Shown piece after piece: positions 1 through 43,387 of a DNA stretch of 43,387 nt (positions within the stretch are counted from its first letter, which is position 1; each line of letters begins with the position of its first letter). The DNA comes from Actinomycetes bacterium (GTDB lineage Bacteria > Actinomycetota > Acidimicrobiia > Acidimicrobiales > Acidimicrobiaceae). The stretch lies in NCBI GenBank assembly GCA_021784785.1, contig JAJYHJ010000081.1, positions 1-43,387 of the forward strand. Direction: 5' to 3'. The position numbers were made by a program, and so were the translations under genes. The notes under the pieces were generated by a model. It was not told where the DNA came from, did not search any database, and saw only the letters and a program-made list of their open reading frames with translations.

Positions 1-616
1 CCTTAGCGGAGGCCGGCTTCGCTCTCTGGAGTTCCTCAATAACGGCCCGGAAGTTGTCAGCGACCTGTGCGACGCTGAAAGAGACCTTTCCAATACGAAT
101 ATGAACTATGCCGACTTTATCGGTTCGATACTCCACTCGCCCGCCTTTGAACTCCGTAACAGCTCGACCAACGTCATTGGTAACGGTGCCAGTCTTAGGG
201 TTGGGCATAAGCCCTCTTGGTCCAAGTACCCGACCAAGACGACCCACTTGGGGCATTAAATCAGGCGTCGCTATTGCTATGTCGAAGTCCAGAAACGCTT
301 CTTTCTCGATCCTTGCAACGAGGTCATCGGCGCCGACCACATCGGCCCCAGCCTCTCGAGCTGCAGTAGCTGCATCGCCTGCAGCAAATACAGCAACCCT
401 TACCTCCTTACCAGTACCCGATGGAAGTGCGACTGTACCGCGAACAATTTGATCGGCTTTGCGTGGATCGACTCCCAGACGAACCGCAACCTCGACCGTC
501 TCGTCAAACTTCGCTCTAGCAACCTTTTTAACAAGATCGATTGCCTCTATGGGTGTATACAGCCTCTCCGCATCGACTAGCTGAGTTTGAGCTTTTTGAG
601 TTTTTGTAGCCTTCAT
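1..616 (-). CDS. rplA: 50S ribosomal protein L1 (C-terminus cut by window edge)
   Basis: Primary rRNA-binding protein of the L1 stalk, and in many bacteria a translational repressor of its own operon. The frame opens at ATG 616 and stays open to base 2, giving 205 residues. The family has about 230, so roughly 25-30 C-terminal residues lie outside the window. Recognisable pieces are [45 protein letters not shown] and [13 protein letters not shown], all typical of L1. It follows rplK by about 30 nt on the same strand, the usual rplK-rplA pair. Because the frame has no stop inside the window it is easy to miss. Confidence 0.96.
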
Positions 617-647
617 CTTTATAGATCTCCCAATCACTTCTCTTAGG

Positions 648-1076
648 TCATTCGACCACAGATATTCCCATCGACCTCGCCGTGCCTTCGATCTGACGTA
701 TAGCTGCGTCAAGGTCATAAGCATTGAGGTCTTGCATCTTGGTTCTAGCGATCTCAGCAACCTGTTCCTTCGTCACAGTACCTGCCTGTGTACGTTTGTT
801 GGTTGCCGATCCCTTCTCAACTCCGGCAGCCTGACGTAGAAGTACAGGCGTCGGAGAAGTCTTAAGTACGAAACTAAAGGAACGGTCATCGTAGATCGTT
901 ACCTCAACAGGAACAACTTGACCTCGCTGGGCCTCGGTTGCTGCATTGTACTGCTTAACAAACTCCATCGTTTGAATTCCGTGAGGACCCAGAGCGGTGC
1001 CCACAGGAGGAGCCGGCGTTGCCGCTCCAGCATTCAAGTTAATCTTAACGACAGCAGTTACTCTTCGTTTCGCCAT
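648..1076 (-). CDS. rplK: 50S ribosomal protein L11
   Basis: L11 forms the GTPase-associated centre with L10 and 23S rRNA and is the site of thiostrepton action and of RelA activation. At 142 residues it has the normal length. The N-terminal domain shows the proline-rich stretch ([20 protein letters not shown]) and the C-terminal rRNA-binding domain shows [19 protein letters not shown] and the terminal [10 protein letters not shown]. It sits between nusG and rplA in the conserved order. Confidence 0.98.
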
Positions 1077-1108
1077 TTACCTACCACTCACTTCCGAAAT
1101 ACAAGCCC

Positions 1109-1795
1109 TTAGAGCTTAGCAACTTGAGTGAACTCAAGCTCCACCGGGGTTTCTCGTCCAAAAATATTTACCAGCACTTTGAGTTTCAGTTGATCTTCGT
1201 TGATCTCCGAGATCTGACCAGAGAAGTCAGCGAACGGACCCTCCTTGACCCTTACGGTTTCACCAACTTCGAAGTCAACTACCGGTCTTACCCGCTTAGA
1301 TTCTCGAACTCCACCCTCACGAGATTTATCGAACGCGAACATCGATTCAACTTCCTTGCGAGGTAAAGGAGTTGGTTTAGAGGCAAGACCTACGAAGGAT
1401 GTCACACCAGGAGTATTGCGGATCAATGACCATACGTCATCGTCCATGTCACATCTGACCATTATGTACCCTGGATAAACCTTCTTGGAACTAGTAACCG
1501 GCTTGCCGTTTTTAATCTCCGTAACGTCTTCTAGCGGTATGACAACCTCATAGATGCGATCTTCCATGTTCAACGACTTCGCACGTGCGAAAAGGTTAGA
1601 CTTCACCTTATTTTCATATCCAGCGTAGGAATGGATTACAAACCAATCGCCCGGACGATCATAAGGGCTTTCTGCAAGGATCTCCTCTTCTGCATCCTTT
1701 TCATCGGGCTCTAAAGGACTCTCCGAGTCATCCGGTCTTTCATCTTGGTCCATAATCTCTTCAACTCCCCTCGTAACTAGTTCAGAACTACTCAA
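1109..1795 (-). CDS. nusG: Transcription termination/antitermination protein NusG
   Basis: NusG binds RNA polymerase, links it to the ribosome or Rho, and tunes pausing. The NGN domain begins near residue 50 ([19 protein letters not shown]) and the KOW motif lies near residue 180 ([15 protein letters not shown]). Before the NGN domain there is a long acidic tail rich in Asp and Glu, which is usual in actinobacteria. The start is uncertain: TTG at 1795 gives 228 aa. An internal ATG at 1753 (MDQDERPDD) lies about 11 nt after a GAGGGGAG stretch and would give 214 aa. It lies between secE and rplK. Confidence 0.96.
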
Positions 1796-1810
1796 AACTT
1801 CGATCCGTTC

Positions 1811-2113
1811 TCACTTGAAAAGGAAAAACACTAGCTTAGAGAAGACAAGATTCAGTCCAAAGATAAAAGCAACCACCAGAACCAGCACTACAAAAACTAA
1901 TGACGAGTAGCTTATAACGTCTTGCCGGGTCGGCCACTTAACTTTCTTGAGTTCGCTCCGAACGTCATTAAAGTACTTCTTTAAACCGCCCCGTTTCGAA
2001 CGATCGGGCTTCGCCCTCACTTGCGACTGGGCAGCCTTTGAGGGAGGGGCTGGCTCGCCACTCTTATCTAACTGTCCTTGCCGTTGCAGCATCCGCTTAG
2101 TCTCGCGGTTCAC
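1811..2113 (-). CDS. secE: Preprotein translocase subunit SecE
   Basis: Small essential subunit of the SecYEG channel. The 100-aa protein has a basic N-terminal half (MNRETKRMLQRQG), the conserved amphipathic segment FNDVRSELKKVKWPTRQDV and one C-terminal membrane helix (about residues 68-98). This single-helix form with a long soluble N-terminus is normal outside enterobacteria. Start is GTG; MNR-TKRM-QRQG is a common actinobacterial SecE N-terminus, which supports it. It lies 29 nt after tRNA-Trp and 15 nt before nusG. Confidence 0.97.
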   Translation of the reverse strand: MNRETKRMLQRQGQLDKSGEPAPPSKAAQSQVRAKPDRSKRGGLKKYFNDVRSELKKVKWPTRQDVISYSSLVFVVLVLVVAFIFGLNLVFSKLVFFLFK

Positions 2114-2142
2114 CTTCTACCTCTGTCTAGAACTATTCCGAG

Positions 2143-2215
2143 CAGGGTAGGAGGGACTCGAACCCCCAACACCCGGTTTTGGAGACCGGTGCTCTACCAA
2201 TTGAGCTACTACCCT
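2143..2215 (-). tRNA. tRNA-Trp (CCA anticodon)
   Basis: A 73-nt cloverleaf. Acceptor arms AGGGTAG and CTACCCT pair fully, the T loop is TTCGAGT, and the anticodon loop CTCCAAA places CCA. The 3' CCA is not encoded. It lies just upstream of secE, its conserved place in actinobacteria. Confidence 0.97.
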
Positions 2216-2292
2216 TTGTCAACCAAAGTATCCTACCACCACAGCGAGTTAATTGAGTCATCCCGACTTGCGCACGTATATTTCTCCTACCA

Positions 2293-2919
2293 TCAAGAGA
2301 TATCACGAGCAGCCTTGGAAGTCTCTCTCTCAAGGTCTCGATAGAAGTCGTCCTCGGAACTCCTCTTGGGAACTAGGATCTCCACAATTTTCTTCCTTGC
2401 TCTAAAAAGCCAGACCTTTGCTGTCGTCTCAGTTATCGATAGTTTCTCCGCTATCTCTCTATGTGACAGTCCGTAGTAATCACGTAAAATAACGACTGAC
2501 TTAAACCTTGGGGGGAGCTTAGCTATTGCTCGTTCAATATCAATAACCGTTGCTGTGAAAGACCCGTCGTCGTCAAAGTTTGATTGATCGTCGCCATCTT
2601 CGGCCAGCTCTTGCACCTCTCGAACGGACCGTTTAGAACGCACGACACGAAAAGAGTTGGCTGTATTTAACACAATGCGATGAAACCAAGTTTCAAAAGA
2701 TGACTCACCTCTAAAGTTCTCAAACCCCTTACATGCCCTCATGTAGGACTCTTGAATTACATCACTAGCGTCCTCAAGGTTTCCCACCAATTTCAACGCT
2801 AACGATAATGAGGATTGGTAGCAGGTCGAAAATAGCTCCTCTACCTTAGAAAACTTGCCGCCTTCCACAAGACGGAGTTCCGGAGCTATAAAGTGCTCAT
2901 CTTCTTCAACTCGATACAA
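2293..2919 (-). CDS. ECF-type RNA polymerase sigma factor
   Basis: A 208-aa group 4 sigma-70 family protein. Region 2 is at about residues 28-95 (GNLEDASDVIQESYMRACKG, then SSFETWFHRIVLNTA). Region 4 is at about residues 130-180 (LPPRFKSVVILRDYYGLSHR, then EIAEKLSITETTAKVWLFRAR). Regions 1 and 3 are absent, as in ECF factors. The likely start is TTG at 2919, five bases after an AGG, and 11 nt past the rpmG stop. No anti-sigma gene adjoins it; the next feature downstream is tRNA-Trp. A C-terminal tail of about 25 residues is charged. The regulon cannot be told from this window. Confidence 0.93.
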   Translation of the reverse strand: MYRVEEDEHFIAPELRLVEGGKFSKVEELFSTCYQSSLSLALKLVGNLEDASDVIQESYMRACKGFENFRGESSFETWFHRIVLNTANSFRVVRSKRSVREVQELAEDGDDQSNFDDDGSFTATVIDIERAIAKLPPRFKSVVILRDYYGLSHREIAEKLSITETTAKVWLFRARKKIVEILVPKRSSEDDFYRDLERETSKAARDIS

Positions 2920-2929
2920 ATCAACCTGC

Positions 2930-3094
2930 CTAACGGGTCTCTTTGTGAAGCGTGTGCCTTCTATCCCATTGACAGTACTTCTTCATTTCAATTCTCTCAC
3001 GATCATTCTGGCGATTTTTAACCGTGATATAGTTTCTACGCTTGCACTCCTCGCAAGCAAGGGTAACTTTCACTCGCTTCTCGTTTTTAGCCAT
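2930..3094 (-). CDS. rpmG: 50S ribosomal protein L33
   Basis: A 54-residue protein that starts [18 protein letters not shown], continues [10 protein letters not shown] and ends near [18 protein letters not shown]. It matches L33 in length and order of motifs. The pair CEEC is retained but the second, usually C-x-x-C, pair is reduced to a single Cys (YCQWD), so this is not a fully zinc-ligated (C+) form. The gene lies 56 nt after tRNA-Met and 10 nt before the sigma factor gene, in the usual tRNA-Thr / tRNA-Met / rpmG order. Confidence 0.95.
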
Positions 3095-3150
3095 CTATAA
3101 CTCCATTTCGCCGCTACGTAAATACTAACGGGTCTAACTTGCCAAATAAG

Positions 3151-3224
3151 TAGCGGCGGTCGGACTCGAACCGACGACCACACGATTATGAGCCGTGTGC
3201 TCTAACCAACTGAGCTACGCCGCC
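3151..3224 (-). tRNA. tRNA-Met (elongator, CAT anticodon)
   Basis: A 74-nt cloverleaf with acceptor GGCGGCG/CGCCGCT (first pair G-U), T loop TTCGAGT and anticodon loop CTCATAA. The body resembles actinobacterial elongator tRNA-Met rather than the initiator (no C-A mismatch at position 1). An Ile2 (lysidine) identity is less likely but not excluded. No CCA is encoded. Its 5' end is one base from the end of tRNA-Thr. Confidence 0.94.
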
Positions 3225-3225
3225 A

Positions 3226-3301
3226 TGGAGCCCCCTGTCGGAATCGAACCGACGACACCAGCCTTACCATGGCTGTGCTCTGCCTACTGAGCTAAGGGGG
3301 C
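3226..3301 (-). tRNA. tRNA-Thr (GGT anticodon), CCA encoded
   Basis: A 76-nt cloverleaf with acceptor GCCCCCT/AGGGGGC, discriminator T and an encoded 3' CCA. The anticodon loop TGGTAAG gives GGT. It is the first gene of the minus-strand block and has a clear promoter just upstream. Of the four tRNAs here it alone carries a genomic CCA. Confidence 0.96.
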
Positions 3302-3312
3302 AACTTGGCAAA

Positions 3313-3340
3313 ATACTAGTCTGTAGAAGTCTATAGTCAA
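3313..3340 (-). promoter_or_regulatory. Probable housekeeping sigma promoter of the tRNA-Thr / tRNA-Met / rpmG block
   Basis: On the minus strand TTGACT (3335-3340) and TAGTAT (3313-3318) are spaced by 16 nt. The predicted start of transcription, around 3306, is a few bases before tRNA-Thr. This is the best -35/-10 pair seen in the window. Confidence 0.7.
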
Positions 3341-3476
3341 ACCAGTATCATTGGGTTCTATAAAAAGTACACCTACCTGTGCTATGACCATAACCACATT
3401 ACACAGCAGGTCATTATATTTATTTCAAAATACCTAAAGTAACGGTGTAGCAACACATATACCCATCCACGATCAC

Positions 3477-3482
3477 TAAATT
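3477..3482 (+). promoter_or_regulatory. -10 box TAAATT placed for a leaderless transcript
   Basis: TAAATT ends exactly 7 nt before GTG 3490. That is the spacing at which actinobacterial leaderless mRNAs begin on their start codon. It decides the start of the acetyltransferase. No -35 box is visible. Confidence 0.5.
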
Positions 3483-3489
3483 GATTATC

Positions 3490-3978
3490 GTGCTCATCAG
3501 AACCGCAGCCAGTCAAGATTCCGAAGAGATTCGTCAAATCTACAACCACGAGGTACTGAACTCCTTAGCCACTCTCGACCTCATTCCTCGATCACAGCAC
3601 GCTCAAAGCGTATGGATGGCAGAGCACTCTGGTATCCATACAGTCCTCGTTGCAACAGATGAAGACCAGGTCATAGGCTTTGCCTCCATATCCCCATACC
3701 GACCTCGTCCCGGATATTCATCTACCGTGGAGAACTCTATATATGTTCACAAAGACCACAGAGGACGTCATGTCGGGACCAACCTACTAACCGCATTAAT
3801 AGAAGAAGCCAGTCGCTCCGGATTTCACTCGATCATGGCCAGAGTCGTAGCTACGCAGTCCTCATCTATCGAACTTCACAAACGGTGTAACTTCGAGTTA
3901 GTAGGAGTCGAACGTGAAGTGGGGCGCAAGTTTGGACAGTGGATCGACATCGCGCTCATGCAACTCCTTCTCAAATAG
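3490..3978 (+). CDS. GNAT-family N-acetyltransferase (phosphinothricin/methionine sulfone acetyltransferase-like)
   Basis: A 162-aa single-domain acetyltransferase. It shows the family order: N-terminal IYNHEV-N-LAT-D, the acetyl-CoA pocket near residues 90-100 (YVHKDHRGRHVGTNLL, the R-G-x-G-x-G/N loop) and the C-terminal strand HKRCNFELVGVEREVGRKFG with IDIALMQ. The relatives are Bar/Pat/MnaT enzymes that acetylate phosphinothricin, methionine sulfoximine or similar amino-acid analogues. The true substrate is unknown. I take GTG 3490 (MLIRTAASQD) rather than TTG 3481 because of the leaderless -10 box. It stands alone, divergent from the tRNA block and convergent with the mannosyltransferase gene. 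Confidence 0.88.
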   Translation: MLIRTAASQDSEEIRQIYNHEVLNSLATLDLIPRSQHAQSVWMAEHSGIHTVLVATDEDQVIGFASISPYRPRPGYSSTVENSIYVHKDHRGRHVGTNLLTALIEEASRSGFHSIMARVVATQSSSIELHKRCNFELVGVEREVGRKFGQWIDIALMQLLLK

Positions 3979-3987
3979 AGACTTAGG

Positions 3988-5550
3988 TCAAGTTGTCACT
4001 TTTTGTGAACGAATCTCGCTTTCAAAAAACCACTTTGCCCTAACTAAATACTCGTCGATAACCATGCGTACCTGGTATGGCAAGCGGTTTAATCGGTAAA
4101 GAATTCCTGCCACGACCACAATCCCTAAAAGAAAGTACCCAACGAGTGCCATAAAGGACTGTCCACCTGTAATGGACAGAGGAAATGCCAAGATTGACAC
4201 TCCGACGATAGCCGTTCCACCGTAGCGCCCAACACTAAAAGCAAGCACAGCGATCGCCCAACTTAAGTACCACGGCCATATCACAGGACCGAGCAAAACC
4301 ACCACCAAGAGACTAACTCCCAAGTTCCGAAGCCAGTTCCGCTCATTTGAGATCAAAAGTAGATATAGCGATACGATTCCTGCTAACGCTAGACCCAGCA
4401 ACTTCATGATCGCGAGGTAGAGGTGGATCGAGATCGGTATGCCTATATAGGAGCCAAGCTCTTGAATAAATGTTGCAGCTGCAGTAACGGGATCTGCCGG
4501 AGAAACAGAAGCTCCGGGCGTAGAAAGAGACGCTATCCATCCCAACCCCAGACCCGTCGCTGTTCCAAGCACAACTGTCGTCACGGCACCAATAGCTAAA
4601 GCGTAAAGCGCATAACGGACACGTTGACTCAAAGTCGAAAAGGATCCCCAACGTACTCCGACGAAAACAAGGGCGGCAAAGGCTGGTGCTTTCACTAATC
4701 CGGCCAAAGTAATTATCACACAAGCCCATAGATACCTACCCTTGAGTGCAAGGTAGATTCCCCAAACCATTAGCCCTACCATCCATGCGTCGTTGTGCCC
4801 TGCAGATGCCAGATCATATAGGAAGATCGGATTAAGCGCCGAAAGCGCAAAAGCTGCCTCTTTGGAGTACCCTCGCATCTCTGCGATCTTCGACGCATAG
4901 ATACCCGTCAGCACTACTCCGCCAAGAGCGGCAAGTCGTAAAAGCACAACTGTGCCCAGAACCGAGTTACCTGCCAAGTGGACAAATAGATCTCCAACGT
5001 AAAGAAATACGGGGCCGTAGGGCGCTGGTGCTTTCATCCACACCGGATCCACAGCAAGTAGAAATGGTGAATGGCCAAGTGCTGCTGGACCTTGCGCGTA
5101 TGGGGAGAGGCCGACTCTCACCATATCGGCTTGGGCAGCATATGAGTAGACATCTCGAGACAGCAAGGGCCCTGAAAGCATAAGCGGTAGGACCCAGAGC
5201 CAAAAGAGTTTCCAAAGATAGCCCGAACTCGGCGACATTCCACGGTACATATCAAAAACAAGTTTCGCCCAGACGTAAATACCAACTACCATGCCGAGGT
5301 ATACGAGCCATCTCGATAAGAGCTCTATGAGAGAGTTTCCCTGTAAAGGAGTGTTTGGGACGCCAATAAACCAAGAACCTGGCACCTTAGATACAAACGG
5401 TGAGTTGGGCTGCCAAGTTCCAAGGAAAACCAGGACCGACCCAATCGTACCCAAAAACATCGGGTCCGTATCTCTAATCATATGAATAACGTCTACAAAC
5501 CTGCTACCTCTGGAATCGGACGCAAACTCAGACGATAAACCCACGCGCAT
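3988..5550 (-). CDS. mptB: Polyprenol-phosphomannose-dependent alpha-1,6-mannosyltransferase, MptA/MptB-like
   Basis: A 520-aa integral membrane GT-C enzyme with about 12-13 helices. The first large external loop carries LLSRDVYSYAAQADMVRVGL, SPYAQGP and DPVWMKAPAPYGPVFL, the signature of the MptA/MptB family. That family uses polyprenyl-phosphomannose to build the alpha-1,6-mannan core of lipomannan-type glycolipids on the outer face of the membrane. The acidic Asp of RDVYSY is the expected catalytic base. Start ATG 5550 lies directly after AAGGTGG, too close for a normal Shine-Dalgarno, so an in-frame GTG two codons later is possible. It is monocistronic here. The exact linkage formed is inferred from family only. 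Confidence 0.82.
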   Translation of the reverse strand: MRVGLSSEFASDSRGSRFVDVIHMIRDTDPMFLGTIGSVLVFLGTWQPNSPFVSKVPGSWFIGVPNTPLQGNSLIELLSRWLVYLGMVVGIYVWAKLVFDMYRGMSPSSGYLWKLFWLWVLPLMLSGPLLSRDVYSYAAQADMVRVGLSPYAQGPAALGHSPFLLAVDPVWMKAPAPYGPVFLYVGDLFVHLAGNSVLGTVVLLRLAALGGVVLTGIYASKIAEMRGYSKEAAFALSALNPIFLYDLASAGHNDAWMVGLMVWGIYLALKGRYLWACVIITLAGLVKAPAFAALVFVGVRWGSFSTLSQRVRYALYALAIGAVTTVVLGTATGLGLGWIASLSTPGASVSPADPVTAAATFIQELGSYIGIPISIHLYLAIMKLLGLALAGIVSLYLLLISNERNWLRNLGVSLLVVVLLGPVIWPWYLSWAIAVLAFSVGRYGGTAIVGVSILAFPLSITGGQSFMALVGYFLLGIVVVAGILYRLNRLPYQVRMVIDEYLVRAKWFFESEIRSQKVTT

Positions 5551-5621
5551 CCACCTTACTGAAGATACAAATTACGATCATTAACGTAGATAAAAGTATA
5601 TAAAAAGTAGCTAAATCTTTG

Positions 5622-5703
<82 letters not shown>

Positions 5704-5712
5704 CACGGCCAA

Positions 5713-5723
5713 TATGATAGTCT
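5713..5723 (+). promoter_or_regulatory. Candidate -10 region for yajQ (TATGAT or TAGTCT)
   Basis: Two overlapping TANNNT boxes, TATGAT (5713-5718) and TAGTCT (5718-5723), precede ATG 5732 by 13 and 8 nt. There is no Shine-Dalgarno, so a very short or absent leader is likely. The same bases flank the 5' end of the divergent tRNA-Tyr. Confidence 0.4.
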
Positions 5724-5731
5724 GTTAAACC

Positions 5732-6220
5732 ATGCCCACCTTCGATGTTGTCTCAGAAGTTGATATGCAAGAAGTAAAAAACGCCGTTGACCAGACCTCT
5801 AGAGAGGTAAGCACACGCTTTGATTTTAAAGATACTGGCACATCCATCGAACTTTCTAGCGATGAAATCAAGTTGGTGTCGTCGACAGAGGATCGCCTTA
5901 GAGCGCTAATTACCGTCCTGGAAGAGAAACTTGTAAAACGCAAGGTTTCGCTCAAGTCGCTCGAAAGAGGAAAGATCGAAGAAGGATCCAGAGGGTCGGC
6001 CCGCCAGAGCATAAAGGTCGTTGCAGGTATCGATCAAGAACATGCCAAAGCAATATCAAAAACCATACGCGAGTCCGGACCCAAAGGAGTCACCGCCCAG
6101 ATTCAGGGAGAGCAACTACGGGTATCTTCAAAAAAACGTGATGACCTTCAAAGCGTGATTGAAACTTTACGCTCAACGGACTTTGGGATTCCTCTTCAAT
6201 TCATCAACTTTAGAGACTGA
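5732..6220 (+). CDS. yajQ: YajQ-family nucleotide-binding protein
   Basis: A 162-aa protein, the normal length. It opens MPTFDVVSEVDMQEVKNAVD and carries the family motifs TRFDFKDT, IKLVSSTEDRL, RQSIKVVAGID, ISKTIRESGPKGV, QGEQLRVSSKKRDDLQ and the terminal PLQFINFRD. Members fold as two ferredoxin-like domains. Some, such as the Xanthomonas protein, are reported to bind c-di-GMP and act with a transcription factor; others were linked to RNA or nucleotide binding. The role here cannot be told. It is a single-gene unit between tRNA-Tyr (divergent) and the large MprF-like gene. Confidence 0.95.
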   Translation: MPTFDVVSEVDMQEVKNAVDQTSREVSTRFDFKDTGTSIELSSDEIKLVSSTEDRLRALITVLEEKLVKRKVSLKSLERGKIEEGSRGSARQSIKVVAGIDQEHAKAISKTIRESGPKGVTAQIQGEQLRVSSKKRDDLQSVIETLRSTDFGIPLQFINFRD

Positions 6221-6286
6221 CCTGAAACACAAACGTCCATTCGCTCGTTCTCCAAAAATCATCGATCATTGGGAAGATAATGCCAT

Positions 6287-6308
6287 CTTGAGTCCATGAG
6301 CACTCAAG
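6287..6308 (+). repeat. Inverted repeat between yajQ and the MprF-like gene
   Basis: CTTGAGT (6287-6293) and ACTCAAG (6302-6308) form a perfect 7-bp stem with an 8-nt loop. No T-run follows, so it is a weak terminator candidate; an operator is as likely. The rest of 6221-6407 shows nothing else recognisable. Confidence 0.35.
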
Positions 6309-6407
6309 CAATGTAACTGTTTGAAACTTGAAGTAGGCTTTGATTTGCATTCAAGATCGAGAAGTTTACATTAAAGTACCAACCCAATTGGATAAGACGA
6401 GGAAAAG

Positions 6408-9335
6408 TTGACTAAGGAGTCTGAGATACTTGACATCTATCCTTATAGAGCCCAAAGAAACGACAGAGTTCTCGTGGTATCAAATCTTAGGCTCACTTCG
6501 TCAGAGCAACAAAGTGCAATTAAGTCTGCCGCATTAAGTACTTTTCTTCAAGAACTTGACACCTGGCGAGAACTTGACATGCTCGTATTCGCCGGGAATC
6601 TTTTTGACCTCAGCTCTACAAGTGACATAGATCTGGAGCGGACGATTGAGGACCATGCTGAACTCTTTAAGCGCCTTTACAATCAAAACACAAAGTACGG
6701 CACAACTTTACTCCTTCTTCCCGGAACCTTAGATTCTCAGTTCGCAAGTCGTCCAGAATTACAAAACCTTCTAAGAAGCTATGCACCCATAACGATCTCA
6801 AGAGCTCTCCGATTATCACTCGGCCAAGGTGACTACTCAAAAGACGTAATCGTCACATCTGACCTCGTTCCAAGTGATGCGATAGACGCAAGAGTTCAGT
6901 TCGAAAATGCTAGCCTACTTCGGCAGCTTACAAAGCGTATAGGAACAGAGTACCGGCTTCTAAGCGGAGCCGAGAAACTCGAGGATCCAAGCGATATTTC
7001 TGCGTTTGTCGTCTCACGCCTCGTATACCAACGCGGGGTACGATACTTACCCTTGGTCATAGCTCCGATTATTTTGGCGCTAGCACTAAAGATTCCGTTC
7101 GTGTTGACGCTCCCGTTGCTCTCGCATCTACAAGCACATCATGTTCAGATCAACAACCAGCTGGTCACAGTTGGAGCGAATACCGTAATAGACGCTCTCA
7201 TCATATCCGGACTTTATCTAATATTCGCAAAACGCATGTTCAGGTCACTCGAACGAGCAACGACGGCAGTACTATCACGCAACAACAAGTCCACCCATGA
7301 AGACACGTCCACCCTCGTCGATCTCGGATATCTAGGAGCGATCGAGTCAAGTGGTCTTTCGCCATCACTACTAAACGTAAGCGACGAACTCTTTATTGCA
7401 AGTCCTGGGGCTGTAACTTCAACTCTGCGACGTTTTCACATGCGCTTTGGACTTCCAGACACCTTTCTGGAAGTTCCAGTATGTTCTTGGATCGAGTTAA
7501 CGGCAGGATCCAACGTGCACGTGAAGTTACTTCGAACACCAGTTGAGTCTGAGATAAAGTGGCTCTGGAAAGTACTGTTAAAGCCTACCCACAAAATGCT
7601 CACAGCAACAGAGGTCCTTGCAAACTTTCCAAATGGGAAGGACTATCCCCAGGTTGGTAGTGAAACGCTAAAGGAGTCGTTCAGAGCCCGACGAGTCGCT
7701 TACTTATCACTCATGATCATTGGTTTTTTAGAGTTGCTTTCAGCCTTCACGCCCCCTCTTCGCGCAAGAATTCATATTCTATTGGAACTTTTTCCGAGCA
7801 TGATAACGGGATATGCTAACTCAATAACCGTAATCTTGGGGGTAGGAACCCTCGCATTAGCTAATGGTGTTAGAAGGGGTTCGCGACGAGCTTGGGTACT
7901 CACGCTCGTTAGCGTCCTAGCCGGTGTCGTATCAAACTTGATCAAAGGTGGGGACATCGAGGAGTCTTTATTGCTGGTATTAGCTGATGTATATCTGCTA
8001 GCCAACAGACGCGCATTTCAAGCCGCACCCAATCAAGAGCCAGGGCGGATTATCCGCGCAAGTACTTTGCTAGCTATAGTATCTCTTGCGGGAACTCTAG
8101 CGATAGAAGGGTTCTACCTGCTGGCGAAGAGACATCTGCTACCCCTTCGAACGGCGGTATTCGCAACGCTTGAACGTATGGTCGGAATCTCGTCAATCCA
8201 CCTAGATCCGGATCTAAGTAGGATCGTTACTCCAGCACTCGCTATCGCGGGGGTAACAACCTTAGGTGTCATCGCCTTTACAGTCTTCAATCCCATAGTG
8301 TCTACTATTGCTCACGAAATCTTTGATCCGAGTGCGAGAAACGATCCTTTCCAGATTGTTAAGCTCTATGGAATAGGAACTCTCGACTACTTCGCACTCC
8401 GAGATGACAAGACACACTTCGTATCTAAGTCGACCTTAATCGCATACGCTATCTTCAGCTCAACTTGCGTCATCTCGCCAGATCCAGTAGGACCAAAAGG
8501 AGTCAGAGAGATAGTACTCGAAGAGTTCATCAAGGAGATGAAAGGGAGGGGACTCTCCATAGCCGTGTTAGGTGCCTCTGAAGAGTGGATCGAAACCTAT
8601 CAAAAGCTCGGCTTGCACCCTTATTATATCGGCGACGAGGCTATAGTCCAAGTTGGGAAGATGTCCTTAGAAGGCAAGGCTAATAAGTCCCTTCGCCAGG
8701 CAGTAAACAGAATGAAAAAGTATGGGTACACCGTCGATGTACTAAAAGCTACTGATATTGGAGAACAAGATCGAAACGCGATTGCCAAAGTCCTGAGTGA
8801 GTCAAGAAAAGGACGAGTCGAGAGAGGTTTTTCAATGACTCTAGGTCGAATTTTTGATGAACGCGATAAAGACCTGCTATTGAGCATCTGCCGCTCACAA
8901 GATAACGAGATCGTTGGCTTTTGTCAATGGGTTCCCACAAATTTTCAGTCTGGCTATTCGTTAGATCTCATGAGACGAGAGATCGGAGATCATCCAAATG
9001 GGATGATGGATCTTCTCATCGTTGAGACGCTTTCACAACTGGTTGAAACGCCAGTTCAGTATCTAAGTCTCAACTTCGCAGCTCTTCGAGCCACTCTCGC
9101 AGGTGAACGCGGTGACGGTATCTCTCAGAAAGTCGAGCGCTGGGCTCTCGGCAAGCTTTCAGACTCGATGCAGATCGAGTCACTTTGGAGATTCAATTCA
9201 AAGTTCAACCCGACATGGACGGCTCGATACCTCGTCTACGACAATCTCGAGGACCTTCCTAACGTTGCATTTGCCGTTGCTAAAGCAGAGTCACTGTGGG
9301 ATATTCCAATCCTCGGTCGCTTGCTAACGCACTAA
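6408..9335 (+). CDS. Degenerate metallophosphoesterase fused to an MprF/LysX-type aminoacyl-phospholipid synthase
   Basis: A 975-aa membrane protein; TTG start after GAGGAAAAG. Residues about 20-180 follow a calcineurin-like phosphoesterase, but the metal motifs are gone: SNLRL replaces SDLHL, AGNLFD replaces GD-x-x-D, PGTLD replaces GNHD, and no GHTH is present. Two membrane helices (about 210-275) interrupt this domain; its tail seems to resume at about 295-410. Six or so more helices span about 425-640, then a DUF2156 acyltransferase-like domain runs about 650-960 (SMTLGRIFDERDKDLL, YSLDLMRREIGDHPNGMMDL, YLSLNFAALRATLAG, RFNSKFNPTWTARYLVYDN). MprF and LysX domains of this type move an amino acid from aminoacyl-tRNA to phosphatidylglycerol. 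The amino acid used is unknown. Confidence 0.83.
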   Translation: MTKESEILDIYPYRAQRNDRVLVVSNLRLTSSEQQSAIKSAALSTFLQELDTWRELDMLVFAGNLFDLSSTSDIDLERTIEDHAELFKRLYNQNTKYGTTLLLLPGTLDSQFASRPELQNLLRSYAPITISRALRLSLGQGDYSKDVIVTSDLVPSDAIDARVQFENASLLRQLTKRIGTEYRLLSGAEKLEDPSDISAFVVSRLVYQRGVRYLPLVIAPIILALALKIPFVLTLPLLSHLQAHHVQINNQLVTVGANTVIDALIISGLYLIFAKRMFRSLERATTAVLSRNNKSTHEDTSTLVDLGYLGAIESSGLSPSLLNVSDELFIASPGAVTSTLRRFHMRFGLPDTFLEVPVCSWIELTAGSNVHVKLLRTPVESEIKWLWKVLLKPTHKMLTATEVLANFPNGKDYPQVGSETLKESFRARRVAYLSLMIIGFLELLSAFTPPLRARIHILLELFPSMITGYANSITVILGVGTLALANGVRRGSRRAWVLTLVSVLAGVVSNLIKGGDIEESLLLVLADVYLLANRRAFQAAPNQEPGRIIRASTLLAIVSLAGTLAIEGFYLLAKRHLLPLRTAVFATLERMVGISSIHLDPDLSRIVTPALAIAGVTTLGVIAFTVFNPIVSTIAHEIFDPSARNDPFQIVKLYGIGTLDYFALRDDKTHFVSKSTLIAYAIFSSTCVISPDPVGPKGVREIVLEEFIKEMKGRGLSIAVLGASEEWIETYQKLGLHPYYIGDEAIVQVGKMSLEGKANKSLRQAVNRMKKYGYTVDVLKATDIGEQDRNAIAKVLSESRKGRVERGFSMTLGRIFDERDKDLLLSICRSQDNEIVGFCQWVPTNFQSGYSLDLMRREIGDHPNGMMDLLIVETLSQLVETPVQYLSLNFAALRATLAGERGDGISQKVERWALGKLSDSMQIESLWRFNSKFNPTWTARYLVYDNLEDLPNVAFAVAKAESLWDIPILGRLLTH

Positions 9336-9435
9336 TCAAACGTCCAGTCGTCCTTGTGATCTTTAGAACTGACTCACATAGCGGCTTCGACCGATCACCA
9401 TCGAAAGATGCTACACAAAGTCAAGTGACACCTAG

Positions 9436-9441
9436 TAGTTT
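9436..9441 (+). promoter_or_regulatory. -10 box TAGTTT placed for a leaderless ridA transcript
   Basis: TAGTTT ends exactly 7 nt before ATG 9449, with no Shine-Dalgarno in between. It argues for transcription beginning on the start codon and sets the start of the RidA-family gene. Confidence 0.5.
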
Positions 9442-9448
9442 GAATGCC

Positions 9449-9919
9449 ATGACCTACGATCCCTACAAAGTACTAGAGTCTCTGAACATCGAGCTCCCTC
9501 AGCCCGCTACTCCGAAAGGTTCCTATATGCCAATGGTTATTCATGATGCCATGGCCTATCTATCAGGCGCCCTTCCAACGGACCAAAATGGAGAACTTCT
9601 CGCTCCCGGCGTCGTTGGCATTAACGTATCTTTAGAAGAAGCGGCGGCGGCGGCGAGGCTGTGTGCTCTGAATCTCATGGCACGACTACAAGCAGATCTC
9701 GGATCACTTGCAAAGGTTCGTCGTTGGATAAAGATAACTGGATTTGTAGCTAGTGCACCTAGCTTCACCGGCCAGCCCCAAGTCATCAACGGTGCCTCTG
9801 ACTTTCTAGTTGAGGTATTTGGTGATCTCGGTAAGCATGCACGTTCAGCCGTCGGTGTAGCTGCCTTGCCCCTTGGAAGTAGCGTCGAAATCGAGGCTAT
9901 TGTGGAGATCTGGCCCTGA
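9449..9919 (+). CDS. RidA (YjgF/YER057c/UK114) family protein
   Basis: A 156-aa protein from ATG 9449 (MTYDPYKVLESLNIELPQPA). The longer frame to 9296 overlaps the preceding gene and its extra N-terminus looks non-coding. Motifs AYLSGALPTDQNGELL, AAAAARLCALNLMARLQADL, RWIKITGFVASAPSF, QPQVINGASDFLVEVFGDLG, KHARSAVGVAALPLG and VEIEAIVEI match the longer (about 150 aa) Rid subgroup. The arginine of HARSAVG corresponds to the residue that holds the substrate carboxylate in imine-deaminating Rid proteins. Whether this subgroup member is a deaminase is not known. Monocistronic. Confidence 0.92.
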   Translation: MTYDPYKVLESLNIELPQPATPKGSYMPMVIHDAMAYLSGALPTDQNGELLAPGVVGINVSLEEAAAAARLCALNLMARLQADLGSLAKVRRWIKITGFVASAPSFTGQPQVINGASDFLVEVFGDLGKHARSAVGVAALPLGSSVEIEAIVEIWP

Positions 9920-10667
9920 AGTCTCGTCTCGAATGGACCGCACATATGTTTTCATTTAAAACCAAGATGGCTGAATCACCCATTGGAACATTAAATGATC
10001 TTCAAGCGAACGGATGGCTCAAACATCACCAAAGTCCCTTGCTAGACAGCGAATTAATCGACTAACAAATGCGATATTTATATTGAGTAGTCAACATCAT
10101 CAGAAGACCAATCTGAAAACATCGTCCAGCACAAGTTTGTAACACTAATGCCTGGATTAGAGGCAGACTCTGGATTTGAATCAGAAATCAGTGACCGAGA
10201 GGCTCTCAGTCAACCGAACGCTCATTTGTTTGCATCTCGTCAACCATGATACGACGTGGGTAAGAAGAAAAGCTCCTCAAAAGCTCAGAGAGTCTGTCGT
10301 CGTACACTAGCCTTAGCACCGCAAATTCATTACAATGCTCGACTGAGCCTAAAAACTACACAATAGAACCATTCGCCCGAGACGCTTTCACAACATTGCG
10401 ATCACAACTGTTTAAATAGCTTGACGCGCTTGCTCGTTCTTTATAGACATAACAGCAGAAACTCTAACGTTCGCTTACCTCTTGCCATAGACACAAGCTC
10501 CGTCGGGTACGACGAGAACTCATCCAATACGCGTACTTACTGCCATCGCATCAACATTTCCATGAGTAGGTAACGATTAACCCACCCCCATTGACCTTCG
10601 CTAAATACAAATCGCCTCGGCAAATTTCAAACGACTCCATCCCAGCCCATATCTAATGTCTAAAGAT
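9920..10667. other. 748-bp gap with no recognisable gene
   Basis: Lies between ridA and the convergent EamA transporter gene. All six frames are closed by stops every few dozen codons. The longest semi-open stretch (plus strand, about 10149-10572) is broken by TGA and TAG, and its translation resembles nothing I know. No strong inverted repeat, tRNA or repeat family was seen. Decayed coding DNA is possible but unproven. Confidence 0.6.
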
Positions 10668-11615
10668 CTATTCATACCTTAGGTGCCGCAGTAGTCGCGC
10701 AACGTAGGTCTTTGGTACCACGCCAACTGTGATTCCAACGATTACTCCAGCCGTTCCAAGCATTTCCGCTCCGGAAACGACTCTTCCACCCAACAAGGCT
10801 TGGGCGATCAAAGATCCTATAGGAATAAAACCCACAAAGAGTCCGGCAAGTTGCACAGGAATAACTGAAATACCTTTGTACCAAAACATAAATGCTACAG
10901 CTGAAACAAACACGCCAAGGTAAACGATTGCAGCACCAATTCGAGGCGTCAAAGACATCGACGCAATCGGAGCTAACACAATCTGCGTAAGAACCAGCGC
11001 AATAGCAGCGAAAGCATTTGTAACAAAAGCCAGAAGACTTGCACCTGTCTTTGGAACAAGCGGAGCGGATAGCACTGAATACAATGAATCACACGCAAGT
11101 GCAAGTAGCGACCATAAGAGGCCGTCCACATGAACTTCGCCAACGCCTTGGACCACAGCCGTGGATGAAGCCACAACGACAGCTCCTATAAGTACCTGCC
11201 TAGAAGGTAACTTTCGATTAGAAGCTTCGGATACAACTGCAATGAGGATCGGTGCACAGCCAATCACAACACCGACGGCAGTCGGAGAGCTCGATCGCAC
11301 CGCTTCGACCATTCCAATCGAAAACCCGTAGAGTCCAGTGGCACTCAACAGTCCTATACGTAGCCAATCCCTAATCGACACAGCGGACAGACCTTTAAGT
11401 TCCTTGCGAGCTACAACGAGCAAAATAAGAGCACCGATACCATAGCGCAGCCCTTGGCCGAAATATACGGGAAAGTGGCGCAAATAATAAGACGCTTCAA
11501 CGCCTGTTCCAACTAAAAACGGCGCCAGTACAAGGTAGACATAACCAACATTTAAAATATTTTGTTTAGTTGAACCTTCGTTGTCGGTGCCACCTGGACT
11601 CATCTCAAAACTCAC
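10668..11615 (-). CDS. EamA/DMT-superfamily transporter
   Basis: A 315-aa protein with about ten hydrophobic helices in two EamA repeats (about residues 25-155 and 165-300). GLYGFSIGMVEAVRSSSPTA in the first repeat and AFMFWYKGISVIPVQLAGLF in the second are typical. Members export or import amino acids, purines and other metabolites; the substrate cannot be inferred. Two starts are possible: GTG 11615, or ATG four codons later (MSPGGTDN) about 8 nt after AGGTGAG. It lies downstream of nuoN on the same strand, 76 nt away, but is not a complex I gene. Confidence 0.88.
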   Translation of the reverse strand: MSFEMSPGGTDNEGSTKQNILNVGYVYLVLAPFLVGTGVEASYYLRHFPVYFGQGLRYGIGALILLVVARKELKGLSAVSIRDWLRIGLLSATGLYGFSIGMVEAVRSSSPTAVGVVIGCAPILIAVVSEASNRKLPSRQVLIGAVVVASSTAVVQGVGEVHVDGLLWSLLALACDSLYSVLSAPLVPKTGASLLAFVTNAFAAIALVLTQIVLAPIASMSLTPRIGAAIVYLGVFVSAVAFMFWYKGISVIPVQLAGLFVGFIPIGSLIAQALLGGRVVSGAEMLGTAGVIVGITVGVVPKTYVARLLRHLRYE

Positions 11616-11691
11616 CTAGCAGTCCGTCTCACATTTGAATTCACTAAACCTCAGCACAGTGCTTCGATCAAGCCGTTGAGACGACGACGCA

Positions 11692-13296
11692 CTACCTAAG
11701 CAGAGTAGCCCGCGCGGCGAAGTGCACCAATGGGTTAGCGTCTAGGGCCAGGCCGATCGTCATCGCCAAGGTAAGAAACACAGCAACCCCTGCAGCAATA
11801 GGAATCCCGGAGTCTACTTTAGCTTGCGTATCGTCTTCTATCTCTAACTCCACCATTACAGCACCAAGAGATACGTCTGGGATAAGTTCACTTTGCGTTG
11901 TTTCTACATCGCCTCCGGCGTCACTTGTAGCACTATACATTGATAGCGTAATACGTAGGTATAACACCGCTGCTATCACGACAGATAGCATGGCGACGAT
12001 ACCAAGGGCATAGTGGTGGGCCTCAATGACTGCAGAAAGGACAGAGAACTTTGCAAGGAAGCCAATGGTAAATGGGGCGCCGGCTTGAGCAAGAAGAAGA
12101 ACTGCAAGCGAAAGAGCTACTTTGGGATATCGCTTACTCAACCCTCTGAGATCTTCGAGAGATACGCTCATCTCCGTTCTACCTTCCAGGTCGGCAATCA
12201 TCGAGATCACAGCAAATGTTCCTGAAGACATAATAGTGTAAGCAAAAAGGTAGTAGAGCGAGTCGCCCAATGACGTTACGGTAGCCACGTAAAGGCCTAA
12301 TAATATGAATCCGGCGTGGTTTATAGAAGAGTAAGCCAACATACGCTTAACATCTTTTTGTACGACAGCCAATACCGCTCCCGCCAACAGTGTCAAAATC
12401 GAAATAACCAAGAGGATCGGCTGCCAGTCCGCGCGAAGGGTACCGAAAGCAACATAGAACACTCGTAAAAGCGCCGCGAATCCCGCGGCTTTTACGACTC
12501 CGGACATATAACCAGTTACCGTTGTAGGCGCTCCTTGATAGACATCAGGCGTCCAAAACTGAAATGGAACTAATGCAACCTTGAAGCCCAGTCCAGCCAG
12601 AATTAAGACCATACCAGCAAGCAGAACTCCGCTCGAAGTCAGCGTATTCTTCGACAGAAATAGCGCTATCTTGGCCAGATTCGTAGATCCCGTAGCACCG
12701 TAGGTGAGGGCAAGTCCATAAAGAAACAGTGCAGAGGCAAACCCTCCCAAGATAAAGTACTTAAAAGCACTCTCTTTGGCCAATTTTCTTGAGGTTGTGA
12801 ATGCAACCATTACGTAAAGCGAGATCGAAAGGATCTCTAAACCGATAAAAAGTACTAGGAGATCATAGGCTGACTCCATCAGCATCGCCCCCGACGCCGA
12901 CAGTAACGCTAGAGCCACAAATTCGGGACCCCTAGATCCCACCTTATAAATATATGCTTCCGCCACTAAGAGCGTAACAATCAAGCCAATCGAAGTCAAA
13001 ATCATGAAGAACGTTGAGAAGCCATCGACCGCCAACGAGCCACCTATAACTGACTTTGCGCCGTGAGTACTTACATCTTGACTGAGATGGTAACTCCAAA
13101 TACCACTCGCTAGTGCTGCACCAACACCCAAAGCGGTGTAACCGTAGGTTGCTTCCCTCCGTCCAATCAGGGCAACTGCAAGCATCACAGTTACGGCAAC
13201 TCCAATTAGAATCGCTTCAGGGAAAATGGCCGCATACGAGATCTGCGGAAACTTAATCGGCGTTCCGCTGAGAATAGTCGCAAACAGATACCTCAT
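11692..13296 (-). CDS. nuoN: NADH-quinone oxidoreductase subunit N
   Basis: A 534-aa membrane subunit of the complex I proton pump, one of three antiporter-like subunits. It has the usual 14 helices (about) and the conserved segments KYFILGGFASALFLYGLALT, GFKVALVPFQFWTPDVYQGA and QKDVKRMLAYSSINHAGFIL. The lysine in TM7-TM8 (GLGFKVALVPFQFW) and the TM5 glutamate region are kept. A hydrophilic insert lies near residues 455-490 before the last helix. It overlaps nuoM by 4 nt and is the last gene of the operon. Confidence 0.97.
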   Translation of the reverse strand: MRYLFATILSGTPIKFPQISYAAIFPEAILIGVAVTVMLAVALIGRREATYGYTALGVGAALASGIWSYHLSQDVSTHGAKSVIGGSLAVDGFSTFFMILTSIGLIVTLLVAEAYIYKVGSRGPEFVALALLSASGAMLMESAYDLLVLFIGLEILSISLYVMVAFTTSRKLAKESAFKYFILGGFASALFLYGLALTYGATGSTNLAKIALFLSKNTLTSSGVLLAGMVLILAGLGFKVALVPFQFWTPDVYQGAPTTVTGYMSGVVKAAGFAALLRVFYVAFGTLRADWQPILLVISILTLLAGAVLAVVQKDVKRMLAYSSINHAGFILLGLYVATVTSLGDSLYYLFAYTIMSSGTFAVISMIADLEGRTEMSVSLEDLRGLSKRYPKVALSLAVLLLAQAGAPFTIGFLAKFSVLSAVIEAHHYALGIVAMLSVVIAAVLYLRITLSMYSATSDAGGDVETTQSELIPDVSLGAVMVELEIEDDTQAKVDSGIPIAAGVAVFLTLAMTIGLALDANPLVHFAARATLLR

Positions 13297-14807
13297 CGTC
13301 CTGCCACCTTTCCTAACGACGAATGATAGGCCACGCTTTGAGTTGTGGCATCTGACAGAACTTTGTGGACGGATGGATCTATTCGACTAAGGAGAAGGTT
13401 GGGAAAGATCCCCACACCAACTATCAATATAACGAGCGGCACGAGGGTTGCGACCTCACGAACTGAGAGATCCCTAAAGCTGCGTTGCTCCGGATCTCTC
13501 CTATGAAAGACTTTTTGGTACGCCCAAAGCATGTATACAGCAGAAAACACAACTCCGCTCACTCCTACAACCGCCCACCACCTGTGAGAGATGAATGTTC
13601 CTAGAAGTATCATGAACTCTCCAACAAATCCATTCAAACCTGGTAGACCTATGGACGCAAGCATTACCAAAGTAAAAATGCCAGCCATAACCGGAGCCTT
13701 ACTTTGAATCCCCGCAAGCTTAGATGTGTCAAGAGTTTTTCTTCGAGCGTAGATCATCCCTAGAAGAAGAAACAGGGCCGCTGTGTAGATGCCATGATTA
13801 AACATCTGGAGTACTGCACCCGCAAGGCCAATCTGTGTAAATGCAAACAATCCTAAAACAATAAATCCCATGTGAGAGAGGGAGGAGTACGCTACTAGGC
13901 GAGAAAGATGACTCTCACCTGCTGCTGTGATAGCACCATAGACAATTCCAACCACCGCGAGCGTCAATATTAACCAACCAAGTGATCTCGAGGCTTGGGG
14001 GAAGAGCTGAAAGTCAAAGCGAATGATTCCATAGGTTCCCAACTTTGCCATAATGCCCCCTAGAACGATCGCCGTTGAAATCGGCGACTGCGAGTAGGCG
14101 TCAGGGGACCAAGTGTGAAAAGGAAAAACCGGTGCTTTAATCAGAAATGCGATACTAAATGCAAGGAAAAGCAGTCTTCCTGCTGTCGAAGACATCTGCG
14201 TATGGGCTAATGCAACGATAGAAAATGTGACCTGTCCTGTTCCACCGTCATGGATAAAGACAAGTGCCAAGATCCCTATAAGTAAGAATGCGGACCCTAA
14301 AAACGTATAGACAAAGAACTTAACTGCTGCCCGACCACCAAGAGCAAACCCCCAATTAGACATGAGGAAATAAGTCGGGATAAGAGTCAACTCAAACATT
14401 AAAAAGAAGTCGAATAGATCAAGTACTAAAAAGCTGCCAACACAGGCCGCCTCCAGGATTAGCATCCATGCAATAAAGGTCTTAGGATCTTTCGTCTCCT
14501 TCGAACCAAAGATCGCTATCGGAAACAAAATAGCACTCAGGATAACAAGAAATAATGATATACCATCCACACCCAACGACCAGGTGATACCAAATTCCGG
14601 TATCCAGTGGTACCTCGAAATCATCTGGTAGCCACCCACTCCGGTTTTAAACTGCACGAGCATAGCGGCCGCCACGATGAACTCCACAGATGAGACCAAG
14701 ACTCCCAACCCCTTGTAGTATCGTTTAGGAAACTCACTGGGGAAAAAGAATACTAATACGCCTGCGACTGCGGGCAGAAACACCAGGATCTCTAGATACG
14801 GAAACAC
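13293..14807 (-). CDS. nuoM: NADH-quinone oxidoreductase subunit M
   Basis: A 504-aa antiporter-like subunit of complex I. Key segments are LILEAACVGSFLVLDLFDFF and MFELTLIPTYFLM (the TM5 Glu), FLIKAPVFPFHTWSPDAYSQ (the TM7 Lys), SRLVAYSSLSHMGFIVLGL (TM11) and GFVGEFMILLG. Start GTG 14807 follows GGAGGACTTTAG, a good Shine-Dalgarno. It lies 63 nt after nuoL and overlaps nuoN by 4 nt. Confidence 0.97.
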   Translation of the reverse strand: MFPYLEILVFLPAVAGVLVFFFPSEFPKRYYKGLGVLVSSVEFIVAAAMLVQFKTGVGGYQMISRYHWIPEFGITWSLGVDGISLFLVILSAILFPIAIFGSKETKDPKTFIAWMLILEAACVGSFLVLDLFDFFLMFELTLIPTYFLMSNWGFALGGRAAVKFFVYTFLGSAFLLIGILALVFIHDGGTGQVTFSIVALAHTQMSSTAGRLLFLAFSIAFLIKAPVFPFHTWSPDAYSQSPISTAIVLGGIMAKLGTYGIIRFDFQLFPQASRSLGWLILTLAVVGIVYGAITAAGESHLSRLVAYSSLSHMGFIVLGLFAFTQIGLAGAVLQMFNHGIYTAALFLLLGMIYARRKTLDTSKLAGIQSKAPVMAGIFTLVMLASIGLPGLNGFVGEFMILLGTFISHRWWAVVGVSGVVFSAVYMLWAYQKVFHRRDPEQRSFRDLSVREVATLVPLVILIVGVGIFPNLLLSRIDPSVHKVLSDATTQSVAYHSSLGKVAGR

Positions 14808-14870
14808 CTAAAGTCCTCCTAATCTACTTTGACAACGACTAACAATATAGATTTCCACTCTGCTAGCTTC

Positions 14871-16754
14871 CTAACTACTCGCTCGGGTAAGCATATAACC
14901 GAGTAACGCTACAACGCCTAAAGAGACTGCTAAGGCATATGAACGCACGTATCCGTTCTGTAACCGCCTCATAAGTTTTCCTGTGGACGATATAGAAGCG
15001 ACCAAAACTTTTACCGCGCCGTCTATCACCTTTGGGTCCACAACTTGATTCGCCTCTTTGGCCAGTAGAGTTCCTGGGACAGCTACAGTCATGTCGTAGA
15101 TAGTGTCAACGAAGTACGCTTTTTGAAGAACCGTAGGTTCAAGAGAAGGTTGGTCCCATTTCGAACGCCACAGGCTAACCGCAAGCCCAACGCCTGACAG
15201 CGCAACGATGGAATCGACGATCCCTAAGATTAACTCCAAAGAAGACGACACATGCGGTGGTGGCGCTAATGCAAACACAGGAGCCAGCCAGTTAGCAAGA
15301 AACTCCAATTTAGAACCGAATGGCAAATTGAGAGCTCCACCCAAAAGCGCAAGTAACGCAAGCACTATAAGGGGATACGTCATAACCTTTGGAGACTCGT
15401 GTGGATGAACCGTTGACTTTGCTGGATCACTCCATCTTGAGGGACCATAGAAAGTTAAGTACGTCTCTCTGCCCATATAGTAAGCGGTCAATAGTGCGGC
15501 TGCAATTCCAAAGATCCAAAGTAGTGGGCTTTTTGCATAAGCCGCGTCCAAAACGTCGCCCTTTGACCAAAACCCCGAAAACGGGGGGACACCTGCAATC
15601 GAAAGCCACCCAACGATAAACGTAACAGACGTGACTGGCATAAATCGTCGGAGCGCACCCATCTTTTTAAGGTTTTGCTCATCGTTCATACCATGGATAA
15701 CGGATCCAGCTCCAAGAAACAGCAATGCTTTATAAAACGCATGTGTTACCATCAAAAAGATTGCAGCTACATAGGCTCCCGTACCAATTCCTAGAAACAT
15801 AAATCCAAGCTGTGACACGGTAGAGTAAGCGAGTACCTTCTTTATATCGCTTTGGGACGTCGCAGCCGTGGCTCCAAGAAGAGCCGTAGCAACCCCTACG
15901 ATAGCGATCACCATCGAAGTGGTATGTGAGACAGCTAGAAATGGGTTAAGGCGAGCCATAAGGAACACCCCCGCCGTTACCATAGTCGCCGCATGGATAA
16001 GAGCTGAGACCGGAGTTGGTCCTTCCATCGCATCAACGAGCCAGACAAACAGAGGTATTTGAGCCGACTTACCAATAGCAGCTACAAAGAACAGCAAAGA
16101 TACCCAAGTCGCAACCTCCTGTGGAGTACCAGCAGCCCCCGGAAGAATATGGCTATAACTCAAGGATCCAAGGTATTTGTATACCATAAACGACCCAAGC
16201 AAAAAGCCAGCATCGCCGATACGGTTCACAATAAAAGCTTTCTTCCCTGCGCTTGCGGCACTTGGTCTTTCAAACCAAAACGCTATAAGAAAGTAGGAGC
16301 AGGTACCGACACCCTCCCACCCCAAAAACGTGAGAGGAAGAGATCCGCCCACTACGAGTACCAGCATTGAAAATACAAATAGATTCAGGTAGACGAAGAA
16401 TTGATGGAACCTCTCGTCGTGAGCCATATAGCCAATCGAGTAGATGTGTATCAAAAACGCGACACCGGTCACAAACAACACCATCGTCATCGTAAGAGGA
16501 TCTAGGTACAAAGAGATGTCCACGTGCAAAGACCCAGCACTAAACCAACTATAGAGACGCTCTACATACACCCTTTGGTCGGACGGACGTGCGATGAGGC
16601 CCCTGTAGACAAAGAGTGATCCCAAAAAAGCTAACCCGACAGACGCTGACCCAACGATGCCGGCTCCTGGTCGTCCGAGACGACGACCAAAAAATAGAAG
16701 TACCAGAAAACCCAGTAACGGTAGACCTACCACAAATGGTAGAAGACTCATCAT
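14871..16754 (-). CDS. nuoL: NADH-quinone oxidoreductase subunit L
   Basis: A 627-aa distal antiporter-like subunit of complex I. It shows FLGWEGVGTCSYFLIAFWFE (the TM5 Glu), IGKSAQIPLFVWLVDAMEGP with the neighbouring TPVSALIHAATMVTAG (TM7 Lys and TM8 His), QSDIKKVLAYSTVSQLGFMF and FYKALLFLGAGSVIH. The C-terminal part (about 500-620) holds the lateral helix and the last membrane helix; DTIYDMTVAVPG matches the family. It starts one base after the nuoK stop. Confidence 0.97.
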   Translation of the reverse strand: MMSLLPFVVGLPLLGFLVLLFFGRRLGRPGAGIVGSASVGLAFLGSLFVYRGLIARPSDQRVYVERLYSWFSAGSLHVDISLYLDPLTMTMVLFVTGVAFLIHIYSIGYMAHDERFHQFFVYLNLFVFSMLVLVVGGSLPLTFLGWEGVGTCSYFLIAFWFERPSAASAGKKAFIVNRIGDAGFLLGSFMVYKYLGSLSYSHILPGAAGTPQEVATWVSLLFFVAAIGKSAQIPLFVWLVDAMEGPTPVSALIHAATMVTAGVFLMARLNPFLAVSHTTSMVIAIVGVATALLGATAATSQSDIKKVLAYSTVSQLGFMFLGIGTGAYVAAIFLMVTHAFYKALLFLGAGSVIHGMNDEQNLKKMGALRRFMPVTSVTFIVGWLSIAGVPPFSGFWSKGDVLDAAYAKSPLLWIFGIAAALLTAYYMGRETYLTFYGPSRWSDPAKSTVHPHESPKVMTYPLIVLALLALLGGALNLPFGSKLEFLANWLAPVFALAPPPHVSSSLELILGIVDSIVALSGVGLAVSLWRSKWDQPSLEPTVLQKAYFVDTIYDMTVAVPGTLLAKEANQVVDPKVIDGAVKVLVASISSTGKLMRRLQNGYVRSYALAVSLGVVALLGYMLTRASS

Positions 16755-16755
16755 A

Positions 16756-17061
16756 TCATCCTCTCAAAATATGAAGATCATCAGCTGTAACCTGACGTTT
16801 GCCTCTGAATATAGACACGATTAATCCAAGGCCAACGACTACCTCTGCAGCCGCTACCACAAGGACAAAAAACACTCCCACTTGACCCGCTATATCGTTG
16901 AGCATTCTTGAGTACGTCACTAATGTTAAGTTCACTGCATTCAACATCAGTTCAAGGCACATAAACATGATTAAAATGTTGCGTCGCACTAAAATGCCAA
17001 ACGCACCTATTCCAAAAAGCGCGGCCGCCAAGATTAGGTACCAACTCCCAGGCACACTCAC
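16756..17061 (-). CDS. nuoK: NADH-quinone oxidoreductase subunit K
   Basis: A 101-aa subunit with three helices. FGILVRRNILIMFMCLELML places the conserved Glu in TM2, and GQVGVFFVLVVAAAEVVVGL places the second Glu in TM3; both are needed for proton pumping in this family. GTG start overlaps the nuoJ stop by 4 nt. Confidence 0.97.
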   Translation of the reverse strand: MSVPGSWYLILAAALFGIGAFGILVRRNILIMFMCLELMLNAVNLTLVTYSRMLNDIAGQVGVFFVLVVAAAEVVVGLGLIVSIFRGKRQVTADDLHILRG

Positions 17062-17654
17062 CCTAGTTCAACCTCCTCTTTTGCATCTGACTCCATCTCT
17101 AAAGCTAACTCCTCCGAAGTAGAGGCTCTCGGAATCCGCGAAAGCACAACCGCCCCCAATACCGCTACAACTAACAACACTGAGGTAGCCTCAAACGGTA
17201 GGAGATACGTAGTAAATACAGCGCGAGCCAAGACCGCAATGTTAGAAACACCGTTAACTGCGGCCGTTACGGAGTGTGTACCGGTGGCCCAAACTCCCTT
17301 AGTGAGGATCGATAGTTCAATTAAGATAGCAATAACGAATAAAAGTCCAATCGGCAACTGCCACGTAACTGCATTCTTTGGCATGATGGACTCTCTTTTG
17401 TCGACGCCGAGCAACATGATCACAAACAAAAATAAAACGACGATTGCTCCTGCGTAGACAATGACCTGAACAGCAGCTAAGAATTGAGCACCTTGTTCAA
17501 CAAACAGAACTGCAATAGCAAACAAGGTCATCACGAGCATTAAGGCAGCATGCACCGGATGTCTTAGCGTGACCACACCTACAGCCCCTACCAACGCTGC
17601 CAAAGCCGCGGCGATAAACGTCACGAGATCAGGCATTGTAACTACGGCTAACAC
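17058..17654 (-). CDS. nuoJ: NADH-quinone oxidoreductase subunit J
   Basis: A 198-aa membrane subunit with five helices. LRHPVHAALMLVMTLFAIAV, EQGAQFLAAVQVIVYAGAIV and LFLFVIMLLGVDKRES are typical; the last contains the TM3 pi-bulge region of NuoJ. GTG 17654 abuts the nuoI stop and lies about 8 nt after GGGGAGG. A later ATG (MPDLVTF) is a less likely start. Confidence 0.96.
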   Translation of the reverse strand: MLAVVTMPDLVTFIAAALAALVGAVGVVTLRHPVHAALMLVMTLFAIAVLFVEQGAQFLAAVQVIVYAGAIVVLFLFVIMLLGVDKRESIMPKNAVTWQLPIGLLFVIAILIELSILTKGVWATGTHSVTAAVNGVSNIAVLARAVFTTYLLPFEATSVLLVVAVLGAVVLSRIPRASTSEELALEMESDAKEEVELG

Positions 17655-18338
17655 CTAGCGCACCTCCCCGCCGAATCGCCTGAGTATCTTTGACGCCGCC
17701 ACCTCGCGTAACGAAAAATGATTCCTTTCATCGGCCTTGACCTCACTACTTTGTCCAACCTCTGGTGGTCGAATACCGTACCCGAGTTCTCCAGACCAAG
17801 ACACCACACCTTCGTATTCATGATCGCCCTGCGGAGCAGTTGCCCTCATCCAAGCTGACGTCAATTCATCCTCTCCCTCTCTCCAGTCCTCCCAGCTGAG
17901 ATTCTGAGGCATACCGTCATCGTCGACCAAAAGTTCTTTCTTTGTGTAGATAGCGTCATCTCTGTTCGTAAATGAAAATTCAAACATCTTCGACTCAGTT
18001 ATCGCCTCAGTAGGACACGCTTCTACACAAAGGTCGCAGTGAATACACCGTAGATAGTTGATCTCATACACAAAGCCATACCGTTCTCCAGGTGAAACGG
18101 GAGCGTCCATCGGATTGTCCTTGCCTCTTACGTATATACAACGCACTGGACATACTGCTGCGCATAACTCACAGCCAATACACTTTTCAGTACCGTCTTC
18201 ATAGCGATTTAGAACATGTCGTCCATGAAAACGTGGTGGCTTTTCTCTCTTCTCCTCGGGATACTGCTTCGTTATTCGAGGCTCAACTATCTGCTTAAAT
18301 GTAAGGCGGAAACCCTTCAATCCGTCAAGTACGCCCAT
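17655..18338 (-). CDS. nuoI: NADH-quinone oxidoreductase subunit I
   Basis: A 227-aa peripheral-arm subunit carrying two 4Fe-4S clusters (N6a, N6b). The ligand motifs are CIGCELCAAVCPVRCIYVRG and CIHCDLCVEACPTEAITESK. Relatives have about 165-210 residues; the extra C-terminal 50 or so (EVGQSSEVKADERNHFSLRE region) are variable. I start at ATG 18338 (MGVLDGLKGF) because GGAGG sits 6 nt upstream; a longer frame to 18365 reads further into nuoH. The chosen start still overlaps the end of nuoH by 14 nt. Confidence 0.96.
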   Translation of the reverse strand: MGVLDGLKGFRLTFKQIVEPRITKQYPEEKREKPPRFHGRHVLNRYEDGTEKCIGCELCAAVCPVRCIYVRGKDNPMDAPVSPGERYGFVYEINYLRCIHCDLCVEACPTEAITESKMFEFSFTNRDDAIYTKKELLVDDDGMPQNLSWEDWREGEDELTSAWMRATAPQGDHEYEGVVSWSGELGYGIRPPEVGQSSEVKADERNHFSLREVAASKILRRFGGEVR

Positions 18339-19623
18339 TTGAAACCTCCGTATCGCCCCGGGCAACTCCTTCTGGGGTTATTCTCGTTATCACACGCGTC
18401 CCGCCGCTGCCGCTAGCGTCACCAAATTTGGGTCTCCTCAGAGACGGTGTCTTTTCGGCAGGACTACTCAGTGATGAAGCCGCACCCCAAGTCGTCTTAC
18501 CAACCGAAAACGCTCTATAGAGGAGACCGGCGCCTAGCACTAGTGCAACCAGCATGCCGAATCCAGCAACTTTAGAAATTTGCATTCCCGCTATCACCAA
18601 GAGCCAACCTAATGACAGTGGTATTAGCACTTTCCAGCCAAGGTCCATCAGCTGGTCGTATCGCAGTCTGGGTAAAGCAGCCCGAAGCCACACATATATG
18701 AAAGCAAACACGCCGGTCTTGACCACAAACCAAATTATGGGCCATAGCCAATGTAAAAAGTTCGGATCCGGACCATCAGGGCCCCCAAAAAACAAAGTCA
18801 CAATCACAGCCGACATGGTAACTGTATTCATAAACTCAGCCAAGTAAAACAACGCGAAGCGTATTGAGGAGTACTCGGTATTAAAACCGCCAACGAGCTC
18901 TTGCTCTGCTTCAACAAGGTCGAAAGGAGGTCTGTTCAACTCTGCAGTAATGGCGATCATAAAAATAACAAATGGTATGACTCCTAGTCGAAGAATGTTC
19001 CAGTGGGGAACAACTCCAAAGAAAGAACCTTGCTGAGATATAACCATATCCCGGGTTGATAGGGATCCAGTGACTAGTACCACAGCAACGATAGAAAGGC
19101 CCATCGCTGCTTCGTAGGAAATCATTTGTGCGGATGCTCTCACGGAACCTAACAATGGATACTTCGACCCAGAGGACCAACCTGCAAGCATCACCCCATA
19201 GACCGAAATCGAAGACATGGCAAGAAGCAAGAGGATTCCCATTGGAGGATCGGCTACTTGAAGCTCTGTCCTGTACCCAAAAACATCTATGTAGCCTCCA
19301 ATCGGAACGATTGTAAAAGTAAGAAAGGCTGGCACAATAGCCAGATATGGCGCAAGTTTAAAGACAAAACGATCTGACTGATCAGGGACTAGGTCTTCTT
19401 TAAAGAAGAGTTTTATTCCGTCTGCTAACGACTGTAGCAACCCAAAGGGTCCAGCTCTATTCGGACCAATTCTATTTTGCATATCCGAGATGACCTTACG
19501 CTCAAACCAGACCATCAACATGACCGTCACCATCAAAACCGCGAAAGCTACTAAAACCTTGACGATCACTAAAATGACGACTCCTAGATTCACTCCTCCA
19601 AGCAGCAGAGGATCGGCTCCCAT
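18325..19623 (-). CDS. nuoH: NADH-quinone oxidoreductase subunit H
   Basis: A 432-aa membrane subunit that forms much of the quinone chamber. Motifs WFERKVISDMQNRIGPNRAG, PFGLLQSLADGIKLFFKED, ELNRPPFDLVEAEQELVGGF and TEYSSIRFALFYLAEF are fully typical. A hydrophilic C-terminal tail of about 55 residues extends beyond the last helix. The ATG shares one base with the nuoG stop. Confidence 0.97.
   Translation of the reverse strand: MGADPLLLGGVNLGVVILVIVKVLVAFAVLMVTVMLMVWFERKVISDMQNRIGPNRAGPFGLLQSLADGIKLFFKEDLVPDQSDRFVFKLAPYLAIVPAFLTFTIVPIGGYIDVFGYRTELQVADPPMGILLLLAMSSISVYGVMLAGWSSGSKYPLLGSVRASAQMISYEAAMGLSIVAVVLVTGSLSTRDMVISQQGSFFGVVPHWNILRLGVIPFVIFMIAITAELNRPPFDLVEAEQELVGGFNTEYSSIRFALFYLAEFMNTVTMSAVIVTLFFGGPDGPDPNFLHWLWPIIWFVVKTGVFAFIYVWLRAALPRLRYDQLMDLGWKVLIPLSLGWLLVIAGMQISKVAGFGMLVALVLGAGLLYRAFSVGKTTWGAASSLSSPAEKTPSLRRPKFGDASGSGGTRVITRITPEGVARGDTEVSNGRT
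18345..18349 (-). promoter_or_regulatory. Shine-Dalgarno that fixes the nuoI start
   Basis: GGAGG on the minus strand, 6 nt before ATG 18338 and inside the last codons of nuoH. It favours the shorter NuoI. Confidence 0.6.
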
Positions 19624-22238
19624 TACGCCTTCACCACCTTCACTAGATTCCCCTCTTCTAACTGGCTTATAGCTTCCAATCCAAATCCATCCACAAAGTC
19701 AACAACGACCATCCGATCTGGAACCGAGTCAGAGACCAAAGTTACCATTGGATCACTTTTCGCACCCTCACGAGCAAGAAAGGCCGATTCACCTTGTGCA
19801 ATCCCTAAAAGTGAAGCTGTACGAGAAGATATTCTGATCCTTGGCTCAGGTGCAAAACCACAAAGCGTAGGTGACTCCTCGGACATCTGAGACTTTGAGT
19901 AAAGTCTTCGCATAAGAGAGAACTGCAACAAACCCTCATCGTCTGAGGCAACCACACCTGTCGACGCTAAATCTACCAGTAGTTCATCGATGAAATTTAA
20001 TCCCTCGTTCTGTGCGCCAACACCTTGTTCTGCTTCGGACTCCGGTGCGAACTCTACGTTGCCGCTAGTCTCTGGCTCCTCCAAGGGAGCAGCTTGCCTT
20101 ATGACGGAGGAGATCCCTGGGGTAGCAATAGGGTCTAATAGACGGCGGTTCGATATCTCTACCTTCATGGGCTTTATGGGCAACACAACGCCATCAACGT
20201 CTCTAGAAAGTAACCTCATATTAAATCCTCTATGAATCGGAGACAGGGCTACGATCTCACTCCAAATATCTTCCTCTTTCTCAAAGCCCAGGTCATGCCC
20301 TAATGAAGTTGCGATTGCCGATGCTATCTCCCATCCTTTTTGAGCCACACCTAGCGGAACTAACTTCTGACCAACTGACCCGATACGTCCTTCGACATTG
20401 GTGAACGTTCCAACATACTCACCAAAGGCCGCAAGGGGCAAAACTACATCTGCCAATTCCGTGAGGTCACCGAATATCGAGTCCACCGCAACGACAAGCG
20501 AACTTCTCTCAAGCGCCCGCTCAACTAACTGTCTATCTGGATATTCGGACAACGCGTCGGGACCCAACAAGAAAAGCACCTCTAGGTCCTGTTCTGAGGC
20601 CGCTACGAGAGCCTCGAGGCCATTCATTCCTTTCGACTTTGGGAGATTGGGCCAAGGTAAGTCAGACTTAGACACATCGATACTTTGACCACCAGGCAGG
20701 AGGCCCGGAGACATTCCCAAACGTAGAGCTCCCATGGTATTTGCTTTAGCGAAGACAGGCAACACCTTTGCACCTGGGTACCTCTTGAGTAACTGAGCGA
20801 CTGCTAGGCTACGGGCGCCTTGCGTCTTAAGGACGTTCGACTGTCCAACAACAAAGACTACGCCTTCCCCGGCAAGCCCAGAGGACGAAACATCTCCAAA
20901 CGACTCGAAGTTGAAGTTACGGAGTTTAGCTTCCATCTCCGATCCACCTGTTAAGACAGTTTCCGCCGCAACACCAGATAGCGATGTCAAATGATCGACG
21001 ACTTCAACCATACGAATGCGCTTCGCTAAGGCCGCCTCTCGCAGCCGAAGGAACAAAACCGGTAACTCTTCTTCTATATCAGCGTCAACCAACACGACCA
21101 CTTTGGAGTCCAGAACCTCATTGATGGTAGCTATGGGACTCTGCAGGACTAGTCGGGGATCGACACCATTACCTAGTTGTACATCGCAGGAGTCAACTCC
21201 TAGATAACCTTTGAAAAGTTTGACCCAAGCAAAAACATCCTCATTCGTAAGTGCTCCACCACCAAGAACAGCTACTGAGCTTGGACCCGCTTTCTCAAGT
21301 GCGGCAGATAACGTCTTCGCAATCTTTGTAAGAGCTTCGAACCAACCTACCTCAACGAAGTTGTCACCTTTACGGAGATAAGGAGTCCTGACTCTGTTTA
21401 GAGAAGCCGTCGCTTCGAAACCAAACCTTCCTTTGTCACATAGCCAAGAGTGGTTGATGGCCTCGGAGTCGATCCCTAGGATCCTGGTCATCTCATTTTG
21501 AGAAGACTGCACAGTTATACGACATCCCAGCCCGCACCCAGCACAGGTCGATTCGCTCTGTTCAAGGTCCCACGGTCTAGCCTTAAATCGATAGGACTTT
21601 GACGTAAGCGCACCTACGGGACAGATCTGGATGATATTACCAGAAAAGTAAGTATCAAAACTACTCTCTGGTGCAGGAGCAACCTCTATATGAGCACCTC
21701 TACCAGCAAAGTCAATTAATGGCTTGCCTACGACTTCACTAGCGAAGCGGGTACAACGCCCGCATTGGATACAACGCTCACGATCCAAAAGCACAATATC
21801 TGAGATCGGAATTGGTTTTGCCCAGTGCCGCTTCTCTTCAACATGTCGACTCTCTCCCGGACCGTGCGCCAAAGTTTGGTCTTGAAGTGGACACTCACCC
21901 CCTTTGTCACACACAGGGCAGTCAAGCGGGTGGTTCGCCAGGAGGTATTCCAACACTCCATCTTGCGCCTTCTTCACAGTTTGAGACTCAGTTACTACAT
22001 CCATATCAGGCGCAATCTGCACAAAACAAGCAGGCTGCAGCGAGTAACCCCGAGGTCCTTTAACCTCGACCAAGCACATCCGACACATTCCTACAGCCTT
22101 CATGCGCGGGTGGTAACAGAACCTAGGAATGAACGTACCGGCCTCTTGGGCAGCTTTAATAATTGGATCACCTTTGTGACCGACAACAGTCTTTCCGTCT
22201 AGGACAAAGGCTACAGATGCGTCGCTTTCGTTAGTCAA
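19623..22238 (-). CDS. nuoG: NADH-quinone oxidoreductase subunit G
   Basis: An 871-aa peripheral-arm subunit. The N-terminal 2Fe-2S domain has CYHPRMKAVGMCRMCLVEVK and a later Cys (QPACFVQ). The His-Cys site is NHPLDCPVCDKGGECPLQDQ, the 4Fe-4S site is ERCIQCGRCTRF with CPVGAL. Residues near 232-275 carry CAGCGLGC and, about 27 residues on, LCDKGRFG: the extra N7-type cluster present only in some bacteria. The remaining 550 residues form a molybdopterin-oxidoreductase-like domain that in NuoG carries no cofactor. TTG start overlaps nuoF by 8 nt after AAGGAGG. Confidence 0.96.
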   Translation of the reverse strand: MTNESDASVAFVLDGKTVVGHKGDPIIKAAQEAGTFIPRFCYHPRMKAVGMCRMCLVEVKGPRGYSLQPACFVQIAPDMDVVTESQTVKKAQDGVLEYLLANHPLDCPVCDKGGECPLQDQTLAHGPGESRHVEEKRHWAKPIPISDIVLLDRERCIQCGRCTRFASEVVGKPLIDFAGRGAHIEVAPAPESSFDTYFSGNIIQICPVGALTSKSYRFKARPWDLEQSESTCAGCGLGCRITVQSSQNEMTRILGIDSEAINHSWLCDKGRFGFEATASLNRVRTPYLRKGDNFVEVGWFEALTKIAKTLSAALEKAGPSSVAVLGGGALTNEDVFAWVKLFKGYLGVDSCDVQLGNGVDPRLVLQSPIATINEVLDSKVVVLVDADIEEELPVLFLRLREAALAKRIRMVEVVDHLTSLSGVAAETVLTGGSEMEAKLRNFNFESFGDVSSSGLAGEGVVFVVGQSNVLKTQGARSLAVAQLLKRYPGAKVLPVFAKANTMGALRLGMSPGLLPGGQSIDVSKSDLPWPNLPKSKGMNGLEALVAASEQDLEVLFLLGPDALSEYPDRQLVERALERSSLVVAVDSIFGDLTELADVVLPLAAFGEYVGTFTNVEGRIGSVGQKLVPLGVAQKGWEIASAIATSLGHDLGFEKEEDIWSEIVALSPIHRGFNMRLLSRDVDGVVLPIKPMKVEISNRRLLDPIATPGISSVIRQAAPLEEPETSGNVEFAPESEAEQGVGAQNEGLNFIDELLVDLASTGVVASDDEGLLQFSLMRRLYSKSQMSEESPTLCGFAPEPRIRISSRTASLLGIAQGESAFLAREGAKSDPMVTLVSDSVPDRMVVVDFVDGFGLEAISQLEEGNLVKVVKA

Positions 22239-23532
22239 ACGGACATCCTCCTTCTTTGATATGGGTCAAAAACTCATCTCGAAACATCCGAATTCCAACT
22301 GCAACCGACGACGGAATCGATGGACCAAGTACACATATTGTGGTCTGAGCTGGAGGCCAGCTAACTCCTGGGACGATGTTGTCACACAAGTCCATAAGCA
22401 GATCTAGATCTTCCTCTCGACCGGATCCGGCTTCGATGCGCGCCATCACCTTCTCGATCCAGCTAGAACCTTCTCTACACGGGGTACATTGGCCGCAAGA
22501 CTCTCTCATAAAAAAGCGTGATATTCGCCATGCCGCCCTTACCATACAAGTCGAGTCATCCATTGCAATAATAGACCCCGAACCAAGCATTGAGCCTGCT
22601 TTCGCCACTTCATCTTGACCAAGAGGCAGATCTATCTGCTCAGGAGTAATCCAAGGAGCTGATACCCCTCCAGGAATGACTGCCTTTAGCGTTCTACCCT
22701 CTCTTAGGCCACCACCAAGTTCTTCGGAGAAGATCAGATCTCTAAAGGAAGTCTTTACCATCTCCAATTCGTAAAGTCCTGGATTCTTCACTTGGCCTGA
22801 TAGTGCAAAAATTCTCGTACCTGTAGATCTACCCTCACCTAGAGACTTAAAGGCGCCTCCACCATTTGCTACTATCCATGGCAAGTTTGACACAGTTTCG
22901 ACGTTATTGACGATTGTAGGCTCTCCATAAAGTCCAATAACGGCTGGGAAATAAGGGGGCTTGATTCTTGGGAACCCTCGCTTGCCTTCGAGAGACTCTA
23001 AAAGTGCTGTTTCCTCCCCACAGATATAAGCTCCAGCCCCTGGATGTAATACAACATCCAAGGAAAATGTAGATCCAAATATATTACGGCCAAGGGCTCC
23101 GATTTTATATGCACCATTTATCGCTTCTTGTACCCTTTCAAGACCAAGAGCAAACTCACCCCTAAGGAAGATAAACGCTCGCGATGCTCCTATTGCATAA
23201 GCGGCAATTATGGTCCCTTCTACGAGTTGGTTAGGATCATTTTCTATGAGAAAATGATCTTTGAAGGTAGCAGGTTCACTCTCGTCTCCGTTGACAACGA
23301 GATACCGCCTCGTAGCGCTTTTTAGCATCGACCATTTACGTCCAGCTTCAAACCCTGCACCTCCTCGGCCAAGAATGTTCGACTCCACAACTTGAGCAGT
23401 GACCTCCTCCGGATTCATACTCAGCGCTTTGCGCAGTCCTTCGTAACCGCCTGAACTCAAATAGACATCCAACTCGTAAGAGTTTTCTAATTCTCTTCTC
23501 GCAAGGACTATCTTTCCCACTTGTTTAGGCAT
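22231..23532 (-). CDS. nuoF: NADH-quinone oxidoreductase subunit F
   Basis: A 433-aa NADH-oxidising subunit with FMN and cluster N3. FMN loop GRGGAGFEAGRKWSM, NADH site VNGDESEPATFKDH, cluster motif ESCGQCTPCREGSSW and the fourth Cys in TTICVLG. The segment before that Cys (IVPGVSWPPAQTTIC) looks longer than the usual short DNI-x-G-x-T-x-C and the following LGPSIPSSV differs from the common LGDAA. Start is ATG 23532 (MPKQVGKIVL), 5 nt after AAAGGAG; a longer frame to 23604 reads back into nuoE. It overlaps nuoE by 8 nt. Confidence 0.96.
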   Translation of the reverse strand: MPKQVGKIVLARRELENSYELDVYLSSGGYEGLRKALSMNPEEVTAQVVESNILGRGGAGFEAGRKWSMLKSATRRYLVVNGDESEPATFKDHFLIENDPNQLVEGTIIAAYAIGASRAFIFLRGEFALGLERVQEAINGAYKIGALGRNIFGSTFSLDVVLHPGAGAYICGEETALLESLEGKRGFPRIKPPYFPAVIGLYGEPTIVNNVETVSNLPWIVANGGGAFKSLGEGRSTGTRIFALSGQVKNPGLYELEMVKTSFRDLIFSEELGGGLREGRTLKAVIPGGVSAPWITPEQIDLPLGQDEVAKAGSMLGSGSIIAMDDSTCMVRAAWRISRFFMRESCGQCTPCREGSSWIEKVMARIEAGSGREEDLDLLMDLCDNIVPGVSWPPAQTTICVLGPSIPSSVAVGIRMFRDEFLTHIKEGGCPFD

Positions 23533-24154
23533 TACCGCTCCTTTGAGCAGCGGCTCGCTCCGCCTTCGAAGCGTCGTCACGAACTCGAAGGTCGTCAATC
23601 TCATCCATAGGTATTAGTTCAGGGGCGTATCGTTTCACCCGCGAAAGTACGCCATGAATCGGTACTTCATTCGACAGGTGTCCCGACACTAAATCTTCTT
23701 TCAACTTTGCGACTCCTTCCGCGTTCAGCGGACCAAAGTAACGATAATTCACGTGTAAGCACGGAGCCCGGTCGCATGTCGCTAAACACTCCACCTCTTC
23801 CACCGTAAAGAGGCCATCAGAACTAGTTTCTCCAACAGCGGCACCAAAAGTGCTTTCAGCTTCCTCAAGTAGTTCATAGCCCCCTTGAAGCATGCACGCG
23901 ATATTCGTACAAACACCTACTACATACTTTCCTACCGGACGTAACTGAATCATGTCGTAAAAACTCGCCGTACCATACACCTCAGCCGAAGTCGTTCCAG
24001 TCAGCTCTGCGATATGTTCGATCGCATCCTTAGCTAGATACCCATCCATCGACTGAGCGAGATGACACAGGGGAATTGTCGCTGACTTACGCTCTGGGTA
24101 TAGCTTTACAATCTCCAGCGCTTCGGCAAGTACCTGCTGTTCAAATCTGCTCAC
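23525..24154 (-). CDS. nuoE: NADH-quinone oxidoreductase subunit E
   Basis: A 209-aa thioredoxin-like subunit holding 2Fe-2S cluster N1a. The four ligands are seen in GVCTNIACMLQGG (C-x4-C) and EECLATCDRAP-type EVECLATCDRAPC (C-x3-C). ALEIVKLYPERKSATIPLCH and ATIPL-LA-SMDGYL are typical of the N-terminus. GTG 24154 shares a base with the nuoD stop. Confidence 0.96.
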   Translation of the reverse strand: MSRFEQQVLAEALEIVKLYPERKSATIPLCHLAQSMDGYLAKDAIEHIAELTGTTSAEVYGTASFYDMIQLRPVGKYVVGVCTNIACMLQGGYELLEEAESTFGAAVGETSSDGLFTVEEVECLATCDRAPCLHVNYRYFGPLNAEGVAKLKEDLVSGHLSNEVPIHGVLSRVKRYAPELIPMDEIDDLRVRDDASKAERAAAQRSGNA

Positions 24155-25521
24155 TATCTATCCACCTCCCCCATCACTGGATCTACCGACGAGATAACCG
24201 CAACAGAATCCGCAATCAACCCACCGTGCAACATGACAGGAAGTGATTGAAGATTGACAAACGAAGGTGCACGAACGTGTACGCGATACGGTCGGTTCTC
24301 TCCACTTGAAACTATATAGCATCCCAGTTCTCCACGAGGAGACTCTATAGCCACATAGCTTTCTCCAGCAGGAACCCGATAACCCTCAGTATGTAGTTTA
24401 AAGTGATGTATCAGTGCCTCCATAGACTCGTCAATACGCGCTCTAGGCGGTGGTGTAACTTTACGATCCAAGGTTTTATACGCACCCGGGGGCATCTTTT
24501 CTATCACCTGTTCTACGATCCGGACCGACTCAAGAATCTCGTTCAATCGCACAGAGTAACGATCATACGTATCGCCGACGGAACCAACGATAACGTCAAA
24601 GTCAACTTGATCGTAGTATAGGTACGGCATTGTTTTTCTTAGGTCCCACGGAATTCCGGTAGCTCTTAGTATCGGACCAGTCGCCGATAGGGCAAGAGCC
24701 TGCTCTTGAGTCATGACGCCTACACCTTCGACACGTTCTCTAAAGATGGGCTGACCTGTCAAAAGTTCTTGATACTCTTCAACTCGAAAAGGAATCGTCT
24801 CACATATTGCCACTACATCGTCGTACCATCCATCCGGCAGGTCCGCCGCAACACCACCTGGACGGATGTAGTTATGGTTCATTCTGAGGCCCGTCACTTT
24901 TTCCAAGAACCCAAGGATAAGCTCCCGCTCACGAAATCCATATATCATCATCGAAGTAGAGCCAAGATCCATTCCATTAGTCGCCATCCACATAACATGA
25001 GAGGAGATCCTGTTCAACTCCGACATCAGCATTCGAATCCATGTCGCCCGCGGCGGTATTTCGAGGTCCATAAGTGACTCCACTGCCAAAGAGTAGACCA
25101 GTTCATTATTGAGTGGCGAAAGGTAGTCCATCCGCGTGACGTTGGTAGATCCTTGCATGAAAGTGAGCATCTCTGCAGTTTTTTCCATACCTGTGTGAAG
25201 GTAGCCAATAACCGGCTTGGATCTAAGAATCGTCTCACCGTCAAGCTCCATCATGATACGAAGAACGCCATGTGTTGATGGGTGCTGAGGACCCATGTTT
25301 ATAATCATGGTTTCATCGTCAGGAATTGAGTCAAGGTCAACCTCGTCAAGGTCAACCCCGTCTCCTTCCGGAACTCTCAGTACATAACCTTCCTCAAGAT
25401 AAAACTCCTCCATTTGAGTTTCCTGCTTTGGTCTTAGTTCCTGAGGGCCCTCTGAGGTCTCTTTGACAAAGAGACCTAACACACCTTCGTTAGTTTCCGT
25501 TCCTCTCTGGTCCTGTGTCAT
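24154..25521 (-). CDS. nuoD: NADH-quinone oxidoreductase subunit D
   Basis: A 455-aa subunit related to the large subunit of NiFe hydrogenases; it lines the quinone site with NuoB and NuoH. INMGPQHPSTHGVLRIMMEL contains the quinone-contacting His, and GYLHTGMEKTAEM, RMDYLSPLNNELVYSLAVE, LFREREL-like YGFRERELIL, RPGGVAADLP and SPRGELGCYIVS follow in order. An acidic N-terminal extension of about 70 residues precedes the core. It is a separate gene, not fused to nuoC, which it overlaps by 4 nt. Confidence 0.97.
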   Translation of the reverse strand: MTQDQRGTETNEGVLGLFVKETSEGPQELRPKQETQMEEFYLEEGYVLRVPEGDGVDLDEVDLDSIPDDETMIINMGPQHPSTHGVLRIMMELDGETILRSKPVIGYLHTGMEKTAEMLTFMQGSTNVTRMDYLSPLNNELVYSLAVESLMDLEIPPRATWIRMLMSELNRISSHVMWMATNGMDLGSTSMMIYGFRERELILGFLEKVTGLRMNHNYIRPGGVAADLPDGWYDDVVAICETIPFRVEEYQELLTGQPIFRERVEGVGVMTQEQALALSATGPILRATGIPWDLRKTMPYLYYDQVDFDVIVGSVGDTYDRYSVRLNEILESVRIVEQVIEKMPPGAYKTLDRKVTPPPRARIDESMEALIHHFKLHTEGYRVPAGESYVAIESPRGELGCYIVSSGENRPYRVHVRAPSFVNLQSLPVMLHGGLIADSVAVISSVDPVMGEVDR

Positions 25522-25976
25522 CTCGTTGTCTTTACCTCTTTGAACTGGACTGGCACTCTTCCTGGAGCGTAGTCTTTACGAAGTGGATGTCCTTCCCATC
25601 CTTCTGGCATCAATATTCGCGTCAGATCAGGATGTCCTCTGAAAACGATTCCAAAGAGGTCATACACCTCTCGCTCCATGGCCTCAGATCCTGGATACTC
25701 TCTAAAGATCGAGTCGACCCATGGATCATCATCTGGAACTTGAACCCGGATTCTTAGCCGCTTTCTCTTTGACAGCGACAATAGGTTCACAACCACCTCA
25801 AAGCGCTGTGCCTCTACGTCTTCTGGCAGTGATCGATCTTTGAACTCTAAAAAGTCAACCGCGGTTAGGTCTGCACACATCTCAAATCCTTGCGACCGAA
25901 GAGTTTGGACAAAGTTGAGGTATTCGGACCGTCTAACAAAAACAACGGAGTGATCTATATCCAAGCTTTCACTCAC
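25518..25976 (-). CDS. nuoC: NADH-quinone oxidoreductase subunit C
   Basis: A 152-aa peripheral subunit, rather short for the family. The signature [39 protein letters not shown] and [13 protein letters not shown] is intact. [12 protein letters not shown]-like [15 protein letters not shown] marks the core. Overlaps nuoB by 8 nt and nuoD by 4 nt. Confidence 0.96.
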
Positions 25977-26568
25977 CTTCTTGTCCTAAGTATTCGTCCG
26001 TCGTAGCGTGAATACTTCGTATGCGAGTTGGAGTAATAAATCTCCCTGAACTTGATCGAATCTGTTCTTCTGGACTAGTCAACCACTCTTGATCGTTGCG
26101 TCGAGCTATGGGTCCCGTTCGCACTTTATCGTGCAAAGTTAATATTGCATGGATCAGCGTCTCTGGTCCAGGAGGACACCCGGGAGCATAGACATCAACA
26201 GGGACGATCTGATCGACACCTTGGACGATTGCATAGTTGTTGAAGATGCCTCCAGTCGAAGCGCAGACTCCCATCGAGATAACCCACTTCGGTTCCATCA
26301 TTTGGTCGTATACTTGTCGCAAAACCGGTGCCATCTTCTGCGAGACTCGTCCCGCTACAATCATCAGGTCAGCCTGTCGTGGCGATGCTCGAAATACTTC
26401 CATGCCAAAACGGGCGAGATCAAAGTCAGCCGCTCCCGCAGACATCATTTCAATTGCGCAGCAAGCCAGTCCAAAAGTCGCTGGCCACATAGACGCTTGC
26501 CTTGCCCACTGCACAAGGCTCTCGAGCTGCCCGGTGAGAAAGTTATGGCTTAGATCCTCTAGACCCAT
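25969..26568 (-). CDS. nuoB: NADH-quinone oxidoreductase subunit B
   Basis: A 199-aa subunit holding the terminal 4Fe-4S cluster N2. The ligands are the tandem pair in [20 protein letters not shown] and [29 protein letters not shown] is typical. The C-terminal 45 residues are variable. It starts 3 nt after nuoA. Confidence 0.97.
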
Positions 26569-26571
26569 CTT

Positions 26572-27012
26572 CTACGCCGCCTCTATGTCAACAGATTTTT
26601 GTACTTCCTTAGCAACCAAGGTGTCCTCTGGTTCGACTAGAGGTTCAACTCGCTTCTGAGGTCCCCAGTTCAGGGCACCGTTCCCAATCAGATAAACAAA
26701 GGAGGCAAAAACTATAACTGCAAAGACTACGATCTCTACAAAACCGAAGGTAGCAAGCTGTTTAAAGTCTGCTGCCCACGGATATAGAAATACAATCTCA
26801 ATATCAAAGACTATAAAGATCATCGCCACCAAGTAAAACCTGACTGGGAAACGCTCGGCCGGGGCGTTACGCGGTACAATTCCGCACTCATATGGTGCTC
26901 CTTTAGCCTGGGTAGGTCGTTTCGGTGCGAATATAGCTGAAGCGACAAATGAACCAGCTGCGAAAAGCGTCGCCAATATCGCCATAAATAAAATTGGCAT
27001 GTACTGTGCCAA
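26572..27012 (-). CDS. nuoA: NADH-quinone oxidoreductase subunit A
   Basis: A 146-aa membrane subunit with three helices and the conserved loop [20 protein letters not shown], followed by [19 protein letters not shown] 27012 is chosen because GAGGAGG lies 4 nt upstream. It is the first gene of the nuoA-N operon; its promoter must lie in 27013-27211. Confidence 0.97.
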
Positions 27013-27176
27013 TGTTCCTCCTCTAACATCGTCGATGTAGTCTCGCAGGTCCGCTTGGACCGCTCAATCCACAACTACACCCTACATACTTACAAAATTT
27101 GACGTACTCACCAAATTTGCATAAGTTATCACATTGGAGAGTGCTATATCTCAGCAAATAACATTACCGCCCTATG

Positions 27177-27205
27177 TTGGCTTATCTCTTTACGTGCCTT
27201 AGGTT
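27177..27205 (+). promoter_or_regulatory. Probable promoter of the MenJ-like gene, near-leaderless
   Basis: TTGGCT (27177-27182) and TAGGTT (27200-27205) are 17 nt apart. The -10 box ends 6 nt before GTG 27212 and no Shine-Dalgarno is present, so the transcript probably starts at or next to the start codon. It lies in the divergent gap with nuoA. Confidence 0.5.
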
Positions 27206-27211
27206 GTAACC

Positions 27212-28480
27212 GTGAGTACTTCAAGAATAGACACCACCGTAGCGATAGTCGGAGCAGGACCATCAGGTGCTAGCGCAGCTTATTGGCTCGCAATTAGAGA
27301 CATACCTACTGTTGTCCTGGAAAAAAAACATTTTCCACGAGAAAAAGCATGTGGAGACGGCTTAACGCCTCGTAGTGTAGTTCAACTCGAGGCTATGGGG
27401 TTAGGGGGGTTTTTGAAGAGCAAACATCTTTACTATGGTCTAAGAGCAAAGGCTTACGGGAAAGCGCTTGAGATACCATGGCCCAAAAGTCCGGAGTACC
27501 CTGATCATGGGTATGTGGTCACAAGGTACGAACTTGATCAGGCTATAGCTGAAAATGCAGTTACCGCTGGTGCAGAGGTTCTACAGGGGTATGAAGTCGT
27601 AGAGGCTACGCGATCGAAAGGCTCACGTATTGAGTCTCTAGTCGCCAAGGACAAAGACAGTGGCAAAGTGGTTGAGATTTCTGCGCAGTACTTCGTACTA
27701 GCCGAAGGGGCCAACTCTCGTATAGCCCGTTCCCTTGGCGTCGCCAGAGATAGAAACGAACCAATGGGCATGGCGATTAGGAGTTACTATAACACAGATC
27801 GATCCAATGAGCCTTGGATCGAATCCCAGATGGACTTGAAAGACGAACATGGCCATGTAATCCCTGGATACGGCTGGGTGTTCCCCCTCGGTGACGGTCG
27901 AGTCAACGTAGGCTTTGGACTTCTTACAAATTCAGATAGATGGCGATCAATCAACACAACTCACGCACTTGAGCGCTACGTGACCGAGATAGGTCCTGAT
28001 TGGGGAATATCTACAACAAATGGTTCAAAACCTATCGGCGGCAAGTTGCAGATGGGACACGCCGTATCTCCAAGGTCAGGTTCAAATTTTCTGCTCGTTG
28101 GAGATACCGTTGGCTCGATAAATCCCTTTAATGGCGAAGGCATCTCTTATGCTCTAGAGACCGGAAGGCTCGGTGCCGACGTCATAAGTTACGTCCTCTC
28201 ACATCCAAATACCGATCTATCCAGACTGTACAATTCTAAATTACACGGAGCCTATGGCAACTACTACGCCCTAGCAAAGAGATTCGTCAAGCTCATCTCA
28301 GAACCAAAAATCATGGCGCCCGCAATCTGGATGGCAACACGAAACGAACGACTAATGACACCTTTAGTCACGGTCATGGCAAATCTTTTTAGCATACAAG
28401 ATCCACAGGTGGGGGACAAACTCTACAAGTACGTCGAAAGATTAGCTTCATTAGCTCGGGTTGCTAAGACCCACTCGTAG
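27212..28480 (+). CDS. Geranylgeranyl reductase-family flavoprotein, MenJ-like menaquinone reductase
   Basis: A 422-aa FAD enzyme. The N-terminal dinucleotide fold is AIVGAGPSGASAAYWLA, followed by the family motif REKACGDGLTPRSV. The FAD-ribityl motif FLLVGDTVGSINPFNGEGIS and the adjoining YALETGRLGA lie near residues 290-330, and GYGWVFPLGDGRVNVGFGLL is in the substrate domain. Actinobacterial relatives beside nuoA include proteins like mycobacterial MenJ, which saturates one isoprene of menaquinone. Its place, divergent from the complex I operon that reduces menaquinone, agrees with that role, which remains an inference. Its stop lies inside the end of hemL on the other strand. Confidence 0.9.
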   Translation: MSTSRIDTTVAIVGAGPSGASAAYWLAIRDIPTVVLEKKHFPREKACGDGLTPRSVVQLEAMGLGGFLKSKHLYYGLRAKAYGKALEIPWPKSPEYPDHGYVVTRYELDQAIAENAVTAGAEVLQGYEVVEATRSKGSRIESLVAKDKDSGKVVEISAQYFVLAEGANSRIARSLGVARDRNEPMGMAIRSYYNTDRSNEPWIESQMDLKDEHGHVIPGYGWVFPLGDGRVNVGFGLLTNSDRWRSINTTHALERYVTEIGPDWGISTTNGSKPIGGKLQMGHAVSPRSGSNFLLVGDTVGSINPFNGEGISYALETGRLGADVISYVLSHPNTDLSRLYNSKLHGAYGNYYALAKRFVKLISEPKIMAPAIWMATRNERLMTPLVTVMANLFSIQDPQVGDKLYKYVERLASLARVAKTHS

Positions 28481-29765
28481 GCGCCAGTTTAGATCTCCAT
28501 GCAGACCAGGCTTGAGCTGCGGCCGCAGAAGCAAGGTCGACTGTAAGTTCAATATCGTCCCAACTGTGAGCCAGAGAAGGAAACATAACCTCGTAAGGTC
28601 CAGGCGCTAGGGCAACACCTCTTTGCAACATTGCATGAAAGAAATATGGATATGCGCCACCTGCTACTGACTCCTTCGCCTGTACATAGTTGGTAACTAT
28701 ATCGTCGCTGAAAAATAAGGAAAGCAATGGTCCAAATCGCTGGATCTGAACTGAGAACCCTGCATCAGTTAATACTTTTTCAAGACCTTCGGCCAAGAAC
28801 TTACTTCGACCATCGAGCATTGAGTAGGAAGATTCATCTAGCGATTCCAACACAACCAAACCAGCAGCCGTAGCAACCGGATTTCCCGATAAAGTACCTG
28901 CTTGATAGATTGAACCCAACGGAGCAAGGCCTTCCATAAGGTCTCTTCGACCCGCCAATGCGCCTATCGGAAGACCCCCTCCAATCACCTTTCCAAAACA
29001 AAAAAGATCAGGAGTGACGTCGATAATGTCAGTTATACCCCCTCTAGCCACTCGAAAACCCGTAATTACCTCATCAAAAATTAAGAGTGCTCCAACACGA
29101 TCACACTCTCGACGTAAACCCTCTAAAAAACCGTCTTTGGGAGAAACCAGTCCCATGTTTGCTGCCACAGGTTCTACGATTACACACGCGGTCTCGTCAT
29201 CCAATACCGGGATTTCATTGTAAGGAACGACCAAAGTATCGGCAACCGCTCCTTGGGAAACTCCAGCGGAGCCAGCTAGCCCTAGTGCCGCCACACCCGA
29301 ACCAGAGGCAGTTAACAACTGATCCGAGTGGCCATGATAGCATCCGTCAAACTTTACGACCTTATTCCTACCTGTAACACCTCTAGCCAGTCGTAGCGCA
29401 GTCATTGTCGCTTCTGTCCCTGACGATACCAGGCGCACCATATCGACACCTCGTACTCTTCGAACGACCTCTTCAGCTAGTAACACTTCTCCCTCTGTCG
29501 GAGCGCCAAAAGTAGTACCTTTCTCCGCTGCCTGAGAGATCGCACGAGTAACCCTAGAGTCGCTATGACCCAAAATGGATGCACCGTACGACTGCACGTA
29601 GTCTATGTACCCTCGTCCGTTTAGATCATAAACATATGCGCCCTTCGCTCGTTGCACGAAGTAAGGCACCCCACCGACTGCAGCGAACGATCTTACCGGA
29701 GAGTTCACACCCCCAGGAATAACAGTCGTAGCCCGCTCCCACATAGCCATATTCAAGTCATTCAT
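28464..29765 (-). CDS. hemL: Glutamate-1-semialdehyde 2,1-aminomutase
   Basis: A 433-aa PLP enzyme that turns glutamate-1-semialdehyde into 5-aminolevulinate, the second step of the C5 route. VRLVSSGTEATMTALRLARG, YHGHSDQLL, LIFDEVITGFRVARGG and the PLP-lysine motif CFGKVIGGGLPIGALAGR are present, as is YQAGTLSGNP-A. Length is normal. It is the last gene of the hem cluster, 51 nt after hemB, and overlaps the convergent MenJ-like gene by 17 nt. Confidence 0.97.
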   Translation of the reverse strand: MNDLNMAMWERATTVIPGGVNSPVRSFAAVGGVPYFVQRAKGAYVYDLNGRGYIDYVQSYGASILGHSDSRVTRAISQAAEKGTTFGAPTEGEVLLAEEVVRRVRGVDMVRLVSSGTEATMTALRLARGVTGRNKVVKFDGCYHGHSDQLLTASGSGVAALGLAGSAGVSQGAVADTLVVPYNEIPVLDDETACVIVEPVAANMGLVSPKDGFLEGLRRECDRVGALLIFDEVITGFRVARGGITDIIDVTPDLFCFGKVIGGGLPIGALAGRRDLMEGLAPLGSIYQAGTLSGNPVATAAGLVVLESLDESSYSMLDGRSKFLAEGLEKVLTDAGFSVQIQRFGPLLSLFFSDDIVTNYVQAKESVAGGAYPYFFHAMLQRGVALAPGPYEVMFPSLAHSWDDIELTVDLASAAAAQAWSAWRSKLAPTSGS

Positions 29766-29816
29766 AGTTTCCTCCAGATTTTGTGCGCTTCTAGGGTTTC
29801 AGCCTGTAACTGCACG

Positions 29817-30794
29817 TCAGATTCTTCTCGCGATATCTTTCGCAAAGTAGCTAATTATAAGGTCAGCCCCTGCTCGCTTTATTGCATACATCTGTTCTAA
29901 AGCTACAGCCTCACCATCTATCCATCCCAAGCTAGAAGCGGCTTTGATCATCGCGTATTCACCCGATACGTGGTAAGCACATAGTGGCAGATCTACAACT
30001 TCTCTAACTCGACTTATAACGTCTAAATAAGTTATGGCAGGTTTTACCATCACAATATCAGCACCTTCGGACACGTCTAAAAACACCTCTTTGAGAGACT
30101 CGCGAGCGTTCCTATAGTCTTGCTGATAACTTCGACGATCACCTCCATCGGCTATCCGAACGTTTACTGCATCCCTAAACGGACCATATAGTCCAGACGC
30201 ATACTTGGCAGAGTAAGCCAGTATTCCCACATCTTTAAATTCACTCTTGTCCAACACCGAGCGAATCGCTTGAACCTGTCCGTCCATCATTCCAGACGGT
30301 GCAACAAAATGTACTCCAGCCTCCGCCTGAGACAGAGCTATTTTTTGATATAACTCCAGCGTGGAGTCGTTGTCTACACGACCATTTCGATCCACCAATC
30401 CACAGTGGCCGTGATCTGTATACTCGTCAAGACATAAGTCCGCAAAGATAACGATGTCATCTCCGAAACTATTACGAACCTCTCGCACTGCTTTTTGAAC
30501 TACTCCATCTCGTGCATACGCTCCTGATCCCAGTGAATTCTTATGGACTGGAACGCCAAAGATAATGACAGCTTTGATACCAGCTTCATAACATTGTTTT
30601 ATATCTTGAATGATAGATGAAAGTGAATGTTGGTAAACGCCGTCTAAGGAGGCTATTCCTTGCGGTTCCGTTGCGTCTTCAAGAACGAAGTAGGGCATTA
30701 TAAAGTCTGACGGACTCAATTTTGACTCGGCAACTAAGTCGCGAAGCGCGGGAGTACTACGAAGACGTCTAGGGCGATGAGATAGATAAGTCAT
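29817..30794 (-). CDS. hemB: Delta-aminolevulinic acid dehydratase (porphobilinogen synthase)
   Basis: A 325-aa enzyme joining two 5-aminolevulinates into porphobilinogen. Both Schiff-base lysines are seen: LAYSAKYASGLYGPFRDA and DIVMVKPAITYLDVI. The metal-site region reads DLCLDEYTDHGHCG, a mixed Cys/Asp form rather than the all-Cys zinc site, as in several actinobacteria. GPGVQQ-type tail is replaced by IISYFAKDIARR. Start ATG 30794. Confidence 0.97.
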   Translation of the reverse strand: MTYLSHRPRRLRSTPALRDLVAESKLSPSDFIMPYFVLEDATEPQGIASLDGVYQHSLSSIIQDIKQCYEAGIKAVIIFGVPVHKNSLGSGAYARDGVVQKAVREVRNSFGDDIVIFADLCLDEYTDHGHCGLVDRNGRVDNDSTLELYQKIALSQAEAGVHFVAPSGMMDGQVQAIRSVLDKSEFKDVGILAYSAKYASGLYGPFRDAVNVRIADGGDRRSYQQDYRNARESLKEVFLDVSEGADIVMVKPAITYLDVISRVREVVDLPLCAYHVSGEYAMIKAASSLGWIDGEAVALEQMYAIKRAGADLIISYFAKDIARRI

Positions 30795-30864
30795 GATTTA
30801 TAAAACTTAGCAAACTAATTCGTCAAGACGATAAATATCTGTGTCCAAAGGTGGAACTTAGACA

Positions 30865-32355
30865 TTAGAACATCCCGGATTTGCGGTTGCGCACCCACCA
30901 GAGCTTTGTAGCCTCAACCAAGCCAGCAAAGTCATAAATTTCACTGACAAAGGCCGGGGTAAAGCCTAACTCCTTAACCTTTTCAGCCGTAATGGGGCCT
31001 ATCACCCCAATGGGCACCTGACCTAGCGCTGCCCCAAATGATCGGTGAAATCCCTCAACCGCGGATGGCGACGCGAAGAGAACTAGGTCCTGTTTTGTTA
31101 TCAGGTCGATCTTGTCATAGATCACGTGACTGGTCTCGTAAGCCTCCACTACCTCTACGTTCCATCCCTTTTTGCGAAGTCCCATAGGAACGACGTCTCG
31201 CGCCACCTTTGCACGCGGTAGCAAAATTTTATTGTCCGAGTCTTTGGGATAGGGAAACTCTTCAATAAAGGTCTCGCCCACATACCGAGTTGGCACAAAA
31301 TCTACACCAACTCGGTAAGCGAGAACTGTGTCTTTGGTACCTGAACCGATCGCTGCAACCTTGACACCTCCAAGTCTCCTTAGATCTCCGAGCGCATCAA
31401 ACGTCCTGTTAACGGAGGTGGAGGACGTAAAAACAGTCCACTCGTAACTTCGAATTCGTTCTAACGCCCCGTGAAGTGACTCTCCTTGGTCAGACGGATT
31501 CGAGATCGATATTGTCGGAAGTCTTACGACTTCGGCGCCAAGTTCCTCCAGAGAACGTGAAAGGCGGTCTTCACCGACAGCCCGTGTAACTACGGCCTTC
31601 AGCCCAAAGAGCGGTCTAGTGTGAAGCCATGAGAAATCTAATTCGGCCACGTTGCCAATAACCATGACTGCAGGGGATTCAACCTGTAGAGCACCTAACT
31701 CAGAGAGAGTCGTTCGTAAGACCCGCTGAAAAGCAGTGGTACCTTTATAGATCACCGCAGTAGGAGTTAGCGGGTCCATTCCGACCCTACGTAGCTCTTC
31801 TGATATCTCTGCTCGGTGCGCCACTCCCATCAAGACGACGAGAGTAAGGCCACATCGATGCAGTGCGTCCCAGTCGTATGTGAGACGTTCACCAAAACGG
31901 CCATGACCCGTCACCACTACATATCCTTGAGCGACACCCCGATGAGTTAGTGATATACCGCCAAATAAAGGGGCACCGTTCACTGAAGAAACCCCAGGGA
32001 CAACTTCAAAGCTTATCTCAGCAGCTTTTAAAGCTTCCGCTTCCTCGCCTCCTCGCCCAAAGACAAACGGATCCCCGCCCTTTAGTCTCACTATATATCG
32101 ATGTTTTGAAGCCAAATCCACTAGCAGTTCATTGATATCACTTTGATTAGTGGGTCGCCCTGGCTGTTTTCCAACGTCGATTAGCACTGCAGAAGGCTGA
32201 CACAGCTGGAGAACAGACTGCGAAACAAGGTAGTCATAAACCACAACATCGGCTCTGTCTAGAACCTCTAAGGCGCGCAAAGTCAATAGCTCCTTGCGAC
32301 CTGGTCCAGCACCGACTAGATAGACTACCCCAGATTTCGAACTTTGGTTATCCAC
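30865..32355 (-). CDS. cobA/hemD: Uroporphyrinogen-III C-methyltransferase fused to uroporphyrinogen-III synthase
   Basis: A 496-aa bifunctional protein. Residues about 8-245 are a SAM-dependent methyltransferase (VYLVGAGPGRKELLTLRALE, RLKGGDPFVFGRGGEEAEAL, GVSSVNGAPLFGGISLTHRG) that makes precorrin-2. Residues about 255-490 are HemD-like (AVVTRAVGEDRLSRSLEELG, WTVFTSSTSVNRTFDAL, ETFIEEF, LLPRAKVARDVVP, FASPSAVEGFH) and close the ring of hydroxymethylbilane. Such fusions are common in actinobacteria. GTG start, 9 nt after GGAG. It sits between hemC and hemB, so the product line is contiguous. Confidence 0.96.
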   Translation of the reverse strand: MDNQSSKSGVVYLVGAGPGRKELLTLRALEVLDRADVVVYDYLVSQSVLQLCQPSAVLIDVGKQPGRPTNQSDINELLVDLASKHRYIVRLKGGDPFVFGRGGEEAEALKAAEISFEVVPGVSSVNGAPLFGGISLTHRGVAQGYVVVTGHGRFGERLTYDWDALHRCGLTLVVLMGVAHRAEISEELRRVGMDPLTPTAVIYKGTTAFQRVLRTTLSELGALQVESPAVMVIGNVAELDFSWLHTRPLFGLKAVVTRAVGEDRLSRSLEELGAEVVRLPTISISNPSDQGESLHGALERIRSYEWTVFTSSTSVNRTFDALGDLRRLGGVKVAAIGSGTKDTVLAYRVGVDFVPTRYVGETFIEEFPYPKDSDNKILLPRAKVARDVVPMGLRKKGWNVEVVEAYETSHVIYDKIDLITKQDLVLFASPSAVEGFHRSFGAALGQVPIGVIGPITAEKVKELGFTPAFVSEIYDFAGLVEATKLWWVRNRKSGMF

Positions 32356-32370
32356 CGAAAAACTCCGCCC

Positions 32371-33255
32371 TTAGGATCGTTGACGTTGATCAAAGTCCTT
32401 ACCGGACATCCCAATCAACTTTTCAGCCAACTCTCTGCCACACGCGAGAGGATCCTCGCCTGTACAGGAGGCTCGCCACAACCTGCTTCCATCTTCGAGG
32501 CCTACAAAACCGTCAACTCGGACCTCTCTACCCTTCACATTACAGATGGCACCAACAGGCATAGTGCACCCAGCACCTAGACGGTCAAGAAACGACCTTT
32601 CACACGTGAGAACTCTAGAAGTTGCGAGATCTCCAATGGTCTTCAGGATCGATAGGATCTCACCATTCGACCGATGCGCCTCTATCGCTAGTACACCTTG
32701 ACCCACCTGGGGAGTGAAACTATCGATCGGCATCTCCTCACCCGCGTAGTCTCTAAGGTTCAGGCGATTAAGTGCGGCTTTAGCTACGACTACGGCGTTC
32801 CCGTCTTTAGCTAACTTCATACGGGTGGCAATATTACCTCGCGCAGGGAGAATCTTGAGGTCGGGACGGAGGGAGAGGAGTTGAGCTTTTCGTCGGTTCG
32901 AAGAGGTGAAGACCACCGCGCCATCCGGTAGATTCGAAAGAGTAGAACCCACCAAGACATCTCGAGGATCCTCACGCGTCGGAACCGCCCCAATCACCAA
33001 TTCGTCATGGCTTCGACTTGGCAAGTCTTTCGCTGAGTGAACCGCTATGTCTGCGGCTCCACTCAATACTGCTTGTTGAACCTCTTTAGTAAATACACCT
33101 TGTCCTCCTATTACCGACAGAGAACTCGCTTGGTCTCTATCACCTTGAGTTGTCACAAATACGCATTCAAACGGCTCACCAATAAGAGCACCGACGAAGT
33201 TTGCTTGAGCTATCGCAAGTTCTGAGCGCCGTGTCGCAATTCTAATAGTATCCAC
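32371..33255 (-). CDS. hemC: Hydroxymethylbilane synthase (porphobilinogen deaminase)
   Basis: A 294-aa enzyme that polymerises four porphobilinogens. IRIATRRSELAIAQANFV, GVFTKEVQQAVLSGAADIAV, HSAKDLP, LPARGNIATRMKL and the dipyrromethane cofactor site RLGAGCTMPVG are intact, the last giving the cofactor-bearing Cys. GTG start; 37 nt after hemA and 15 nt before cobA/hemD. Confidence 0.97.
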   Translation of the reverse strand: MDTIRIATRRSELAIAQANFVGALIGEPFECVFVTTQGDRDQASSLSVIGGQGVFTKEVQQAVLSGAADIAVHSAKDLPSRSHDELVIGAVPTREDPRDVLVGSTLSNLPDGAVVFTSSNRRKAQLLSLRPDLKILPARGNIATRMKLAKDGNAVVVAKAALNRLNLRDYAGEEMPIDSFTPQVGQGVLAIEAHRSNGEILSILKTIGDLATSRVLTCERSFLDRLGAGCTMPVGAICNVKGREVRVDGFVGLEDGSRLWRASCTGEDPLACGRELAEKLIGMSGKDFDQRQRS

Positions 33256-33292
33256 AGCTACCTAACTAGCACCAACATATTGACCATTTGAA

Positions 33293-34561
33293 TCACAGTC
33301 CAAACAAGGTTTTAACATCCTCAACGATATGTGAACTCTGTGCTCCATTCACAACCTTTTTTAGTTGGGTCGCTGGTGTATGTAGAAGTCTCTTAACTAT
33401 GTGGTCTGTAAGACGATCGATATCGCCCATCAGCTTGGCGTCGAGTTCCAAATGGTGTTCCAAAAACTCTTTGAGTTCCTCCACTCTGATATTTTCGGCA
33501 CGAGAATACAGGGAGGCTATCACCGGAGAAATCTCTTTTGATGCTGATATCGACGGAAACCGATCCAAATAACTCTTGATTTTCTCTTCTACCTCAGCGA
33601 TCGCCTCGAATCGGACGTTCATCGATCTTTCGATCAGAGTATTAACTCCATCGAGATCCGTTACCATCAGCCGCTCGTCCAGTGCGAGTTCAGGGGCTAC
33701 GTCTCGTGGAAGCGATAGGTCCACCACAACCAGTGGACTCTTATCATCGCGGACATCTCTAACTTTGATATAGTCGCTTACGCCTAACAGGTACACAGGA
33801 GAACTAGTCGCAAAAATAGCACCGTCAACATCGGCCAAAACCTCCACCAGCTCAGAGATCGGCACCCATCTCCCGTCAATCGATGTTGCTAAAGTCGCTC
33901 CCTTGTTTACATCCCGGGCTACAATCGTTACATCCGCACCCGAGTCGTAGAGAATTCGAACGATCTCAGACGCCAATACTCCGGTACCCACAACAGCAAC
34001 CTTGGGGACCGCAATTCCCTCAAGATTCGAAAGCATTATCTTGACACCCGCTGAACCAACAGACGTTGAACCAGAGCCTAGGGTTGTCTCCGAGCGAGTC
34101 CACTTTCCGATCTCAATTGCCTCGCGGAAAAGTCGGTTTAAAACTGGACCAGACAGGCCCACCGCTGCTGCCTTTTCATGTGCACATTTTACCTGTGCAA
34201 GAATCTCACTTTCGCCAACGATGCGCGATTCAAGTCCAGATGCGACTCGATAGAGGTGTTCAGCAGCACCAACTGCATAGTGAACTCGGGCAAGCTGCTG
34301 GAATTCAGCATGTGACACTTGTAGATGCACAGAGACTATCTCACCTAAAATCTCTACCGTTCTGTGGAACTCCTGCGCTTGAACGTATATCTCTGTTCGA
34401 GCACAGGTCGTTAATACAACAGCTTCATCTAATAAAGAACCTTTTAGCTTAGATAAAGCCTTAGTTATCGCATCGGCACCATCACTAGAGACTGCAAATT
34501 TCTCGAACAACGACTTGTCTTCCGCGTCATTTGCCGAGACTATAACCGCCATAATAGCCAT
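33293..34561 (-). CDS. hemA: Glutamyl-tRNA reductase
   Basis: A 422-aa NADPH enzyme reducing Glu-tRNA to glutamate-1-semialdehyde, the first committed step. The catalytic Cys lies in VVLTTCARTEIYVQ; the usual Asn after it (TCNRTE) is Ala here. VASGLESRIVGESEILAQVK and RLFREAIEIGKWTRSET follow, then the NADP fold (VAVVGTGVLASEIVRIL) and a C-terminal dimerisation helix region. The start is ATG 34561 (MAIMAVIVSA), 6 nt after GGGAG; a frame extends to 34591 without a better site. First gene of the hem run, 188 nt after proC. Confidence 0.95.
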   Translation of the reverse strand: MAIMAVIVSANDAEDKSLFEKFAVSSDGADAITKALSKLKGSLLDEAVVLTTCARTEIYVQAQEFHRTVEILGEIVSVHLQVSHAEFQQLARVHYAVGAAEHLYRVASGLESRIVGESEILAQVKCAHEKAAAVGLSGPVLNRLFREAIEIGKWTRSETTLGSGSTSVGSAGVKIMLSNLEGIAVPKVAVVGTGVLASEIVRILYDSGADVTIVARDVNKGATLATSIDGRWVPISELVEVLADVDGAIFATSSPVYLLGVSDYIKVRDVRDDKSPLVVVDLSLPRDVAPELALDERLMVTDLDGVNTLIERSMNVRFEAIAEVEEKIKSYLDRFPSISASKEISPVIASLYSRAENIRVEELKEFLEHHLELDAKLMGDIDRLTDHIVKRLLHTPATQLKKVVNGAQSSHIVEDVKTLFGL

Positions 34562-34658
34562 CAAAGGCTCCCTACCGCCAACCCTGGGCACCTATACACT
34601 TTGTGAAATACTTTCTAATATCAACGTTAGTAGATTAAATATGGATTCTCATAATTCG

Positions 34659-34689
34659 GTGTAGAGATTGATTCTCACTATTTCTACAC
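34659..34689. repeat. 10-bp inverted repeat between proC and hemA
   Basis: Arms GTGTAGAGAT (34659-34668) and ATTTCTACAC (34680-34689) pair at 9 of 10 positions, the other being G-U on one strand. The loop is 11 nt. No T-run follows. It lies in the leader of hemA and could be an operator or a hairpin; it does not match the Rex or Fur consensus. Confidence 0.4.
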
Positions 34690-34749
34690 AAATTGAGATA
34701 CCGCCTTGTGTACGCGCCTGAGCGGATCGCAGTATCCTCTTCATCAGCT

Positions 34750-35559
34750 TTAATGGTTTTCCGAGCTACCAACCTCATCCGCTCTTTTGGACGCCGCCTC
34801 AACGGCATCAAATACCGCTCTTCTAAGAGCATATCGCTCCAACTCCATTGTCCCAGCGGCAGTCGTTCCACCCGGCGAGGTAACGTTGCGTCTTAATGTT
34901 CTCAAATCCTCTTCGTCAATAGCGTACATCTGTGACGCCCCGACAAAAGTCTTTTGCACGATCCTCTTAGCCATCTCATGAGATAAGCCGAGGGCAACCG
35001 TCGCATCTTCTAGCGCCTCCGCAAAGAGATAGATATAAGCGGGGCCAGAGCCAGACACTGCTGTGATAAGATTCATTTTGGACTCATCTATAAAGATAAC
35101 GTCACCAACTGCGTTAAAAAGATGGCTAACAAACTCTAGTACACTCTGAGGAGTATTATCATCACAGCAGATTGCCGATAGGCCCTGACCGATCGTTGCA
35201 GGACTATTGGGCATTACACGGATGCAGATTGAAGCTGGAGACGCAAATCTATGCAGCGTATCTAAGGTCACACCAGCCGCAATCGATATTAAAATACCTT
35301 CTTCATTTACTTCAACAACAGCTTTCACTGCCTGAGCAACGTCTTGGGGCTTTGTCGCCAATAGATAAAAATCGGCCGGCGGCACTGTTGCCGCAAGTAA
35401 TACACCGCTACCTAGATGAGTCGCAAGCACTTGTCTCCGTTGTTCATCCCGTTCGACGATGCAAATATCTGTTGAGTTCAGAAAGCCATCACTGATTAGT
35501 CCACGAACTATCGCAGACCCCATCTTTCCCCCGCCAATTACCGCTAACTTTTGCTTCAT
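34750..35559 (-). CDS. proC: Pyrroline-5-carboxylate reductase
   Basis: A 269-aa NAD(P)H enzyme for the last step of proline synthesis. The dinucleotide fold starts LAVIGGGKMGSAIVRGLI; ICIRVMPNSPATIGQG, VSGSGPAYIYLFAEAL and NVTSPGGTTAAGTMELE are the family motifs and hold the substrate-binding residues. Start ATG 35559. Its linkage to hemA is common in actinobacteria, with no known metabolic reason. Confidence 0.97.
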   Translation of the reverse strand: MKQKLAVIGGGKMGSAIVRGLISDGFLNSTDICIVERDEQRRQVLATHLGSGVLLAATVPPADFYLLATKPQDVAQAVKAVVEVNEEGILISIAAGVTLDTLHRFASPASICIRVMPNSPATIGQGLSAICCDDNTPQSVLEFVSHLFNAVGDVIFIDESKMNLITAVSGSGPAYIYLFAEALEDATVALGLSHEMAKRIVQKTFVGASQMYAIDEEDLRTLRRNVTSPGGTTAAGTMELERYALRRAVFDAVEAASKRADEVGSSENH

Positions 35560-35599
35560 ATTAGCTAAAGCATAGAGACCGAGTAAAACTCATATGCAA

Positions 35600-35616
35600 C
35601 CCCTAAACATTAGGGG
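35600..35616. repeat. Short perfect hairpin upstream of proC
   Basis: CCCCTAA (35600-35606) and TTAGGGG (35610-35616), 7 bp with a 3-nt loop, about 40 nt before the proC start. Candidate operator or leader hairpin. Confidence 0.4.
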
Positions 35617-35633
35617 AGTTAAATCCAAGCTTC

Positions 35634-35780
35634 TCACTGGACATACAAACTGTTAACACCTAAAGAGTGCCGCCTATTGGTCTGCTGGTCTGCATCAAGG
35701 AACCAGGCCAGCAGCCTAAACGAATATGGATCCTCATTCGATGCTTGGGAAGCGTAACGCTGAAAGTCGCCGACCTCCAC
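35634..35780 (-). CDS. Possible small ORF of unknown function
   Basis: GTG 35780 to TGA 35634, 48 codons, mixed composition with a central hydrophobic patch (FRLLAWFLDADQQ). It may be the tail of the interrupted frame that begins at 35909. A stretch AAGGC before the GTG is a poor Shine-Dalgarno. I cannot name a family; it may not be coding. Confidence 0.2.
   Translation of the reverse strand: MEVGDFQRYASQASNEDPYSFRLLAWFLDADQQTNRRHSLGVNSLYVQ
35682..35714. terminator. Candidate terminator-like hairpin downstream of the PilZ synthase gene
   Basis: CTGCTGG (35682-35688) pairs with CCAGCAG (35708-35714); a mismatch is followed by three more pairs (CTG with CAG). No T-run is seen on either strand, so termination is uncertain. 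Confidence 0.35.
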
Positions 35781-35785
35781 GCCTT

Positions 35786-35817
35786 CGCCTACCTAGCGAA
35801 CTTTGAGACGGTAGGCG
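35786..35817. repeat. 8-bp inverted repeat downstream of the PilZ synthase gene
   Basis: CGCCTACC (35786-35793) and GGTAGGCG (35810-35817) are perfect complements with a 16-nt loop, about 107 nt past the synthase stop. Confidence 0.35.
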
Positions 35818-35923
35818 CTCGGAACTGCTGACTAACTCAGTTCAGTTCTTGTTCCAATTGGTCGCTGCACCTCGTCTATGAGTTCCCCTAAAACAGAATT
35901 GTCTTCCATCGATTGTAAAAGTA

Positions 35924-37843
35924 TCACGCAACCATAGACGAACCCGGTTCGATTATAGGTTGGAGCCCAGTTTGAAACAGGGCGAGAGCAAGTGCTGCTC
36001 GCGCTCGAGTTTGTCCAGGTACATACTCAACTCCAAGTACTTGCGACTGCTGGCCAGACGTTGCTACCGAACTAGAGACTCCACGAATTACGACCTTGAT
36101 CGGGTAGGTATGTTCGCCGAGGTTAAAGAGAAGAATTCCTTGGTCGCCTAACAACACGTTAACCACCGCGGACACCACTTTAACTTTAGCTCCAGTTAGT
36201 GATACATCCAGCAAAGAGACGTTTTCATTGTTGAAGCACGCGGGAGCCGCTACGTCAAAGCGTACCGCCGCTCGGCGTTCCGCTCCGAAACGTTCGGATC
36301 TAATCCGTTTAATGGCTGCCACCAACAAGGCTCCGTTTACTACGAGCCATATGAGCGAGCCGTACGCAAGCCACGGGACATCGTATCGCAGGGGAGTAAG
36401 TTTAAGAAGCGTCGCAACCGTCCAAACAAACGTTAACCCTACAGCACCTATAAGGATCCATAGTAGCACTGGCACTGGAATTCTCTTTCGACGATCTCCG
36501 GTTTTGCCCTTACTCGTGACAGTGAAGGAGTGTTGGCGATCGACAAGCAAGTGCAAGGTAGCTTTGAGGTTGGCCGGCATCCGCACCAATTCAAAGACTG
36601 TAGCGATGCCTTGAGGCGCCATATCTCTGCATAGGCGCCGCATGGCGTAGCGCTGTACAAGTAATGCGGAGAGGAAAAAGGTGACAAACACACTTATCGA
36701 AGCTCTGATTGGAACCGCTCCGGTCCAAAGTACTACAAGCGGCGCAAGGATATAGCCAAGCGATCTCCAAGCATCGAACCAGCCGGTAAGAGTCGTTAAA
36801 TAACTTATACGCTGCATAAGAGTAAGACCGCTAACGAACGCTGGATTCTCTTTCCGTAGTAGCTGCATTGCCCCCGTACCCCATCGCAGACGTTGACTTA
36901 GGTACTGTTCGGCATTTGCTGCAGCCAGACCATGAGCCAGAACTTCGTTGTGATAAACAGTTCGCCAACCGTGCCGATGCAATCGCAGAGTTGTGTGGAT
37001 ATCCTCGGTTATGGTATCTGTGGCCAATCCACCAACCTCCTCCAACGCGATCTTACGAAAAATCGCTCCAGTACCACAACAAAACGCCGCATTCCACCGA
37101 TTACGTCCTGGTTCAAAGGCTCGATAAAATAACCTCTGCTCGTTATAACTATCTCGATGTTCAAAGCTATCGAGGTTGTAGAAGTCTTGAGGGGTTTGAA
37201 CCAGGGCAACACGCGGATCGTCGAAGTAGCCCACCGTGTTACTAAGAAAGTCTTCGGATGCGACATGGTCTGCGTCCAAGATCGCAACTAAATCAGCGTT
37301 TATCTGAGGGAGAACGTAGTTGACATTACCTGCTTTCGCGTGGTCATGTTTCGGCCGAGCTACGTAATTTGCACCAAGATCGTCAGCCAGATTAGCAAGC
37401 CATGATCTATTTCCATCGTCTAGGATCCACGTATTATGAGGCAGTCGCATACTAACAGCCGCAGCAACCGTTGGAAGAATGATCTCCTCCGATTCGTTGT
37501 AAGTTGGAATAAGGACAGCAATCTTCGATTCGGTGCAAGTCCTTTCAGTAGTTGGCGTCAATCCATCAAGATCCCATAGATTAACTGTCAACATTGCAAA
37601 ACCCAACGTAGCGTGAATCTCGAGAATAATCAAAGGGATGGAGATCCACCAAACCGTTAGATTGAGTGTTGCTATAACTCTCCATGTAACGTATGATACT
37701 GACACAAGAAATGCAACGATAGCGATCGCTTGGGTGCGGCGTTTCTTACCGATTGGCTCGGGAGGAGGTAGGTTCGTCAAAGGGAATGGATCGTTACCGA
37801 GTGGAGTTACATTTTTATCCGGTAGTGGTCGCCCGAAGTTCAC
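35924..37843 (-). CDS. BcsA-like family 2 glycosyltransferase with C-terminal PilZ domain
   Basis: A 639-aa membrane synthase of the cellulose-synthase type. Two N-terminal helices (about 35-85) precede a GT2 domain with ILDDGNR, LDADHVAS (the D-x-D), TEDIHTTLRLHRHGW and QRLRWGTGAMQ, the four catalytic motifs of BcsA. About five to six helices follow, then PilZ at about 540-625 with RAAVR (R-x-x-x-R) and DVSLTG (D-x-S-x-x-G), both c-di-GMP-binding motifs intact. BcsA moves glucose from UDP-glucose into a growing beta-1,4 chain and exports it. No bcsB, bcsZ or export gene lies nearby, so polymer and sugar are inferred. GTG start at 37843. Confidence 0.88.
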   Translation of the reverse strand: MNFGRPLPDKNVTPLGNDPFPLTNLPPPEPIGKKRRTQAIAIVAFLVSVSYVTWRVIATLNLTVWWISIPLIILEIHATLGFAMLTVNLWDLDGLTPTTERTCTESKIAVLIPTYNESEEIILPTVAAAVSMRLPHNTWILDDGNRSWLANLADDLGANYVARPKHDHAKAGNVNYVLPQINADLVAILDADHVASEDFLSNTVGYFDDPRVALVQTPQDFYNLDSFEHRDSYNEQRLFYRAFEPGRNRWNAAFCCGTGAIFRKIALEEVGGLATDTITEDIHTTLRLHRHGWRTVYHNEVLAHGLAAANAEQYLSQRLRWGTGAMQLLRKENPAFVSGLTLMQRISYLTTLTGWFDAWRSLGYILAPLVVLWTGAVPIRASISVFVTFFLSALLVQRYAMRRLCRDMAPQGIATVFELVRMPANLKATLHLLVDRQHSFTVTSKGKTGDRRKRIPVPVLLWILIGAVGLTFVWTVATLLKLTPLRYDVPWLAYGSLIWLVVNGALLVAAIKRIRSERFGAERRAAVRFDVAAPACFNNENVSLLDVSLTGAKVKVVSAVVNVLLGDQGILLFNLGEHTYPIKVVIRGVSSSVATSGQQSQVLGVEYVPGQTRARAALALALFQTGLQPIIEPGSSMVA

Positions 37844-38814
37844 GTAAACCTACGCTCTGAATCGGAGAAGGATTCAGTCACTTTGACGTCAAGATCCGAT
37901 CTAGGACTAGAGGTCGTGTTGATCAAATTAACCTTCCATCTCCAGCTGCTCGTCACTCTTTAAGATGTTTCACGCTACTTGCATTGATGGTCGACTTAAG
38001 ATAGATGTAAGTTGAGGGCTAAATCCTATAATTACTCAGATTTTGAAGGCGCTTAACCGAATATGTTGAAATGACTGTCGTCTAACGGGACTTTCCTATT
38101 CGACCTCACCATCGTCCCTACCCTGATTGAGTAGAAAGTATCGATACAGTACCTAAGGTTTATAAACTCAACGCCTTATGACGTAGTGGTCTAAGCTCAA
38201 AATTTCATAGAAGGTGTTTTGGATAGCACTCGCTTCTTATGGACGGCAGTACAAATATGGTTGCTCTTTGCCCTCAGGTCGAGTTGCACAACCCATTTAA
38301 ACTGATTTTGACAAGACCTTCCATGCCTGTCCCACAATAAGCGAAGGCACCGCTAACGCAAGATCGAGGACCAACCACCGCATCAACGATACTGGAGATT
38401 CCATGACGTTTAATAACACTTCATCTACTAGCAATATCTCCTAATCCGAGGTCTCGGGAGCACTTGGGATCTAACGTTGATCCAACCCTCAAGCACGACT
38501 GTCGCCTCATCGACACCACCGAGATAACGTTGTCACAAGAAATGTGGATTTCCATCTACGCGTTTTGACTCCGTGTCGTGGTAGGTTTTACCTCCCTGTT
38601 CGTGAACCTCCCCGCCTTTACAGACGGGGAGGTTTTCTGGAGACTTGGCTTTGTGAAGGCCCTTTTGCCCACCTAACAAGCGTCCCGAGATCTGGAACAA
38701 GCCTTGAGGAACTCGTACAAGCTCTAGATCGGATCGGAAAGGCAGCTACCGAGTCAGGGAGTATTCTGTCATCGCCTTATAAATAGAGCAACCAACGCTA
38801 CAGTGCAAGTGTAG
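37844..38814. other. Gene-poor region upstream of the TnpB relic
   Basis: About 970 bp with no convincing gene. Frames on both strands are short. A 34-codon minus-strand frame around 38300-38405 is hydrophobic but has no detectable start signal or relatives. The stretch begins with the upstream region of the PilZ synthase gene and runs into the hairpin and transposase relic described below. Decay of inserted DNA is likely but not shown. Confidence 0.5.
38605..38634 (+). terminator. Strong GC-rich hairpin with T-run, IS-associated
   Basis: AACCTCCCCG (38605-38614) and CGGGGAGGTT (38625-38634) form a perfect 10-bp stem with a 10-nt loop, followed by TT. It looks like an intrinsic terminator on the plus strand, but no plus-strand gene precedes it. 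Hairpins of this CCTCCCCG...CGGGGAGG kind are common at ends of TnpB-only elements. Its loop core recurs inverted at 39072-39084. Confidence 0.6.
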
Positions 38815-38997
38815 ATAGTCGCAATCAACTCTAAATACGCAAGCCTATGTTATTCTAAGTGTGGTTACACGGACAAGAGAACCCAAAAGAGCCAGGCAGT
38901 CTCTCATAGTCAATCGTGTGGACATACCTACAAAGCAGGCGTAGATACGCCAACGACGTACCTGCCTGGACGTGCGGTCATCAAAGGACGTGGATGA
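38815..38997 (+). pseudogene. tnpB: Relic of a TnpB (IS200/IS605/IS1341-type) nuclease, C-terminal zinc ribbon
   Basis: A 61-codon frame, from just after TAG 38812 to TGA 38995, translates to a damaged TnpB C-terminus: CYSKCGYTDKRTQKSQAV, then SQSCGHTYKAGVDTPTTYL, PGRAVIKGRG. In active TnpB this is C-x-x-C-G-Y...KSQA-F-C-x-x-C-G-H-x-x-x-A-D-x-N-A-A. Here the third zinc Cys is Ser, and the AD-x-N motif with the catalytic Asp reads AG-x-D. The N-terminal 300 or so residues and any start are gone. TnpB is an RNA-guided nuclease encoded by these elements. This copy cannot be functional. It lies between a hairpin and the 3' end of mshA. Confidence 0.82.
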
Positions 38998-39071
38998 CCA
39001 TCGTACGCCAACAACCACAGTGCCCAGTGAAGCGTCAATCGTCCAAAGCCACGTAAATGGTTAGGGGGGTT

Positions 39072-39092
39072 CCGTCTGTAAAGGTGCGGAGG
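39072..39092. repeat. Second, inverted copy of the hairpin loop core, likely right end of the TnpB relic
   Basis: CCGTCTGTAAAGG at 39072-39084 is the exact reverse complement of 38615-38627, 13 of 13 bases. The following TGCGGAGG resembles the CGGGGAGG stem of the first copy, so this is a decayed hairpin. It ends about 20 nt before the mshA stop. Confidence 0.6.
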
Positions 39093-39111
39093 ATGTGACA
39101 GACCTTCTCAA

Positions 39112-40374
39112 TTAGCCGCATAGAACAAGTTCATTACTAAGGCTGTCTTCCAAAATCTCAAGTACATACTTTGCCGATTGGTTCCATGTGAAGCTCCGCG
39201 TATGTAAGTACGCTTCTTCTCCCATCTCCACACCTCGATCCGATTCTCCAATAACGTCAATTACCGACTCGGCAAAACTCCGAGGGGCCCTGTCTTTTAC
39301 GAGATGTCCAGTGCGACCGTGTTTCACCAAGGTCAACAGACCTCCGACTGCCGATGCTACCGTCGGTCTACCTGACGCAGAGGCCTCAAGAGCCACGAGG
39401 CCGAAACTCTCCGTTCGCGAAGGCACAAGCGCGAGATCGCAAGCACGATAGAACGACGAGAGAAGTTCATGGGGTTGCGGAGCAAACAGATGAAGTCTCT
39501 CTTTGAGTCCACCCTGCGCACTAAATCGTCTAATACGTTCTAGTTCACGAACTCCGTCATATCCAGAGGGACCTCCAACAAGAACATAGTGGACGTCTAA
39601 CTCGTTGGAGACCAACTCTAGAGCCTCCGCACCTAACGAAAAGCCCTTTAGTGGTTGGATCCGTCCCACCGAAAGAACAACTCTACCCTCTTGTGGTAAT
39701 CCAAGAGCTTGTCTTGCCATTTTTTTGTCTCCGGGTGCAAAAAAAGCCCTATCAACACCCAAAGGGACGATCCTAGTTTGAGCCGGACTGAGCCCGTAAA
39801 GTCTAGTGATCCACTCAGCCTCCGGAGCGCAGGACGCTAATATTGCGTCCGAACACCTCATGACCCTTTGTTCATGCCATACTCGCACCGTAGAGTCGTA
39901 ACCATCATCTGGAGAAACTCTTCCGATCCTCTTCGCCTTCTCAAGAGTATGGAAACTCGTAAATAATGGAACATTAAGTTCATGCTTGATCGTATGGCCC
40001 GCAATACCTGATAACCAGTAGTTAGCGTGCACAAGGTCAACCTTGTTACCGCGCTTTTCTTTGATATGCCGCAAGACGCCATCGGTAAAATCTCTTACGA
40101 AGTGAAGGAGGCTCTCCTTGGGCACGTCAGCAGGTGGACCAGCAAGCACGTAATGAACTTCGAAACCCGGTTCAACTCTCACCGTGCCTGGAACATTCTG
40201 ACCGTCGGCTCTTGTGTAAACATCACAACAAATTCCTAGCCGAGCAAGCGCCGTTGCCAGCTGTCTGACATACACATTCATTCCACCCCCATCTCCCACG
40301 CCCGGTTGCGCCAAGGGCGAGGTGTGATAAGATATCATGGCGATACGCAATGAATCGGTTCCCTTCACTTTCAC
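39112..40374 (-). CDS. mshA: D-inositol-3-phosphate glycosyltransferase, MshA-like
   Basis: A 420-aa GT4 retaining glycosyltransferase. MshA joins UDP-GlcNAc to 1-L-myo-inositol-1-phosphate, the first step of mycothiol synthesis in actinobacteria. Seen: AMISYHTSPLAQPGVGDGGG and MNVYVRQLATALARLG at the N-terminus (the GDAGGMNVYV acceptor loop of MshA), HANYWLSGIAG, SVGRIQPLKGFSLG and the UDP-binding E-x7-E motif ESFGLVALEASASGRP. GTG start at 40374; an in-frame GTG two codons on has AGGTGA before it. Third gene behind sodX and rsiG. Other GT4 functions remain possible, but the N-terminal motif favours MshA. Confidence 0.88.
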   Translation of the reverse strand: MKVKGTDSLRIAMISYHTSPLAQPGVGDGGGMNVYVRQLATALARLGICCDVYTRADGQNVPGTVRVEPGFEVHYVLAGPPADVPKESLLHFVRDFTDGVLRHIKEKRGNKVDLVHANYWLSGIAGHTIKHELNVPLFTSFHTLEKAKRIGRVSPDDGYDSTVRVWHEQRVMRCSDAILASCAPEAEWITRLYGLSPAQTRIVPLGVDRAFFAPGDKKMARQALGLPQEGRVVLSVGRIQPLKGFSLGAEALELVSNELDVHYVLVGGPSGYDGVRELERIRRFSAQGGLKERLHLFAPQPHELLSSFYRACDLALVPSRTESFGLVALEASASGRPTVASAVGGLLTLVKHGRTGHLVKDRAPRSFAESVIDVIGESDRGVEMGEEAYLHTRSFTWNQSAKYVLEILEDSLSNELVLCG

Positions 40375-40400
40375 CTAAGCCGATAGTCGAAAGAACAGAT

Positions 40401-40922
40401 CTACGACTTGCGTTCGTTTAAGACCGAATCGATCGACGCGTCTCCACTTTTATAGCGGTCTTTAACCTCGGAACTCAAAACTTTCAATACATCGTGTAAC
40501 TGGTGGCGCTTCGAAGATATTCCCCGTTCTGCCTCTTCAAGGGTCGCTATTAAGCGATCATGATCAAGGCTTGTCCCCTCCGTCAAATTATTCATCCACT
40601 CATGGGCCAGTCCTTGAAGAGCCTCAGGAAGTTCAACCTCAACAAACCTAGATGACATCTCCGGTCCCTTTACATGATGGGCTAAACTCTTTGACAGCTC
40701 TTCAGCCACACCAGATACGTCTTCATCTCTCGCGGGAAGCCCGGCGTCCTTCAATATATCGATGCGTGCCTGCAAAAGGCGTCGCACATAGGAAAGCATC
40801 GACTCGATCCCCTGAGCCCGCTCGCGCCTCGCCCGAAGATCGTCCATAGTAATACTATGAGCACCAGTTAAGAAACTGGGGGATAGAACCTCGTCAACAG
40901 CTTCTTCTAGAGTTGTAGGCAT
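40401..40922 (-). CDS. rsiG: RsiG-like anti-sigma factor with a c-di-GMP-binding motif
   Basis: A 173-aa, mostly helical, soluble protein. Residues 40-55 match the RsiG motif E-x3-S-x2-R-x3-Q-x3-D exactly (E40, S44, R47, Q51, D55 in IESMLSYVRRLLQARID). The C-terminal helix aligns with the second motif of two-motif RsiG proteins: E132, S136 and R139 are kept, but Q and D are H143 and K147. The tail DRYKSGDASIDSVL also matches the family. In Streptomyces, RsiG loaded with c-di-GMP holds the sporulation sigma WhiG; a one-motif Rubrobacter form acts as a dimer. Start is ATG 40922, 9 nt after AAGGAG; a GTG at 40949 overlapping sodX is less likely. Lies 26 nt before mshA. Confidence 0.85.
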   Translation of the reverse strand: MPTTLEEAVDEVLSPSFLTGAHSITMDDLRARRERAQGIESMLSYVRRLLQARIDILKDAGLPARDEDVSGVAEELSKSLAHHVKGPEMSSRFVEVELPEALQGLAHEWMNNLTEGTSLDHDRLIATLEEAERGISSKRHQLHDVLKVLSSEVKDRYKSGDASIDSVLNERKS

Positions 40923-40945
40923 AGCATCTTTCTCCTTCCATGAGA

Positions 40946-41350
40946 TCACAAAGCTCCTGATCTGTCTAACGGATAGTAGCGCATCTTCACGGTGCCCACG
41001 ATCAAATCTAACGGCACAGGGCCAAAGTGCCTCGAGTCGGTCGATGAATTAGAGTTGTCTCCTAAAACAAATGCCTCGATATCTGATAGGCTCTCTACAC
41101 GCTTGGTTAACAACCTTGATGTATCCCTAGGGTCTTTCACAACTACCACATCTCCCGCCCTAAACCTCTTGCCCTTACGGACCAATACCCTATCACCAGG
41201 AGCTAAATTAGGTAACATAGAATCTCCCACGACTTCATAGCGCATATACATTCGACTAACGCCGAACAGCACTACTGAAGGTGGGAACAACAACACCGAA
41301 AGCAGTCCGACCTTTGTCACTTTACGTTTTTTGATCCCTTTGGACTCCAC
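40946..41350 (-). CDS. sodX: Nickel-type superoxide dismutase maturation protease (S24/S26 family)
   Basis: A 134-aa membrane-anchored signal-peptidase-like protein. A helix near residues 13-33 precedes VVGDSMLPNLAPGDRVLV (catalytic Ser), DTSRLLTKRVES (catalytic Lys) and LGDNSNSSTDSRHFGPVP, the last being the mark of Ni-SOD proteases. SodX removes the N-terminal leader of SodN so that His1 of the nickel hook is exposed. It is divergent from sodN with 97 nt between. GTG start lacks a good Shine-Dalgarno. First gene of the sodX-rsiG-mshA run. Confidence 0.91.
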   Translation of the reverse strand: MESKGIKKRKVTKVGLLSVLLFPPSVVLFGVSRMYMRYEVVGDSMLPNLAPGDRVLVRKGKRFRAGDVVVVKDPRDTSRLLTKRVESLSDIEAFVLGDNSNSSTDSRHFGPVPLDLIVGTVKMRYYPLDRSGAL

Positions 41351-41447
41351 GTATTAGAAACTACCGTCCGTCACACGATGGCAGACGCTTCTATTAAGCT
41401 AATGTTATCTTTAAACAAAAGAACACTACGAAGTACAAGGAGAGCCA

Positions 41448-41864
41448 ATGAATGTCATAACTAGGGTACTCATCGCATTTGACAAAGTTTCTAAGCCTTC
41501 AAAAATCCATGCTCACTGTGACCTTCCATGTGGGATATACGATCCCGCGCAAGCGCGCATCGAAGCCCAAGCAGTGAAGGCAATAATGGAAAAGTTCAAT
41601 GCTTCCGACGATTCCGTTTTCAAAGAAAGAGCGGTTACGATTAAAGAAGAGCGGGCGGAGCTAGTCAAGCATCACCTTTGGATACTTTGGACAGACTATT
41701 TCAAGGCAGAACATCTAACAAAATATCCCCAACTCCACGAACTCTTCTGGAAGGCAACCAAGACAGCTGGAGAATCAAAGAAGACCAATGACGTAACGGT
41801 CGGCGATCGACTACTATCAGAGATAGATCAAATTGCTGAGATATTCTGGGAGACCAAGAAGTAG
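41448..41864 (+). CDS. sodN: Nickel-containing superoxide dismutase precursor
   Basis: A 138-aa enzyme converting superoxide to peroxide and oxygen. The nickel hook HCDLPCGIYDP starts at residue 23, after a 22-residue leader that SodX should cut before His; the hook supplies His1, Cys2 and Cys6. The rest is the four-helix body (ARIEAQAVKAIMEKF, KHHLWILWTDYFKAEHLTKY, LHELFWKATKTAGESKKT). ATG 41448 follows AAGGAG by 6 nt. Two hairpins lie downstream. No iron or manganese SOD gene is in the window. Confidence 0.96.
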   Translation: MNVITRVLIAFDKVSKPSKIHAHCDLPCGIYDPAQARIEAQAVKAIMEKFNASDDSVFKERAVTIKEERAELVKHHLWILWTDYFKAEHLTKYPQLHELFWKATKTAGESKKTNDVTVGDRLLSEIDQIAEIFWETKK

Positions 41865-41873
41865 TTCGCTTAT

Positions 41874-41930
41874 CAATGGTGGCGAGGCTTTAAAGGGTGG
41901 ACGACGTTATCCTCATAAGCCTCGCCATTG
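41874..41930 (+). terminator. Long-stem inverted repeat after sodN
   Basis: CAATGG plus CGAGGCTT (41874-41890, with a 3-nt bulge) pairs with AAGCCTCGCCATTG (41917-41930), giving 14 pairs around a 26-nt loop. It begins 9 nt past the sodN stop. No T-run follows, so it may end transcription only weakly or protect the mRNA 3' end. Confidence 0.5.
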
Positions 41931-41937
41931 CCATGTA

Positions 41938-41957
41938 ATGAGCGAATTATCGCTCAT
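41938..41957. repeat. Perfect short hairpin after sodN
   Basis: ATGAGCGA (41938-41945) and TCGCTCAT (41950-41957), 8 bp with a 4-nt loop. It is palindromic enough to serve as an operator for the NUDIX gene that starts about 100 nt on. Confidence 0.4.
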
Positions 41958-42059
41958 ACAGATGTAAGAAAACCCGACGCATCCCATCCAAGACACCATA
42001 AACCACCATGAATTGGGCAAAAGTAGCCGTCACCGTTCTCTCCTCAGATCAGAGGTTCA

Positions 42060-42476
42060 ATGTCCGTATCTGTGATGCTTCTAATCGTAACTGACGATAG
42101 ACGACTTCTCTTGCACCTTCGGGACGACAAAGTAGGAATCCTCCATCGGGGATGTTGGGCGGGCTTCGGAGGCGCCGTTGAAGACGGTGAATCCATCGAC
42201 GATGCACTTAGGCGTGAGATCCGCGAAGAAACCAGTCTCGAATTGGTGGACGCGCAGTTTTTGACAGAAGTAGTGGATCTTAAAGAGGAGGGTGGTCGTG
42301 GGGATAAAGTCATGATGTACTTCATGCGCGGTTCTATACAACAAGACGATATTGACCTTCAAGAACGTGCCGGAGTGGGCGTGTTCTCCCTGGAAGAGCT
42401 GGCCGCGATGAAGGTGAGTCCGTTCGTGCGTCGCGTCCTTGCTGAGCACGGGCAGCATCTGTTGTCTGGCTTTTAA
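42060..42476 (+). CDS. NUDIX hydrolase
   Basis: A 138-aa pyrophosphohydrolase. The Nudix box at about residues 38-60 reads G-x5-E-x7-REIREETSL (GAVEDGE, then SIDDALRREIREETSLEL); the usual Gly near the end of the box is Ser. The three catalytic Glu positions of REIREE are kept. CWAGFGGAVEDGE and HLRDDKVGILHRG resemble the 8-oxo-dGTP/MutT-like group, but the substrate is unknown. ATG 42060 lies 4 nt after AGAGG. It converges with hutG, 32 nt apart. Confidence 0.9.
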   Translation: MSVSVMLLIVTDDRRLLLHLRDDKVGILHRGCWAGFGGAVEDGESIDDALRREIREETSLELVDAQFLTEVVDLKEEGGRGDKVMMYFMRGSIQQDDIDLQERAGVGVFSLEELAAMKVSPFVRRVLAEHGQHLLSGF

Positions 42477-42508
42477 CTCAACTTTCCAGGATTTAGTCCC
42501 GATACGCG

Positions 42509-43387
42509 CTATCCAAAAAGTGCTGCAAAGACCAGACGAGCGGCCGCTCGTTCTCCAACCATGCCAATATCATAGCAGGGAGCAAACTCTGCAAAATCTA
42601 TGGCAAGAACCTTACCACAGTCGATCAGAGTAGCTAATGTTTCTTCAACAACCCCCAACGGCACACCTAGAGATGCGGGAGCAGAGACCGCTGGCATCAA
42701 GTATCCGGGCAAGGAGTCAAAGTCTACGCTCAGGTATATGTAGTCAAAGTTCTCCACAATCTCGTCTAGGAATGACTTAGGAACGCTTTGCACCTCTGAG
42801 TCAAGCAGATAGCACACCTTATAAAGCCTGGCGCGTTCAAACAAAGCTAGCGTATTTGAAACCTTGGAGATACCGATCACGAAGTAGGACACATTAAGTC
42901 CAAGAACATCTGCAAAATCAAGAATTTGCGCGAATGGAGTACCAGATGTTGATCTTGCCCCACCTCTAATATCAAAATGGGCATCGATATTCACTACTGC
43001 GATTTTCCTTCGTTTTGGAATTTTCATCCGCGCCAAACTTTGCGTCACTCCAAGAAAGGTACCAAATGCGACTTCGTGGCCTCCTCCCACAACCACGGCT
43101 CGATGCCCACGTGACGTTATATCAGCAATCACATCCCCAAGACTCCGTTGGGCTTCTTCCAACCTTTCATCTTCGCAGACTATATCTCCTGCGTCGTAGA
43201 CCACTCGAACAGAGTCGACGCCCAAGTTTGCAATCGATCGACGAATAGCAATCGGTCCATCTTGAGCTCCTAGCCGCCCTTGATTCCTTCTTACTCCTTC
43301 ATCGCTACGAAATCCTATTAGAACTCTCGAAAGTTCAACATTGTCACCCGAAAATGGTTTTACTAATTGATGCACTCGAAGTGCCAG
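42509..43387 (-). CDS. hutG: Formimidoylglutamase (arginase/agmatinase family), 5' end beyond window
   Basis: A metal-dependent hydrolase splitting N-formimidoyl-glutamate in histidine degradation. Manganese motifs GGGHEVAFG, VVNIDAHFDIR and VDFDSLPGY (D-x-D) are seen, and RSTSGTPFAQILDF and PAVSAPASLGVPLG are typical of HutG rather than arginase or agmatinase. GTG 43375 could start it, but the frame stays open to the edge (reading LALRVHQLVKP), and HutG proteins have a preceding segment ending ALR-x-x-Q. I therefore call it 5'-truncated, with 292 residues visible. Other hut genes would be outside the window. Confidence 0.88.
   Translation of the reverse strand: MALRVHQLVKPFSGDNVELSRVLIGFRSDEGVRRNQGRLGAQDGPIAIRRSIANLGVDSVRVVYDAGDIVCEDERLEEAQRSLGDVIADITSRGHRAVVVGGGHEVAFGTFLGVTQSLARMKIPKRRKIAVVNIDAHFDIRGGARSTSGTPFAQILDFADVLGLNVSYFVIGISKVSNTLALFERARLYKVCYLLDSEVQSVPKSFLDEIVENFDYIYLSVDFDSLPGYLMPAVSAPASLGVPLGVVEETLATLIDCGKVLAIDFAEFAPCYDIGMVGERAAARLVFAALFG

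Follow-up and report, generated by a model that had tools for sequence, protein, structure and literature searches.

The window, by which we mean the whole 43,387-nucleotide stretch of DNA that was analysed, carries on its forward strand a gene for a protein of 975 residues, with TTG as the first possible start, which is predicted to be a LysX-type aminoacyl-lipid synthase bearing an N-terminal LpxH-like metallophosphoesterase module. The features of this gene and of its upstream neighbour are as follows:

5732..6220, plus strand: YajQ/DUF520 gene, the upstream neighbour, on the same strand as the fused gene
6408..9335, plus strand: fused gene (975 aa) comprising a putative pseudo-phosphoesterase head, a LysX-type membrane part, and a PF09924 aminoacyl transferase
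6453..7022, plus strand: N-lobe of the head, residues 16–205, predicted LpxH-like alpha/beta core
6480..6494, plus strand: SNLRL (residues 25–29) replacing SDLHL
6594..6608, plus strand: GNLFD (residues 63–67) replacing GDxx[ED], with AGNLFD at residues 62–67
6720..6734, plus strand: PGTLD (residues 105–109) replacing GNHD
7023..7277, plus strand: predicted membrane hairpin (transmembrane helices 216–234 and 255–273) between ligand positions 4 and 5
7278..7661, plus strand: C-lobe of the head (residues 291–418)
7344..7364, plus strand: ESSGLSP (residues 313–319) replacing TGHTHxP
7683..8327, plus strand: LysX-type membrane domain (residues 426–640)
8355..9302, plus strand: double-GNAT aminoacyl-tRNA:lipid transferase domain (residues about 650–965)

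Of the 26 family genomes with sufficient flanking sequence, 24 have the YajQ/DUF520 gene upstream in the same orientation, compared with 5 of 67 other genomes; YajQ is linked to the binding of nucleotides or c-di-GMP. For the RidA and EamA neighbours, relatives stand beside the fused gene only within the genus, the flanks being short for most other genomes. Adjoining the YajQ gene, at 3988–5550 on the minus strand, is a gene for a membrane protein that has no Pfam match and scores 145 bits against 40 with the MptB mannosyltransferase model, and a relative of it occurs near the fused gene in 13 genomes. The source genome, which is 88% complete, contains one PF09924 gene and two other PF00149 genes; a second, intact copy of the fused gene was sought within these 88% and none was found.

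The C-terminal half belongs to a known kind of enzyme. Residues 658–944 match PF09924 at an E-value of 5.7e-62 (209.9 bits against a curated cut-off of 27.5), and the motifs S-x-D-L-M-R and F-x-x-K-x-x-P-x-W are common to the window protein and the solved MprF domains 4v36, 5vrv, 6lv0, 6lvf, and 4v34, with 4v36 matched at an E-value of 1.7e-21; the preliminary description had likewise read the DUF2156 half as keeping its typical motifs. The LysX model (NF002821) aligns to residues 426–967, starting at model position 17 and ending at 572 of 1102, and the bifunctional MprF model (NF033480) aligns to residues 428–959 from model position 323 of 841, with both equivalog cut-offs being missed (257 bits vs 742 and 228 vs 600, respectively). 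Because the LysX match stops at position 572 and the open reading frame ends at residue 975, the window protein lacks LysRS, and with no MprF match before model position 323 it also lacks the flippase subdomain; the part shared with both systems is, as these alignments indicate, the membrane domain together with the transferase. The protein thus resembles the actinobacterial LysX (Lys-DAG/Lys-PG synthase) in its membrane part and PF09924 domain but differs from it in having no LysRS and an additional LpxH-like head, whereas it shares with MprF (aminoacyl-PG synthase/flippase) the same transferase but carries the head in the position that the flippase takes there. A simple hydropathy scan located two helices in the head, at residues 216–234 and 255–273, in agreement with the earlier reading of a dead fold split by two membrane helices, and four above threshold in residues 426–640; the corresponding membrane region has five or six in the relatives from genomes G418, G354, G149, and G038 (such identifiers are our own handles), PF16995 is matched in this region of the relative L140, and six such helices are given for other LysX proteins in PMC8974105 and PMC10580965. 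The loop between the two head helices has no lysine or arginine and the flanking stretches have 25 and 20, for which reason both lobes of the head are predicted to be cytosolic. Other PF09924 fusions were observed alongside: L193 (427–4338) joins the transferase to a Rhomboid-like PF20401 domain (E 7e-8) in one open reading frame, as does L191 (696–3098) at an E-value of 6e-5, which is below cut-off, both in the taxonomic order to which the window belongs, and in L192 (1–4500) a class II (D/K/N-type) tRNA synthetase precedes the transferase, so that the arrangement of LysX is inverted.

Within the head, none of the seven metal ligands is present. The N-lobe ligand positions are occupied by N26, R28, N64, T107, and S151, the last of these standing at ligand position 4, where intact relatives have EHG, and both histidines of GHTH, the bridging aspartate, and the asparagine of GNH are all gone, the replaced motifs being those already read in the preliminary description. 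It is very probable that the protein is what had been proposed, an MprF/LysX-type transferase fused to a pseudoenzyme of phosphoesterase descent. The head could in principle still be catalytic through an altered site, a single-metal site, or a metal-free mechanism, given that some pocket residues are conserved and that several relatives retain one to three ligands; against this stand the empty site of the window head and the fact that we know of no member of the superfamily that works without both GHTH histidines, the bridging aspartate, and the GNH asparagine, and we therefore hold residual catalysis to be very improbable.

The assignment of the fold required homologues, since the window head taken alone gives nothing above cut-off in Pfam or NCBIfam scans; its only match below cut-off is DNA_pol_E_B (E 0.06–0.2), which we take to be a dead relative of the phosphoesterases. 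A profile of three sequences, the window head and those of two relatives from the same genus, matches 16 intact heads at 99% probability and an E-value of 3.1e-18 over residues 16–409, and a profile of 22 fused heads, none of them intact, matches the intact family at an E-value of 3e-57 in a profile–profile comparison. The window protein is matched in 42 of 60 related genomes, members of the intact family pass PF00149, and one of them, L033 from genome G037, displays SDLHLS, GDCFE, GNHD, EHGH, and GHTHIPEL, with PF00149 at 1.3e-7. In G418 and G354, PF00149 and PF09924 are both above cut-off in one chain. The claimed metallophosphoesterase fold is consequently upheld by comparison with homologues and not by the single sequence, and we regard as firm the prediction that the head shares its ancestry with the calcineurin-like metallophosphoesterase superfamily.

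Structural comparison, which the preliminary description had suggested as a check, was supportive but weak. A sequence search of the PDB with the dead-head profile returned no useful match, two designed immunoglobulins ranking first and the phosphoesterase Lmo2642 appearing at an E-value of 0.098; the intact-head profile reached LpxH only at 0.008, and the single intact head L033 found nothing in the same database. An AlphaFold2 model of the 431-residue head built from three sequences was poor (pLDDT 39.7), and the N-lobe modelled alone reached 56.7, with residues 20–130 at 57–86. The 21 best rows in a VIA-align comparison of this N-lobe model are all LpxH (Z 8.1–7.4, 15–23% identity), a result that we treat as support and not as proof, because the next row, SpoIIAA, follows at Z 7.2 and the N-lobe model is modest. 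Foldseek searches with the head models gave no match at an E-value of 0.001 or better, with crotonases mixed among LpxH and Mre11.

The extent of the loss was established by scoring ligands in one head-bearing open reading frame in each of 125 genomes, matches in G032, G035, G457, G560, G493, and G580 and weak phosphoesterase matches being left unscored. The family of the window protein was sought in 36 genomes, matched in 33, and scored in 31, and all 31 scored members keep at most two of the seven ligands (18 with none, 4 with one, and 9 with two); the 23 members in which all positions could be aligned comprise 11 with none, 3 with one, and 9 with two, and the N-lobe ligand positions are unalignable in 8 of the 31. 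Among the 23 aligned members the bridging aspartate is replaced by asparagine in every case, the neighbouring aspartate, which is not a ligand, is retained in every case, the last aspartate of GNHD is retained in 22, and the position of the GNH histidine holds arginine or lysine in 17, with leucine in the window. The homologue alignment proposed in the preliminary description thus revealed a decay common to the family. Relatives with intact motifs, which that description would have counted against its reading had they been close, occur both inside the order and beyond it, but none of them is close; local decay is rejected, since the site is lost in 31 of 31 scored members, and the loss of catalysis is, as these alignments imply, lineage-wide in the window family. 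A recent pseudogene was likewise considered and rejected, the matches in the related genomes containing no stops and dN/dS being low. A fused protein in G038 (L037, 1649–4198) has a dead head that is missing its membrane hairpin as well as a large part of the N-lobe.

The history of the head was followed in two quick trees, for which support is SH-aLRT alone. Of the 125 rows, 13 were dropped because their ligand positions were gapped, and the head tree was built from the other 112 with the ligand columns left out; in it the intact standalone enzymes (families f44 and f46) lie outside a 93-row clade to which all the fused proteins belong. The distribution of intact and decayed heads on this tree requires at least five changes, and because the tree is rooted on the intact standalone enzymes the change is read as a loss. 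The standalone enzymes themselves (L055–L072 and L051–L053) are hairpin LpxH-like phosphoesterases of approximately 450–500 residues with all seven ligands, and some genomes hold several of them. The transferase tree (113 rows) has one 90-row clade with a support of 90, made up of 86 dead heads and four headless rows, namely G414/G442, G434, and G358, the last being probably only a contig break; two further headless rows, G045 and G457a, lie outside it. The dead head stays in frame and shows purifying selection: dN/dS could be computed for 13 of the 15 dead pairs and lies at 0.06–0.30, values that are rough because dS is near saturation in several pairs. Of 16 gene pairs, 15 have a higher dN in the head than in the transferase, the exception being G245/G149 (0.19 for the head vs 0.27 for the transferase).

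A rival reading is that the dead head is a scaffold only, serving stability, dimerisation, or membrane placement, binding no ligand, eroding slowly, and being lost in some branches. Its rate of evolution is higher than that of the transferase, it is dispensable, because the transferase occurs headless in relatives (G414, G442, G434, and G045), and it gives the appearance of slow erosion because 8 of 31 N-lobes are unalignable and the hairpin is gone in G038. Yet the former site is patterned and the dead head persists in 88 fused proteins, which suggests a kept pocket, and we regard the scaffold as a possible but doubtful account.

The relatives outside the window family indicate that decay may take either half. 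The two halves were compared in the 94 fused proteins whose transferase columns were complete, by means of 14 conserved residues that we chose from the family alignment with the window transferase domain as the reference row, not all 14 being common to MprF. Four ligands or fewer are found in 88 of the 94, and all 88 keep 13–14 of the 14 transferase residues. At the other extreme, the transferase is decayed in G149 (10/14) and G245 (6/14), both of which keep 7/7 ligands and lack the lysine of F-x-x-K-x-x-P-x-W that is common to the five solved MprF domains shown. Two proteins from the same order as the window, G418 (7/7 ligands, 14/14 transferase residues) and G354 (7/7 and 13/14), are apparently bifunctional, to judge from these residues; G481 has 6/7 ligands and 14 of 14 transferase residues, and G094 has 5/7 and 13 of 14. 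The family of G418 also includes G604, with 7/7 ligands and a transferase cut by the contig end, and G607, with 3/7. A further member, L220 (733–3900, genome G608), has the bridging aspartate changed to asparagine as its sole ligand change, perhaps a first step of decay. The open reading frame of G509 has 7/7 ligands and is cut by the contig end, and that of G472 has 6/7 and a frame break before the transferase. Standalone heads with 7/7 ligands, nested among the fused heads, occur in G037, a closed genome, and G107, and PF09924 has no match in either genome. Outside the order, the fused gene was found only in G149, G245, and G094 in our sample. The decay of head and transferase is thus, as far as residue counts can tell, roughly reciprocal.

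One reading of this reciprocity is that head and transferase are antagonists or alternatives in one pathway, the phosphoesterase removing, for example, what the transferase modifies, and that lineages silence one of them. The near-complete transferases of all 88 proteins with four ligands or fewer, the full ligand sets of both fusions with decayed transferases and of the standalone heads in G037 and G107, and the G245/G149 pair, in which the faster-evolving half is the transferase and not, as in the other 15 pairs, the head, would all fit. But G418 and G354 keep both halves, G481, G472, and G608 nearly do so, and the transferase is lost in only three lineages, whose placement in the tree is moderately supported, with G107 on a long branch (support 81); antagonism seems to us unlikely.

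What the head may once have acted upon is suggested by its likeness to LpxH, which according to PMC5016852 binds two manganese ions through D8, H10, D41, N79, H114, H195, and H197 and has a helical insertion (residues 119–173) that holds acyl chains. All seven ligands recur in the intact relatives in unchanged order, the insertion falls in the same place between ligands 4 and 5, and LpxH is the closest fold to the window N-lobe model by VIA-align; in contrast to LpxH, the window head has no ligands and its insertion is a hydrophobic membrane hairpin where LpxH has a soluble helical lid. The LpxH equivalog PRK05340 is reached by none of seven intact relatives (three score 13–16 bits against 134, and four have no match at an E-value of 0.1), and the window has no match to it at an E-value of 1. 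Because the hairpin occupies the slot of the LpxH lid, we infer that a membrane lipid was the likely substrate of the intact form, and by this analogy the hairpin points to a lipid in preference to a nucleotide as the ligand of the head.

We favour, at a probability of about 0.5, the reading that an ancestral lipid phosphatase fed the acceptor lipid to the transferase and that the window head is now a non-catalytic module for binding or positioning lipid. The ancestor would have been bifunctional, its head removing phosphate or pyrophosphate from a membrane lipid, with phosphatidic acid, PG-phosphate, or CDP-diacylglycerol as candidate substrates, so that the acceptor lipid (DAG or PG) would have been made beside the transferase. 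In the window lineage, where catalysis by the head has presumably been lost, the phosphate-removal step could not occur, and the head, carried on its membrane hairpin, may now serve in the cytosol as a clamp for the lipid headgroup, holding or selecting the acceptor lipid or gating the transferase. In favour of this reading are the homology of the dead head to intact members, the ligand set and insertion slot that these share with LpxH, the purifying selection, and the patterned decay of the former site. Corynebacterial and mycobacterial LysX lysylates DAG, as stated in PMC10580965, which makes a DAG-forming partner sensible, and the abstract of PMC11630815 adds that MprF of Streptococcus agalactiae also uses glucosyl-DAG. 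The faster evolution of the head, the headless relatives, the erosion, the poor model, and the mixed Foldseek matches all count against this lipid-module reading. A broader proposal, which we put forward only tentatively, is that these proteins form a class of two-step lipid enzymes in which a hairpin-bearing LpxH-like phosphatase passes the acceptor lipid to the transferase on the same chain, and that the class splits repeatedly, each lineage keeping one catalytic half while the other becomes a pseudoenzyme; the window protein would then represent a late state, with the dead phosphatase as a reader of the acceptor lipid.

The position of the hairpin, where LpxH has its lid, the apparently bifunctional relatives, and the loss of the transferase instead of the head in some relatives were not part of the preliminary description. 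A comparable link between a lipid aminoacylase and a lipid-acting hydrolase exists in LpiA-AcvB of Agrobacterium, where, according to the abstract of PMC13197417, AcvB is a separate periplasmic Lys-PG hydrolase encoded in the operon, whereas the window head is fused and predicted to be cytosolic. A search of open-licence papers for such a fusion found nothing relevant, and, as far as we have seen, there is no description of such a head in place of the flippase, of its apparently active relatives, or of the reciprocal loss.

Enzymes of the MprF and LysX type determine the charge of the membrane and how well it resists cationic peptides and acid, and the relatives described here bear on how the acceptor lipid of these enzymes (PG, DAG, or glycolipid) is supplied or selected. 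The relatives form a graded natural series, from proteins with both halves intact (G418 and G354) through one with only the aspartate-to-asparagine change (G608), partly decayed heads, and the dead head of the window to headless and transferase-dead forms (G149 and G245), and the acceptor-lipid question may therefore be tested by comparing proteins. The series would also be a clear-cut example of how a pseudoenzyme emerges within a bifunctional chain.

What the first reader, a model, noticed from the sequence alone, without database searches (positions are those of the whole stretch)
40401..40922. RsiG-like protein with one perfect and one half-lost c-di-GMP motif
E40-S44-R47-Q51-D55 fits E-x3-S-x2-R-x3-Q-x3-D exactly. 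The second helix keeps E132, S136 and R139 but has His and Lys for Gln and Asp. Streptomyces RsiG is known to use two motifs in one chain, and a Rubrobacter form uses one motif as a dimer. This protein looks like an intermediate or a diverged state, useful for tracing how the switch evolved.
Basis: partly seen in the sequence, partly recalled or inferred. Interest (0 to 1): 0.6.

Follow-up and report, generated by a model that had tools for sequence, protein, structure and literature searches.

The report
RsiG anti-sigma with one altered half-site
This is a genuine relative of RsiG, a protein that uses the signal molecule c-di-GMP to hold back a flagellar/sporulation-type sigma factor; in this acid-loving Ferrithrix lineage one signal-reading residue was lost secondarily, so it is not an evolutionary halfway form.

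Summary
Window 40404-40922(-) encodes 173 aa with an exact E-x3-S-x2-R-x3-Q-x3-D at 40-55 and E/S/R/H/K at 132/136/139/143/147. Pfam RsiG matches helix 1 (4e-16); sequence and predicted fold match Streptomyces venezuelae RsiG across both helices, so this is a twin-motif RsiG. The genome is a Ferrithrix (Acidimicrobiaceae) with a WhiG/FliA sigma (277 bits), 11 GGDEF and 12 EAL domains, flagella and pilus-type ATPases. "Half-lost" is only partly right. Among 174 distinct homologues His is the commonest residue at 143 (113; Gln 17), and His works in Conexibacter RsiG, though in its only motif. Only position 147 is unusual: Asp in 153, Lys in two. Ferrithrix plus a sister genus carry K, K, E, N, E there, nested among Asp-bearing twin-motif proteins: a derived change, not an intermediate. 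Best explanation: a working c-di-GMP-armed anti-sigma of WhiG/FliA with an asymmetric site. RsiG co-occurs with WhiG/FliA (41 of 42 WhiG-bearing relatives) and flagellin (50 of 53 against 134 of 243), suggesting it restrains flagellar genes. No binding or anti-sigma activity was tested.

The parts
40401..40922 (-). rsiG, 173 aa twin-motif RsiG homologue (ATG at 40922; the GTG at 40949 is an in-frame upstream alternative)
40758..40805 (-). motif 1, residues 40-55 (ESMLSYVRRLLQARID): E40 S44 R47 Q51 D55, all canonical
   Evidence: S and R invariant in 174 homologues
40482..40529 (-). motif 2, residues 132-147 (ERGISSKRHQLHDVLK): E132 S136 R139 kept, H143 the usual residue in this lineage, K147 in place of Asp
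40482..40484 (-). codon AAA of K147, the one really unusual motif residue
40931..40936 (-). ribosome-binding-site-like AGGAGA upstream of the ATG
   Evidence: read directly
40946..41350 (-). Ni-SOD maturation protease-like signal peptidase (S26), upstream neighbour; its stop ends 23 bases before the rsiG ATG, probably one transcription unit
   Evidence: synteny
39112..40374 (-). MshA-like GT4 glycosyltransferase, downstream neighbour conserved next to rsiG
41448..41864 (+). nickel superoxide dismutase (sodN), divergent, part of the conserved block

Best explanation
The gene encodes a monomeric twin-motif RsiG of a Ferrithrix species. Two long antiparallel helices each offer one half-site for an intercalated c-di-GMP dimer, and the loaded protein sequesters the genome's WhiG/FliA-family sigma factor until c-di-GMP falls. 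The helix-1 half-site is canonical. The helix-2 half-site keeps the ribose-binding Glu and Ser, the guanine-reading Arg and a stacking His, but has Lys where an Asp reads the outer (splayed) guanine. The likely result is a c-di-GMP site that still works but is asymmetric and possibly weaker at one end; an acidic residue one turn earlier (D144) may partly stand in. The likely output is surface appendages (flagella and/or type IV pili), not sporulation. Shown here: homology, residues, predicted fold, partner sigma, c-di-GMP enzymes, gene context and co-occurrence. Inferred: ligand binding, anti-sigma action, monomeric state, regulon.
For: RsiG Pfam match 58.8 bits, cut-off 27. phmmer to 6PFJ 5.8e-13 through both helices. 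AlphaFold model pLDDT 82.5 with helices 26-59 and 121-159; the only PDB folds with E below 0.001 are three 6PFV RsiG chains, with modest TM 0.51-0.53. Own genome has a WhiG/FliA sigma, 277 bits against a cut-off of 189.6, with K-x3-G-R matching the three residues that touch c-di-GMP in WhiG (PMC8325347). 11 GGDEF and 12 EAL domains. RsiG and strong WhiG co-occur: 41 of 42 WhiG-bearing relatives have RsiG, p 2e-9. dN/dS about 0.10 against the nearest homologue. Flagellin and a flagellar gene cluster are present. Class-wide, 50 of 53 flagellin-bearing genomes have RsiG against 134 of 243 others, p 1e-8, not corrected for relatedness. G010 (2,158,157 bp, one contig) has RsiG, WhiG and flagellin but no strong type IV pilus ATPase.
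Against: No binding or interaction was tested. Asp at the last motif position reads the Watson-Crick face of the outer guanine (PMC8325347), so Lys should cost affinity there. The binding data for a His variant come from a single-motif protein, not from motif 2. Matches to the flagellar promoter consensus are hardly more frequent than the control in the own genome (90/87 vs 82/78), and those upstream of flagellin genes are not significant. RsiG is present in 134 sampled genomes without a flagellin match, so flagella cannot be its only output.
Confidence: 0.72

Rival explanations
1. The helix-2 half-site is decaying: the protein still binds the sigma factor, but c-di-GMP dependence is weakened or lost, making it a nearly constitutive anti-sigma or one controlled by other means.
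For: Residue 147 is K, K, E, N, E in five sequences of Ferrithrix and its sister genus, a spread that looks like relaxed constraint. rsiG evolves faster than its neighbour GT4: 83, 73 and 54% identity against 96, 90 and 75%.
Against: E132, S136, R139 and H143 are fixed in the same five sequences, and helix-2 dN among the three closest sequences is low (0.09-0.11). Non-acidic variants elsewhere in the lineage also keep E, S and R.
Confidence: 0.17
2. Altered contact or altered ligand: the acidic guanine reader has moved one turn from 147 to 144, or Lys147 now reads the outer base differently (for example its O6), possibly tolerating a non-guanine base.
For: Of 11 homologues with a non-acidic residue at 147, 9 have Asp or Glu at 144, against 49 of 161 of the rest, p 0.001.
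Against: Controlling for relatedness it is only suggestive: 7 independent pairs, median p 0.125, and it was picked out of nine positions after the fact. No structure with ligand was modelled.
Confidence: 0.07
3. An evolutionary intermediate between the ancestral single-motif dimer and the twin-motif monomer.
For: One perfect and one imperfect motif in one chain.
Against: Full twin-motif length and fold. The Ferrithrix clade (support 98) lies within Asp-bearing twin-motif homologues; the fewest Asp/non-Asp changes on that tree are 5. Single-motif RsiGs are known from Rubrobacteria and Thermoleophilia (PMC8325347).
Confidence: 0.02

Closest known systems
Streptomyces venezuelae RsiG (PDB 6PFJ, 6PFV), monomeric twin-motif c-di-GMP-dependent anti-sigma of WhiG
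   Same: Full-length homology, two helices with motifs in register, same predicted fold, WhiG-family sigma in the genome
   Different: His in place of Gln and Lys in place of Asp in motif 2; the genome has flagellar genes and pilus-type ATPases
Rubrobacter radiotolerans RsiG (PDB 7LQ2-7LQ4), single-motif homodimer
   Same: The same motif in the first helix; weak sequence match (E 0.12-0.32)
   Different: Has no second motif helix and works as a dimer; the window protein carries both helices in one chain
Conexibacter woesei RsiG, single-motif with His at the fourth motif position
   Same: Shows that His at the stacking position is compatible with c-di-GMP binding (Kd 25 uM alone, 1.7 uM with WhiG; PMC8325347)
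   Different: There the His is in the only motif and Asp is kept

Membership tests
RsiG (Pfam PF22802, c-di-GMP-dependent anti-sigma) | Sequence match above the curated cut-off | tested here: met
   58.8 bits against 27
RsiG (Pfam PF22802, c-di-GMP-dependent anti-sigma) | Antiparallel two-helix coiled coil as in S. venezuelae RsiG | tested here: met
   By prediction only: model pLDDT 82.5; the three PDB hits with E below 0.001 are 6PFV RsiG chains, TM 0.51-0.53
RsiG (Pfam PF22802, c-di-GMP-dependent anti-sigma) | Motif E-x3-S-x2-R-x3-[Q/H]-x3-D on helix 1 | tested here: met
   Exact match, residues 40-55
RsiG, twin-motif type | The same motif complete on the second helix | tested here: not met
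   E, S, R and H present; Lys in place of Asp at 147. It descends from and probably works like the twin-motif type, but the strict motif is broken at one position
RsiG (Pfam PF22802, c-di-GMP-dependent anti-sigma) | A WhiG/FliA-family sigma partner in the genome | tested here: met
   G000:C111:623-1294, 277 bits, K-x3-G-R contact residues kept
RsiG (Pfam PF22802, c-di-GMP-dependent anti-sigma) | Binds c-di-GMP and, loaded, binds the sigma factor | not testable with these tools
   Needs purified proteins
Single-motif RsiG | Short protein lacking the second motif helix | tested here: not met
   173 aa with a second helix 121-159 aligned to S. venezuelae RsiG

The most novel reading that the evidence does not exclude
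Ferrithrix RsiG is an anti-sigma of the flagellar sigma factor whose c-di-GMP site has been rewired on one side: the outer-guanine reader of helix 2 was given up or shifted from 147 to 144, giving an asymmetric switch with a changed threshold, in a lineage where RsiG generally restrains flagellar genes.
Probability: 0.15. Interest if true: 0.6.

Novelty: new variant of a known kind. Interest (0 to 1): 0.4.

Why it matters
It corrects the reading of a striking motif: the change is a late, lineage-specific edit of a twin-motif switch, not a fossil of its origin. It also shows that the second half-site is looser than the published account of 130 twin-motif homologues suggests, since in this lineage the fourth position is mostly His or Phe, not Gln. 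The lineage-wide link between RsiG, WhiG/FliA and flagellin points to a c-di-GMP brake on flagellar transcription through RsiG, which could be tested in cultured Ferrithrix thermotolerans (Asn at 147).

Tried and rejected
Flagellar promoter patterns: no exact match in the own genome; with two mismatches the counts are near the reversed-pattern control except in Ferrithrix thermotolerans, 91/97 against 47/45. TAAA-N16-CGAAG-like matches about 105 bases upstream of flagellin in three relatives are not significant one by one. No Ferrithrix-specific WhiG change fell in the K-x3-G-R contact motif. The two rsiG copies in MAG DBS1-3.bin104 lie in the same gene order on two contigs, so I read them as two populations in one bin, not proven paralogues. 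Helix 1 against helix 2 inside the protein: 6 of 35 identical, not significant by itself.

Full report
Observation. The protein is a true RsiG: Pfam PF22802 4.4e-16 on helix 1, and S. venezuelae RsiG at 5.8e-13 over residues 23-168, which places H143 and K147 opposite the Gln and Asp of the second Streptomyces motif. The predicted structure has two long helices (26-59 and 121-159) and finds only 6PFV RsiG chains with E below 0.001, with modest TM-scores; the stretch between the helices is predicted with low confidence.

Host. The window is contig C28 of a 2.39 Mb, 88% complete genome. Its same-genus genome G003 has an rsiG contig of 133,165 bases, the length of NZ_FQUL01000003.1 of Ferrithrix thermotolerans DSM 19514, which a contig scan returned at 54% identity. 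So by the database's grouping the window comes from a Ferrithrix species.

Is the second motif half lost? I collected 195 loci with 174 distinct homologues, nearly all from the same class (Acidimicrobiia), with a few records named otherwise. Motif 1: Ser and Arg invariant, Gln 134 or His 40, Asp 156 or Glu 16. Motif 2: Glu 170, Ser 172, Arg 172, then His 113, Phe 34, Gln 17, Tyr 8, then Asp 153, Glu 8, Asn 5, Lys 2. His143 is therefore the norm. The published study states that His can make the same stacking contact, and Conexibacter RsiG with His binds c-di-GMP (PMC8325347), although those statements concern the first or only motif. Lys147 is rare: this protein and one of two copies in MAG DBS1-3.bin104. 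Ferrithrix and one sister genus together carry K, K, E, N, E.

When did it change? On a tree built without that column, the four Ferrithrix sequences form a clade (SH-aLRT 98) that joins the sister genus with weaker support (80), inside Asp-bearing twin-motif proteins. This speaks against an intermediate between single- and twin-motif forms. The gene is under purifying selection (dN/dS about 0.10 against the nearest homologue), though it evolves faster than its neighbour.

Partner and signal. The genome has a WhiG/FliA sigma far above the family cut-off with the K-x3-G-R residues that touch c-di-GMP in known WhiGs (PMC8325347), and many GGDEF and EAL domains. In 60 genomes of the genus, family and order, RsiG and a strong WhiG occur together in 41, WhiG alone in 1, RsiG alone in 4 (three of these 71-83% complete), and neither in 14; 'strong' means at least 240 bits, a gap in the list that I chose by eye. 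Some WhiGs in the family have Arg for Lys or Ser for Gly in the contact motif.

Output. The genome has flagellin and a flagellar cluster (FliS, FliF, FliE, FliH, FlgD, rod proteins and a MotB-like protein by Pfam), and strong pilus-type ATPases. G010, whose length is the one I recall for Acidimicrobium ferrooxidans, has RsiG, WhiG and flagellin but only weak matches to that ATPase family; G021 has RsiG, WhiG and the ATPase but no flagellin, at 84% completeness. Class-wide, flagellin-bearing genomes nearly always have RsiG, and in five genomes rsiG lies within roughly 18-30 kb of a flagellin gene. These are correlations not corrected for relatedness. Promoter evidence is inconclusive.

A possible compensation. 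Non-acidic 147 goes with an acidic residue at 144 in 9 of 11 cases against 49 of 161, but after allowing for relatedness this is only suggestive (median p 0.125) and it was found after the fact.

Context. The order sodN, Ni-SOD maturation protease, rsiG, MshA-like glycosyltransferase is kept in Ferrithrix and, in whole or part, in two neighbouring genera, and a GT4 gene follows rsiG in more distant families too. The published study found RsiG in 3 of 4 Acidimicrobiales and linked the switch to sporulation and type IV pili (PMC8325347). A search of the held library for RsiG with flagella listed no paper that appears to test a flagellar role in this class; I did not read all the hits.

Verdict. 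A derived variant of the twin-motif RsiG switch; moderately interesting, with a testable one-residue question and a broader flagellar hypothesis.

Noticed in passing
window 35924-37843 (-): Cellulose-synthase-like GT2 with a C-terminal PilZ domain (slightly below the Pfam cut-off), another likely c-di-GMP effector about 3 kb from rsiG.
   Followed up: no
L138 and L139 (MAG DBS1-3.bin104): Two versions of the sodN/protease/rsiG/GT4 block in one bin, RsiGs about 74% identical to each other, one with Glu147 and one with Lys147; probably two mixed populations.
   Followed up: partly
G145, G167, G262, G099, G083: rsiG lies roughly 18-30 kb from a flagellin gene on the same contig in these genomes.
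   Followed up: partly
G003 (Ferrithrix thermotolerans): About twofold excess of flagellar-promoter-like matches over the reversed control (91/97 vs 47/45), not clearly seen in the other five genomes scanned.
   Followed up: no
window 10668-34591: Complex I (nuo) genes followed by haem biosynthesis (hem) genes; ordinary content.
   Followed up: no
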